Part shown: positions 1 through 39,678 of the stretch, piece after piece
How the letters are laid out: every line of letters starts with the position of its first letter
Numbering within the stretch: the first letter of the stretch is position 1
From: a bacterium
GTDB lineage: Bacteria; Electryoneota; B3-LCP
NCBI GenBank assembly: GCA_018812585.1
Contig: JAHJDJ010000171.1
Location: forward strand, 1-39,678
DNA length: 39,678 nucleotides
Reading direction: 5' to 3'
The notes under the pieces: generated by a model
Told to the model about the DNA's origin: nothing
Seen by the model: only the letters and a program-made list of their open reading frames with translations
Databases searched by the model: none
Position numbers and translations under genes: made by a program

Positions 1-134
1 ATCAACAGCTCTCGAATCACGATGCGATCGCGCTTAACCGGATCGACATCCTTCAGCACCGTTAGAAAGACGGGAACGTTGCCCAGCGGATCCATAACTA
101 AGAACAGCAGGATCGCTGCGCTGTAGATGGTCAT
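1..134 (-). CDS. MarC/UPF0056 family membrane protein (N-terminal part)
   Basis: Only the first 44 codons are in the window; the gene runs off the left edge. The translation starts MTIYSAAILLFLVMDPLGNV and continues with a PVFLTVLKDVD-type stretch, which fits the first membrane helix and the conserved DPxGNxP loop of MarC/YhgN family integral membrane proteins. Family members have about 200 residues and six helices; their transport role is not established. The ATG at 134 is preceded by a weak AAAGGT ribosome site. It was missed by simple ORF length cutoffs because it is truncated. Confidence 0.72.
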   Translation of the reverse strand, partial: MTIYSAAILLFLVMDPLGNVPVFLTVLKDVDPVKRDRIVIRELL

Positions 135-199
135 ATTATGCAACCTTTTGTGTGGTTAAAATTGATGGGGATGATAGGTATTAATTAAGTAAATCATGC

Positions 200-280
200 G
201 TTTTTACACGGGAATGAATTCCCGTGCTACGAACCTTTCCCATAGGGATTCCTCGGAACAGTCCGCTGTGCAGCGGACGT
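200..280. repeat. Short palindromic intergenic elements
   Basis: Two perfect or near-perfect palindromes lie side by side: GGGAATGAATTCCC near 211 and GTCCGCTGTGCAGCGGAC at 262-279. They are not followed by T-runs, so they look more like REP-type intergenic repeats than terminators. Copy number in the genome is unknown from this window. Confidence 0.45.
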
Positions 281-309
281 AAAAAAAGCGCTCCTGAGGA
301 GCGCTTCGT
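281..309 (-). terminator. Rho-independent terminator after the PIN/small-protein pair
   Basis: A perfect AGCGCTCC/GGAGCGCT hairpin is followed, reading the minus strand, by a run of seven T. It lies about 20 bp after the stop of the 54-aa gene. Confidence 0.8.
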
Positions 310-329
310 CGTAACGGATTTTCCAGAGA

Positions 330-494
330 TTATCCTTTATTGCCGCCGGTCTCCTCGTTCAGTGCAGGCAATCGCAGCTTAGCCTCCTCGACCTTCAAGC
401 GAATCAATCCCAGTCGCTCTTCAAAACTCATTTTGCAAATCATTTTGAATGTCTGATCGCGTAGTTCGCGCATCTGTTTAACAGCTTGTGACAT
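330..494 (-). CDS. Small putative antitoxin overlapping the PIN gene
   Basis: A 54-residue charged, helical protein whose ATG lies inside the last codons of the upstream PIN-domain gene (17-bp overlap), so the two are translationally coupled. It carries a VKQMRELRDQ...MSFEERL pattern resembling small proteins with R(E/D)xRDE...MSxEE motifs that pair with PIN toxins; that resemblance is from memory and is not a database match. A longer in-frame start at 527 exists, but the internal ATG at 494 gives the usual coupled arrangement. In most VapBC-like modules the antitoxin comes first; here it follows the toxin-like gene. Function is inferred from context only. Confidence 0.55.
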   Translation of the reverse strand: MSQAVKQMRELRDQTFKMICKMSFEERLGLIRLKVEEAKLRLPALNEETGGNKG

Positions 495-954
495 CGTAAC
501 TCGCCATTTGACGGGGGCAGTGTACACGAATCGGTTTCAGACCGTGTTCCAAATGTATATCAAGAAACTTACGTTCCTGTGTAAAATGCAGGAAATTGGG
601 ATGATCCAGGGTGACGAAAATGTCTGCTTCTGCCAGAGTAGCGATAGCCAGATTCAGGGCGTCGCAGTACAGGTTCTCTTTGAAAATTTTCTTTTCGATA
701 TAAATATTTGCTAAAGTGTCTGCTTTTTCCGTGATCTTTTCAATGCGTGGGTTTATTGCCAGAAATTCGTTATATAATGACACGGTCTCCAGTGATAATA
801 AGGTCATTTCTGAAATCACCAGTTCTGAGGTCATGGGCCGGTACAGTCCGGCTTGACAATCTCGGATCAGAGATTTTGCATAGCAGCCGAAGTGTGGATC
901 CTTGTGCCCCGTAAATATACCAGTATCCGGGAATACGATATAAGGTGTTCGCAT
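478..954 (-). CDS. PIN-domain protein, putative VapC-like RNase toxin
   Basis: The 158-residue protein has the acidic pattern of PIN nucleases: an N-terminal FPDTGIF (first Asp near residue 10), a conserved Glu in TSELVISEM, the helix motif CDALNLAIA, and a late FVTLD. PIN enzymes cut RNA with one or two divalent metal ions held by these acids. It is slightly longer than typical VapC (about 130-140 residues). It is the first gene of a two-gene unit with an overlapping small partner and is followed by a strong terminator. A promoter at 1026-1053 sits 65 bp upstream of the ATG. Role as a toxin is inferred; a free-standing PIN nuclease is possible. Confidence 0.72.
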   Translation of the reverse strand: MRTPYIVFPDTGIFTGHKDPHFGCYAKSLIRDCQAGLYRPMTSELVISEMTLLSLETVSLYNEFLAINPRIEKITEKADTLANIYIEKKIFKENLYCDALNLAIATLAEADIFVTLDHPNFLHFTQERKFLDIHLEHGLKPIRVHCPRQMASYDVTSC

Positions 955-1025
955 GAACGGGCAGATTTTGTGGAAGTTCTTCCTTTTTGCATAGAGATCG
1001 CCCTATGCTGTACAATTATTACGAT

Positions 1026-1053
1026 AATATACAGAAAGAGTTTGAGAAATCAA
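1026..1053 (-). promoter_or_regulatory. Sigma70-type promoter for the PIN gene
   Basis: Minus strand TTGATT, 16-bp spacer, TATATT, with the start of transcription expected near 1019. Confidence 0.55.
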
Positions 1054-1092
1054 GCACAAATTCTTATTTTATTTACCAACCCAATATTTCCC

Positions 1093-1121
1093 TTGCATTC
1101 TTTCCCTTTAATTCGTATCTT
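1093..1121 (+). promoter_or_regulatory. Candidate promoter for gatE
   Basis: Plus strand TTGCAT, 17-bp spacer, TATCTT; start of transcription expected near 1128, about 40 bp before the TTG start of gatE. It is divergent from the PIN promoter. Confidence 0.4.
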
Positions 1122-1169
1122 TTCTGTTTAAATTCAGCAAATAACTGAACCTGTCAATCGGAACCTGCT

Positions 1170-3074
1170 TTGAATAATAATTTCGACCCTGCTGCCCATA
1201 AAATGAAATCCGGACTGGAAGTTCATCACCAGATATTAACAGAAGGGAAACTCTTCTGCCGCTGTCCCGCAGGTCTTTATACCAACAAACACGATGCAGA
1301 AATCCTGCGGCATATGCGTCCAACTCTTTCAGAACTGGGTGAATATGATGGCACAGCTTTGATGGAGTTCAAGACGAAGAAGGAAATCATCTACCTGCTG
1401 GATTACGACACCGTCTGCACTTACGAAATGGACGACACTCCTCCCTTCCCGATTAATCAGGAGGCGGTTGACATTGCCATCGAAATTGCGCTGATGCTGA
1501 ATTGCAAGATTGTCAGTGAAATCCATATCGCCCGCAAACAGTATCTGGATGGCTCCATCCCGGCTGGATTTCAGCGCACGACCATTATCGGCGTAGACGG
1601 TTGGGTTCCCTATAAAGATCGCAAAATCCATATCGTGCAGTTGGCTCTGGAAGAGGATGCCTGCCGCGAGATCAGCGACATCGGGCATGTTGTCACTTTC
1701 AAGACCGATCGGTTATCCATGCCTTTGATTGAGGTTGTTACCGCTCCCGAAATGGTCACTCCGAATGAAGTTGCTGAGGTCGGAAGAATTATCGGCAGGC
1801 TGTTACGCTCCACGGGCAAGGTGCGGCGGGGTCTCGGTTCTGTCCGGCAGGATGTCAACGTCTCTATTGAGGGCGGCACGCGCGTGGAAATCAAGGGGGT
1901 TCCACGCATTCCCCTCTTCCCCGCCCTGGTTTATAATGAAGCTTACCGTCAGCACAATCTCCTGAAGATCAAAGATTTCCTTACCACGACTATCGGTTCA
2001 ATTGAAGATCTAAAGGCGGATGAATTCGATTTGCAGGCCATCGCCTCCAAGGTAAGCCATCGCTTGATAAAAAAGTCCATTGAAAAGCGAGACGCAAAAC
2101 TGCGCGGTGTGGTTTTTAGAAATCTTAAGGGTCTGCTGCGGATGACCACTCAACCCGGCCTGACGTTCGCTCATGAGCTGTCTGAACGGGTTAGAGTCAT
2201 CGCCTGCCTCGATCAATTGCCAAATCTACTGCATACCGAAGACGTATCAGTAGCGGGACTGGAACCGAAAGATCAGCAGTTGTTGGCGAAGGCGATGAAT
2301 TTGAATAAGAATGATACCGCGATTATTGCCTGGGGATCTGAACAGGATGTAAAGACTGCGATTCAGGAGATTATTCTGCGAGTCCAGGAAGCATTCGGCG
2401 GAGTTCCCAACGAAACCCGCCAAGCCAAATCCAATGGCTTGACCGATTTTGAGCGTATTCTTCCGGGGGCAGATCGTATGTATCCCGATACAGATTCACC
2501 TCCAACGGCTATCACCCTGGAGCGAATCGAGAAGATACGAGCGCAGTTGTCCCGTCCTCCCTGGGAGCTGGAAAAAAAGTACACTGAGTTGGGCATCGCA
2601 AAGCATCAGGCAGAAATTCTGGCTCTTCATCCGCAACGCGCGGTTGTGGAAGCAGTTCTTGCGAAAAATGCCATCGATCCTAAGTTAGTGGTCTGGACAA
2701 TGATTGATCTTGGTAAGCATCTGCAAAGGCAGGAGTTTCCAATTCAGCTTTTAGAGGCTTCTCACTGGGAAAAGGTTTTTGCACTGATCGCAGAGAAGAA
2801 GATCTACCGCGAAGGACTCGATCTGCTTTTGACCTTCGTTGCAGCCCACCCTGAAGAAGACCCTGAAGATTACCTGGCAGCGCAAAATATCACGCCTCTG
2901 TTAGGCGATAACCTGCAAAAGAAGATCGAAAAGATCGCCGCGCCGAATCGGAATTTGAAGCTTTTCGACGATTCCAATTGGCCTAAAGTGTTGATGGGAA
3001 TCGTGATGGGGGAAATTCGTGGGCGCGCTGCGGGGCGAGATATCTGGGACATCGTGAAGAACCAGACCCGTTAG
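1170..3074 (+). CDS. gatE: Glu-tRNA(Gln) amidotransferase subunit E (archaeal type)
   Basis: The 634-residue protein has the length and architecture of archaeal GatE rather than bacterial GatB (about 475 residues). GatE binds misacylated Glu-tRNA(Gln), activates the glutamate with ATP and amidates it with ammonia from GatD. Seen here: GLEVHHQ (15-21), Cys pair KLFCRCP (30/32), the GatE-type HMRPTLSELGEYD block, GSIPAGFQRT, RGLGSVRQDVNVSI, a GAD-like insert in the middle ending with GVPNETR, and the C-terminal tail with MGEIRGRAAGR. Bacterial GatB lacks this insert and uses GatA/GatC. The TTG at 1170 is used because homology begins almost at once; an ATG at 1203 would start directly before GLEVHHQ. 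No gatD or gatCAB gene is nearby. Confidence 0.93.
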   Translation: MNNNFDPAAHKMKSGLEVHHQILTEGKLFCRCPAGLYTNKHDAEILRHMRPTLSELGEYDGTALMEFKTKKEIIYLLDYDTVCTYEMDDTPPFPINQEAVDIAIEIALMLNCKIVSEIHIARKQYLDGSIPAGFQRTTIIGVDGWVPYKDRKIHIVQLALEEDACREISDIGHVVTFKTDRLSMPLIEVVTAPEMVTPNEVAEVGRIIGRLLRSTGKVRRGLGSVRQDVNVSIEGGTRVEIKGVPRIPLFPALVYNEAYRQHNLLKIKDFLTTTIGSIEDLKADEFDLQAIASKVSHRLIKKSIEKRDAKLRGVVFRNLKGLLRMTTQPGLTFAHELSERVRVIACLDQLPNLLHTEDVSVAGLEPKDQQLLAKAMNLNKNDTAIIAWGSEQDVKTAIQEIILRVQEAFGGVPNETRQAKSNGLTDFERILPGADRMYPDTDSPPTAITLERIEKIRAQLSRPPWELEKKYTELGIAKHQAEILALHPQRAVVEAVLAKNAIDPKLVVWTMIDLGKHLQRQEFPIQLLEASHWEKVFALIAEKKIYREGLDLLLTFVAAHPEEDPEDYLAAQNITPLLGDNLQKKIEKIAAPNRNLKLFDDSNWPKVLMGIVMGEIRGRAAGRDIWDIVKNQTR

Positions 3075-3081
3075 AGTGCGA

Positions 3082-3109
3082 AGAGGAATTGACTCAAGCC
3101 AATTCCTCT
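3082..3109. terminator. Hairpin between convergent genes
   Basis: Inverted repeat GAGGAATTG/CAATTCCTC between gatE and the convergent DUF1858 gene. It lacks a clean T-run on either strand, so it is a weak bidirectional terminator candidate. Confidence 0.45.
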
Positions 3110-3130
3110 CTTGATAAAAATCGAAACCTG

Positions 3131-3340
3131 TTATTTGATTGCTGAGTTCAAATCATCCAGAAGCTTATTCAGGTCTTTGATGCCGTGCGTTTGTGCCGCG
3201 ACGTCAATGGATTCCAGAGATGATACTTCGCAATCTACACAGTGCAGCTTATATTGAACCAGTGTTGTTTCAACCTCGGGATATTTCTGTAAAACTTCAG
3301 CCATCGTCATGTCGGCTGAAATCAAGCGTTTATGACTCAT
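3131..3340 (-). CDS. DUF1858 / redox-disulfide domain protein
   Basis: A 69-residue protein consisting of one DUF1858-type domain (the small domain also seen in ScdA/YtfE-like proteins and in hybrid-cluster-protein-associated redox disulfide proteins). It begins with ISADMTMAEVLQKYPEVE and has the paired cysteines HCVDCEVSS (CxxC) that define the redox-disulfide subgroup. Such proteins are linked with Fe-S or nitrosative stress functions, but no biochemical role is fixed. It has a strong AGGAGG ribosome site and its own promoter. It is a single-gene unit. Confidence 0.82.
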   Translation of the reverse strand: MSHKRLISADMTMAEVLQKYPEVETTLVQYKLHCVDCEVSSLESIDVAAQTHGIKDLNKLLDDLNSAIK

Positions 3341-3366
3341 AAAGGTCTCCTCCTGTTTTCTCTCAT

Positions 3367-3395
3367 AAATTAATAGCGATAAATTGAAAAGTCAA
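3367..3395 (-). promoter_or_regulatory. Promoter for the DUF1858 gene
   Basis: Minus strand TTGACT, 17-bp spacer, TAATTT, followed by AGGAGG and the ATG at 3340. Confidence 0.6.
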
Positions 3396-3446
3396 GCGGT
3401 TTTCACGCTATAGATCGAACAAGACCATAAATCAGTAAGGTAAATT

Positions 3447-4397
3447 ATGAATCCGACTACATCCTCGGCTGCAGCACCGCAGCCCAACAAATTAGTGATT
3501 TGGCTGCAAGAGATTCGCGCTCCTTTCTTCACCGCGGTCATTGTCCCCGTTGTCTTAGCTTCTGTCATTGCCTGGCACGATGGATATGCAGTCCATACCG
3601 GGTATTTCCTGCTCACGTTATTCGCTTCAATATTCCTGCACGCTGGAGCTAACGTCATCAATGACTATGCGGATCATCGCAGCGGTTGCGATGCGAAGAA
3701 CGTGGAATACATCCGACCCTTTACAGGTGGAAGCAGGATGATCCAGAATGGTTTATTATCCACTCGGGAAGTCCTCACCGGAGCGATAATATTTCTGTGC
3801 ATCAGCACTGTTTTAGGGCTGATTTTAGTAGCAACCAAAGGCAAACCGATCCTCTATCTGGGGCTGATCGGAACTTTCTGCGCGGTGTTCTACACACTGC
3901 CTCCCTTCAACCTGGTAGCCCGAGGCATCGGTGAGTTGCTCCTGGGATTTTGCTTCGGCATGTTGATGATGCTGGGAGCTTATTACGTCCAGGCGCAAAC
4001 TTTCTCTATCGGAGTCGTGGTTGCCTCCATTCCGGTAACACTGCTTATCGCAGGGGTTCTCTATATCAACGAATTCCCGGATTATGTCGCGGACAGAGAC
4101 AGCGGCAAACGTCATCTGGTTGTCCGTATGGGTCGTTCTAAGGCCGTCAACGGTTATATTGCCATTTTAGCCGGAACGTATTTATCTATCATCGTTGGCG
4201 TTATCTTCAAAATACTCCCTGTCTATACGCTTCTGGCTCTGATTACTCTTCCAAAAGCTGTGTCGTCGATTAAAGTTGCACGACAGCATCATTCCAATTC
4301 AGAAAAGCTGGCTCCCGCGAATGCCGGGACGATTGCCATTCACCTGCTCACGGGAGCGCTGCTGAGCATCGGCTATCTGATTGACATGTTCATCTAA
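3447..4397 (+). CDS. UbiA-family prenyltransferase, MenA-like
   Basis: A 316-residue polytopic membrane protein of the UbiA superfamily, which attaches polyprenyl chains to aromatic acceptors. The first Asp-rich motif is NDYADHRSGCD (about 72-82), which binds the prenyl diphosphate through magnesium; the second is NEFPDYVADRDSGK (about 208-221) followed by HLVVRMG. The NDxxD/NExxD spacing and the RPFTGGSRMI segment fit MenA-like 1,4-dihydroxynaphthoate prenyltransferases, so menaquinone synthesis is likely. No other men genes lie in the window, so a different acceptor remains possible. It is followed closely by the PmbA gene. Confidence 0.8.
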   Translation: MNPTTSSAAAPQPNKLVIWLQEIRAPFFTAVIVPVVLASVIAWHDGYAVHTGYFLLTLFASIFLHAGANVINDYADHRSGCDAKNVEYIRPFTGGSRMIQNGLLSTREVLTGAIIFLCISTVLGLILVATKGKPILYLGLIGTFCAVFYTLPPFNLVARGIGELLLGFCFGMLMMLGAYYVQAQTFSIGVVVASIPVTLLIAGVLYINEFPDYVADRDSGKRHLVVRMGRSKAVNGYIAILAGTYLSIIVGVIFKILPVYTLLALITLPKAVSSIKVARQHHSNSEKLAPANAGTIAIHLLTGALLSIGYLIDMFI

Positions 4398-4418
4398 AAT
4401 CATCAAAGGAACTTTCGC

Positions 4419-5756
4419 ATGGATCGTTCACAGGCTGAAGCCATCGTACAAAAAACATTAGCGCTTTCCACTGCGGCCGAAACGGAAGTGATTCTATCTC
4501 ATGGCGAAGAGAATCTGACCCGTTTCAGCAATAATGCGATTTCTCAGAATGTGGCGCGCAATACTGATAGTCTGACAATCAAAGTTCATCTTGGAAAGAA
4601 GGTTGGGCGCACAACGACCGACCGTTTCGATGATGAATCGCTGCGAGGCGCCTTGCAGAACGCCTGCAATGTCGCAGAACAGCAAACGGAAAATCCAGAA
4701 CTGCTGCCTCTGTTGGGGCAATCAGACTTTCCTCTGGTCGACTATTTCAACCAAGAGACCGCCGCCTACTCGCCTCAAAAGCGCGCCCTGACGATCAAAT
4801 CTATCGTCGATATAGCGAAGCAGGAAAAAGCTGAGTTGGCGGGCATATTCTCGACTGGATCAGAAGCTGTCGCGCTGGGGAATTCAGCCGGACTTTTCGC
4901 CTATTATCGCAGCACAACAGCAACGCTGTCTGCGACCGCGGAAATTGCAGGTCAATCAGGCTGGGCTGACGATAACAGTCGTGACGTTACTAAGATAGAT
5001 GCAGAACGTGTTGTCGCAACCGCTCTGGAAAAAGCATCTTTGGCACAAAATCCTGAACCGATAGACCCGGGAGATTACTGCGTGGTACTCGAACCTGCGG
5101 CTGTCTCTGATTTTCTCATGTTTATGGTTTGGGAAGGTTTTGGAGGTTTAAATTTCAATGAAGGCCGCAGTTTCATGACGGGGAAATTGGGTGAAAAGAT
5201 TCTTGGCGACAATGTCACTATCATCGATGATGCCTTCAGCGCATCGAACCCTGGACTTCCTTTTGACTTTGAAGGCGTCCCGCGCCAGAAGATCACTTTG
5301 ATCGAAAACGGCATCGCCAGGGCGGCAGTACATGATCGCTACACTGCGCTTAAGGCCGGCGTTGCATCGACCGGTCATTCCCTGCCACAGCCTAACAGCG
5401 CCGGTCCGCTGGCTTTAAACGTTTCCATCGAGCCGGGCCAATCAAGCCTGCAGGAGATGATCTCCTCAACCGAGAAAGGCCTTCTGGTCACGCATTTTCA
5501 TTATACCAATGTCCTTGATCCTGTAACTTTAACTCTGACCGGAATGACTCGCGACGGCACTTTTTTGATCGAGAACGGAAAGGTCACCCGTCCGGTTCGC
5601 AACCTGCGCTTCACGGATAATATCGTAGAAGCATTTAATCACGTCGAGGCGATTTCAAGAGATAGAAAAACGGTAGAGGCTTTCTTTGAGGGCAGTTTCG
5701 TAGCGCCGGCAATGAAGTTATCCAAGTTCCATTTTTCCAGTGTCAGTGAATTCTAA
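4419..5756 (+). CDS. pmbA: TldE/PmbA-family protein
   Basis: The 445-residue protein matches the TldE/PmbA half of the TldD/TldE metalloprotease, which processes or degrades unfolded peptides and matures modified peptides such as microcins. The N-terminal segment with ENLTRFSNNAISQN and the C-terminal LLVTHFHYTNVLDPVTLTLT and MTRDGTFLIENGK blocks are typical. It has no HExxxH motif, as expected for the non-catalytic partner. The next gene, 9-10 bp downstream, encodes TldD. The gene begins 21 bp after the prenyltransferase stop and may be cotranscribed with it. Confidence 0.9.
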   Translation: MDRSQAEAIVQKTLALSTAAETEVILSHGEENLTRFSNNAISQNVARNTDSLTIKVHLGKKVGRTTTDRFDDESLRGALQNACNVAEQQTENPELLPLLGQSDFPLVDYFNQETAAYSPQKRALTIKSIVDIAKQEKAELAGIFSTGSEAVALGNSAGLFAYYRSTTATLSATAEIAGQSGWADDNSRDVTKIDAERVVATALEKASLAQNPEPIDPGDYCVVLEPAAVSDFLMFMVWEGFGGLNFNEGRSFMTGKLGEKILGDNVTIIDDAFSASNPGLPFDFEGVPRQKITLIENGIARAAVHDRYTALKAGVASTGHSLPQPNSAGPLALNVSIEPGQSSLQEMISSTEKGLLVTHFHYTNVLDPVTLTLTGMTRDGTFLIENGKVTRPVRNLRFTDNIVEAFNHVEAISRDRKTVEAFFEGSFVAPAMKLSKFHFSSVSEF

Positions 5757-5765
5757 GGAGTGACC

Positions 5766-7211
5766 GTGAAAACAATCATACAAAATGCTGTCGATTCTGC
5801 TGGTCGTCTGGGTGCATCTTACGCTGATATCCGCATCATCGATTCACAGAAGCAGGATATCATGCTGCGTAACGGTCAAATTTCCGCGATGGATATTGCA
5901 GATAATATCGGGTTCGGTGTGCGCGTGATCGTCAACGGCGCCTGGGGGTTTGCCTCGTCAGCGAAGGTCGAGAAGGAAGAAATCGAGCGCGTCACAGCCT
6001 TAGCCGTCGAGGTTGCCAAAGCCAGTTCTCTACTGAAAAAGGATGACGTCAAGCTGGCGCCAGAACCTGTTTATCAGGATATCTGGGTGTCACCCTATAC
6101 CATCGATCCCTTTAAGGTTTCCATCTCTGAAAAGCTTGATCTACTGGCGGCCATCGACGCAGAGTTGCGCAGTAAACCAGAAATCGCCGTCTCGGTCGCT
6201 TCCATGTCTTTCGTTAAACGTCACCAGTGGATGGCAACCTCTGAAGGGAGCCTCATCGAACAGACTTTCATGCGTTCCGGCGCGGGATTTTCTGCGACCG
6301 CGGTTAAAGATGGCGACGTGCAAAAACGCAGTTTCCCCAGCAGCTTTGGCGGACAATATATGAGCGCAGGATACGAACTGATCCTGGGATTGCGGCTGCT
6401 GGACGCCGCGCCTCAAATCCGGGATGAAGCGATCGCGCTGTTATCTGCGGACGTCTGCCCCTCCGGCCAGAAGGATCTGATCCTGGATTCGTCACAGATG
6501 GCGCTCCAGATCCATGAGTCTGTGGGACATCCCACCGAACTGGATCGCGTCCTGGGTATGGAGGCGAATTTTGCGTGCACCAGTTTCGCCACCACGGAAA
6601 AGTACCATAATTTTACTTATGGATCGCCCATCGTTAATCTATATTGTGACAACACCTTGGCAGGCGGCCTGGCGACCATCGGTTACGATGACGATGCAGT
6701 GCGTTCACAGCGCTGGCCGATCGTCAAGGAAGGACAATTTGTGGGGTATCAATTCAACCGTGAACTGGCTCATATTTTAAACGCAGACCGATCTGTGGGA
6801 GCTAACCGAGCCCAGGGATGGTCGCACATCCCCATCGTGCGTAATTGCAATCTCTCACTAATGCCTGGTGATGCGACATTCGAGGACCTGATCGCTTCTG
6901 TCGATGATGGCATTTACATGGCTGCGAATCGAAGCTGGTCCATCGATCAAAAACGGTTGAATTTTCAATTCAGCTGTGAAATCGCCTGGGAAATTAAGGG
7001 CGGTAAACTAACCAGAATGCTGAAGAAGCCCAATTACCAGGGCATGACGCCCGACTTCTGGCGTTCCTGTGACCGCATCGCCAATGCCGATCATTGGACC
7101 TTATGGGGTGTGCCAAATTGCGGTAAGGGACAGCCCATGCAGGGCGCCGAGATGTCACACGGTTCCAGCCCTGCCCTGTTTCGCAGCATTACGGTGGGTG
7201 TGGGAAACTAA
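5766..7211 (+). CDS. tldD: TldD-family zinc metalloprotease
   Basis: The catalytic partner of the upstream PmbA/TldE. The zinc motif HESVGH (HExxxH) is at about residues 250-255, followed by the conserved ELDRVLGMEANFACTSF segment. The C-terminal region has the usual NxxLxPG-type block (NCNLSLMPGDATFEDLI) and PNCGKGQPMQ with a Cys likely to serve as metal ligand. I chose the GTG at 5766 because AAGGAG ends 5 bp upstream; an in-frame GTG at 5760 would overlap that site. Length of about 481 residues is normal. The heterodimer is cytosolic; substrate unknown here. Confidence 0.92.
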   Translation: MKTIIQNAVDSAGRLGASYADIRIIDSQKQDIMLRNGQISAMDIADNIGFGVRVIVNGAWGFASSAKVEKEEIERVTALAVEVAKASSLLKKDDVKLAPEPVYQDIWVSPYTIDPFKVSISEKLDLLAAIDAELRSKPEIAVSVASMSFVKRHQWMATSEGSLIEQTFMRSGAGFSATAVKDGDVQKRSFPSSFGGQYMSAGYELILGLRLLDAAPQIRDEAIALLSADVCPSGQKDLILDSSQMALQIHESVGHPTELDRVLGMEANFACTSFATTEKYHNFTYGSPIVNLYCDNTLAGGLATIGYDDDAVRSQRWPIVKEGQFVGYQFNRELAHILNADRSVGANRAQGWSHIPIVRNCNLSLMPGDATFEDLIASVDDGIYMAANRSWSIDQKRLNFQFSCEIAWEIKGGKLTRMLKKPNYQGMTPDFWRSCDRIANADHWTLWGVPNCGKGQPMQGAEMSHGSSPALFRSITVGVGN

Positions 7212-7232
7212 AAGAAATCATCAAACTGAGAA

Positions 7233-7330
7233 GAGGCTGTCTTAAACGAAAAAATCATTCTGAGCAGAGCTAAAGATCTCAACGTATAGAGATTCTTCAC
7301 TGTGTTCAGAATGACGATTAGGACAGTTTT
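7233..7330. mobile_element. MITE-like element 1 (~100 bp)
   Basis: Ends read GAGGCTGTCTTAAA on the left and, as reverse complement, AAAAACTGTCCTAA on the right, giving a shared CTGTCyTAA terminal inverted repeat. Inside is a second inverted repeat built on TCATTCTGA. No coding capacity. It fills the gap between convergent tldD and the radical SAM gene and abuts the latter's stop codon. The ends resemble those of the larger element at 15042-15186. Confidence 0.55.
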
Positions 7331-7331
7331 T

Positions 7332-8831
7332 TTATGCGGGATTCTTTGCTAATGCCGGCTTTAACTTCCGGGACGTCAGATAAGGCTGTGGCGCCACGGA
7401 GTAGAAGATACGATCTTCAGTGACGGCAGACTGCTTGGTAGTGTTGAAACGGCGCGATTTCAAACCTACAACCAGTCCGCGGCTGTTGAATTCTCGTTCT
7501 GCTGTATCACGAATGCGAATCAGATCGGCCGCATCTAACTGCTCTGTTGACATCAAAGCGTCGTCAGGCGTATACATCTGATCGGGGTAAGGCAGCAGAC
7601 AGTTCTTCTTCTCAGCCAGTTTGCGCAGTTTTGTGCCAATATATGGGACGGCCAGATCAAAGTTAAACTGATCGACTCCCATATTTCTTAATTTCCAGGC
7701 AAAATTCAGAGTCTCATAGATTTCATCCATGGACTCTCCGGGACTGCCAAGTATGAATTGACATGACACCTTAATGCCCGAACGCAGCGTTCGCTGAATC
7801 GACTGTTCCGTCACGAATGGATTATACGGCTTGGAGAGGCACCGGGAAAGAATTCGTCTACTCCCGGAATCGGGATTGAAGTAAAGCCGCTTGCATCCTG
7901 ATTTCTTCAGCGTATCCAGCAGATCATCCTCTAACACGCAGGGATTAATCCCATTTCTGGCGTGCCATTGTATTTTCAGTTTGCTTTCCTGCAAAGCCTT
8001 GAAAAACGACTTCGTATAGGTCTTATCCAGAAACAGCCCGTGATCATCGAAGAAAAACTCACGCACACCATAATATTCGATCAGATGACGGATCTGCTTC
8101 AGTAAATACTGCGGCGAAAACTGTCTGACAGACTTGCCGGCATGCTGGCGCGTGGTACAATATGCACACTGATTCTTGCAGCCTCGCGAGGTAAAAAATG
8201 GAATACTGCGCTTTCCAGTAATCTTAAAGTACTTTTTCAGGGGTAACAGATCATAGGCAGGCAGTGGCAAGCTATCGAGATCTTCGCTGTAGTCACTGAT
8301 TGGATTAATGGCGATGCCGCCTTCAATCTCACGATAAGCAACGCCCGCAAGATCGTCTAATTCCTGATTATTTGCTAACCGATCAAGCGCTTGAGGCAGG
8401 ACAGCTTCACTCTCACCCAGTACCACCAGATCCATCTCTGGAATTTCCAGCATGTCACGCGGCGCTGCCGTGGGATGATTGCCGCCACAGATCACGAAAA
8501 TTTCCGGATGAATTGCTTTGACCCAACGTGCCAGTGATCGGACGCGCGGCAACTGGCTGGTCAATGGAATCGAAAAACCGACAACATGAGGACGAAATTC
8601 ACGCACTTCTGCCGCCACGTCTTCTTCTGCTAAACCGATCTCTATCCAGTTTCCTTCCAAGCGCCAGCGTTTCTCCCAACCTTCGGTCAAAGCATCGACG
8701 ATTTTTACCTCGTGGTTAGCTTCACGTAATACCGAGGCAATTAAGCCGAGTCCGACCGGTAGAAACGGCTCAGCTTTATACGACCAGCGTTCGCTGACGA
8801 TCATAGATGGCTGTATAAGCAGTACTCGCAT
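7332..8831 (-). CDS. Cobalamin-binding radical SAM protein (B12-rSAM)
   Basis: The 499-residue protein has a cobalamin-binding-like Rossmann domain at the N terminus (MRVLLIQPS, then PLGLGLIAS-like PVGLGLIASVLREAN) and a radical SAM core with the CxxxCxxC motif in SRGCKNQCAYCTT at about residue 210. The DSGSRRIL and GSPGESMDEI segments fit the B12-dependent radical SAM group that includes BchE-like methyltransferases and cyclases. The N-terminal domain lacks a clear DxHxxG motif, so cobalamin may bind base-off without a His ligand. Substrate is not predictable. Strong GGGGGG ribosome site; own promoter upstream; no partner genes adjacent. Confidence 0.88.
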   Translation of the reverse strand: MRVLLIQPSMIVSERWSYKAEPFLPVGLGLIASVLREANHEVKIVDALTEGWEKRWRLEGNWIEIGLAEEDVAAEVREFRPHVVGFSIPLTSQLPRVRSLARWVKAIHPEIFVICGGNHPTAAPRDMLEIPEMDLVVLGESEAVLPQALDRLANNQELDDLAGVAYREIEGGIAINPISDYSEDLDSLPLPAYDLLPLKKYFKITGKRSIPFFTSRGCKNQCAYCTTRQHAGKSVRQFSPQYLLKQIRHLIEYYGVREFFFDDHGLFLDKTYTKSFFKALQESKLKIQWHARNGINPCVLEDDLLDTLKKSGCKRLYFNPDSGSRRILSRCLSKPYNPFVTEQSIQRTLRSGIKVSCQFILGSPGESMDEIYETLNFAWKLRNMGVDQFNFDLAVPYIGTKLRKLAEKKNCLLPYPDQMYTPDDALMSTEQLDAADLIRIRDTAEREFNSRGLVVGLKSRRFNTTKQSAVTEDRIFYSVAPQPYLTSRKLKPALAKNPA

Positions 8832-8880
8832 ATCCCCCCAATTTGCATGAAATCAATAAGGTGCGATTGAATGCCTACAC

Positions 8881-8909
8881 AAAATAAAATGGAAGCGGCT
8901 TAAAGTCAA
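8881..8909 (-). promoter_or_regulatory. Promoter for the radical SAM gene
   Basis: Minus strand TTGACT, 17-bp spacer, TATTTT; transcription start near 8874. Confidence 0.6.
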
Positions 8910-8960
8910 CTTTAATCCAAAATGATTTGACCCCTTTAAAGAATCTTGAATATTTAGGTC

Positions 8961-9000
8961 AATGTGAGGTGTGTCACAAATCTGTCAGAATCTGTCACAG
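8961..9000. promoter_or_regulatory. Upstream regulatory cluster: CRP-like palindrome plus phased TGTCA half-sites
   Basis: A perfect TGTGA-N6-TCACA palindrome (8963-8978) is the consensus of CRP/FNR-family sites. It overlaps the first of three TGTCA pentamers at 8972, 8983 and 8993, spaced 11 and 10 bp, i.e. on one face of the helix. The cluster is 125-165 bp upstream of the predicted sigma54 start of hsp20, a normal distance for an enhancer-binding protein. It also lies about 90 bp upstream of the divergent radical SAM start. Which regulator binds is unknown. Confidence 0.5.
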
Positions 9001-9101
9001 TACTGCCATCTTAACAGCCGCATCGGACAATTAATCATATTGTTGTTACACTTGAATTTTCATCTACAAATTAGTTCTTGTTATTATGTTACTTACGATT
9101 C

Positions 9102-9117
9102 TGGCACGCAAGTTGCA
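9102..9117 (+). promoter_or_regulatory. Sigma54 (RpoN) promoter of hsp20
   Basis: TGGCACG-N4-TTGCA is an exact match to the -24/-12 consensus (GG at 9103-9104, GC at 9115-9116). The expected start is near 9127, 40 bp before the hsp20 ATG. Confidence 0.85.
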
Positions 9118-9166
9118 CCATCAGAGGCAAACAGGTAAATAAAACGATTTAACGAAGGAAAATGAA

Positions 9167-9583
9167 ATGTTAATGAAATATCGCCCTGCAGCCTCATTAA
9201 TGAACCCGTTCTTCGATGAAGGCTGGATGAATCAAAAGAAAGAAGAAGATCGCTTCCTGGTTCCCCGCAGTGATATCCTGGAGCGTAAAGATAAATACGT
9301 CATCTACGTTGAGATGCCGGGCGTCAGCAAGGATGACTTTAAAGTTGATCTTGAAAGCAACATTCTAACGATTCGTGGCAGCAAAGAAATCCATGAAAAA
9401 GTCGACGGTGAGCAATTCGTTCGTGTCGAGCGCCAGTGTGGCGACTATCGCCGCAGCTTTCGTCTGGGCGAAGAGATCAACGCAGAGAAGATCAAAGCCA
9501 AATACAGTGATGGCCTTCTGGAACTGACTCTGCCGAAAGCTGAGCAGGTTAAACCCAAGTCAATCCAGATAGAAGTTAAATAA
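9167..9583 (+). CDS. Hsp20/alpha-crystallin family small heat shock protein
   Basis: A 138-residue small heat shock protein that would hold unfolding proteins in a refoldable state. The alpha-crystallin domain runs from about residue 37 to 130 with YVIYVEMPGVSKDDFKVDL, ILTIRGSKE, the FRLGEEIN strand and the C-terminal GLLELTLPK signature; an IQI-like C-terminal anchor (SIQIEVK) follows. The N-terminal arm is short (about 35 residues). GAAGGA precedes the ATG. It is preceded by a consensus sigma54 promoter instead of a sigma32 or HrcA/CIRCE type control, and is followed by a strong terminator, so it is monocistronic. Confidence 0.95.
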   Translation: MLMKYRPAASLMNPFFDEGWMNQKKEEDRFLVPRSDILERKDKYVIYVEMPGVSKDDFKVDLESNILTIRGSKEIHEKVDGEQFVRVERQCGDYRRSFRLGEEINAEKIKAKYSDGLLELTLPKAEQVKPKSIQIEVK

Positions 9584-9602
9584 TACTTCCTGGTTAAACT
9601 GA

Positions 9603-9631
9603 AAAAGTCCGCCGATTGGCGGACTTTTTTT
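9603..9631 (+). terminator. Rho-independent terminator of hsp20
   Basis: GTCCGCC-GATT-GGCGGAC stem followed by seven T; the A-run in front makes it usable on the minus strand as well, for the convergent gene. Confidence 0.9.
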
Positions 9632-9647
9632 CTACTCGTACTCTCTG

Positions 9648-10523
9648 TTATAATTTATCCCAGATATTTACAATTCTATCTTCACACGCGATTCCTGGGC
9701 CAAAGTATCTATTGACTTGATCAAATTGTGTGACCGTCGCTGAATCGGGATAATTCATTTCGATATCAGTTCGAAGTTCTTCAACTTCGCTCCTGAGTTC
9801 GGATTCATCAGCAAGATTCAAAAACCGTGACAAAAGAAATTGCTCTCCCTGCTTTTCAATTCCAACCCAGATATCTCCATCTAAAAATCGGGTTTCTCCC
9901 AGTAGTTTAATCGATGTTCCTTTTTCGCCCACATACAGCGCTAAGTCGGGACAAATAAAACGGTTCAATTTTAAAGCAGCTTGATCTGAAAAAGGCTTTG
10001 GCATGGGTAATACTTTTGCTTTAATCCTTGCTTCGCAGAAACTAGTCTGGTTGAATCTGTTAAAAACTGCTAGAAGCTGATTGTCGTAATACTCTTTTTC
10101 GACAAATAGTGGGATGGAATTTCTCACGATCGACTGATAGATGCCCATAAATACTAAACCATCATGTTCATATAATTTCCAGATGGTATTCCCGGAACTA
10201 AAACTAAGAGTCGTATTAATGTTATTCTCATCTTTTTTGTATTTATCAGTTGATTTTTGAAGTTCCTTTCTGTATTCTAAATGATTCCGACGTTTCATGA
10301 TTGGATCTCCAGTAATCATCGGAGCATATTTTGAGACTGTTCCATTGATCTCGATAATCATGCCTTCACAGATAAAGTTCGATCTTCTTTTCTCCCAGAA
10401 TTCCCTTACATCAGTTAATTCGGTAATTCCTTGATTTTTCTTTGTAATTGTTCTTCTCGCTATGTTGATGCAAGGCACTATTACAGTGGCAAGTTCAATT
10501 ACTGCAGTAGCCACTTCGATCAT
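9648..10523 (-). CDS. Hypothetical protein with N-terminal hydrophobic segment
   Basis: I do not recognise this 291-residue protein. It begins with a hydrophobic stretch (about residues 3-20, ATAVIELATVIVPC) that could anchor it in the membrane, then a polar mixed alpha/beta region with few cysteines and no nuclease, ATPase or protease motif that I can see. The gene is visibly richer in A and T than its neighbours and its codon use is different, which suggests recent transfer. The start is firm: a consensus AGGAGG sits 5 bp before the ATG. It stands alone between hsp20 and a secreted-protein gene. Confidence 0.6.
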   Translation of the reverse strand: MIEVATAVIELATVIVPCINIARRTITKKNQGITELTDVREFWEKRRSNFICEGMIIEINGTVSKYAPMITGDPIMKRRNHLEYRKELQKSTDKYKKDENNINTTLSFSSGNTIWKLYEHDGLVFMGIYQSIVRNSIPLFVEKEYYDNQLLAVFNRFNQTSFCEARIKAKVLPMPKPFSDQAALKLNRFICPDLALYVGEKGTSIKLLGETRFLDGDIWVGIEKQGEQFLLSRFLNLADESELRSEVEELRTDIEMNYPDSATVTQFDQVNRYFGPGIACEDRIVNIWDKL

Positions 10524-10641
10524 ATCGCCTCCTAAGTTTGATGATCAGTAGGGGAGTTTATACAGTTATCAATTGGTTCTTATCACAATACGTTGGTTGT
10601 GCAGACTTTTCATTTGCTTTAAGATGATAGGTTTACAACAT

Positions 10642-12756
10642 TTATTTCAGCAATACAGCCTTTTGAATAGAGGTAGAATAGGAAGTTGACATGCGGATGA
10701 AGTAAATCCCGGATGCAAGATTGGGCATCTCGAAAGGCAGAGAGTGATCTCCGGCAGTATAAACACCTGAGGTAATAGAGGTAACCTGTTTGCCTTGGAT
10801 ATCGAACAGATCCAACGCTATCTGGTCACGTTTTGGCAGGCTGAATCGAAGAGTTGCGCTGTTATTGAAGGGATTGGGGTACAATGGATGCAATGCCCAG
10901 GCGCCAGGCTTTGCAGAAACATCAGGGTTCAGCGCATCGATGAAAAAATCGATATGCCAGACAATGCTATCCTGGAATTCATTGTCAGACACACGGCATA
11001 CGATTTCATACGATCCAGTGGAATCGAAATTGATTACAGTAGATGAATCTTCAGAGATTAGAACACCATCCAGAGTGATCTCCCAAGCTAATGAGTCGTT
11101 GTCAGGATCTTGAGCGCTACCCCAAAAGAGATGATCCGATCCGGAAAGCAGGGTGTCCAGTTGAACTGGGAATCGAGCCACAATCTCTGGCGGACTGTTC
11201 TCGGGCGGTTCATGTGACACGTAACAGCCGATCAAGGCGTCGTGAGTGTCTTTATGTCGAAATGGCATCCACGAACCGGTAAATTCCCAAGTCTGCCTTG
11301 AGGCTGGTCCATCCTGCGGAGTGTCCATACCCAGACCGGAACTGCTTGCATCGACCATAAACCAGGCAACGTAGAAAGCGCCGGATGCAAAAGAGATATC
11401 CTCTGCGGTAATGTCCAGTCCGTAATAACCCATTTCCTCTGTTTCGACAGTATCCGCGTAAAGAATTGTACCAGGAGCGCCATTAGCTCCATCATCATCG
11501 AGGATTTGCGCGATAAATTCAGATCTTGTATTTCCTGCAGCTATGTAGAAGTAGATACTGTCGATCCTGCAATGATAGGCTGGGGGGACAGATCGTTGGG
11601 CTAAACCACCGCTCCCGGAAGTCCAGCTCCAATTAGAATTTGCGATGCCATCGTCATACTGCAGAGATCCCGGCAGTTCCACCACATAACAGGAGGCACG
11701 GATTGCGTCGTTCGCCGGATTCTGATCAAGATCAGCCTGGACGTTCAATTCAAGAGTATACTTCCCTGCGGTATTCGCCTGCCAACTGGGACCATAATAA
11801 AGCTCCATTGATTCATCAGGATCGATAGATGCAGGTGAATGCGGTGATGAATAGATCGGTTGACCGATTTCATCACTGATACTGAAAGCAGTTGTAAGGT
11901 CTGAAATCGTCTCGGTCCCCAGATTGGAAATGATTCCCGAAGGCAGGAGAATTTCGTTGGGCAGCATAAAAAATGCTTCAGACGTGGGATTCACAATCGA
12001 CCATGCTGCCAAATCGTGATATTCGAAGGAGCTGCCAGTTGGGTAGTAAAACTCGATGGCAAAATCTGCAAACGCGATATAACCGTCGTGCGAATGTTCC
12101 AAGCCCACCGCGCCGGATATACTTTCAATCCCGATCAGGATGTCGTGATTCAGCACCAGTCCCTGTTGCTCACCGTACTGAAACTTGATCGAGTTGTCGC
12201 TGTTTGAGAGGATCACCTGGAAATCGTGGGCACCGCCAATGTAAAAAGCGGAATAGTTGATGAAAGACACGGCGGCGCTGTCAATGGAATTTGTCCAGAA
12301 CCAGGTCTCCCCCTGCCCGTTCAGACCTGGATACCAATCAGCGGCATAGGGCGCTATGTAATTATGCGGCGCAGCAGCGTCCGGAATGCTGTCAGGGAAC
12401 GGCTGTGAAAGCAATGCGCCTGCGTCAAAGGTGATGTAGCCATTCGATCCGATAAAAAGCGATTCAACACTGTACCAGTAGTATTGCAGCGAAAATCCCA
12501 AATCGAATGGCCCTGTAAAATCATCGTCTCCCAACCCCGAGACCAATTGCCCAACGGCTGTGATATCCAGCCATTCGAACACGGGACCACCCGTCTCGTT
12601 GGAATCCATCCAGATGTAGCCGAAATCATCCGGCCCGCCCGTGTCAGCGGTGTTTCGTGGAAAACTCTTGCCCTGCAGATTGATATCGGAATCAGCCGAA
12701 ACCGAGAAACCAAAAGCGCATATCAGAAGCAAAGCAGTGAAGCAAAGTCGTTTCAT
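10642..12756 (-). CDS. Large exported protein with T9SS C-terminal sorting domain
   Basis: The 704-residue protein starts with a signal peptide (MKRLCFTALLLICAFGFSVSA) and ends in a Por/T9SS type A sorting domain: LYPNPFNNSATLRFSLPKR, then LFDIQGKQV, and a last KAVLLK. T9SS exports such proteins across the outer membrane. The middle is beta-rich with many aromatic and Asp/Asn residues, and a PKD/Ig-like segment (SAQDPDNDSLAWEI) comes before the sorting domain. No enzyme motif is visible, so an adhesion or surface role is likely. An in-frame ORF extends 61 codons further upstream, into the penicillin-binding protein gene, but the ATG at 12756 before the signal peptide is the right start; the gap to the upstream gene is 10 bp. 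Confidence 0.85.
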   Translation of the reverse strand: MKRLCFTALLLICAFGFSVSADSDINLQGKSFPRNTADTGGPDDFGYIWMDSNETGGPVFEWLDITAVGQLVSGLGDDDFTGPFDLGFSLQYYWYSVESLFIGSNGYITFDAGALLSQPFPDSIPDAAAPHNYIAPYAADWYPGLNGQGETWFWTNSIDSAAVSFINYSAFYIGGAHDFQVILSNSDNSIKFQYGEQQGLVLNHDILIGIESISGAVGLEHSHDGYIAFADFAIEFYYPTGSSFEYHDLAAWSIVNPTSEAFFMLPNEILLPSGIISNLGTETISDLTTAFSISDEIGQPIYSSPHSPASIDPDESMELYYGPSWQANTAGKYTLELNVQADLDQNPANDAIRASCYVVELPGSLQYDDGIANSNWSWTSGSGGLAQRSVPPAYHCRIDSIYFYIAAGNTRSEFIAQILDDDGANGAPGTILYADTVETEEMGYYGLDITAEDISFASGAFYVAWFMVDASSSGLGMDTPQDGPASRQTWEFTGSWMPFRHKDTHDALIGCYVSHEPPENSPPEIVARFPVQLDTLLSGSDHLFWGSAQDPDNDSLAWEITLDGVLISEDSSTVINFDSTGSYEIVCRVSDNEFQDSIVWHIDFFIDALNPDVSAKPGAWALHPLYPNPFNNSATLRFSLPKRDQIALDLFDIQGKQVTSITSGVYTAGDHSLPFEMPNLASGIYFIRMSTSYSTSIQKAVLLK

Positions 12757-12766
12757 ATCAGAGACT

Positions 12767-14923
12767 CTATCTGCTTGACCTTTGGGAAAAACCGGTATGC
12801 AAAGGACACTCCTCCATAGGGGCATCCTCAATACGGAAAACTTCCTGGATGATATTGGGGCAGAAATCGCGAGCCTTTTTGAGGGACTCAGAGCAGATCT
12901 CCATTTCCACCACGCCCGCCGGAACAATAAAGTCGGCAACCTCCCAATTCAATGTATCGTAGGCTGTCTTCATGAAAGCTGCCCAGATGGGTAAAGCGGC
13001 CGTGGCTCCGGATTCCCCATGCCCCAATGAAACTGCAGGGTCATCTAATCCAACCCAGACACCCGCGACCAGTTGAGGCGTAAACCCCACAAACCAGGCA
13101 TCGGTGTAATCATTTGTGGTGCCGGTTTTTCCTGCTGCAGGCCGTTTGAATCCATATTTCCAGCGCGAAGAACCGCCTGTTCCGTCCAGAATAACGTCTC
13201 GCAGCATATCCGTCATGATATAGGCAGTCTCTTCGGATAATGCTACCTTACGATTCAATTGATGCTCATAAAGGACGTCCCCTTCGCGGTTTGCGATACG
13301 CATCACCGCAAACGGCTCACATAAAACGCCTCGGTTGGCAAACACGCCATAAGCCGCCGTGATTTCGATGGGTATTACGCCGCTCGCTCCCAGAGCAATG
13401 GCATCTACCTGAGCCAATTGCGTTGTGATGCCCATCTGCTTGGCGTAGCGTATCACGTCCTTGGGTTTCACGACTTCCTGCACCAGACGAACTGCAACCA
13501 GATTCAACGATTTCTTCAATCCCTCTCGCAGAGTCGTTAAACCGCCGCGGCTGCCATCGTAATTTGGCGGTGTCCAGCGCGACCCGTCCGGCATGTGGAC
13601 GACGACGTCCTGGTTCAGTAACCGATAAGTCGGCGGATAACCATTGTCAATCGCGGCTGTATACGAAAATGCCTTGAAAACCGAACCGGGCTGTCGAATC
13701 GCTTGAACCGCGCGATTAAATTTTGATTCACTGAAGTCACGTCCGCCAATCAACGCCAGAATATGTCCTGTCTGCGCGTCCATCGCCACAAAGGCAACCT
13801 GCACGCGGGATTGATCGCTGAATGTGGAATCCAGCCAGAGCGAATCTGCCAGATACTCTTGCAGCTCCTTTTGTGTAATCTCAGGGAATTTGTTTTTGAT
13901 CAGCTTGGGGGCGTCTTTACGTCTGAATTTATTGAAGACCTTTACTTGCAAAGAATCCAGATGGCTGCGCACCGCCTGCTCGGCGCAATATTGCAGCCGG
14001 CTGTCCAGAGTCGTATAAATTGAGAGTCCATCGCGGTAATAATCGAATCCTAACTCTTCACCTAATTCTTCCAGTTGGATACGCACCATCTCAGAATAAT
14101 AGGGCGCAATGCCCTCACCCTTGTCATTTTCCTGCCAAATCACTCCCAGTGGTTCCTGAATGGCATGCGCATATTGTCCATCTGTGATGTAGCCTGAATT
14201 GCGCAATAAGCTCAAGATCAGATTTCGACGGCGCTCAGCAGCTTCCGGCCGCTTGAAAGGTGAATAGTGGGTTGGCGCTTTCAATTGCGCGATCAGTAAG
14301 GCGCTTTCGGTTAGCGTCAGCTCTGTAGAATTTTTACCGAAATATCGCTGGGCTGCAGATTCAATACCATACGCTCCGTGTCCAAAGTAAGACTGTGTGA
14401 AATACATCTCCAAAATTTCACGCTTGGAGTAAGTTCTTTCGATCTGTAACGCGGTAAGAGCTTCTTTTGCTTTTCTGTCGATAGTCTGGTCCATGCTCAG
14501 ATAGAGATTCCGGGCTAACTGCTGAGTAATCGTCGAAGCACCCTGCCGGATGGACATCGTAGTGATATTGATGAACGCGGCTCTGGCAATGCGCAAGACG
14601 TTCATCCCCCAATGATCATAGAAACGATGATCCTCGGTGACCAGCAAAGCCTGCAGTAGACTTTCGGGGATGCGGTCATACGGCGTATAGATGCGCCGTT
14701 GAACGTACAGCTCTTTGATTAAAATCCCGTCTTTGGATAAGATGGAGGTCGTCAAGCGCGGGTCGTAATGTTCCAATTGCTGTAAGGAGGGTAAGTCGCG
14801 GGATAAAAACGCCAGATATACTCCTAACGCAGTAGATCCCAGCAGAAAGAGTAATCCTGCGATAACAAATAGTTTTGTCGTTTTCTTGAAGGTACCGCGG
14901 AGAAAGCTGTCTTGCTGAGCCAT
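12767..14923 (-). CDS. Class A penicillin-binding protein (PBP1A-like)
   Basis: A bifunctional peptidoglycan synthase of 718 residues. One N-terminal membrane helix (about 18-40) is followed by a GT51 glycosyltransferase domain with the catalytic Glu97 in TEDHRFYDHWG and the RQGASTITQQLARN motif, and then a transpeptidase domain with SVFK (Ser414/Lys417), SLN (472-474) and KTGT (from Lys599). All active-site motifs are intact. I use the ATG at 14923, preceded by GGAAA, rather than an in-frame TTG at 14938. A promoter lies at 14989-15017. The T9SS cargo gene follows after 10 bp and may be cotranscribed. Confidence 0.95.
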   Translation of the reverse strand: MAQQDSFLRGTFKKTTKLFVIAGLLFLLGSTALGVYLAFLSRDLPSLQQLEHYDPRLTTSILSKDGILIKELYVQRRIYTPYDRIPESLLQALLVTEDHRFYDHWGMNVLRIARAAFINITTMSIRQGASTITQQLARNLYLSMDQTIDRKAKEALTALQIERTYSKREILEMYFTQSYFGHGAYGIESAAQRYFGKNSTELTLTESALLIAQLKAPTHYSPFKRPEAAERRRNLILSLLRNSGYITDGQYAHAIQEPLGVIWQENDKGEGIAPYYSEMVRIQLEELGEELGFDYYRDGLSIYTTLDSRLQYCAEQAVRSHLDSLQVKVFNKFRRKDAPKLIKNKFPEITQKELQEYLADSLWLDSTFSDQSRVQVAFVAMDAQTGHILALIGGRDFSESKFNRAVQAIRQPGSVFKAFSYTAAIDNGYPPTYRLLNQDVVVHMPDGSRWTPPNYDGSRGGLTTLREGLKKSLNLVAVRLVQEVVKPKDVIRYAKQMGITTQLAQVDAIALGASGVIPIEITAAYGVFANRGVLCEPFAVMRIANREGDVLYEHQLNRKVALSEETAYIMTDMLRDVILDGTGGSSRWKYGFKRPAAGKTGTTNDYTDAWFVGFTPQLVAGVWVGLDDPAVSLGHGESGATAALPIWAAFMKTAYDTLNWEVADFIVPAGVVEMEICSESLKKARDFCPNIIQEVFRIEDAPMEECPLHTGFSQRSSR

Positions 14924-14988
14924 AATATTTATTTCCAACTACAGTGGTCATCGATTTAACGAACAAGCCAGCGGCTATGTTTCAATCA

Positions 14989-15017
14989 AATATCGCGCTG
15001 GCGGGATTAAAAGTCAA
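14989..15017 (-). promoter_or_regulatory. Promoter for the penicillin-binding protein gene
   Basis: Minus strand TTGACT, 17-bp spacer, GATATT; start near 14982. Confidence 0.55.
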
Positions 15018-15041
15018 GCTGAATTAGGGAAATAAACAAAA

Positions 15042-15186
15042 GGAGCTGTCCAAAAAGTTGTAAAATGTCATTGCGAGACCCAATTCATTGGGTCGCAACA
15101 ATCTCGTAACTTAATGATAATAATGAGATTGTTTCGTCACTTCGTTCCTCGCAATGACTGCCCTCGTGGCTTTTGAGACAGCCCCC
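15042..15186. mobile_element. MITE-like element 2 (~145 bp)
   Basis: Terminal inverted repeats GGAGCTGTCCAAAAAG and (reverse complement of the right end) GGGGCTGTCTCAAAAG match at 13 of 16 positions. Inside is a long imperfect inverted repeat built on TCATTGCGAG...CTCGCAATGA with nested ATTGTT/AACAAT pieces. It has no ORF. It lies between the LpxH gene end and the PBP promoter. No clear target duplication is visible. The GGCTGTC-type ends resemble those of DDE-transposase insertion sequences, so mobilisation in trans is plausible. Confidence 0.65.
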
Positions 15187-15192
15187 AATAGA

Positions 15193-15945
15193 TCATTTCC
15201 AGTCATGTTCAGACCGCTTCATAAAAGGTCTCGTCCAGTACCGTAAAGTCATTCCCTCGCGATCATAAGTCGCATAAGAAAACTGTTTCATCCATTCACC
15301 TGTGTTCAGGTAAATGCCTCCGTCAAGCGGTTTCAGCATCGGTTCATGATTGTGCGCAAAAAGGACGTAGTCATTACCATTTTTCAACCGTTCCTGTGCC
15401 GCTTCCAGGTAAGCCCAGCCATCGATATCCCAGCGCCTGCCGCTGTAGTTGCGGCTGGTATGACTCGATCTATGCGCCATCTCCAGCCCGAAATCGGGAT
15501 GAAACAGAGCAAAGAGCTTTTGGTTTGTGGGATTTCGTAGTATCTTCTTGAGGATCCGATAACCCCAATCCGCGGGGGCTAAGCCATCACCGTGCAACAG
15601 GTAAAACTGCTTGTCGTCGTATGTAAAGCTGTATTCATCAAAGTGTATTTCAGCGCCGATTTCAGCGCACAAAAATTCACTCAAAGCGAAATCATGATTA
15701 CCGGCCAGAAAGTGAATCTCGATGCCGCGCGCGGCAATCTCTCGCAGCTTGCAGAGTACCGCAAAATGGCGTTTCAAGATGACATGACGCCATTCGAACC
15801 AGAAATCAAACAGATCACCTAAGATGTAGAGCTTTTCGATCTCAGGCGCGTAATGATCGAGGCATTCGAACAGATATTGTTTACGTTTTTGCTGGTCTTC
15901 CGGCTTTCCAATACCGATATGAGCGTCAGATATAAATAACAGCAT
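15193..15945 (-). CDS. lpxH: UDP-2,3-diacylglucosamine diphosphatase (LpxH-like)
   Basis: A 250-residue calcineurin-like metallophosphoesterase of the LpxH group, which cleaves UDP-2,3-diacylglucosamine to lipid X in lipid A synthesis at the inner membrane. Metal-binding motifs are SDAHIG (6-11), GDLFDFW, LAGNHD, LLHGD and FAHNHEP. The family-typical segment with HRSSHTSR is present. The first motif has DAHIG where E. coli LpxH has DLHL, as in many FCB homologues. It is the last gene of the Rrf2-headed unit, 15 bp after cobO, an unexpected place for a lipid A gene; a different UDP-sugar diphosphatase role cannot be excluded. Confidence 0.82.
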   Translation of the reverse strand: MLLFISDAHIGIGKPEDQQKRKQYLFECLDHYAPEIEKLYILGDLFDFWFEWRHVILKRHFAVLCKLREIAARGIEIHFLAGNHDFALSEFLCAEIGAEIHFDEYSFTYDDKQFYLLHGDGLAPADWGYRILKKILRNPTNQKLFALFHPDFGLEMAHRSSHTSRNYSGRRWDIDGWAYLEAAQERLKNGNDYVLFAHNHEPMLKPLDGGIYLNTGEWMKQFSYATYDREGMTLRYWTRPFMKRSEHDWK

Positions 15946-15960
15946 CCCCTGGTCTTCCGT

Positions 15961-16488
15961 TTAACTTTCGATCCCCTTGCGTGCTTTCACACCCTGCTGG
16001 TAATAATGCTTGATCTCCTTCATCTCAGTAACCAGATCTGCTTTTTCCATGACACGCTCAGTTGCGCGTCTTCCCGTTAAGATCAGTTCAAGATTTTTCG
16101 GCTTCTTATCGATCAGATCCAGAATGGCAGTTTCCTCCACCAAATCGAACCATTGGGCCACCAATATCTCATCTAGAATAAGAAGATCAACGTCTGCTTC
16201 CGACATGGTGCGGTAAGCCAGATCGAGACCCTTTTTCGCTTCCTGTCGGTCGCTGTCCGTCACCTCTTCCTGGCGGATACATTTCAATCCGCCGGTTTGA
16301 TTGACCTCAATCTGACCTTCAAATTTAGCTAATGCCTTAAGCTCAGCGTAGATCTGGCCTTTCATAAACTGGATAATGCGCACTTTCAAACCCGCGCCCG
16401 CCGCGCGTAGCGCCAGACCCAGAGCTGCCGTGGTCTTTCCTTTGCCATCGCCGGTATAAACCTGCACAAAGCCTTTGGATAATCCCAT
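15961..16488 (-). CDS. cobO: Cob(I)alamin adenosyltransferase, CobO/BtuR type
   Basis: A 175-residue P-loop enzyme that transfers the adenosyl group of ATP to cob(I)alamin or corrinoid precursors. The Walker A motif GDGKGKTTAA (13-22) and the Walker B-like LLILDEILVA followed by LILTGRRA are diagnostic of the CobA/CobO/BtuR type. Its start codon overlaps the end of the IscU-like gene by one base, so it is translated as part of the Fe-S operon. No cobalamin riboswitch is visible near it, which suggests control by the operon promoter. The window also encodes a cobalamin-binding radical SAM enzyme. Confidence 0.93.
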   Translation of the reverse strand: MGLSKGFVQVYTGDGKGKTTAALGLALRAAGAGLKVRIIQFMKGQIYAELKALAKFEGQIEVNQTGGLKCIRQEEVTDSDRQEAKKGLDLAYRTMSEADVDLLILDEILVAQWFDLVEETAILDLIDKKPKNLELILTGRRATERVMEKADLVTEMKEIKHYYQQGVKARKGIES

Positions 16489-16862
16489 CAGGAAGTCTCC
16501 GTTAGATTATCTATTGCATTACGCAGCGCTTCTGCGGCAAGATCGACGCTGTGCTGCTTTTTATCAGGAACGCCTCCTAAAAACTCCGCAATCTGGTTCC
16601 CCTGGAACTGACCCGCGTCTGTCAGTGACATTCCGACAACCATTTCAGACATTGCCGAACAGGCTGCAATCGTCCCAGAACAGGCGCGGCACTGATAATT
16701 GATCTTACTGACTTTATCGCCATTACGTTTCACAAAAATGCGGATCTTATCGAGACAGCCTCCACCGGTGTGCAGGACGTCTGCTGTCGAGTCAGCATCC
16801 TCCATTTCACCGATATTCTGGGGACTGGAAAAGTGCTTCATATATTCTGCTGAATAGCGCAT
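16488..16862 (-). CDS. IscU/NifU-N-like protein with altered cysteine ligands
   Basis: A 124-residue protein clearly related to IscU/NifU N-terminal scaffolds (YSAEYMKHFSSPQNIGEMED at the start), but its ligand pattern is unusual. The first Cys is present (C36, GGGCLD), the second region has three cysteines (C58, C61, C68 in CRACSGTIAACS), and the third canonical Cys (HC in the family) is replaced: KQHSVDLA, Ser105. A normal [2Fe-2S] scaffold site is therefore doubtful; the extra cysteines could give another metal or cluster site or a sulfur carrier role. It follows an intact IscU-type protein by 21 bp, so the pair may divide scaffold and accessory roles. Confidence 0.82.
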   Translation of the reverse strand: MRYSAEYMKHFSSPQNIGEMEDADSTADVLHTGGGCLDKIRIFVKRNGDKVSKINYQCRACSGTIAACSAMSEMVVGMSLTDAGQFQGNQIAEFLGGVPDKKQHSVDLAAEALRNAIDNLTETS

Positions 16863-16883
16863 ATCCTACGTCGAAAAGTTAGA

Positions 16884-17564
16884 TCAGTGGTTTCCGTTAT
16901 CTTCTTTGATTTCAGTTTTGCGGCGATCCAGTATGCGCACCACGACCTCATCCAAACATTTCATCGTTTCCAGAGTTTCAGTAACCTCTTCTCGAATATT
17001 TTCAGCGTACATATCGTCTGTATCACCAAGATATATCTCGACGAATACTTTGGCATTATCGATCTTAATGTAGTTGATCATCTCAGAATTGACGATATTC
17101 TGGCCTGTGGCGGGATTGATGACGTGCTTTAAAAGCTTCTTGATGGTCGTTTCATTACACTGAATCTCCTCCTCTTCAGCCAGACCATGCTTGATCTCCC
17201 ATTGTTTTATCGCTGACTTTAGAGCATTGACCGCCAGCACTGAACAGTGCATCTTCGTTGATGGCAGGCCGCCCAACTTTTCTGCGATGGTTTTGGCATT
17301 GAAGCGCTTTACCTCTTCAACCGTGCTGCCTTTGGCCAAAACAGTCGCCATGGAGGCAGTTGATATATTGGAAGCGCATCCGTAAGAGCGGAAGCGCACG
17401 TCTTCGATCACATGAGTTTCAGGATTAACTCTCAACGTGAAGGTCAGCATGTCGCCACAAGCCGGAGACCCCTCAGTCGCTTCGGCGTCAGCGTTCTCAA
17501 CTTCACCTACATTCTGAGGATTCGTGAAATGCTCGATGACTGTCGGGGAATATTTGATGGCCAT
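16884..17564 (-). CDS. IscU scaffold fused to a C-terminal MIP18/DUF59-like domain
   Basis: The first ~125 residues are a standard IscU/NifU-N scaffold: SPACGD (C36, D38), SYGCASNIS (C63) and KMHCSVLA (C107), so all cluster ligands are present. Residues ~138-220 form a second domain with IKKLLKHVINPATGQNIVNS, then NAKVFVEIYLGD and VTETLETMKCLDEVVVRIL, which has the secondary-structure and motif order of MIP18/SufT (DUF59) domains. IscU is normally about 125 residues; NifU carries a different C-terminal (Nfu) domain. The fusion would join cluster assembly with delivery. The gene is 45 bp after the cysteine desulfurase gene. Confidence 0.85.
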   Translation of the reverse strand: MAIKYSPTVIEHFTNPQNVGEVENADAEATEGSPACGDMLTFTLRVNPETHVIEDVRFRSYGCASNISTASMATVLAKGSTVEEVKRFNAKTIAEKLGGLPSTKMHCSVLAVNALKSAIKQWEIKHGLAEEEEIQCNETTIKKLLKHVINPATGQNIVNSEMINYIKIDNAKVFVEIYLGDTDDMYAENIREEVTETLETMKCLDEVVVRILDRRKTEIKEDNGNH

Positions 17565-17609
17565 GGATACTCCAGGGATTTATTAGATTTGCGGATCTAA
17601 AATATAGCT

Positions 17610-18836
17610 TTACAGCTCGTTTTTCTTCTTCTTGTAGAACGTTTGGCCTGCACCCGTAATCTCCGAATGCTTCGACGGCACAAACGCTGACATAGCGCGC
17701 AGTTGTTCGGCGACAGCCTTCATGTGATCGACTGCGCGGTCAACTTCATCCAGGGTATTCAGCTTGGAAAATGAGAAGCGAATGGAACCATGCGCCTCTT
17801 CATGCTTCAGGCCGATGGCTGTCAGCACATTGGAAGGCATCAAGGCGATGGAGGAACAAGCAGAACCGGATGAGACATAGACGCCTCGCATCGACAAATG
17901 CATCAGTATCGCTTCACCCTCGATGTACAGAAAAGTGATATTGGCGTTATTAGGCATCCGATTTTCACCACGCGGCCCGTTCAAGTGCGTATCGGGGATT
18001 TCCAGCATCTTACCTATCAGACGGTCGCGCAGCTTAATCATATACGCGTTATCCTTTTCCAGGTTTTCTATGGAGATTTCGGCAGCCTTAGCCATACCGA
18101 CAATGGCAGGAACGTTCTCCGTGCCGGGACGGCGATTGTTCTCCTGCGGGCCACCCTCCATCAAGCGGCCCACTTTCACTCCTTTGCGGATGTAAAGCGC
18201 GCCTACGCCCTTGGGTCCGTGCATCTTGTGCGCGTTCATGGAAATCAGATCGACAGGCAGTTCCTGCACGTTAATGGGAGTCTTACCGAAACTCTGCGCC
18301 GCATCCGTATGAAATAAGACACCGCTATCCCTGCAAACGCCGCCCAGCGCCTTGAGATCCTGAACCGTCCCGATGACATGATTACCGTGCACTACGCTGA
18401 ACAGCAGCGTATCGGGGCGTATCGCTTTCTTGAGATCATCCGGATCGACGAACCCTTCCCGATTGACGTTTAAGAAGGTTACCTCGAAACCTTTTTTCGC
18501 CAGCAATTTCATGACGTTCAACACGGCATGATGTTCAACTTTGCTGACGATGAGATGATGTTTACCCTTTGGAGCTTCGTGAGCGACACCGAAGATCGCA
18601 GAGTTATTAGACTCGGTTGCGCTGCCGCTGAATACGATCTCTTCTGGATTAGCTCTTAGTAAACCGGCGATTTTTTCGCGGGATTCCGTCACCGCGTCTT
18701 CTGCGTCCAAGCCAAACTGGTGCAGCGATGCGGGATTGCCGAATTTTTCCATGAAATACGGCTTCATAGCATCGAAAACCGGTTCCAGCATTTGAGTGCT
18801 GTCCATGTTATCGAAGTATATAGTTTTATTATCCAT
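17610..18836 (-). CDS. nifS: Cysteine desulfurase (NifS/IscS family)
   Basis: A 408-residue PLP enzyme that takes sulfur from cysteine as a persulfide for Fe-S clusters and tRNA thiolation. The PLP lysine is K204 in NAHKMHGPKG, the PLP-stacking and Asp motif is FHTDAAQSFGK (Asp178), and the mobile-loop cysteine is C327 in SSGSACSS. The usual N-terminal DNAATT is DNMDSTQ and the usual NNExGT is GNHVIGT, so it is a divergent group-I member. A lysine-rich tail KKKKNEL ends the protein. It is preceded by queH with a 69-bp gap and followed by the IscU-MIP18 fusion gene. Confidence 0.93.
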   Translation of the reverse strand: MDNKTIYFDNMDSTQMLEPVFDAMKPYFMEKFGNPASLHQFGLDAEDAVTESREKIAGLLRANPEEIVFSGSATESNNSAIFGVAHEAPKGKHHLIVSKVEHHAVLNVMKLLAKKGFEVTFLNVNREGFVDPDDLKKAIRPDTLLFSVVHGNHVIGTVQDLKALGGVCRDSGVLFHTDAAQSFGKTPINVQELPVDLISMNAHKMHGPKGVGALYIRKGVKVGRLMEGGPQENNRRPGTENVPAIVGMAKAAEISIENLEKDNAYMIKLRDRLIGKMLEIPDTHLNGPRGENRMPNNANITFLYIEGEAILMHLSMRGVYVSSGSACSSIALMPSNVLTAIGLKHEEAHGSIRFSFSKLNTLDEVDRAVDHMKAVAEQLRAMSAFVPSKHSEITGAGQTFYKKKKNEL

Positions 18837-18905
18837 AACAGCCCTGAGTTTGTGTAAGGGTAAAGCTGCTCAATTGAGTACTGCTACTCTGTGCATTATG
18901 TGTAT

Positions 18906-19451
18906 CTATTTGTATTTATTGGCATTATCTATTGAATACAGACAACCACAGTAATTTTGCCGGTAAATGCCAATCTGTCTGCTTAATTCCACAGAACGTT
19001 TAAAACCGTCCTGTTTCTTGAAGTTCGATGCGAGATAGTTCAATCCAAATTCTGTCGCAATCGCCTGTCCGGTCTGATTGATCAGTTCAGCATCTTTGTG
19101 CGGGCTGGTGGTCAGCACGCTGCCGATGGTATCAAAGCTGAGATCCTTGGCTTTTTCCGCCGTGCGTCTCAGTCTATACCTGAAACAGACGATACACCTT
19201 TTGCCACCTTCCGGCTCCTCTTCCAGACCCTTGACTTCCTCTGCCCAGACTTCTTGATCATAAGCGCTGTTAATGATCTCTGCCTTGAAATACTCGGCAA
19301 CCTGCCGGAAAGCTTCGTAGCGCTTCTGATATTCTTCAGCCGGATGGATATTCGGATTATCAAAGAAAAGAGCCAGCCTGGACAAGTCAGGAAGTCTTTC
19401 CAGCGCAACGGTGACGTCCGGTCCGCAGCAAACGTGCAGCAGCAGTTTCAC
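18906..19451 (-). CDS. queH: Epoxyqueuosine reductase QueH
   Basis: A 181-residue protein with the QueH (former DUF208) cysteine pattern: HVCCGPD at 6-12, a GKRCIVCFRYRL pair in the middle and NYCGCLYS near the C terminus. QueH reduces epoxyqueuosine to queuosine in tRNA and carries an Fe-S cluster plus metal on these cysteines; it replaces the B12-dependent QueG. The GTG start shares its G with the TAG stop of the upstream 94-aa gene (TAGTG), implying coupled translation. Its place in the Fe-S/thiolation unit fits the need for clusters. Confidence 0.93.
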   Translation of the reverse strand: MKLLLHVCCGPDVTVALERLPDLSRLALFFDNPNIHPAEEYQKRYEAFRQVAEYFKAEIINSAYDQEVWAEEVKGLEEEPEGGKRCIVCFRYRLRRTAEKAKDLSFDTIGSVLTTSPHKDAELINQTGQAIATEFGLNYLASNFKKQDGFKRSVELSRQIGIYRQNYCGCLYSIDNANKYK

Positions 19452-19735
19452 TAACCACCCTCGCGGGAAATGATGGATCCGAGCATGCCGCCCATCGCAC
19501 GATCAACCTCAGCTTGGATGTCTTCGTAATCCCGCTCTATTAAATTACGTTTGTCCTGGTCAGTTATTTGAAATCCCTTCGCTTCTGCGACTCTTTCTGT
19601 GATGACCAGATTTTCGATAACCTTACGGATCACTTTAGAGATAACCGCTGCAGGATATTCTTGCAATACCTGTTCAAGTTTTACTTCAATCATATCACGA
19701 TAGTTATCGCTATGTTCGAAGGGATCAAGCGTCAT
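19451..19735 (-). CDS. 94-aa helical protein of unknown function
   Basis: I do not recognise this protein. It is charged and apparently all-helical, with no cysteine, which excludes a Fe-S ligand role. It is embedded in the Fe-S/tRNA unit: it starts about 10 bp after the ThiI-like gene and its stop codon overlaps the QueH start by one base. Such tight spacing suggests a functional link with the two tRNA enzymes around it, e.g. as an adaptor or a stabilising subunit, but this is inference. A GxLGSII-like segment and a mobile C terminus are all that stand out. Confidence 0.65.
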   Translation of the reverse strand: MTLDPFEHSDNYRDMIEVKLEQVLQEYPAAVISKVIRKVIENLVITERVAEAKGFQITDQDKRNLIERDYEDIQAEVDRAMGGMLGSIISREGG

Positions 19736-19744
19736 TATTAAAGC

Positions 19745-20791
19745 CTATTTAAAAATATACTGTTGCGTTTCTTCTTCTTCCAAAGGCGCCACCAGGAGTT
19801 CCCGCTCGGTATTCTCTCCCGTCACAGCAATTTTGACTGCGTCTAAATGTTTGCCATCACTGTAGCGGGCAACCACTTGCGCGGCAAACTTGAGATCGTC
19901 TTCTGTGACGTCCCCTTCCAGGACGGCAAGCGGTCCAACGACATCTACGGGCAGCAGGCTCCAGCGATTGCGGGCGAAAGGCTCCAGTGCGTTGTTCTCT
20001 GCTTCGTTGCGCCCGACGACGATTTTAAGGCGGTCAGAAAGTCTCAAATGCCTGCCGATCTTCAAGAGGATGAAATCCTCCTGTGTCACTTTTTGTCCTT
20101 CGGGCAGATGCTTCAAAAAGTCGTGAAACTTACGGCCATAGACGGGATCGGTCAGGAAGCAGCAACCCCCTGCAGGCTGAGGATAGGATTCTAACCCAAG
20201 CTCCGCAGCCAGAGCCATTTGCGGCTTGCGGCCTCGGCCGGTAAAGCCTTTCAGCCTGGTGCGATCTACCAGAGCCTGTTGCTCGACTTCGGTGATTGCC
20301 AGGCGTAAAGCGGATAACGGCCTTAACAGGTATCCATCCAGTCCCGATCCTTTTTCCAGTTGCCTCATGGTGGCGCGGTGTTGAGTCATAGGACGTTGTC
20401 CCAACACTTCACCCGTAAAAACAAAACGGGCCTGGTATTTTTCGAGCAGTTGTTTTGCTTTCCGCAGCATCATCATGCGGCAGTCGATACAGGGATTGGC
20501 ATTCTTGCCGTATCCCCATCTCGGGTTGGTGACGATATCCAGATATTCCTCAGAAACGTCTATGACGTCTACAGCAAATCTGAGATCCTCTCCCACTTTC
20601 AGCGCCTCGTGACAGAGATTCCCTCGGGGACCCTCCGAACCATGCTCCTTCTTATTCGGATCAGATAAACAGAAGCCGGTGCTGAAGTAGAGACCGCGCA
20701 CCTCGATTCCCTGATCGATCAACAGTCTGGCGGCCAGCGTGCTGTCTAATCCGCCAGAAATTAAACCTAATGCTCGGATTTTTTGCACCAT
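19745..20791 (-). CDS. ThiI-like PP-loop tRNA sulfurtransferase with NFACT-R-like C-terminal domain
   Basis: The 348-residue protein has an AANH/PP-loop ATPase domain with SGGLDST (12-18), the cysteine pair NPCIDCR that carries the sulfur in ThiI/MnmA-like enzymes, and AGGCCFLTDP. The last ~110 residues (LLKIGRHLRLSDRL, IVVGRNEAEN) resemble the NFACT-R_2 domain seen in this subgroup. Such enzymes adenylate a tRNA uridine and transfer sulfur to it (s4U8 or s2U34-like); which one is not clear since the N-terminal THUMP domain of true ThiI is absent. Its start overlaps the DUF59 gene end by 25 bp. The desulfurase downstream is the obvious sulfur donor. Confidence 0.8.
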   Translation of the reverse strand: MVQKIRALGLISGGLDSTLAARLLIDQGIEVRGLYFSTGFCLSDPNKKEHGSEGPRGNLCHEALKVGEDLRFAVDVIDVSEEYLDIVTNPRWGYGKNANPCIDCRMMMLRKAKQLLEKYQARFVFTGEVLGQRPMTQHRATMRQLEKGSGLDGYLLRPLSALRLAITEVEQQALVDRTRLKGFTGRGRKPQMALAAELGLESYPQPAGGCCFLTDPVYGRKFHDFLKHLPEGQKVTQEDFILLKIGRHLRLSDRLKIVVGRNEAENNALEPFARNRWSLLPVDVVGPLAVLEGDVTEDDLKFAAQVVARYSDGKHLDAVKIAVTGENTERELLVAPLEEEETQQYIFK

Positions 20792-21105
20792 GTCCGTATA
20801 ACGTCGGTTTCTATGCCCAGTCTCTCTTTGGCCTCGTCGCTCATCATCATCTTATTCCAGGGCGGCTCAAACACCAACTTGACTTCGGCTGACTTGGCGG
20901 CTGTATGCTGCATCAACGCTTCCTCTGCCTGCTTCTTTAGCGTTGCATGCATGGGACATCCCTTGATGGTCAGCGTCATAGCGATGGCCACGTTATCACC
21001 GTCGATTTTGACGTCGTAGATAAAGCCAAGATTGACGATATCGATGCCGATCTCGGGGTCGATGACCGTTTTTAAGGCTTCGAATACCTGATCTTCAGTT
21101 ATCAT
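20767..21105 (-). CDS. MIP18/DUF59-family Fe-S assembly protein (SufT/PaaD-like)
   Basis: A 112-residue single-domain DUF59 protein: VFEALKTVIDPEIGIDIVNL, GFIYDVKIDGDNV, and the conserved KGCPMH, with the reactive Cys of this family, then a PPW motif (FEPPWNKMMMS). These proteins help mature Fe-S enzymes. The ATG at 21105 overlaps the Mrp stop by four bases (ATGA), which is stronger than the longer in-frame start at 21138. The neighbour Mrp also has an N-terminal DUF59 domain, and the IscU protein of this unit a third. Confidence 0.92.
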   Translation of the reverse strand: MITEDQVFEALKTVIDPEIGIDIVNLGFIYDVKIDGDNVAIAMTLTIKGCPMHATLKKQAEEALMQHTAAKSAEVKLVFEPPWNKMMMSDEAKERLGIETDVIRTWCKKSEH

Positions 21106-22175
21106 TTTGAATCGATATAGTTTGACACGTTTTCCCAAACCTGAAGGTAGCTTTTTGCCGATCCGCCCTCTGGTTCTGCAAGGACGACCGGCTCACCGCT
21201 ATCAGACTGTACCATGATCTGCGGATCCAGAGGAATCTTGCCCAGTAGAGGAATCCCCAGGAAACTGGACTCTTTCTCACCGCCGCCTGCGCCGAACGGA
21301 TGCGATTCATGGCCGCAGTTCGGGCAGCTATAGTAACTCATATTCTCCACGATACCGATCACTGGCACAGCAGTGTGCTGGAACATGACGGCGCCGCGGC
21401 GCACGTCTTCCAATGCTAAATTCTGCGGTGTGGTGACCACGATTGCGCCATCGATGCGATATTTCTGAGACAGTGAAATCTGCACGTCGCCGGTTCCCGG
21501 AGGTAAATCGAGGAACAAGACGTCAAGATCGCCCCACTTTGTGGTATCTAACAACTGCTCCAGAGCTTTATTCAGCATCGGTCCGCGCCAGATCAAAGGC
21601 TGCCCCGGTTCAACAATAAATCCGATGGACATTCCCTTGATGCCGTATTTTTCAACGGGAAGCATACGATCACCCTCAGTTCCAGGACCATCTTCAATAT
21701 GCAGCAGCGTCGGTAAACTGGGCCCATGAATGTCAGCGTCCATGATACCGACCTTTTTTCCAGCTTTTACCGCTGCTACAGCTAAATTCACGGCGACGGT
21801 CGATTTCCCGACGCCGCCCTTACCGGAAGAAACAGCTATGATCTTTTTTACGCCGGGAATCGGCTGCGGAGGCGCTTTCTCCTCAGGTGGAGGCTGATGT
21901 CCGTGAGTTTCCTCTGCCGGTGGCGTTACTTCTGCCAGAATTTCCACATCCTTGAATCCTGCTTCTGCTTTCAGGATGTTATGCGTATATTCCTTTAAAC
22001 CGTCTGCCAGACGCTGCTCGACGCCTCGCATGACAAGTTCCACCTGTAATTTGTCACCCTCGATGATGATATTCTTCACCATACCGAAGGAAACGATATC
22101 GCGGGAATAACCCGGATATTTTACCGTTTTCAGAATTTTTAAAATTTCCGCTTCCTGTAGAGGTTTGTTACTCAT
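21102..22175 (-). CDS. mrp: Mrp/NBP35-family Fe-S carrier ATPase (ApbC-like)
   Basis: The 357-residue protein has an N-terminal DUF59 domain (about 5-85), a proline-rich linker, and the MinD-like ATPase with the deviant Walker A VSSGKGGVGKST (115-126), DADIHGPSLP switch I and LPPGTGDVQIS. The bridging CxxC is present in SYYSCPNCG (about 280), so it can carry a [4Fe-4S] cluster between two subunits and hand it to apo-targets. It starts inside the end of the Rrf2 gene (8-bp overlap), consistent with a common transcript. Confidence 0.95.
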   Translation of the reverse strand: MSNKPLQEAEILKILKTVKYPGYSRDIVSFGMVKNIIIEGDKLQVELVMRGVEQRLADGLKEYTHNILKAEAGFKDVEILAEVTPPAEETHGHQPPPEEKAPPQPIPGVKKIIAVSSGKGGVGKSTVAVNLAVAAVKAGKKVGIMDADIHGPSLPTLLHIEDGPGTEGDRMLPVEKYGIKGMSIGFIVEPGQPLIWRGPMLNKALEQLLDTTKWGDLDVLFLDLPPGTGDVQISLSQKYRIDGAIVVTTPQNLALEDVRRGAVMFQHTAVPVIGIVENMSYYSCPNCGHESHPFGAGGGEKESSFLGIPLLGKIPLDPQIMVQSDSGEPVVLAEPEGGSAKSYLQVWENVSNYIDSK

Positions 22176-22641
22176 TTAATTCTGCCTTTATGTATTTTTT
22201 AGATGAATCCAACCATTTCAGTTTTTCGCGAGATAAATTCGCCTTGTCCACCATCGCCTGTAAAGTTACCTTTTCCAATTCTCGAAACATGGACTTTTCC
22301 GCCTTGGCGAAAGTTTGACGAATAATGCAGTCTGGAGCCAATTGGCAGTCTCGCTTTTCACTTAAAGGCGTAAACAGCGGCGTCTTCCCTTCAACGGCGA
22401 TGGCAACGTCGCGCAAAGTAATCTTTTCCGGCGGCATAGCCAGCATATACCCCCCGCGAGCTCCTCTGAAGGATTTCAGCAAGCCTGCTTTCGCCAGACT
22501 TTGAAAGACCTTAGCCAGATAGCTTTCGGGAAGATTTTGCGCACGGGCGATTTCATTGACCAGGACGACCTCTTCGGGGTCTCTCATGGCCAGAAAAAGC
22601 AAACCGTGGACGGCATATTCACAACCGATGGAAAACTGCAT
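22168..22641 (-). CDS. Rrf2-family transcriptional regulator
   Basis: A 157-residue winged-helix regulator of the IscR/Rrf2 family: MQFSIGCEYAVHGLLFLA, LVNEIARAQNLPESYLAKV (recognition region 28-47) and GARGGYMLAMPPEKITL wing. IscR senses [2Fe-2S] with three cysteines; here only two remain in the sensing loop (C99 and C105, RDCQLAPDC), so the cluster or signal may differ. I chose the ATG at 22641 since the family starts here and the predicted transcription start (about 22672) excludes the longer in-frame start at 22707. It heads the Fe-S operon and probably represses it. Confidence 0.9.
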   Translation of the reverse strand: MQFSIGCEYAVHGLLFLAMRDPEEVVLVNEIARAQNLPESYLAKVFQSLAKAGLLKSFRGARGGYMLAMPPEKITLRDVAIAVEGKTPLFTPLSEKRDCQLAPDCIIRQTFAKAEKSMFRELEKVTLQAMVDKANLSREKLKWLDSSKKYIKAELNE

Positions 22642-22678
22642 AGTACTCAATTCAGATAATTCGGACTCTGATTGTCCT

Positions 22679-22707
22679 AATATAACAAACGATAAATCAC
22701 AAATCAA
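22679..22707 (-). promoter_or_regulatory. Promoter of the Rrf2/Fe-S operon
   Basis: Minus strand TTGATT, 17-bp spacer, TATATT. The predicted start near 22672 lies inside an inverted repeat GGAC-N7-GTCC (22663-22677), a candidate operator for autoregulation by the Rrf2 protein. Confidence 0.65.
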
Positions 22708-22734
22708 CTAAAATTTTATTTTCTCACTTTGGAC

Positions 22735-22763
22735 TTGTTTTATATCCAGAAGATGCGTATATT
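22735..22763 (+). promoter_or_regulatory. Promoter of the glycosylase gene
   Basis: Plus strand TTGTTT, 17-bp spacer, TATATT; expected start near 22770. This puts an upstream TTG (22772) at the very 5' end and favours the ATG at 22802. It is divergent from the Rrf2 promoter, 28 bp apart. Confidence 0.5.
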
Positions 22764-22801
22764 TTCAGCTCTTGAAGTGTTACGTTTCTAATGGCGTTAA
22801 A

Positions 22802-23707
22802 ATGGTAAGAGAATTAACCCTCTACCCTACTCCACCGTACGATTTCGATCTTTCTTTTCATTCCATGGGGCCATCGAATCCGGATCCAGTGGTGTCCTTC
22901 GAAGAGGGCATACTCTGGCAATTGATTGCTTTGGATTCTGATCGGGAGTTGATGGCCTGCGTGCACTCGGTCGGAACCTGCGATAAACCTGAGCTTGTCC
23001 TGCGTCTCGAAGCGAATACGATTTCTGACGAAGACGTTGAGATAAGCCGTAATCAGATTGTTAGAATGCTCTGCCTGGATTTGGAATTAGATCATCTTTA
23101 TGAAGCAATTATGGCAGATCCTGTCCTGCACAGATATTGCCTGCATAACCGCGGTTTGAAGCCGGTCATCGATGCTTCGCCATTTGAAGCGATAACCTGG
23201 GCGATTATCGGACAGCAGGTCAATTTGAAATTTGCCTGCCAGGTGAAACGGGGAATGCTGGAACGGTATGGGCGGCGTATTCGGTACAAGGGGAGAACAT
23301 TTTTCAGGTATCCCGAACCAAAAGATCTGGCTTTTCTGGATGCGGTCACATGGAAGGAGTTTAAATCATCTCAGCGCAAGGCGGAATACATTATCGACTT
23401 TTCTCGCTTGATAACTGAGGGCTTTGATTTGGAGGGTCTGGCTGATCTGACTGATGAGGAGATTATCGAGAAATTGTTACAGATTCGAGGCATCGGTAAC
23501 TGGACTGCAGAGTACGCTCTTATCCAGGGTTTCGGACGCTGGAATGCACTGCCCACAGGCGATGCCGGCTTGCAGAACTGTTTTAAGCGCCTTTATGAAC
23601 TTGACCGGAAACCAACCTACGAAGAATTAGTCAAAAAAGCAGGTTCATGGCAGCCCTATCGGGGACTGGCCACTTATTATCTTTGGTGGGGAAAAAGTGA
23701 ACCATGA
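22802..23707 (+). CDS. alkA: AlkA-type 3-methyladenine DNA glycosylase (HhH-GPD)
   Basis: A 301-residue DNA glycosylase of the HhH-GPD superfamily that removes alkylated bases. The C-terminal half has FEAITWAIIGQQVNLKFA, then the helix-hairpin-helix LLQIRGIGNWTAEYALIQG followed by the catalytic Asp in LPTGDAGLQ, and W/Y-rich tail PYRGLATYYLWW, as in AlkA. The N-terminal ~100 residues fit the AlkA N-terminal domain. It is transcribed alone, divergently from the Fe-S unit, and ends at a terminator. Ada is not encoded nearby. Confidence 0.9.
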   Translation: MVRELTLYPTPPYDFDLSFHSMGPSNPDPVVSFEEGILWQLIALDSDRELMACVHSVGTCDKPELVLRLEANTISDEDVEISRNQIVRMLCLDLELDHLYEAIMADPVLHRYCLHNRGLKPVIDASPFEAITWAIIGQQVNLKFACQVKRGMLERYGRRIRYKGRTFFRYPEPKDLAFLDAVTWKEFKSSQRKAEYIIDFSRLITEGFDLEGLADLTDEEIIEKLLQIRGIGNWTAEYALIQGFGRWNALPTGDAGLQNCFKRLYELDRKPTYEELVKKAGSWQPYRGLATYYLWWGKSEP

Positions 23708-23747
23708 AAAGCCGGGGGTTAGATGCTTCTTTACTGGTATTTCTATT

Positions 23748-23780
23748 AAAAAAGGCGAGGTGTCAAATCCTCGCCTTTTC
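23748..23780. terminator. Bidirectional terminator
   Basis: AAAAGGCGAGG/CCTCGCCTTTT stem with A-run in front and T-run behind; it serves the glycosylase gene and the convergent T9SS cargo gene. Confidence 0.85.
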
Positions 23781-23822
23781 TCACTGATAGCCTTCCCGAC
23801 CGATGCAGAGTGTTTAATGACC

Positions 23823-24617
23823 CTACTTCAGAATCGTCATTCTCTGTTGAATAGCTGTGCCATTGGCTTCAATATTCAGGATGTAACATCCTGATGGAAT
23901 CTCCTGTGTTGGAATTGTCACTGCATGATAACCGCTCTGCAGTTGAGTATAATTACGCTCCAGTAGTTTTCGTCCCTGAACGTTGTAAATCGAAACTGTG
24001 GCAGCTCCAGCCTGCTGCATGACAAACGACAGGTTGACTTCTGGATTGCAGGGCTGTGGTGACAGGCTGACAGATTGCAATGCCGGTTCATCACTACCTG
24101 AAGTCGTAATCAGGCTGGCCGCGCCGCCTGGCGCCATGGGGCTGCCCGGAGTTGGTGGAGCGCCGCCTGATAGTTGACCGGTTGCTTTTTCAAAGGTAAA
24201 CGAATCTTCATCGTCAATGACCAGCGGAAAGTGGTCTCCGCAGCGACCTAACACCGTGTATTCGCCGGGCATGCACATGGGACTGATATACAGCATACAG
24301 TTTTTATAACCAGTTTCACCGGGAGTCATCGGCACATCCCACCAGATATAATAGGGGCCAATCTCCTGTCCATCTGGCAATAGCAGATCAAACCAGATAT
24401 CAATGGTACCGGGTTCAAGAACGCAAGTCACTGTGAAGTCAAAAACTACCATGCTGCCAGATTGAGCAACGGCTGTCGTGGATATGTCCTCTTCGAGGTT
24501 CAGTACCATGTAATCTGCCGGTGGATCGTTTCCTTGAGGATTGGCAGCGGATGTTCCCAAGGTGGTGAGCGCCAGAATGAGGATGGCGAGGATAGTGTTC
24601 TTTACGGCGTGCTTCAT
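23823..24617 (-). CDS. Small exported protein with T9SS C-terminal sorting domain
   Basis: A 264-residue protein with a signal peptide (about 1-24, ending LGTSA) and a C-terminal T9SS-type sorting domain: LSPQPCNPEVNLSF (a variant of the PNPFN motif), VSIYNVQGRKLLERNY, and IPSGCYILNIEANG with a final RMTILK. The middle (40-145) is a beta-rich domain with several cysteines that could form disulfides outside the cell, followed by a Pro/Gly-rich linker (GGAPPTPGSPMAPGGA). No enzyme motif is visible. It has its own promoter and a good AGGAGG site. Confidence 0.8.
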   Translation of the reverse strand: MKHAVKNTILAILILALTTLGTSAANPQGNDPPADYMVLNLEEDISTTAVAQSGSMVVFDFTVTCVLEPGTIDIWFDLLLPDGQEIGPYYIWWDVPMTPGETGYKNCMLYISPMCMPGEYTVLGRCGDHFPLVIDDEDSFTFEKATGQLSGGAPPTPGSPMAPGGAASLITTSGSDEPALQSVSLSPQPCNPEVNLSFVMQQAGAATVSIYNVQGRKLLERNYTQLQSGYHAVTIPTQEIPSGCYILNIEANGTAIQQRMTILK

Positions 24618-24998
24618 TTCTACCTCCTGATCTTAAATAACATTTGCAAAATAGATATGTCAGGTAATTTAGTTGTCTCAAGATAGTTTTCCAAATAATA
24701 TTATTACTATTTTCACCGCGGGCGTTTTGTTATTGTGTGTGCACAATATGCATCCCTATAGAGCTGAATTATGCACACTTACACTGCGAAATAACGTATT
24801 TATCCTGAATATTGCAATTATCAGGCCAATTTATGATTCAGGTCAATTCCAGTGGGGGTAGATCAGCTCTTTTTGAAAAAACTCAGTAATGTCTTTTCGG
24901 GGGACGTTTTGGGGGCGTAAAATGGAATGGAGAAAAGGAGGCACAGCGCTTATAGATGGGATTTCATCTATTCCGAACCGGGATCATTAATTAATCAG
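24618..24998. other. 381-bp intergenic region with operator-like palindrome
   Basis: Besides the promoter at 24635-24663, it holds a palindrome ATTGTG-N4-CACAAT (24732-24747) and, 23 bp on, ATTATGCACACTT, which repeats the first arm in inverse order. Together they could form a hairpin or a pair of operator sites. The rest is AT-rich with no ORF that looks real. Confidence 0.4.
24635..24663 (-). promoter_or_regulatory. Candidate promoter of the small T9SS cargo gene
   Basis: Minus strand CTGACA, 17-bp spacer, TTATTT, just upstream of AGGAGG and the ATG at 24617. Confidence 0.4.
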
Positions 24999-26453
24999 TT
25001 ACATATCGCCTATGGGGAACCCGACAGCCGCCAACACAGCACGAATTGTCATACGAACGTCATGGGAATGCAGACGCAGATAGTAATTAAACAGGAACCA
25101 GGCAGTAAGCAAGCTATACGCGATAAATGGGCGCTTAAACCAGCGGATAAACCTCTCCATCGCTACAGCTCCGACGATCATAAATACGCCTTCAAACGGC
25201 ATCCTGAAGCGCGCATCGGCCCACAATGCCAGGCTGAGCATGTACAAAACAGCAGGAAAGATATACAATGGAATCAGAGCAACAAAACGTCTGATCATCA
25301 AAAAGAATCCTATAAAGAAAAACGGGATAATGTAGGCATAACCGTTTACGTATCTGCCCCGCTCATCTAAAACATGCCAGAAACGCGGGATCTGTAAAAT
25401 CGAACGGAATAGCCAGCTTTCCGGCGATTCCCGCAGGGATATCTTAGCCTTCTCGCCTAACCTCGTCATGGCATCGGCATCGCTTTCTGGGATCGACTCA
25501 TCTGGGTACACCCGCGCAAACAAGAGTCTCGCGCCAATGTATCCAAAATGATTATGCTGATTCAATATCCAATAAAACTCTTCGCTGGTGGCATTTTCCC
25601 GGCCCACACTGTCAACATACGCAAAACCGTCGTCCAACTTATACCAATCCGAAATATTCGTATGCTCCATATTCACTGCCATCCATAAAATTCCCGGACC
25701 TTCACTGGAAGGCAGCATAATCTGGTCATAATTTAGGTAGTTTCGAATCGTCCAGGGAGTCAGCGTCAGCAGTGCAAAGGCCCAGACGATAAAAGCCTGC
25801 TTGAAACGATTGCCAAAACCGTTTCCACTCTTGAAAAACACATAAGCAGGGATTATTCCCCAGAATGGTAGACCAATCCCTCTAGTTAAACCGAGTCCCC
25901 CGATCAGGATACCCATCAGAGCCAACTGCTTCCAATTGGCATTACGCCGCATCCTGACCGTCAAATAGATCAAGGCATTCAACAGCGGCATGAAGATATT
26001 TTCGGTCATCAACCAGCCGACATACCAGATCCAGACAGGATGGATCGCTGCCAGGATGCCTGCGATACGACTCACTTTCTCAGAGAACAGGTGGCGCGCC
26101 GCGGCATAAATCAGAAGCGGACTGATCACACCGATGAACGCCTGGATAACCAGGACAATTTCGTGGTGTCTTCCGAAGAGAAAATAGATAACCGTCAAGA
26201 AAAAGACATACCCGGGAAATCGAATCGAATTAGGATTCCCTTCACGATCGGTATAACCGTGACCATTAGCCACCGACCAGCCTAAGTAGTCATATTCTAC
26301 TGCATCCAGATCGACTCCGGTCATATCCATAGGAACCAGATCGACGGTGAATGCATACCCCAGACGCAAAACCAGCGATAGCACGCAGAGTATGATCATG
26401 TACCGCTTCTGGCCGGAAGAAAAATTATTCCATCTTTCCCTGATATAGTTCAA
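24999..26453 (-). CDS. ArnT/PMT-like membrane glycosyltransferase (GT39-type)
   Basis: A 484-residue polytopic protein with about 10-12 membrane helices. The first external loop has the acidic MDMTGVDLDAVEYDYLGWSVANGHGYT segment followed by IRFPGYVFFL, the pattern of GT-C enzymes in the PMT_2/GT39 group in which a loop-1 Asp acts as catalytic base. Such enzymes move sugars from polyprenyl-phosphate carriers to lipids or proteins on the periplasmic face. The acceptor is unknown. TTG start; there is no ATG near the first conserved helix. It follows the fixX terminator, so it has a separate transcript. Confidence 0.82.
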   Translation of the reverse strand: MNYIRERWNNFSSGQKRYMIILCVLSLVLRLGYAFTVDLVPMDMTGVDLDAVEYDYLGWSVANGHGYTDREGNPNSIRFPGYVFFLTVIYFLFGRHHEIVLVIQAFIGVISPLLIYAAARHLFSEKVSRIAGILAAIHPVWIWYVGWLMTENIFMPLLNALIYLTVRMRRNANWKQLALMGILIGGLGLTRGIGLPFWGIIPAYVFFKSGNGFGNRFKQAFIVWAFALLTLTPWTIRNYLNYDQIMLPSSEGPGILWMAVNMEHTNISDWYKLDDGFAYVDSVGRENATSEEFYWILNQHNHFGYIGARLLFARVYPDESIPESDADAMTRLGEKAKISLRESPESWLFRSILQIPRFWHVLDERGRYVNGYAYIIPFFFIGFFLMIRRFVALIPLYIFPAVLYMLSLALWADARFRMPFEGVFMIVGAVAMERFIRWFKRPFIAYSLLTAWFLFNYYLRLHSHDVRMTIRAVLAAVGFPIGDM

Positions 26454-26485
26454 TTATGATCTCCGCAAAGGTTCATCCATTTAGT

Positions 26486-26512
26486 AAAAATCGGGGTCTT
26501 TTGACCCCGAAA
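26486..26512 (-). terminator. Terminator of the fixABCX operon
   Basis: Perfect TCGGGGTC/GACCCCGA hairpin followed on the minus strand by five T, 38 bp after the fixX stop. Confidence 0.85.
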
Positions 26513-26548
26513 GTCACCCCGACGATTTACCCCTAAACCCATCGTAGT

Positions 26549-26866
26549 TTAACCGAATCTGAATTGAACGCCAAACCCTCCGCGCGGATACTTCCATTCC
26601 ACATATTCGCTGCAGGCGATTCGACAGGTGCCGCACTCCAGGCAATTTTCAAAGGCGACCATGCACTCGCCGGTCTCTTCGTTCAGCTCATAGGTTTTCG
26701 CAGGACAGATATAGAGCACAGCCTTCAAGGTATCAGCTTTGAACTTTGCCTGATCCACCTCGATGTGCGATTCTTTATCTGGCTTATACTTTACCAGGAA
26801 CAGCTTATCTTCGATGGTAGCTTTTAGTTTACTTTCCTCCACCGGGACGACTTGATCATCACTCAT
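26549..26866 (-). CDS. fixX: FixX ferredoxin-like protein
   Basis: A 105-residue ferredoxin-like partner of FixC with [4Fe-4S] ligands: YICPAKTY plus ENCLECGTCRIAC, and the typical C-terminal WKYPRGGFGVQFRFG. It passes electrons from the FixC flavin to the acceptor. The ATG at 26866 overlaps the fixC stop by four bases (ATGA); a longer start at 26881 is less likely. Last gene of the fix operon. Confidence 0.95.
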   Translation of the reverse strand: MSDDQVVPVEESKLKATIEDKLFLVKYKPDKESHIEVDQAKFKADTLKAVLYICPAKTYELNEETGECMVAFENCLECGTCRIACSEYVEWKYPRGGFGVQFRFG

Positions 26867-28170
26867 CGTGTGGCTCTCCATGCTTTATACAGATCTTTGG
26901 CGATGTTGAAAATACCGATTTCCTTCTTAAAGCGGTCAAACACTTCCTTTTCGATCTGCGCCTTGGGCTTTTCACTGATTCTGAAATAGTCGGTAAGAAG
27001 ACCGACCATACTGTCGGGATAGTCCCGTAACAGGTGAGGATTATCAATTAAGAACTGCGAGAACTTTTGGAATTTCTTCAGATCCTTCAGCACAAAGCTG
27101 CCTTCCATCTTGGTGCGGTACTGGGCAAGCGTCGCATCGCTGAAATCACCTTTTTCTTTCGCGGCAATCACTGTCTCTGCTGCCAATACGCCGGAAGCCA
27201 TCGCCAGGTTTGAACCTTCGTGATAATGGCTGGCATTCACCAGACCGGCCGCGTCACCGGCTAAGATCAAACCATCCATAGTCAGCTTGGGCAGGTGACT
27301 GTAGCCGCCTTCCGGGATCATGTGCGCTGAATATTCAAGGCTCTCACCACCGCGCACCAGCGGGGCAATCGCTGGATGATTCTTGAAATGTTCCAGCACT
27401 TCATTGGGATTCAACTGGTTCTTTTTCATGTCATGGATCGTCGATCCGATCCCGATGGAAAGGCTCTCTTTATTGGTATACAGAAACCCTGATCCGAACG
27501 TGCCCTGAACCGCCTGTCCGAAGATTTCGTATGCGCAGCCTTCGTTATCGTTCAGATGGAAGCGGCTCTCTATAACATCCTGCGGCATCCCGATGACTTC
27601 TTTGACTGCAACAGCCATATGCTTTCCATCGTGGGGCTGGCGCAATCCCACCTGTTCTGCCAGGAAGGAATTCGCGCCCTCAGCGACGATCACGCAATCG
27701 CAGTTCAGTTCATCACCGCCGGGTTCGGTTTTGACACCCACAACCCTGCCTCCATCCAGCAGCAGTTCCGACACCATCATCCCCGGAATGATCATCGCTC
27801 CAGCTTCTTCAACCTGGTCGCCGTACCAGCGGTCGAACTTAGCGCGCAGCACCGTCCAGGTATTATTGAAGGGCGGCTCGTTATACGCTGCGGTCTTGAA
27901 ATCGACGGCGACTTCTCCGTCTTTCGACAGCACCGAGAACCGCCGATGCGTCACGTGCCGTTCCACCGGAGCTGATTTCCAGAACTCAGGAATCAGCTTA
28001 TCCAGCATGGTGGTGAACAGAATGCCGCCCATAACGTTTTTCGCACCAGGGTAATCACCCCGTTCCAGGACAGCAACTTCGACGCCGGCTTTTGCCAGAG
28101 TCAGCGCCGCGGAGAGACCCGCCGGGCCCGCTCCGACAACGATACAATCAAATTTTTCTTCTTCAGACAT
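26863..28170 (-). CDS. fixC: FixC, ETF-quinone oxidoreductase-like flavoprotein
   Basis: A 435-residue FAD enzyme with the dinucleotide fold CIVVGAGPAGLSAALTLAKAG (8-28), GAKNVMGGILF, and the conserved DGLILAGDAAGLVNASHYHEG segment. In the FixABCX complex it accepts electrons from the ETF (FixAB) and, with FixX, reduces quinone in the electron-bifurcating reaction that also makes low-potential ferredoxin or flavodoxin. Preceded by fixB with an 11-bp gap. Confidence 0.95.
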   Translation of the reverse strand: MSEEEKFDCIVVGAGPAGLSAALTLAKAGVEVAVLERGDYPGAKNVMGGILFTTMLDKLIPEFWKSAPVERHVTHRRFSVLSKDGEVAVDFKTAAYNEPPFNNTWTVLRAKFDRWYGDQVEEAGAMIIPGMMVSELLLDGGRVVGVKTEPGGDELNCDCVIVAEGANSFLAEQVGLRQPHDGKHMAVAVKEVIGMPQDVIESRFHLNDNEGCAYEIFGQAVQGTFGSGFLYTNKESLSIGIGSTIHDMKKNQLNPNEVLEHFKNHPAIAPLVRGGESLEYSAHMIPEGGYSHLPKLTMDGLILAGDAAGLVNASHYHEGSNLAMASGVLAAETVIAAKEKGDFSDATLAQYRTKMEGSFVLKDLKKFQKFSQFLIDNPHLLRDYPDSMVGLLTDYFRISEKPKAQIEKEVFDRFKKEIGIFNIAKDLYKAWRATR

Positions 28171-28181
28171 GGAGATCTAAA

Positions 28182-29144
28182 TTATTTGAGTTTCCTGATT
28201 TCTTCTGTCAATGCAGGTAGAATCTCGTTGACGTCGCCGACGATACCGTAATCTGCGATCTTAAAGATCGGAGCTTCGGAATCTTTGTTGATGGCCACGA
28301 TTACTTTCGATGAGGTCATACCCGCCAAATGCTGAATAGCGCCGGAGATACCAGCCGCGATATACAGCGTCGGAGCAACGACTTTGCCCGTCTGCCCCAC
28401 CTGCTCGCTGTGACCGCGCCAACCGGCGTCAACTGCAGCTCGTGAAGCGCCCACTGCGCCGCCCAGAACCTTCGCCAGGTTGTCCAGCAGCTTGAAGCTC
28501 TCTTCGCTCTTCATCCCGCGGCCGCCTGATACGACGAAGTCGGCCTCGGTCAATTCGATCATGTCTTCGCCTTCAGACTGCACCTGCTTTACCTTGGCTT
28601 TGATATCAACCTCGGTCAGCCCAAACTCGAGAGCCTGCACGTCAGCCGACCTGCCATCCGATTCTTTCGGCAGGAAGGCCTTGGGACGCGTGGTCGCGAT
28701 AGCGCCTTTTTTATTGGCTTTGACCGTCATTAAAACCTTACCGGCGTAGACCGGACGCACGGCTTGCAAACCATCCGACCAGGTCAAACTTGTGACGTCG
28801 GCCAGCACCGGGACGTCCAACCGGGCGCCTAAACGCGGCGCCAGGTCGCGCCCCATCGCCGTCGCAGCCATCAAGACTGCGTCAGGGCTGGTCTCTGCGA
28901 CCGCTTTCTGCAGCGCGGCAGTATATCCTTCAGTGGAATAATTTTCCAATAATGCGTTGTCAGCAACCAGCACTTTATCAGCGCCAAAGCCGCCCAATTG
29001 CCCGGCTATGCCGTTCACATTTGAACCGATCACCACAGCCACGCATGCGCCGCCTTCCGACAACCGGCGGCCTTCACATAACGCTTCGATGGCAGCTTTG
29101 CGGAATTCTCCTTTGCGCTGTTCAACGAATACTAATGCCTTCAT
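28182..29144 (-). CDS. fixB: FixB, electron-transfer flavoprotein alpha subunit
   Basis: A 320-residue ETF alpha subunit. The C-terminal FAD site is VAPTLYIAAGISGAIQHLAG with the following VAINKDSEAPIFKIADYGIVGD, and the RPVYAGK and GRGM blocks are typical. The start at 29144 (MKALVFVEQ) is set by a GGAGG 5 bp upstream; an in-frame start at 29162 is not needed. FixA and FixB form the bifurcating flavin site that oxidises NADH. Confidence 0.95.
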   Translation of the reverse strand: MKALVFVEQRKGEFRKAAIEALCEGRRLSEGGACVAVVIGSNVNGIAGQLGGFGADKVLVADNALLENYSTEGYTAALQKAVAETSPDAVLMAATAMGRDLAPRLGARLDVPVLADVTSLTWSDGLQAVRPVYAGKVLMTVKANKKGAIATTRPKAFLPKESDGRSADVQALEFGLTEVDIKAKVKQVQSEGEDMIELTEADFVVSGGRGMKSEESFKLLDNLAKVLGGAVGASRAAVDAGWRGHSEQVGQTGKVVAPTLYIAAGISGAIQHLAGMTSSKVIVAINKDSEAPIFKIADYGIVGDVNEILPALTEEIRKLK

Positions 29145-29189
29145 TATACCTCCTATAGACAACCCCGTAAGGGGCGGAAATTCTGATGG

Positions 29190-29936
29190 TTAGATAACTT
29201 TCGCTTCTTCGTGCAGCAAGCGAACCAGTTCGGAAACCGCTGCAACGCCTTCACCCACAATCTTACCGCCGGAACGCTGAGGCGGATACTCCATCTTCAC
29301 GACTTCAATGTCAGGGACGGAACAGGAACAGCCGGAATCTTCGATCGGCTTTTTCTTGGCCATCATGATTCCCTTCAGGGAGGCATAGCGCGGATCATTT
29401 AAGCCCTTATGGCAGGAGATGACTGCAGGTAAACTGGTTTCCACAACTTCTACACCGCCTTCGAATTCGCGGTGAGCGGTGGCTTTGCCGTCGGCCACTT
29501 CCAGCTTATTGATGGCAGAAATATTAGGCAGTCCTAAGATTTCTGCGAGCATGACCGGCACCTGAGCGTTATCGATATCCATCGCTTGCTTGCCGCAGAA
29601 GATGAGGTCATAGTCGTTCTCTTTAATGGCCTTGGCCAGGCATTTAGCAGTGGCGCCGCTGTCGGCGGTATGCTCGCAGGCGATGTGGATGGCTTTGTCA
29701 GCGCCCATAGCTAAGGTGGTGCGCAGCGTTTTCTTGGCTGCATCCGGCCCCATGGTAATGGCCGTGACTTCGCCGCCATTGGCTTCTTTCAGCAACAGCG
29801 CTGCTTCCACAGCATATTCATCGTAGGGATTCAAGATAAAGTTGACGTCCTGCGTCTGGATGGACTTGTCGTCTAAATTGATTCTGACGGCAGTCTCGGT
29901 ATCAGGAACGTGCTTGACGCAGACCAGTAAATTCAC
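29190..29936 (-). CDS. fixA: FixA, electron-transfer flavoprotein beta subunit
   Basis: A 248-residue ETF beta subunit: VCVKHVPDTE, LNPYDEYAVEAAL, ITMGPDAAKKTLR, DLIFCGKQAMDIDNAQVP and SLPAVISCHKGLNDPRY. It has a GTG start with AAGGAGG upstream. A CxC (SGCSCS) near residue 205 is unusual for the family and may be solvent exposed. First gene of the fixABCX operon. A TATAAT is present upstream (about 29956), but no clear -35. Confidence 0.95.
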   Translation of the reverse strand: MNLLVCVKHVPDTETAVRINLDDKSIQTQDVNFILNPYDEYAVEAALLLKEANGGEVTAITMGPDAAKKTLRTTLAMGADKAIHIACEHTADSGATAKCLAKAIKENDYDLIFCGKQAMDIDNAQVPVMLAEILGLPNISAINKLEVADGKATAHREFEGGVEVVETSLPAVISCHKGLNDPRYASLKGIMMAKKKPIEDSGCSCSVPDIEVVKMEYPPQRSGGKIVGEGVAAVSELVRLLHEEAKVI

Positions 29937-30374
29937 CAGCGCCTCCTTGGTTTATGTTATAATTATAGTGAATTCGGTATATTAGACTTGTAATATAGAA
30001 AAAAAGGGGCAATAATTCAAGATTTTTCTGGAGGATTTGAGAAGGGGGGATTGGGGGAGTGATTCGATCCGGGACATCCTGACTGTGTCAGCCCCTACGG
30101 GGAAGCTGTCCCGGCCACCCGCCGCGGAATTTTGGGGATTAATGGGTTGGTGGGATTTGTCGGAACCGCTGACATACGCTGATCTTTCTGAAAAACGCTG
30201 ACTTCAGCATCGGTGGTATCAGTGTGATTCAGTTTTATTCAGCGCTTTTCAGTGGTTTAGACAAAAATACGGTCACTAATAGCCTTCCCACCGCAAGCAG
30301 TGGGGCACCGGGCACGGATTTAAAAGTCGTCAGGAGGGAACTCCTGACGGTACAGTGAGTATTCATTTTCGCAC
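29937..30374. repeat. 438-bp intergenic region made of palindromic repeats
   Basis: It contains three structures: an inverted repeat with CCGGGACA (30069) and TGTCCCGG (30107) arms and an inner CCCCTACGGGG; a long imperfect palindrome (about 30165-30256) whose arms are rich in CGCTGA/TCAGCG; and a hairpin GTCAGGAG/CTCCTGAC at 30329-30348. No convincing ORF. The pieces look like intergenic repeat families, with the last one also serving as a terminator of the DUF6448 gene. Confidence 0.6.
30320..30348 (-). terminator. Likely terminator of the DUF6448 gene
   Basis: GTCAGGAG/CTCCTGAC stem followed on the minus strand by ACTTTTAA, 26 bp after the stop codon. Confidence 0.6.
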
Positions 30375-31001
30375 TTAGTGCCCATGATTTTCATCCGCTG
30401 CTGAATGATGTCCTTGCGCTCCCGGGGAAAGATAGTTGTGGAGCCCTTCAACGAAGTGCATATAAGTAACATAAGCCTCGACAAATTCACGACCAGCTTC
30501 AACTGAGTGATCCTGATGTTTACCCAACTCAACCGCCCTGTCGAAATGTTTGACAATATTCTCCCGAACCGCGTTTGCGACTTTATCCGCTAATGCATCG
30601 ACACTACCTGATTCGAGTGCCTTGTCCAGTTCAGCGAAAATGGGAGGCATAATCCCAGCTTCCTTGATGCCAGTATAGGATGCTCCTTCACTCGCTCTAT
30701 GAACCCGTATAAATGTCTCGATGAATAACCGATCGGCAATTTCCCTGGCCTCATCGGATTGAGTACGAAGCGTCAGCACACGTGTGAAAAGATCCTTAAT
30801 CTCTGCCTCATCGCCGGATGCCAGCCACTTAAGTAGTGGTGTGATGTTCCCATTGTCGAGAGAAGTCCGGATCAATGGAATGATGGGACCATCTTCTGAA
30901 TCGCAGTGGCTGAAAGCTGGATTTGCTGCCAGAGTGATTATCAAAACTGACAATGTCAGCAATCTGACTAAGAAGCCACAATAGTTGTGGTCAACTAACA
31001 T
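30375..31001 (-). CDS. DUF6448-family exported His-rich protein
   Basis: A 208-residue protein with a signal peptide (about 1-32, ending NPAFS) whose mature form would begin with His-Cys (HCDSEDGP). It continues with PLLKWLASGDEAEIKDLF, RLFIETFIRVHRASEGASYTG and AGREFVEAYVTYMHFVEGLHN, the pattern of the DUF6448 family. Function is unknown. The exposed N-terminal His, the conserved HR, and His-rich tail (GHHSAADENHGH) suggest metal binding in the periplasm. The ATG at 31001 is supported by AGGAG 6 bp upstream. It is driven by cassette A promoter. Confidence 0.8.
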   Translation of the reverse strand: MLVDHNYCGFLVRLLTLSVLIITLAANPAFSHCDSEDGPIIPLIRTSLDNGNITPLLKWLASGDEAEIKDLFTRVLTLRTQSDEAREIADRLFIETFIRVHRASEGASYTGIKEAGIMPPIFAELDKALESGSVDALADKVANAVRENIVKHFDRAVELGKHQDHSVEAGREFVEAYVTYMHFVEGLHNYLSPGAQGHHSAADENHGH

Positions 31002-31097
31002 TTCTTTCTCCTTTATTAGTACACGACCTGAGACAATCAAGCTGGGGATTAGATTTACCATTCCGCTGACGGGCTGCATATTTCTATCTTCGTTAGC

Positions 31098-31208
31098 GCC
31101 CAATATACTCTCCCCTCCCGCGCATGTCAAGAGAATATCCCGCCATCTCTCTTTCCAAGACGCCGTTACGACAAACAAAAAGCGTCGGAAAGGAATTTCT
31201 GACGCTTA
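31098..31208 (-). repeat. Promoter-terminator cassette A
   Basis: From right to left (minus strand): hairpin AGCGTC...GACGCT (31181-31206) with T-run ending the barrel gene; the palindrome AAGAGA-N13-TCTCTT (31129-31153); and the promoter TTGACA (31125-31130), 17-bp spacer, TATATT (31102-31107) followed by GG. It drives the DUF6448 gene. Closely related to cassettes B and C. Confidence 0.85.
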
Positions 31209-31217
31209 GGCAATTAA

Positions 31218-31778
31218 CTAAATCCCCACCCCCACATGAAATCCATAGAGGTCACCACTGTTGCCGTTTGAATCGGAGATCTGTTTGTAGTAGCCGATCC
31301 CGATGTTGAACAGAAAGGAGAGACTACCTCGGATCTCTGCTCCTGCATAAGTGCGGTCAGGTACGGCGGAAATCGGATTTCCCCAGGTGCGCAGGAGTAC
31401 AACGCGGGCTTCGCTGAAAACACCAAAATCCGGCATTGACCTGGGGGAAAATATGCCTTGATAACCAATCCCGAAGCGCCCGCCCGTAATACCGGGGCTT
31501 AGCGAAATGCTGAGATTGTGCAGCCATGTTTTATTATCACGGTCTGTCTGGAACATGTGCACGTACCGCGAGGTGATCGACCAACGGTCCGGAGATCCCC
31601 ATTCGATAGAAGTGATGGGTAAAATGACGTCCTGGTCGCTGAGTTGAATCATTCCCCGCCCGCCACCAGATTTCTTTTGCTTTGTGCTTTGTTCTGATTC
31701 CTGGCTCCAAACCGGATGGGCGAACAGGAATATCAGAACGAAGGCATATGGTACTATGAGTCTATACCTGATGTTCAT
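31218..31778 (-). CDS. Exported beta-barrel-like outer membrane protein
   Basis: A 186-residue protein with a signal peptide (about 1-26, ending VWSQ) and alternating hydrophobic/polar strands (SIEWGSPDRWSITSRYVHMF; ITGGRFGIGYQGIF; GSLSFLFNIGIGYYKQI) that end in a GFHVGVGI strand, as in small 8-stranded barrels. No family could be named. It is 33 bp after the 4-TM gene and cotranscribed from cassette B. The first strand is preceded by a Gly-rich, low-complexity stretch (KKSGGGRG). Confidence 0.7.
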   Translation of the reverse strand: MNIRYRLIVPYAFVLIFLFAHPVWSQESEQSTKQKKSGGGRGMIQLSDQDVILPITSIEWGSPDRWSITSRYVHMFQTDRDNKTWLHNLSISLSPGITGGRFGIGYQGIFSPRSMPDFGVFSEARVVLLRTWGNPISAVPDRTYAGAEIRGSLSFLFNIGIGYYKQISDSNGNSGDLYGFHVGVGI

Positions 31779-31811
31779 GGTTCCTCCTGTAAGTTGGCGT
31801 TCGAATCGGAT

Positions 31812-32204
31812 CTACTCGTCCTGACTGTTCTGTTGCAGTTGCTTTCTGCTTTTCCACCAGCAGTAAATGAAAAGTAAAGCTGGTATCACAAAGATAATTT
31901 CGGAACCAGGGTCTTTTGCAGCATGTACCCAAATAACATTCACCATTGCCATAAGGACGATGCTAATTGCAGATAATATACCACCGAATCCTTCCCATCG
32001 CCAGGCAATGAGAAAACCGATCAGCGCAATGATAAACAGAAATGTTACTAACCCATGACCGAAATCGGGATTGGGCATTTCACCTTGCTCTATCACATTC
32101 GCAATGAAGAAGGATAGAGAAAATACTACAATGAGTGTTCCCAGAATTCTTGCTGTCCAACGCGAGTAGGTCACCATTTTGGTTGGTGAAGATGTCGCTT
32201 CCAT
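31812..32204 (-). CDS. Four-helix membrane protein of unknown function
   Basis: A 130-residue protein with four predicted membrane helices (about 14-34, 48-66, 72-90, 98-114) and short loops; the FGHGLVTFLFIIALIGFLIA and RWEGFGGILSAIS segments resemble small DUF-type membrane proteins of FCB and other bacteria. No catalytic residues stand out. The ATG at 32204 follows GGAGG; the longer in-frame start at 32303 is unlikely. The upstream leader from cassette B is about 165 nt. Confidence 0.7.
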   Translation of the reverse strand: MEATSSPTKMVTYSRWTARILGTLIVVFSLSFFIANVIEQGEMPNPDFGHGLVTFLFIIALIGFLIAWRWEGFGGILSAISIVLMAMVNVIWVHAAKDPGSEIIFVIPALLFIYCWWKSRKQLQQNSQDE

Positions 32205-32369
32205 GATTTGACCTCCGTGTTTGAATGAAAGTGATATCTGCATTACAGTCGAGTTCACCTTTGAATTAAGCAGAAGACAAACAGTTGCCAGTTTCCCTTG
32301 CATTTTCGAAGAGTGTCGTGTCTTCGCCGATCCTTCAGTTGAGACAGAGATAAATCACTCTTGAGTTTT

Positions 32370-32484
32370 CTCCCCAATATACCCCACCTACCTCCACATG
32401 TCAAGAGATATTCCCATCATTTCTCTTTTTCCAATACGCAGTTAGGAGGACAAAAAGCGCCAGAAAGAAATTTCTGACGCTTTA
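32370..32484 (-). repeat. Promoter-terminator cassette B
   Basis: Hairpin AGCGCC...GACGCT (32456-32481) ends the phosphatidyltransferase gene on the minus strand. AAGAGA-N13-TCTCTT (32403-32427) overlaps the promoter TTGACA (32399-32404), 17-bp spacer, TATATT (32376-32381). It drives the 4-TM and barrel genes. The order and spacing equal those of cassettes A and C. Confidence 0.85.
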
Positions 32485-32523
32485 TTTAAAGCAGGCAAAT
32501 AGCCGCTTGCATTCTTCTTGTGA

Positions 32524-33237
32524 TTACTGATCACCCGATTTGGTGGGTTGACGGAATTTAGGTGGATCCAGTTTGTAAAGCTTGCGGCCTTCGATAACAC
32601 CGAAGCTGAGGAACAGCGAGAACAGCACCAGCGCCGCTCCCAGAGCCAATAAGCTGAAAAGCGTGAATCGCTTCCCCAGGATATTAAAGGTGGGATTATT
32701 AAACCACCAGACAATGATATTTGAGATAATAATGGCCAAACGGACTTCTGTGGGGCCAAACCCGACAAAAGAGATTTTGAAGACGCCTCGGGCAATGGTC
32801 ACCAGATAGACCAGAATGGTCATGGAGAAGTAGGCGATGATCAACAGCAGAGCGAGGTTCATCTCCATGAAGTTGGAAAGCCCCATAGCAAAACAGATCA
32901 CGAACGTTGAAATGGCGTCGCTGAAATGATCCACAAATAGGCCGTAACGTTCCCGTTCGATGTGCCTCACCCGGGCTAAGGTGCCGTCTAAACTGTCCGC
33001 CCACCAATGCAGAACCAACCCGGCATTTACCACCCACAGCCAGTTACTATTGAAATTCGTCAACCAATAAGCAGCGCCAATAATCAGCGTCGCGGCCAGG
33101 CCCAATCCCGTCAAGTGGTCGGGGATCACCCATTCCGGCAGGCGCACCGCCATCCAGGGGAGCACGCGGCGCTCAAAGGGTCCCAGGGAAATGTTGTTGA
33201 TGCGTGCTTTGGATGAGTTCGAATCAAGGGCGTCCAC
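32524..33237 (-). CDS. CDP-alcohol phosphatidyltransferase
   Basis: A 237-residue membrane enzyme with about six helices and the full family motif D-x2-D-G-x2-A-R-x9-G-x3-D-x3-D: D81, D84, G85, A88, R89, G99, D103 and D107. The enzymes of this family join an alcohol (inositol phosphate, glycerol phosphate, choline and so on) to a CDP-linked lipid in the membrane. The substrate cannot be read from the sequence. The GTG start shares its G with the GtrA stop (TAGTG). It ends at cassette B. Confidence 0.9.
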   Translation of the reverse strand: MDALDSNSSKARINNISLGPFERRVLPWMAVRLPEWVIPDHLTGLGLAATLIIGAAYWLTNFNSNWLWVVNAGLVLHWWADSLDGTLARVRHIERERYGLFVDHFSDAISTFVICFAMGLSNFMEMNLALLLIIAYFSMTILVYLVTIARGVFKISFVGFGPTEVRLAIIISNIIVWWFNNPTFNILGKRFTLFSLLALGAALVLFSLFLSFGVIEGRKLYKLDPPKFRQPTKSGDQ

Positions 33238-33707
33238 TATGCTTTCCGTCCTTTAAAGATGACCTTCTCATTCAGCCAGAATTTTATAAATGGCCCTAAC
33301 ATCATCCCACATAAGTTCGAGATCATAAAATGGACCCCTGCAAAAGTAGTCAGAGACCAGAGTACTGTTATATTTGCCACCAGATCGACCAGCCCGGTCA
33401 TACTATTGTAAATTAAGAGATGCTTAAAGAATGATTTCGGGTTTTCGCCGTTGCGGTCATTCCAGGTCCAGTAGCGATGCCAGAGGAAGTTGTGAATGAT
33501 GGCGATTTCGATGGCCAGCAGACCGGCAGGAATAATAGGAATATGCAGTATCCCTTTAAACAGATACAGGCAGGCAGAATTTACAATCATGCCCATCCAG
33601 GCGACCAGGTTGAATTTTGTGCTGCGAAAAACCAGTTGAAGAACGTTTTTTGTGTTTACCGTCAAGGTGGTTCCAAATATCGGATATTTAGGGATTTGCC
33701 TGCTCAT
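33237..33707 (-). CDS. GtrA-family membrane protein
   Basis: A 156-residue protein with four membrane helices of the GtrA type, e.g. NLVAWMGMIVNSACLYLF, IEIAIIHNFLWHRYWTWND and a C-terminal NEKVIFKG. GtrA proteins are thought to flip polyprenyl-phosphate sugars across the membrane. The KFxxVG-like first helix and the FxxxxxWxF segment fit. The ATG at 33707 is used; a TTG at 33719 is also in frame. Coupled by one base to the phosphatidyltransferase gene downstream, so both may act on lipid-linked substrates. Confidence 0.85.
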   Translation of the reverse strand: MSRQIPKYPIFGTTLTVNTKNVLQLVFRSTKFNLVAWMGMIVNSACLYLFKGILHIPIIPAGLLAIEIAIIHNFLWHRYWTWNDRNGENPKSFFKHLLIYNSMTGLVDLVANITVLWSLTTFAGVHFMISNLCGMMLGPFIKFWLNEKVIFKGRKA

Positions 33708-33789
33708 GCTTTGCTGCAATAAAGAAAATTTTACAGCAATCTATTTTACTTCAATGCTATTTTGAGTCGCCTCTGGATAGCGTCGATTT

Positions 33790-33900
33790 TCACCAATATA
33801 CTCCCACACTCCAGCTATATCAAGAGATAACCATATAATTTCTCTTTATAATGCCGTGTGCAAGGCAACAAAAAACGTCAGAAATAAGTTCTGACGCTGT
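33790..33900 (-). repeat. Promoter-terminator cassette C
   Basis: Hairpin CGTCAGAA/TTCTGACG (33875-33897) with a T-run (minus strand) ends the GNAT gene. AAGAGA-N13-TCTCTT (33822-33846) overlaps the promoter TTGATA (33818-33823), 17-bp spacer, TATATT (33795-33800). It drives gtrA and the phosphatidyltransferase gene. Third copy of the cassette within 2.8 kb. Confidence 0.85.
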
Positions 33901-33937
33901 GGAAAGTAGTTTTCCCTTAAATATACACATTAATGGC

Positions 33938-34411
33938 TCATAACTCTTTACTCAAGATATGAACACTCTCCCGGTATCCTTTCGCCTGAAAAACGGCGTG
34001 AGCGTTGACATTTTCATGCAGTACCGCCATTTCGATGCGGTTAATCCCCAGGCTACGCGTATAAGTTTCCGCTTCCTTCAGCAGACGGTCGGCTATCTTC
34101 TGCCGCCGATAAGCCGGTTTCACGTACAATTCGGCGATGAAGCTGTTCTGACCCGGATAAACGTCCGGTTCCAGCGGATCGACCCGCCCGAAAAAGCAGA
34201 GATGCCCCATTATTTGACCGTCCGCTTCTGCGATGAAAAAGGTACCCTCAGTAGAGCTTATCCTATCCAGCAGATATTTGAAATAGGGCTCGATGATCTC
34301 CTCGGTCGGAGCTAACCGTTTGTCGAATTGACGCAATTCCTCGTGTAATTCGCCGGATAAGAGCTTCAATTCAGGGAGGTCGTTCTCTTTGTATTTGCGG
34401 ATGGTAATCAT
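33938..34411 (-). CDS. GNAT-family N-acetyltransferase
   Basis: A 157-residue GNAT protein that would transfer acetyl from acetyl-CoA to an amino group. Motif A is ELYVKPAYRRQKIADRLL; the usual R/Q-x-x-G-x-G/A pyrophosphate loop is RRQKIA here, with Lys in place of Gly. The late block MAVLHENVNAHAVFQAKGY is the standard motif B. Substrate unknown. It is 39 bp after the exported 247-aa gene and may be cotranscribed. No clear ribosome site is visible. Confidence 0.85.
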   Translation of the reverse strand: MITIRKYKENDLPELKLLSGELHEELRQFDKRLAPTEEIIEPYFKYLLDRISSTEGTFFIAEADGQIMGHLCFFGRVDPLEPDVYPGQNSFIAELYVKPAYRRQKIADRLLKEAETYTRSLGINRIEMAVLHENVNAHAVFQAKGYRESVHILSKEL

Positions 34412-34450
34412 GTTGCTATTCGTAGTTGCAAGTAATTGGACATGCCCACC

Positions 34451-35194
34451 CTACTCTTCCACGATATATCCATACTTTACCAATAATAAATCCTCATCCT
34501 GAATTTGGCCGATGCCGGGAGCATACCGCTTGTATTCTTTTTCCAGCGGATTCAGTCCGGAGGTTTCCTTAGTCTTCAGGCAGTTGTCAAAGGTTCCGGC
34601 TGGTGTTTTAAAGGTCTCGGTCAGACTGATCACTTCTCCTCGGTCCAGCGCTTTCCCTGGGGCGATCTCCTGATAATATTTCATACCGATCTTAGGCGAC
34701 CCCGGCATGATCAACCCCGGCAGCGCATCGCCTTCATAAGCCAGCCAGGCGCCTTCGTGCTTCACCACCTTCCCCTTCTTGTAGATATCCACTTCTTCGC
34801 CAAAATAGAAGACGTCGCCATTATCAGCATCGATGGCAAAAAAGTTGCGCGATATTTCTACCAGCTCGCCATCCTCTTCTTCCCTCTCCTCGACGACCCG
34901 AGTCATGATGTTACCAACCTCGCGGGTCTCATCCATAACGGTGAGGGTGACACGGTCATCCTCATCGGCCAGCACGATCTGAAATCCCGGTTTCAAGATG
35001 AAATAACTGTTTTCACCCTGATCAGCGAAAATCCTGTTATCCAGATTGAAATCGCTCTGCCAACCCTGCATGACGCCGCCGGAAGCCTCTCCCAGTCCTT
35101 CGTCGTCGTCATCACAAAGAGCTGTTCCCATCCAGCAGAACATGAGCAAGGTCACTGCCAGAAGGAAGATCGTGAAGTTATTTCTGAGATACAT
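34451..35194 (-). CDS. Conserved exported protein of unknown function
   Basis: A 247-residue protein with a signal peptide (1-27, ending GTALC) and a very acidic start of the mature chain (DDDDEGLGEASG). The rest is beta-rich with FILKPGFQIVL, DETREVGNIMTRVVEE, DNGDVFYFGEEVDIYKKGK, GLIMPGSPKIGMKYYQE, and TPAGTFDNCLKTKET and YAPGIGQIQDE blocks. I know similar uncharacterised exported proteins in many bacteria, but no function. It has a perfect promoter 43 bp upstream. The Asp-rich stretch may bind calcium (inference). Confidence 0.75.
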   Translation of the reverse strand: MYLRNNFTIFLLAVTLLMFCWMGTALCDDDDEGLGEASGGVMQGWQSDFNLDNRIFADQGENSYFILKPGFQIVLADEDDRVTLTVMDETREVGNIMTRVVEEREEEDGELVEISRNFFAIDADNGDVFYFGEEVDIYKKGKVVKHEGAWLAYEGDALPGLIMPGSPKIGMKYYQEIAPGKALDRGEVISLTETFKTPAGTFDNCLKTKETSGLNPLEKEYKRYAPGIGQIQDEDLLLVKYGYIVEE

Positions 35195-35236
35195 AGTCAG
35201 TCTCCTCGATTTGTTGAAGGTGATGGGATTTGTCTA

Positions 35237-35265
35237 AATATAGGCATTTCTTCTTATTTTGTCAA
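35237..35265 (-). promoter_or_regulatory. Consensus promoter of the exported 247-aa protein gene
   Basis: Minus strand TTGACA, 17-bp spacer, TATATT; start near 35230. Unlike cassettes A-C it lacks the hairpin and the palindrome, having only AAGAAG at the corresponding place. Confidence 0.75.
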
Positions 35266-35415
35266 GAAGAGTATACCTGAATTAATTGATAAAATACGCT
35301 TTTGAGAAGATCACAAGCGATAGATGCACTGACAGAATTGACACACACAGTTGTTGCATTTCGCTTCCTCATATTTTAAATTTAGCAGCAATTCTGTTAA
35401 ATTGAGGAGTCATCG

Positions 35416-36249
35416 TTGCAGCTATTGAAATCCTGGCTCGTGATCACGCTCATCATTCTACTGCTAAGCGGTTGCAGTAACACCTCCACCCCGCCCCCTG
35501 ATCTGCCAAAGCACGGTATCGTCGCTTACGGAGACAGCAGGGAACATCACAACCGGCATCGAGAATTAGTGCAGGCCATACTGCAAAGCGAACCGTCAGT
35601 CGTCATTCATACCGGGGATTTCGTCACACACAACGACCGCAAGAAGGAATGGGACACGTCCCTGGAAATCATGCAGCCTCTGATGGAGGGCGCACTCTTT
35701 CTTCCTGCGCGGGGTAATCACGAAAAAGACGCCGCCCAGTTCGCGGATTACTTCGACCTGCCTGACAGCAGATCCTGGTTTTCGACGGATCACGACAGTA
35801 TCCATTACATTGTCATAGACAGCGAAAGGGACCAGTGGCAGGATTCGACACAATACCGGTGGATACTTAAGGATCTGCAATCAACTCCTGATAATACGCT
35901 GCTGACGGTTGCGATCTTCCATATACCGGTCTTCACGGTGGGGAAATGGGAGCCATCGCGATCGTTGCGTTACAAACTAACGCCTCTATTTGCAGAATAT
36001 GGCGTTGACCTGGTGATCAATGGGCACAATCACAGTTACGAGCGTTTGGAGAAAGAAGGGATTACATACATTGTTACAGGGGGTGGTGGTGCGCCTCTAT
36101 ACGATAAAACCGATGTTGGAGACGAGGTGAGTCTCAGGTTCCATAAAGGGATCCATTTTTGTGTATTCGAACGGATAGGCAAGCGATTGTCAGGGAGAGT
36201 GTACACACCTAATTTCGAAGAAATAGACCAGTTTACGATTGAAGGTTGA
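35416..36249 (+). CDS. Metallophosphoesterase lipoprotein
   Basis: A 277-residue exported phosphoesterase. The N terminus is a lipoprotein signal with lipobox LLLSGC (Cys at 20), so it is anchored to the outer or inner membrane. Calcineurin-like metal motifs: AYGDSREH (GDxR), VIHTGDFVTHN, PARGNHE, FHIPVF and INGHNHSYER; this is the purple acid phosphatase-like subgroup. Natural substrate unknown. TTG start with GAGGAG 6 bp upstream. The stop codon abuts that of the convergent gene. Confidence 0.88.
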   Translation: MQLLKSWLVITLIILLLSGCSNTSTPPPDLPKHGIVAYGDSREHHNRHRELVQAILQSEPSVVIHTGDFVTHNDRKKEWDTSLEIMQPLMEGALFLPARGNHEKDAAQFADYFDLPDSRSWFSTDHDSIHYIVIDSERDQWQDSTQYRWILKDLQSTPDNTLLTVAIFHIPVFTVGKWEPSRSLRYKLTPLFAEYGVDLVINGHNHSYERLEKEGITYIVTGGGGAPLYDKTDVGDEVSLRFHKGIHFCVFERIGKRLSGRVYTPNFEEIDQFTIEG

Positions 36250-38199
36250 TCACTTCTGAACGGAGACCGGAAGTTCAGGGACGCCTTGCAGCCGCGCACT
36301 GATCAGATGATGAGTTGTGATGGTAAACGCGGCGAAATCGCGGTAAAGCTGCTCTGCCAACCCAGACTGCTCCAAGACCGGTTCCAGACCCGGATAGGCA
36401 TACAAGTGTTTCTGGCCATCCCGTGAGCGGATGAAATAGTAATCCCCACGAATGAAGCCTAACACCCCGCTATGGTGGAAAATGGCGTGGTTATCCCCTT
36501 CTCGCAGTAAGCTCGCCCCCAGAGTATTATTGACCCACTCCCCGCCTAAGATATCCATCACTGTTGCTGTCACATCGATCTGGCTGCCGATACGAGAGCT
36601 GATTCCCGGATCAAGCACGTCCGGGCAGACCAGCAGCAAAGGCGTCCGGTAGAGACTGAGATCCAGCTCCAGCTTGGTTTGCCAATTCAATCCGGTATCT
36701 CCGAAGACAACCAGCAGCGTATTATCCCCCCATTCCGCCTCTTGAATGCCTTCGTAAAAACGACCCAGCGCGTAGTCTGCATACAAAAAAGCATCAAATC
36801 GTTCAGCATTGGGATCATCCGGGTTATAGCGGGGATAAGGCACATCCGGGCAGATAAACGGATGGTGATTCGACCCGGTCAGTATCATGCCGAGGAAAGG
36901 CTCCTCCAGTTGATTGAAATCCTGCAGCGCTCTGCGGTATAGAACGCCATCCGGCACTCCCAGGCAGGAGACCGCGGAATCGGGTGGAAAATTATCTTTT
37001 GAGGTCAAATATTCGAACCCATTGGCCAATGTAAAGCCCTGCATATTATCGAAATGCGGGTCGTGTGGAATGTAGAACCGCGTGCGGTAGCCTCGCGCGC
37101 GCAGCAGGGTACCCAACCCTGAAAATTCGTACTGACCTTCCATGCGGTTGATCAGCGGCTTCCCCTGCATCGGAGGCAGGCCGGTGACAATTGAGAAGAC
37201 TGCATTTCGGGTGAATCCTGCATTGGCAAAGAAGTGCGGGAACAGCATCCCCTCCATAGCAAGTCGGTCGAATTCTGGTCCCAGATCCTCGACGCCCCCG
37301 CAGCTTGACAGGAAATCAGCCGCCAGCGATTCCATCACGACCACGATGACATTGAGGGGCATCTTCTCACCAGAACTATCGATCCTGGCGATGGGATGAT
37401 TGGGGATCAGATTCTGCTCATCGATGTCCAGAATGCCTCTGGTTCTCCGGTTCGCCTCTGCAACGGACATCAGGTCAGCGAATTCTTTTCCAGCGGTTCT
37501 GTCAGCGTCCTCAAACAGGGTATCATTCATAAAGGTGAAGCAGCTATTCAAGGCGAGCTGATTGGGGAAATTATGGGGACTGAAGTAGGCGATCCCCCAA
37601 TTAATCGGCGACCACTGCGAAATCCTGCCTCGGATCGCCAGAAATATCAATCCCAAAGCCAGAGGATAGATTGCTAACTGCCAGTACCAGGTGAGTCTTT
37701 CAGGCCGCTTGAAGGTCAATTTCGATATGCTTCTCAGAAACCAATAGACGCCAGCTATCAGTGCGATAAGAGCGATCAGATACAGCGGCAGAGAAAATGA
37801 TTCCCAAAGCATCTGCAATACTATTTCGGGCGTATCAAACCATTGCAAAGCCAAGTGATTCAGCCGCGTATTGAAATGACCGAAGAATTCCAGGTCAATG
37901 ATATTCAGTAAGAAGGCAAGGATGCCGGTTATCGTCAGATATATTGTGGAGATAATGCGGGTAGTCTTTGAGGAAGAGAAGCCAATCCTGGGTATAAGGC
38001 CGATCAATGCAATGGGCGCGATCAAATAGCCTGTGACGGTTAAGTCAAAGCGGAAACCGATTAGAAATGATTTGATTATCGTGGCGGAATCGATGTCTTG
38101 CGCGAGTTCGATATAGCGCCATAGAAGCAGGCCTCTGATGACCGCGAAAACGCTGACGAAGAAAAGCATCACTAACAGTAAATACTTGATATTTTTCAT
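36250..38199 (-). CDS. LTA-synthase-like sulfatase-family membrane protein
   Basis: A 649-residue protein with about five N-terminal membrane helices (to about 205) and a C-terminal alkaline-phosphatase-fold sulfatase domain: NVIVVVMESLAADFL with the metal Glu, the GFTRNAVFSIVTG segment with the probable nucleophile Thr, and the late VVFGDTGLN metal site. Such proteins transfer glycerol phosphate or phosphoethanolamine from lipids to glycans on the periplasmic face. In a Gram-negative, an OpgB- or EptA-like role is more likely than LTA synthesis. The start at 38199 follows AAGGGTG; the predicted transcription start (38219) rules out the in-frame TTG at 38223. Confidence 0.85.
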   Translation of the reverse strand: MKNIKYLLLVMLFFVSVFAVIRGLLLWRYIELAQDIDSATIIKSFLIGFRFDLTVTGYLIAPIALIGLIPRIGFSSSKTTRIISTIYLTITGILAFLLNIIDLEFFGHFNTRLNHLALQWFDTPEIVLQMLWESFSLPLYLIALIALIAGVYWFLRSISKLTFKRPERLTWYWQLAIYPLALGLIFLAIRGRISQWSPINWGIAYFSPHNFPNQLALNSCFTFMNDTLFEDADRTAGKEFADLMSVAEANRRTRGILDIDEQNLIPNHPIARIDSSGEKMPLNVIVVVMESLAADFLSSCGGVEDLGPEFDRLAMEGMLFPHFFANAGFTRNAVFSIVTGLPPMQGKPLINRMEGQYEFSGLGTLLRARGYRTRFYIPHDPHFDNMQGFTLANGFEYLTSKDNFPPDSAVSCLGVPDGVLYRRALQDFNQLEEPFLGMILTGSNHHPFICPDVPYPRYNPDDPNAERFDAFLYADYALGRFYEGIQEAEWGDNTLLVVFGDTGLNWQTKLELDLSLYRTPLLLVCPDVLDPGISSRIGSQIDVTATVMDILGGEWVNNTLGASLLREGDNHAIFHHSGVLGFIRGDYYFIRSRDGQKHLYAYPGLEPVLEQSGLAEQLYRDFAAFTITTHHLISARLQGVPELPVSVQK

Positions 38200-38225
38200 G
38201 AGCACCCTTAGTTTGGATGGCAAGA

Positions 38226-38254
38226 AATATACGCGATTTTCTGATCAGAATCAA
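38226..38254 (-). promoter_or_regulatory. Promoter of the LTA-synthase-like gene
   Basis: Minus strand TTGATT, 17-bp spacer, TATATT; start near 38219, which decides the start codon. Confidence 0.65.
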
Positions 38255-38307
38255 GTTATTTGTCGGGGAGTAAAGTTTGAGGTGAGGCAGATGGCTGATT
38301 GTACAAT

Positions 38308-38345
38308 AAAAAAAGCCGAGCTCCAGACGAAGTTCGGCTTTTATT
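38308..38345 (-). terminator. Terminator of the WecG/TagA gene
   Basis: AGCCGA...TCGGCT stem followed on the minus strand by seven T; also T-rich on the plus strand. Confidence 0.85.
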
Positions 38346-38362
38346 TCTAACGGTAGAATCAG

Positions 38363-39124
38363 TTAGGCACGCTGTACACGGACCGTGCGTTTAAACATCT
38401 CTGCGCCTACCAGCAGCAGGAAGTTCAGATTAGTCAGCAGATAGCGTTTCCACATCCGTCCCGGTTCCTGCAGGAAGCGATAGAACCATTCCAGTCCCCA
38501 GTTTTGCATCCAGACGGGGGCTCTTTTGGTTACACCGGCAACGACGTCAAAACTACCGCCGACGCCGTGCACCACCGGAACGCCCATGCGATACAAATAT
38601 TTGCTGACGAACTTTTCTTTCTTCGGAGATCCAAAGGCCAGGAAGATGATGTCTGCTCCGCTTTCGCGGATTTCATCTGCGACGCGGTCTTCTTCTTCGG
38701 ATTTAAAGTATCCGTCGCGGTAACCGGCGACCTTCAGTTTGGGATAGAGCTTCGTGTAGGAATCAACGACCTTGCGGACCACGTCCGGCTTCGCGCCGAG
38801 GAAGTAGATGGAATGGCCTTTTTCAGCGGCCTTTTTTACCAGTTCACCCATCAGATCGGTACCGTTGACTCTACCAGCGATGGGCTGTCCCATGTATTTC
38901 GACAACCAGACCAGCGGCATCCCATCGGCGCCGACGATGTCAGCGTCATTGATGATGCGGCGTAGTATCTGGTCGTGACGAGCTTTGACTAATTTGGCGA
39001 CGTTGACGACAACGATCTGGTGAGGAACTCCTGAGCGAATATAATCTTCGCAATGTTTTAGTGTATCCTCAAGATTTACGTTGTCGACTCTGACATTGAA
39101 GAAAAACTTTTTTTCAACTTTCAT
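38363..39124 (-). CDS. WecG/TagA/CpsF-family glycosyltransferase (GT26)
   Basis: A 253-residue glycosyltransferase of the GT26 family that adds N-acetylmannosamine(-uronate) or a related sugar to a polyprenyl-linked glycan at the inner membrane. Seen: VVVNVAKLVKA, the catalytic-type DADIVGADGMPLVWLSK with the family Asp, GRVNGTDLM, IYFLGAKPDVV, the FLAFGSPKKEKFV block, and GVGGSFDVVAG. The C-terminal amphipathic FYRFLQEPGRMWKRYL helix docks to the membrane. Single gene with a strong GGGG ribosome site, own terminator, and a long upstream leader. Confidence 0.92.
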   Translation of the reverse strand: MKVEKKFFFNVRVDNVNLEDTLKHCEDYIRSGVPHQIVVVNVAKLVKARHDQILRRIINDADIVGADGMPLVWLSKYMGQPIAGRVNGTDLMGELVKKAAEKGHSIYFLGAKPDVVRKVVDSYTKLYPKLKVAGYRDGYFKSEEEDRVADEIRESGADIIFLAFGSPKKEKFVSKYLYRMGVPVVHGVGGSFDVVAGVTKRAPVWMQNWGLEWFYRFLQEPGRMWKRYLLTNLNFLLLVGAEMFKRTVRVQRA

Positions 39125-39362
39125 GCATCCCCTCTGAACACCTGTTTCATCTCAAATCAACGCGTGCTATCTGGTGATAAGTAAGCAGTGCACTTGGATC
39201 TGGTCTGGTGTGGAAGATGCGGGCAGCCGTGTGGGAAATTGCCTGGTAGTACTGCATACAGGCAGGTGCAAAAAAAACGATCACAAGGGCTATCCGCGTC
39301 ACTCCTCTCAGTTGAACTTACCTTAATCTGTAGCCATGATACGAAATCTATGGGGCCTAGTG

Positions 39363-39378
39363 AGTGATGTATCTCACA
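39363..39378. promoter_or_regulatory. CRP/FNR-like binding site
   Basis: On the minus strand TGTGA-N6-TCACT, one base off the TGTGA-N6-TCACA palindrome also found upstream of hsp20. Position is inside the predicted leader. Confidence 0.35.
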
Positions 39379-39619
39379 AAACCCGAATTATTTTAATCTT
39401 TTTGGGGGTAATTCCAGCCTTCTCCCTTTTATAAAAGAGAAAAGACGCCATCATGTTCACCGTTTCAGGTGAAATTGATCGTGCCTCCGCGCTGTCTGCC
39501 GATCTCGTTTGGGTCGACTTTCAGGTGTGCGTCTGCGACTATACCTGTATGAGATGAAGATACTCATTATAATAATGAAGTTCGAACCTTTTAGACTTTA
39601 GAATAGACTAAGTCTGCTC

Positions 39620-39648
39620 AATGTACAAAAGTTTTTTCTGAAGGTCAA
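39620..39648 (-). promoter_or_regulatory. Promoter for a long-leader transcript
   Basis: Minus strand TTGACC, 17-bp spacer, TACATT; start near 39613, 490 nt before the WecG/TagA ATG. Confidence 0.5.
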
Positions 39649-39678
39649 GCATTTAATAGAATACTTCGATTTTTTATG

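Follow-up and report, generated by a model that had tools for sequence, protein, structure and literature searches.

The locus described here raises the question of how three similar intergenic segments, each predicted to end one transcription unit and to start the next, came to stand before genes that share no evident ancestry. The initial annotation offered two readings, a mobile insulator-like repeat that carries its own promoter and terminator, or three operators of one repressor controlling an envelope regulon. We find that elements of both readings survive in altered form, and consider it probable that the segments are portable terminator–(operator)–promoter modules, multiplied locally as direct repeats and serving unrelated accessory genes.

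The window, that is, the whole stretch of 39,678 nucleotides that was analysed, is the entire contig C27 of a 3.85-Mb MAG (G000; 383 contigs, 94% complete), and is chromosomal, with ETF, PBP and GatB genes. It was compared with five other genomes of its family, from other genera (G001–G005), using two sequence models, one of the palindrome–promoter part (R1) and one of the whole cassette (R2), for which, the models being short, E-values are rough. The MAG is fragmented; modules were read directly in approximately 1 Mb of stretches and elsewhere reached through searches.

Architecture of the three cassettes

Each cassette measures about 110 bp and, on the minus strand, leads from an intrinsic terminator through a linker to the inverted repeat AAGAGA-N13-TCTCTT and on to a promoter of the form TTGAYA-N17-TATATTGG, an order and orientation common to all three copies and located where the initial annotation had placed them (Table 1). 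The overlap of the 25-bp palindrome with the −35 element, described there as identically spaced, proves exact to the base: in every copy the last TT of the palindrome constitutes the first two bases of the −35, the spacer to the −10 is 17 nt, and the palindrome is centered at −46 from the predicted start. The hairpins fold at −11.8, −16.8, and −12.2 kcal/mol with T-runs directly behind them, and are predicted to terminate transcription; the promoters, near-consensus for sigma-70, are predicted to be strong. At Rfam thresholds, a search of the window returned no known RNA family.

Table 1. Cassettes, their parts and the surrounding genes in the window
Feature	Location	Strand	Remarks
GNAT unit	upstream of cassette C	minus	Pfam; ended by cassette C terminator
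Cassette C	33790–33900	minus	
Cassette C terminator hairpin, AGCGTCAGAA-CTTAT-TTCTGACGTT + T-run	33874–33898	minus	ends GNAT unit
Cassette C palindrome, AAGAGA-N13-TCTCTT	33822–33846	minus	probable operator
Cassette C promoter, TTGATA-N17-TATATT	33795–33823	minus	predicted +1 ~33788
GtrA-family membrane protein, unit C	33237–33707	minus	Pfam PF04138
CDP-alcohol phosphatidyltransferase, unit C	32524–33237	minus	Pfam PF01066
Cassette B	32370–32484	minus	
Cassette B terminator hairpin, AAGCGTCAGAAA-TTTC-TTTCTGGCGCTT + T-run	32455–32482	minus	
Cassette B palindrome, AAGAGA-N13-TCTCTT	32403–32427	minus	
Cassette B promoter, TTGACA-N17-TATATT	32376–32404	minus	G-rich spacer; predicted +1 ~32369
DUF7670 small membrane protein, unit B	31812–32204	minus	Pfam PF24709
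Predicted secreted/barrel protein (186 aa), unit B	31218–31778	minus	without Pfam match
Cassette A	31098–31208	minus	
Cassette A terminator hairpin, AAGCGTCAGAAA-TTCC-TTTCCGACGCTT + T-run	31180–31207	minus	
Cassette A palindrome, AAGAGA-N13-TCTCTT	31129–31153	minus	
Cassette A promoter, TTGACA-N17-TATATT	31102–31130	minus	G-rich spacer; predicted +1 ~31095
DUF6448 protein, unit A	30375–31001	minus	Pfam PF20046
Fourth terminator, CGTCAGGAG-TTCC-CTCCTGACG	30328–30349	minus	closes DUF6448 unit (A)

The proposal that the cassettes bound separate units agrees with the Pfam assignments, which give the minus-strand order GNAT, GtrA with the CDP-alcohol phosphatidyltransferase, DUF7670 with the 186-aa protein, and DUF6448, with cassettes C, B, and A in between; the last unit is closed by a terminator that resembles those of the cassettes but has no related promoter after it. 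The intervening genes come from different Pfam families, and a comparison of the two small 4-TM proteins found no homology between them. All products of the three units are predicted to be membrane or secreted proteins, which is the sole basis on which an "envelope" regulon might be spoken of.

Common origin and selective conservation

Local alignments pair 86 of 108 columns identically for A–B, 84 of 113 for A–C, and 82 of 110 for B–C (74–80%), with scores of 57, 36, and 38, respectively, which is two- to threefold the highest value from 100 shuffles (at most 18). The homology begins at the 5′ arm of the terminator and ends at TATATTGGG, the predicted transcription start, outside of which the flanks fall to the noise level of shuffled sequence. 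Taken one copy at a time, the inverted repeat is marginal (P 0.04–0.13); across the three copies, six consecutive symmetric columns are invariant, which none of 5000 column shuffles reached. In the palindrome–promoter segment, all 10 arm positions that lie outside the −35 are invariant, as compared to 8 of 30 linker positions (Fisher P 5e-5, for a contrast chosen post hoc). The likeness of the three cassettes is beyond chance and stems from common origin combined with selection on particular parts; at 74–80% identity such functional selection could also sharpen the edges of an older, larger duplication.

A more ordinary route to the same arrangement is the tandem duplication of an entire terminator–promoter–gene unit, after which the genes diverged or were replaced. 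The repeats are indeed direct, adjacent, and in one orientation, the neighboring pairs A–B and B–C are slightly closer to each other than A is to C, and the related terminator behind the last unit would be accounted for as well. Yet the genes fall into separate Pfam families, the small 4-TM proteins are non-homologous, and in each pair similarity goes no further than the predicted transcription start.

Confinement of the cassette and its palindrome

The initial annotation had proposed searching the rest of the genome and related genomes for further copies of the cassette, and none came to light. A search of the 3.85-Mb MAG, exact and with up to three mismatches, returned only cassettes A, B, and C, all within 2.8 kb; 60 other genomes, ranging from members of the family to more distant ones, contained none, viral contigs (IMG/VR) gave no match, and a GTDB-wide pattern search yielded four matches in unrelated bacteria, close to the number that a pattern of such looseness would produce by chance. 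Taken by itself, the palindrome is not repeated exactly at any other place in the genome. With one mismatch allowed it occurs at 13 sites versus 9 in a reversed control, and six of the 13 fall inside genes, in repeats that encode T9SS sorting domains, whose presence in this genome points to the FCB group. A wide palindrome regulon was rejected, there being no excess beyond these coding repeats, as was genome-wide dispersal of the exact cassette, which is present in three copies only. The AAGAGA cassette does not amount to a mobile repeat spread over the genome, nor does it mark a wide regulon, and mobility of the cassette itself was not seen, its three copies being clustered in 2.8 kb. Separately, the word GCGTCAG, tried as an over-represented uptake-type word, showed no clear over-representation.

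These results bear on the second original reading, in which a dedicated repressor acts through three operators that form a small local regulon, copied once and kept by selection, without portability. The arms have stayed invariant while the linkers diverged, the −46 geometry over the −35 is identical in all three, and the predicted membrane or secreted products would suit a shared control. However, there is no further site in the genome and no linked regulator gene, the shared terminator and the linker between terminator and promoter are left unexplained, and other genera exhibit like bounded copying with other upstream elements. We therefore hold a stand-alone regulon of this kind to be possible but rather unlikely. 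What stands of the operator proposal is the selective conservation of the arms and their overlap with the −35, both compatible with portability; what does not is a wider regulon.

Copied promoter modules elsewhere in the family

Each of the six family genomes holds weaker matches to R1 and R2, and four further groups of copied promoter modules were encountered, three of them in other genera and one on three other contigs of G000. One pair lies 3.3 kb apart on C6 of G003, where 126 of 136 positions (93%) are identical from the hairpin GCGTTGCGTCAGGTC...GACCTGACGC to TATATTGGGG, with no similarity outside the module. The G000 contigs C100, C172, and C364 share pairwise 70/78, 70/74, and 72/80 positions, two copies on C16 of G004, 0.84 kb apart, agree over 21 nt upstream, which a diverged linker separates from the promoter, and C43 and C126 of G002 agree at 58 of 75 positions. 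In every module pair, as in the window, homology stops at the predicted start, and the module flanks (+40 to +200 and −280 to −110, counted from the −35) score like shuffled sequence in all groups, with the exception of one right flank, between C100 and C364, that slightly exceeds the 95% shuffle level. Clustered direct repeats are found in three of the five module groups.

The recent G003 pair in particular, still 93% identical yet unlike beyond the module, adds to the evidence against tandem duplication of whole units, which we regard as improbable. The mobile-repeat proposal is upheld with a modification: bounded copied modules in at least five groups and four genera, together with orthologs that lack a cassette (below), speak for it, but the cassette itself is not spread through the genome.

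The modules differ in what precedes the promoter. A hairpin that is clearly a T-run-bearing terminator is seen only in the window cassettes; the G003 C6 hairpins have no T-runs, and the modules on C100/C172/C364 (family F2), in G002, and in G004 have no hairpin. A significant palindrome in all module groups was considered and is not supported, the palindromes of the other groups being mostly not significant. The promoter half of cassettes A and B can be aligned with the G002 modules at a score exceeding every shuffle, and the AAGAGA arms are absent from the latter. The window's genes, for their part, occur elsewhere in other company. In G001, the GtrA–phosphatidyltransferase pair (transferase 65% identical) follows a ketoacyl-synthase-like gene after a 10-nt gap and with no cassette, and in G002 the DUF6448 gene (41%) has no cassette upstream. 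Because of these cassette-free orthologs and the alignment of the A and B promoter halves with G002, modules and genes appear to swap partners, with the AAGAGA palindrome seemingly private to the window group; as evidence of movement, orthologs without a cassette in other genera are only suggestive.

Several neighboring observations deserve mention. The 75- to 80-nt repeat of G000 (C100:1660, L067; C172:2164, L180; C364:26719, L179), 90–95% identical between unrelated flanks, contains GTTCCA-N5-TGGAAC or a decayed form of it. By contrast, for the duplicate promoters AAATTATCTCTTGACATTAGCGCAGTCTGTGAGTATATTATAGGTATGATG (G000:C210:5788, L181, and C35:29, L079) the similarity runs into the coding start, so that, judged by its extent, this pair is an ordinary gene duplication, unlike the bounded modules. 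Three contig ends of G001 (C9, L191; C52, L193; C77, L192) carry the promoter CTTGACAAACGTCCATATATTTCGTATATTG, preceded in at least two by a GCGTCAGGAG hairpin, and probably belong to a longer repeat that broke the assembly. Finally, two copies of the promoter CTTGACAACTGCACAATTGTGTAGTATATT, with an operator-like palindrome between −35 and −10, stand at G003:C6:7058 and 9346 (L139), upstream of apparent ImuB/DinB-type and DnaE-type genes, and may mark a regulon of the damage response that is interspersed among the G-rich modules.

G-rich-spacer promoters and the genes behind them

The common promoter of the family is CTTGACA-N17-TATATTG (also given as CTTGACA-N17-TATATTGGGG), and a subclass of it, to which the promoter half of the cassettes belongs, has a −35/−10 spacer rich in G on the non-template strand; several members of the subclass stand in the copied groups described above. 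Spacers with at least nine G are found in 13 of 137 exact promoters against 0.7 expected from the rest, and spacers with at least nine C in none of the 137. Examples across G000–G005 are L065:2163, L145 (G004:C16:65710 and 66548), L151:1402, and L139:5429.

The first genes downstream of G-rich promoters are mutually unrelated and many are accessory or defence-like, including DUF559, HARE-HTH, Nmad3, DUF4145, a HEPN-like protein, SLFN_AlbA_2 joined to a restriction-endonuclease-like domain, and an ATPase with a PADLOC PDC-S06 match at 1e-122; BamE-like, NfeD, YidD, Lon-like, and T9SS genes are found there too. Single genes of the defence or accessory kind lie directly 3′ of strong G-rich-type promoters at L148:18008–19648 (P-loop ATPase), L154:3–1345 (PDC-S06-like ATPase), L076:10696–11673 (SLFN_AlbA_2 with REase-like domain), L065:2231–3016 (HARE-HTH), and L143:18645–19508 (Nmad3). 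A sample of 20 ordinary promoters has mainly secreted and biosynthetic proteins behind it, a contrast to be read as a lead and not as a statistic, the G-rich set being small and drawn from model matches.

A proposed mechanism

In the reading that we favor, the terminator of each cassette would halt transcription of the preceding unit, and a sigma-70 promoter, strong and with a G-rich spacer, would open the following one. The three cassettes would be copies of one module, multiplied locally with unrelated accessory genes between them, following what would be a habit of the family, the copying of self-contained promoter units, some of them hairpin-bearing, that reach no further than the transcription start. 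Centered at −46 and sharing bases with the −35, the palindrome most likely serves as operator for a dimeric regulator, presumably a repressor, and would be private to the window copies; no regulator gene is linked to the cassettes. As for the route of copying, homologous recombination between cassettes, adding or removing one unit together with its cassette, is the most likely candidate and would fit the clustering of direct repeats that three of the five groups show; an unsystematic look noticed no recombinase, terminal repeats, or target duplication.

More speculatively, the cassettes may furnish chromosomal slots for accessory genes, acting as recombination sites and providing each newcomer with an insulated, regulated expression signal, a recombinase-free counterpart of integron arrays; we raise this as an idea with the odds against it. 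A newly arrived gene has to be expressed from signals that function in the host and leave neighboring genes undisturbed, and copied stop-and-start cassettes ending at +1 would meet that need simply. Bounded homology upstream of unrelated genes would then be a testable signature of accessory-gene slots in uncultured bacteria.

Comparison with known systems

An array of about 110-bp direct repeats with a hairpin, set between short genes of the same orientation, invites comparison with an integron, whose attC-type sites separate gene cassettes. Nevertheless, the RYYYAAC/GTTRRRY core is present in none of the three copies, and each repeat has a promoter and precedes the gene it would serve, making an integron-like array extremely improbable.

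A hairpin found at intergenic sites of several genera and at one end of the G003 module, GTTGCGTCAGGTC...GACCTGACGC, brings REP/REPIN elements to mind; the hairpins of the window differ in being predicted terminators followed by T-runs and in having another stem (GCGTCAGAA). The REP-like intergenic hairpin, with a variable middle, is distributed family-wide (G003 L139:5327 and 8670, L143:18388; G004 L146; G000 L158 and L182; G001 L056) and has one IMG/VR match on a viral contig (L199).

Mobile promoters are reportedly homologous short promoter-bearing sequences that lie before non-homologous genes within one genome. On this definition, the cassettes of C27 and the repeats on C100, C172, and C364 would qualify, as homologous promoters precede non-homologous genes in one genome and, with flanks at shuffle level, homology is limited to the promoter region. 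They differ in that the modules here are partly clustered direct repeats and that those of the window further include a terminator and a probable operator; as in operators, a conserved inverted repeat overlaps their core promoter. Mobile promoters of prokaryotes were treated by Matus-Garcia et al. (2012) and van Passel et al. (2014), as cited in PMC8049555.

A functional parallel exists with the PeSLs (promoter early stem-loop), mobile regulatory cassettes of T4-type phages (Arbiol et al., 2010; Comeau et al., 2014, as cited in PMC4503421). According to that citing account, PeSLs are repeated composite units of promoter and stem-loop between accessory genes, and recombination has been proposed to shuffle gene modules through them. 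The window cassettes likewise join promoter and stem-loop in one repeated composite unit, insofar as a comparison through citation permits, a composition that the F2, G002, and G004 modules lack. They reside on a bacterial chromosome rather than in a T4-type phage, come in few copies per group rather than at high density, carry a palindrome over the −35, and have no IMG/VR match. By analogy, then, the window cassettes would function like T4 PeSLs, while being neither PeSLs by location nor, for want of the core sites, an integron; and if they do act as recombination sites, PeSL-type shuffling would extend beyond phages.
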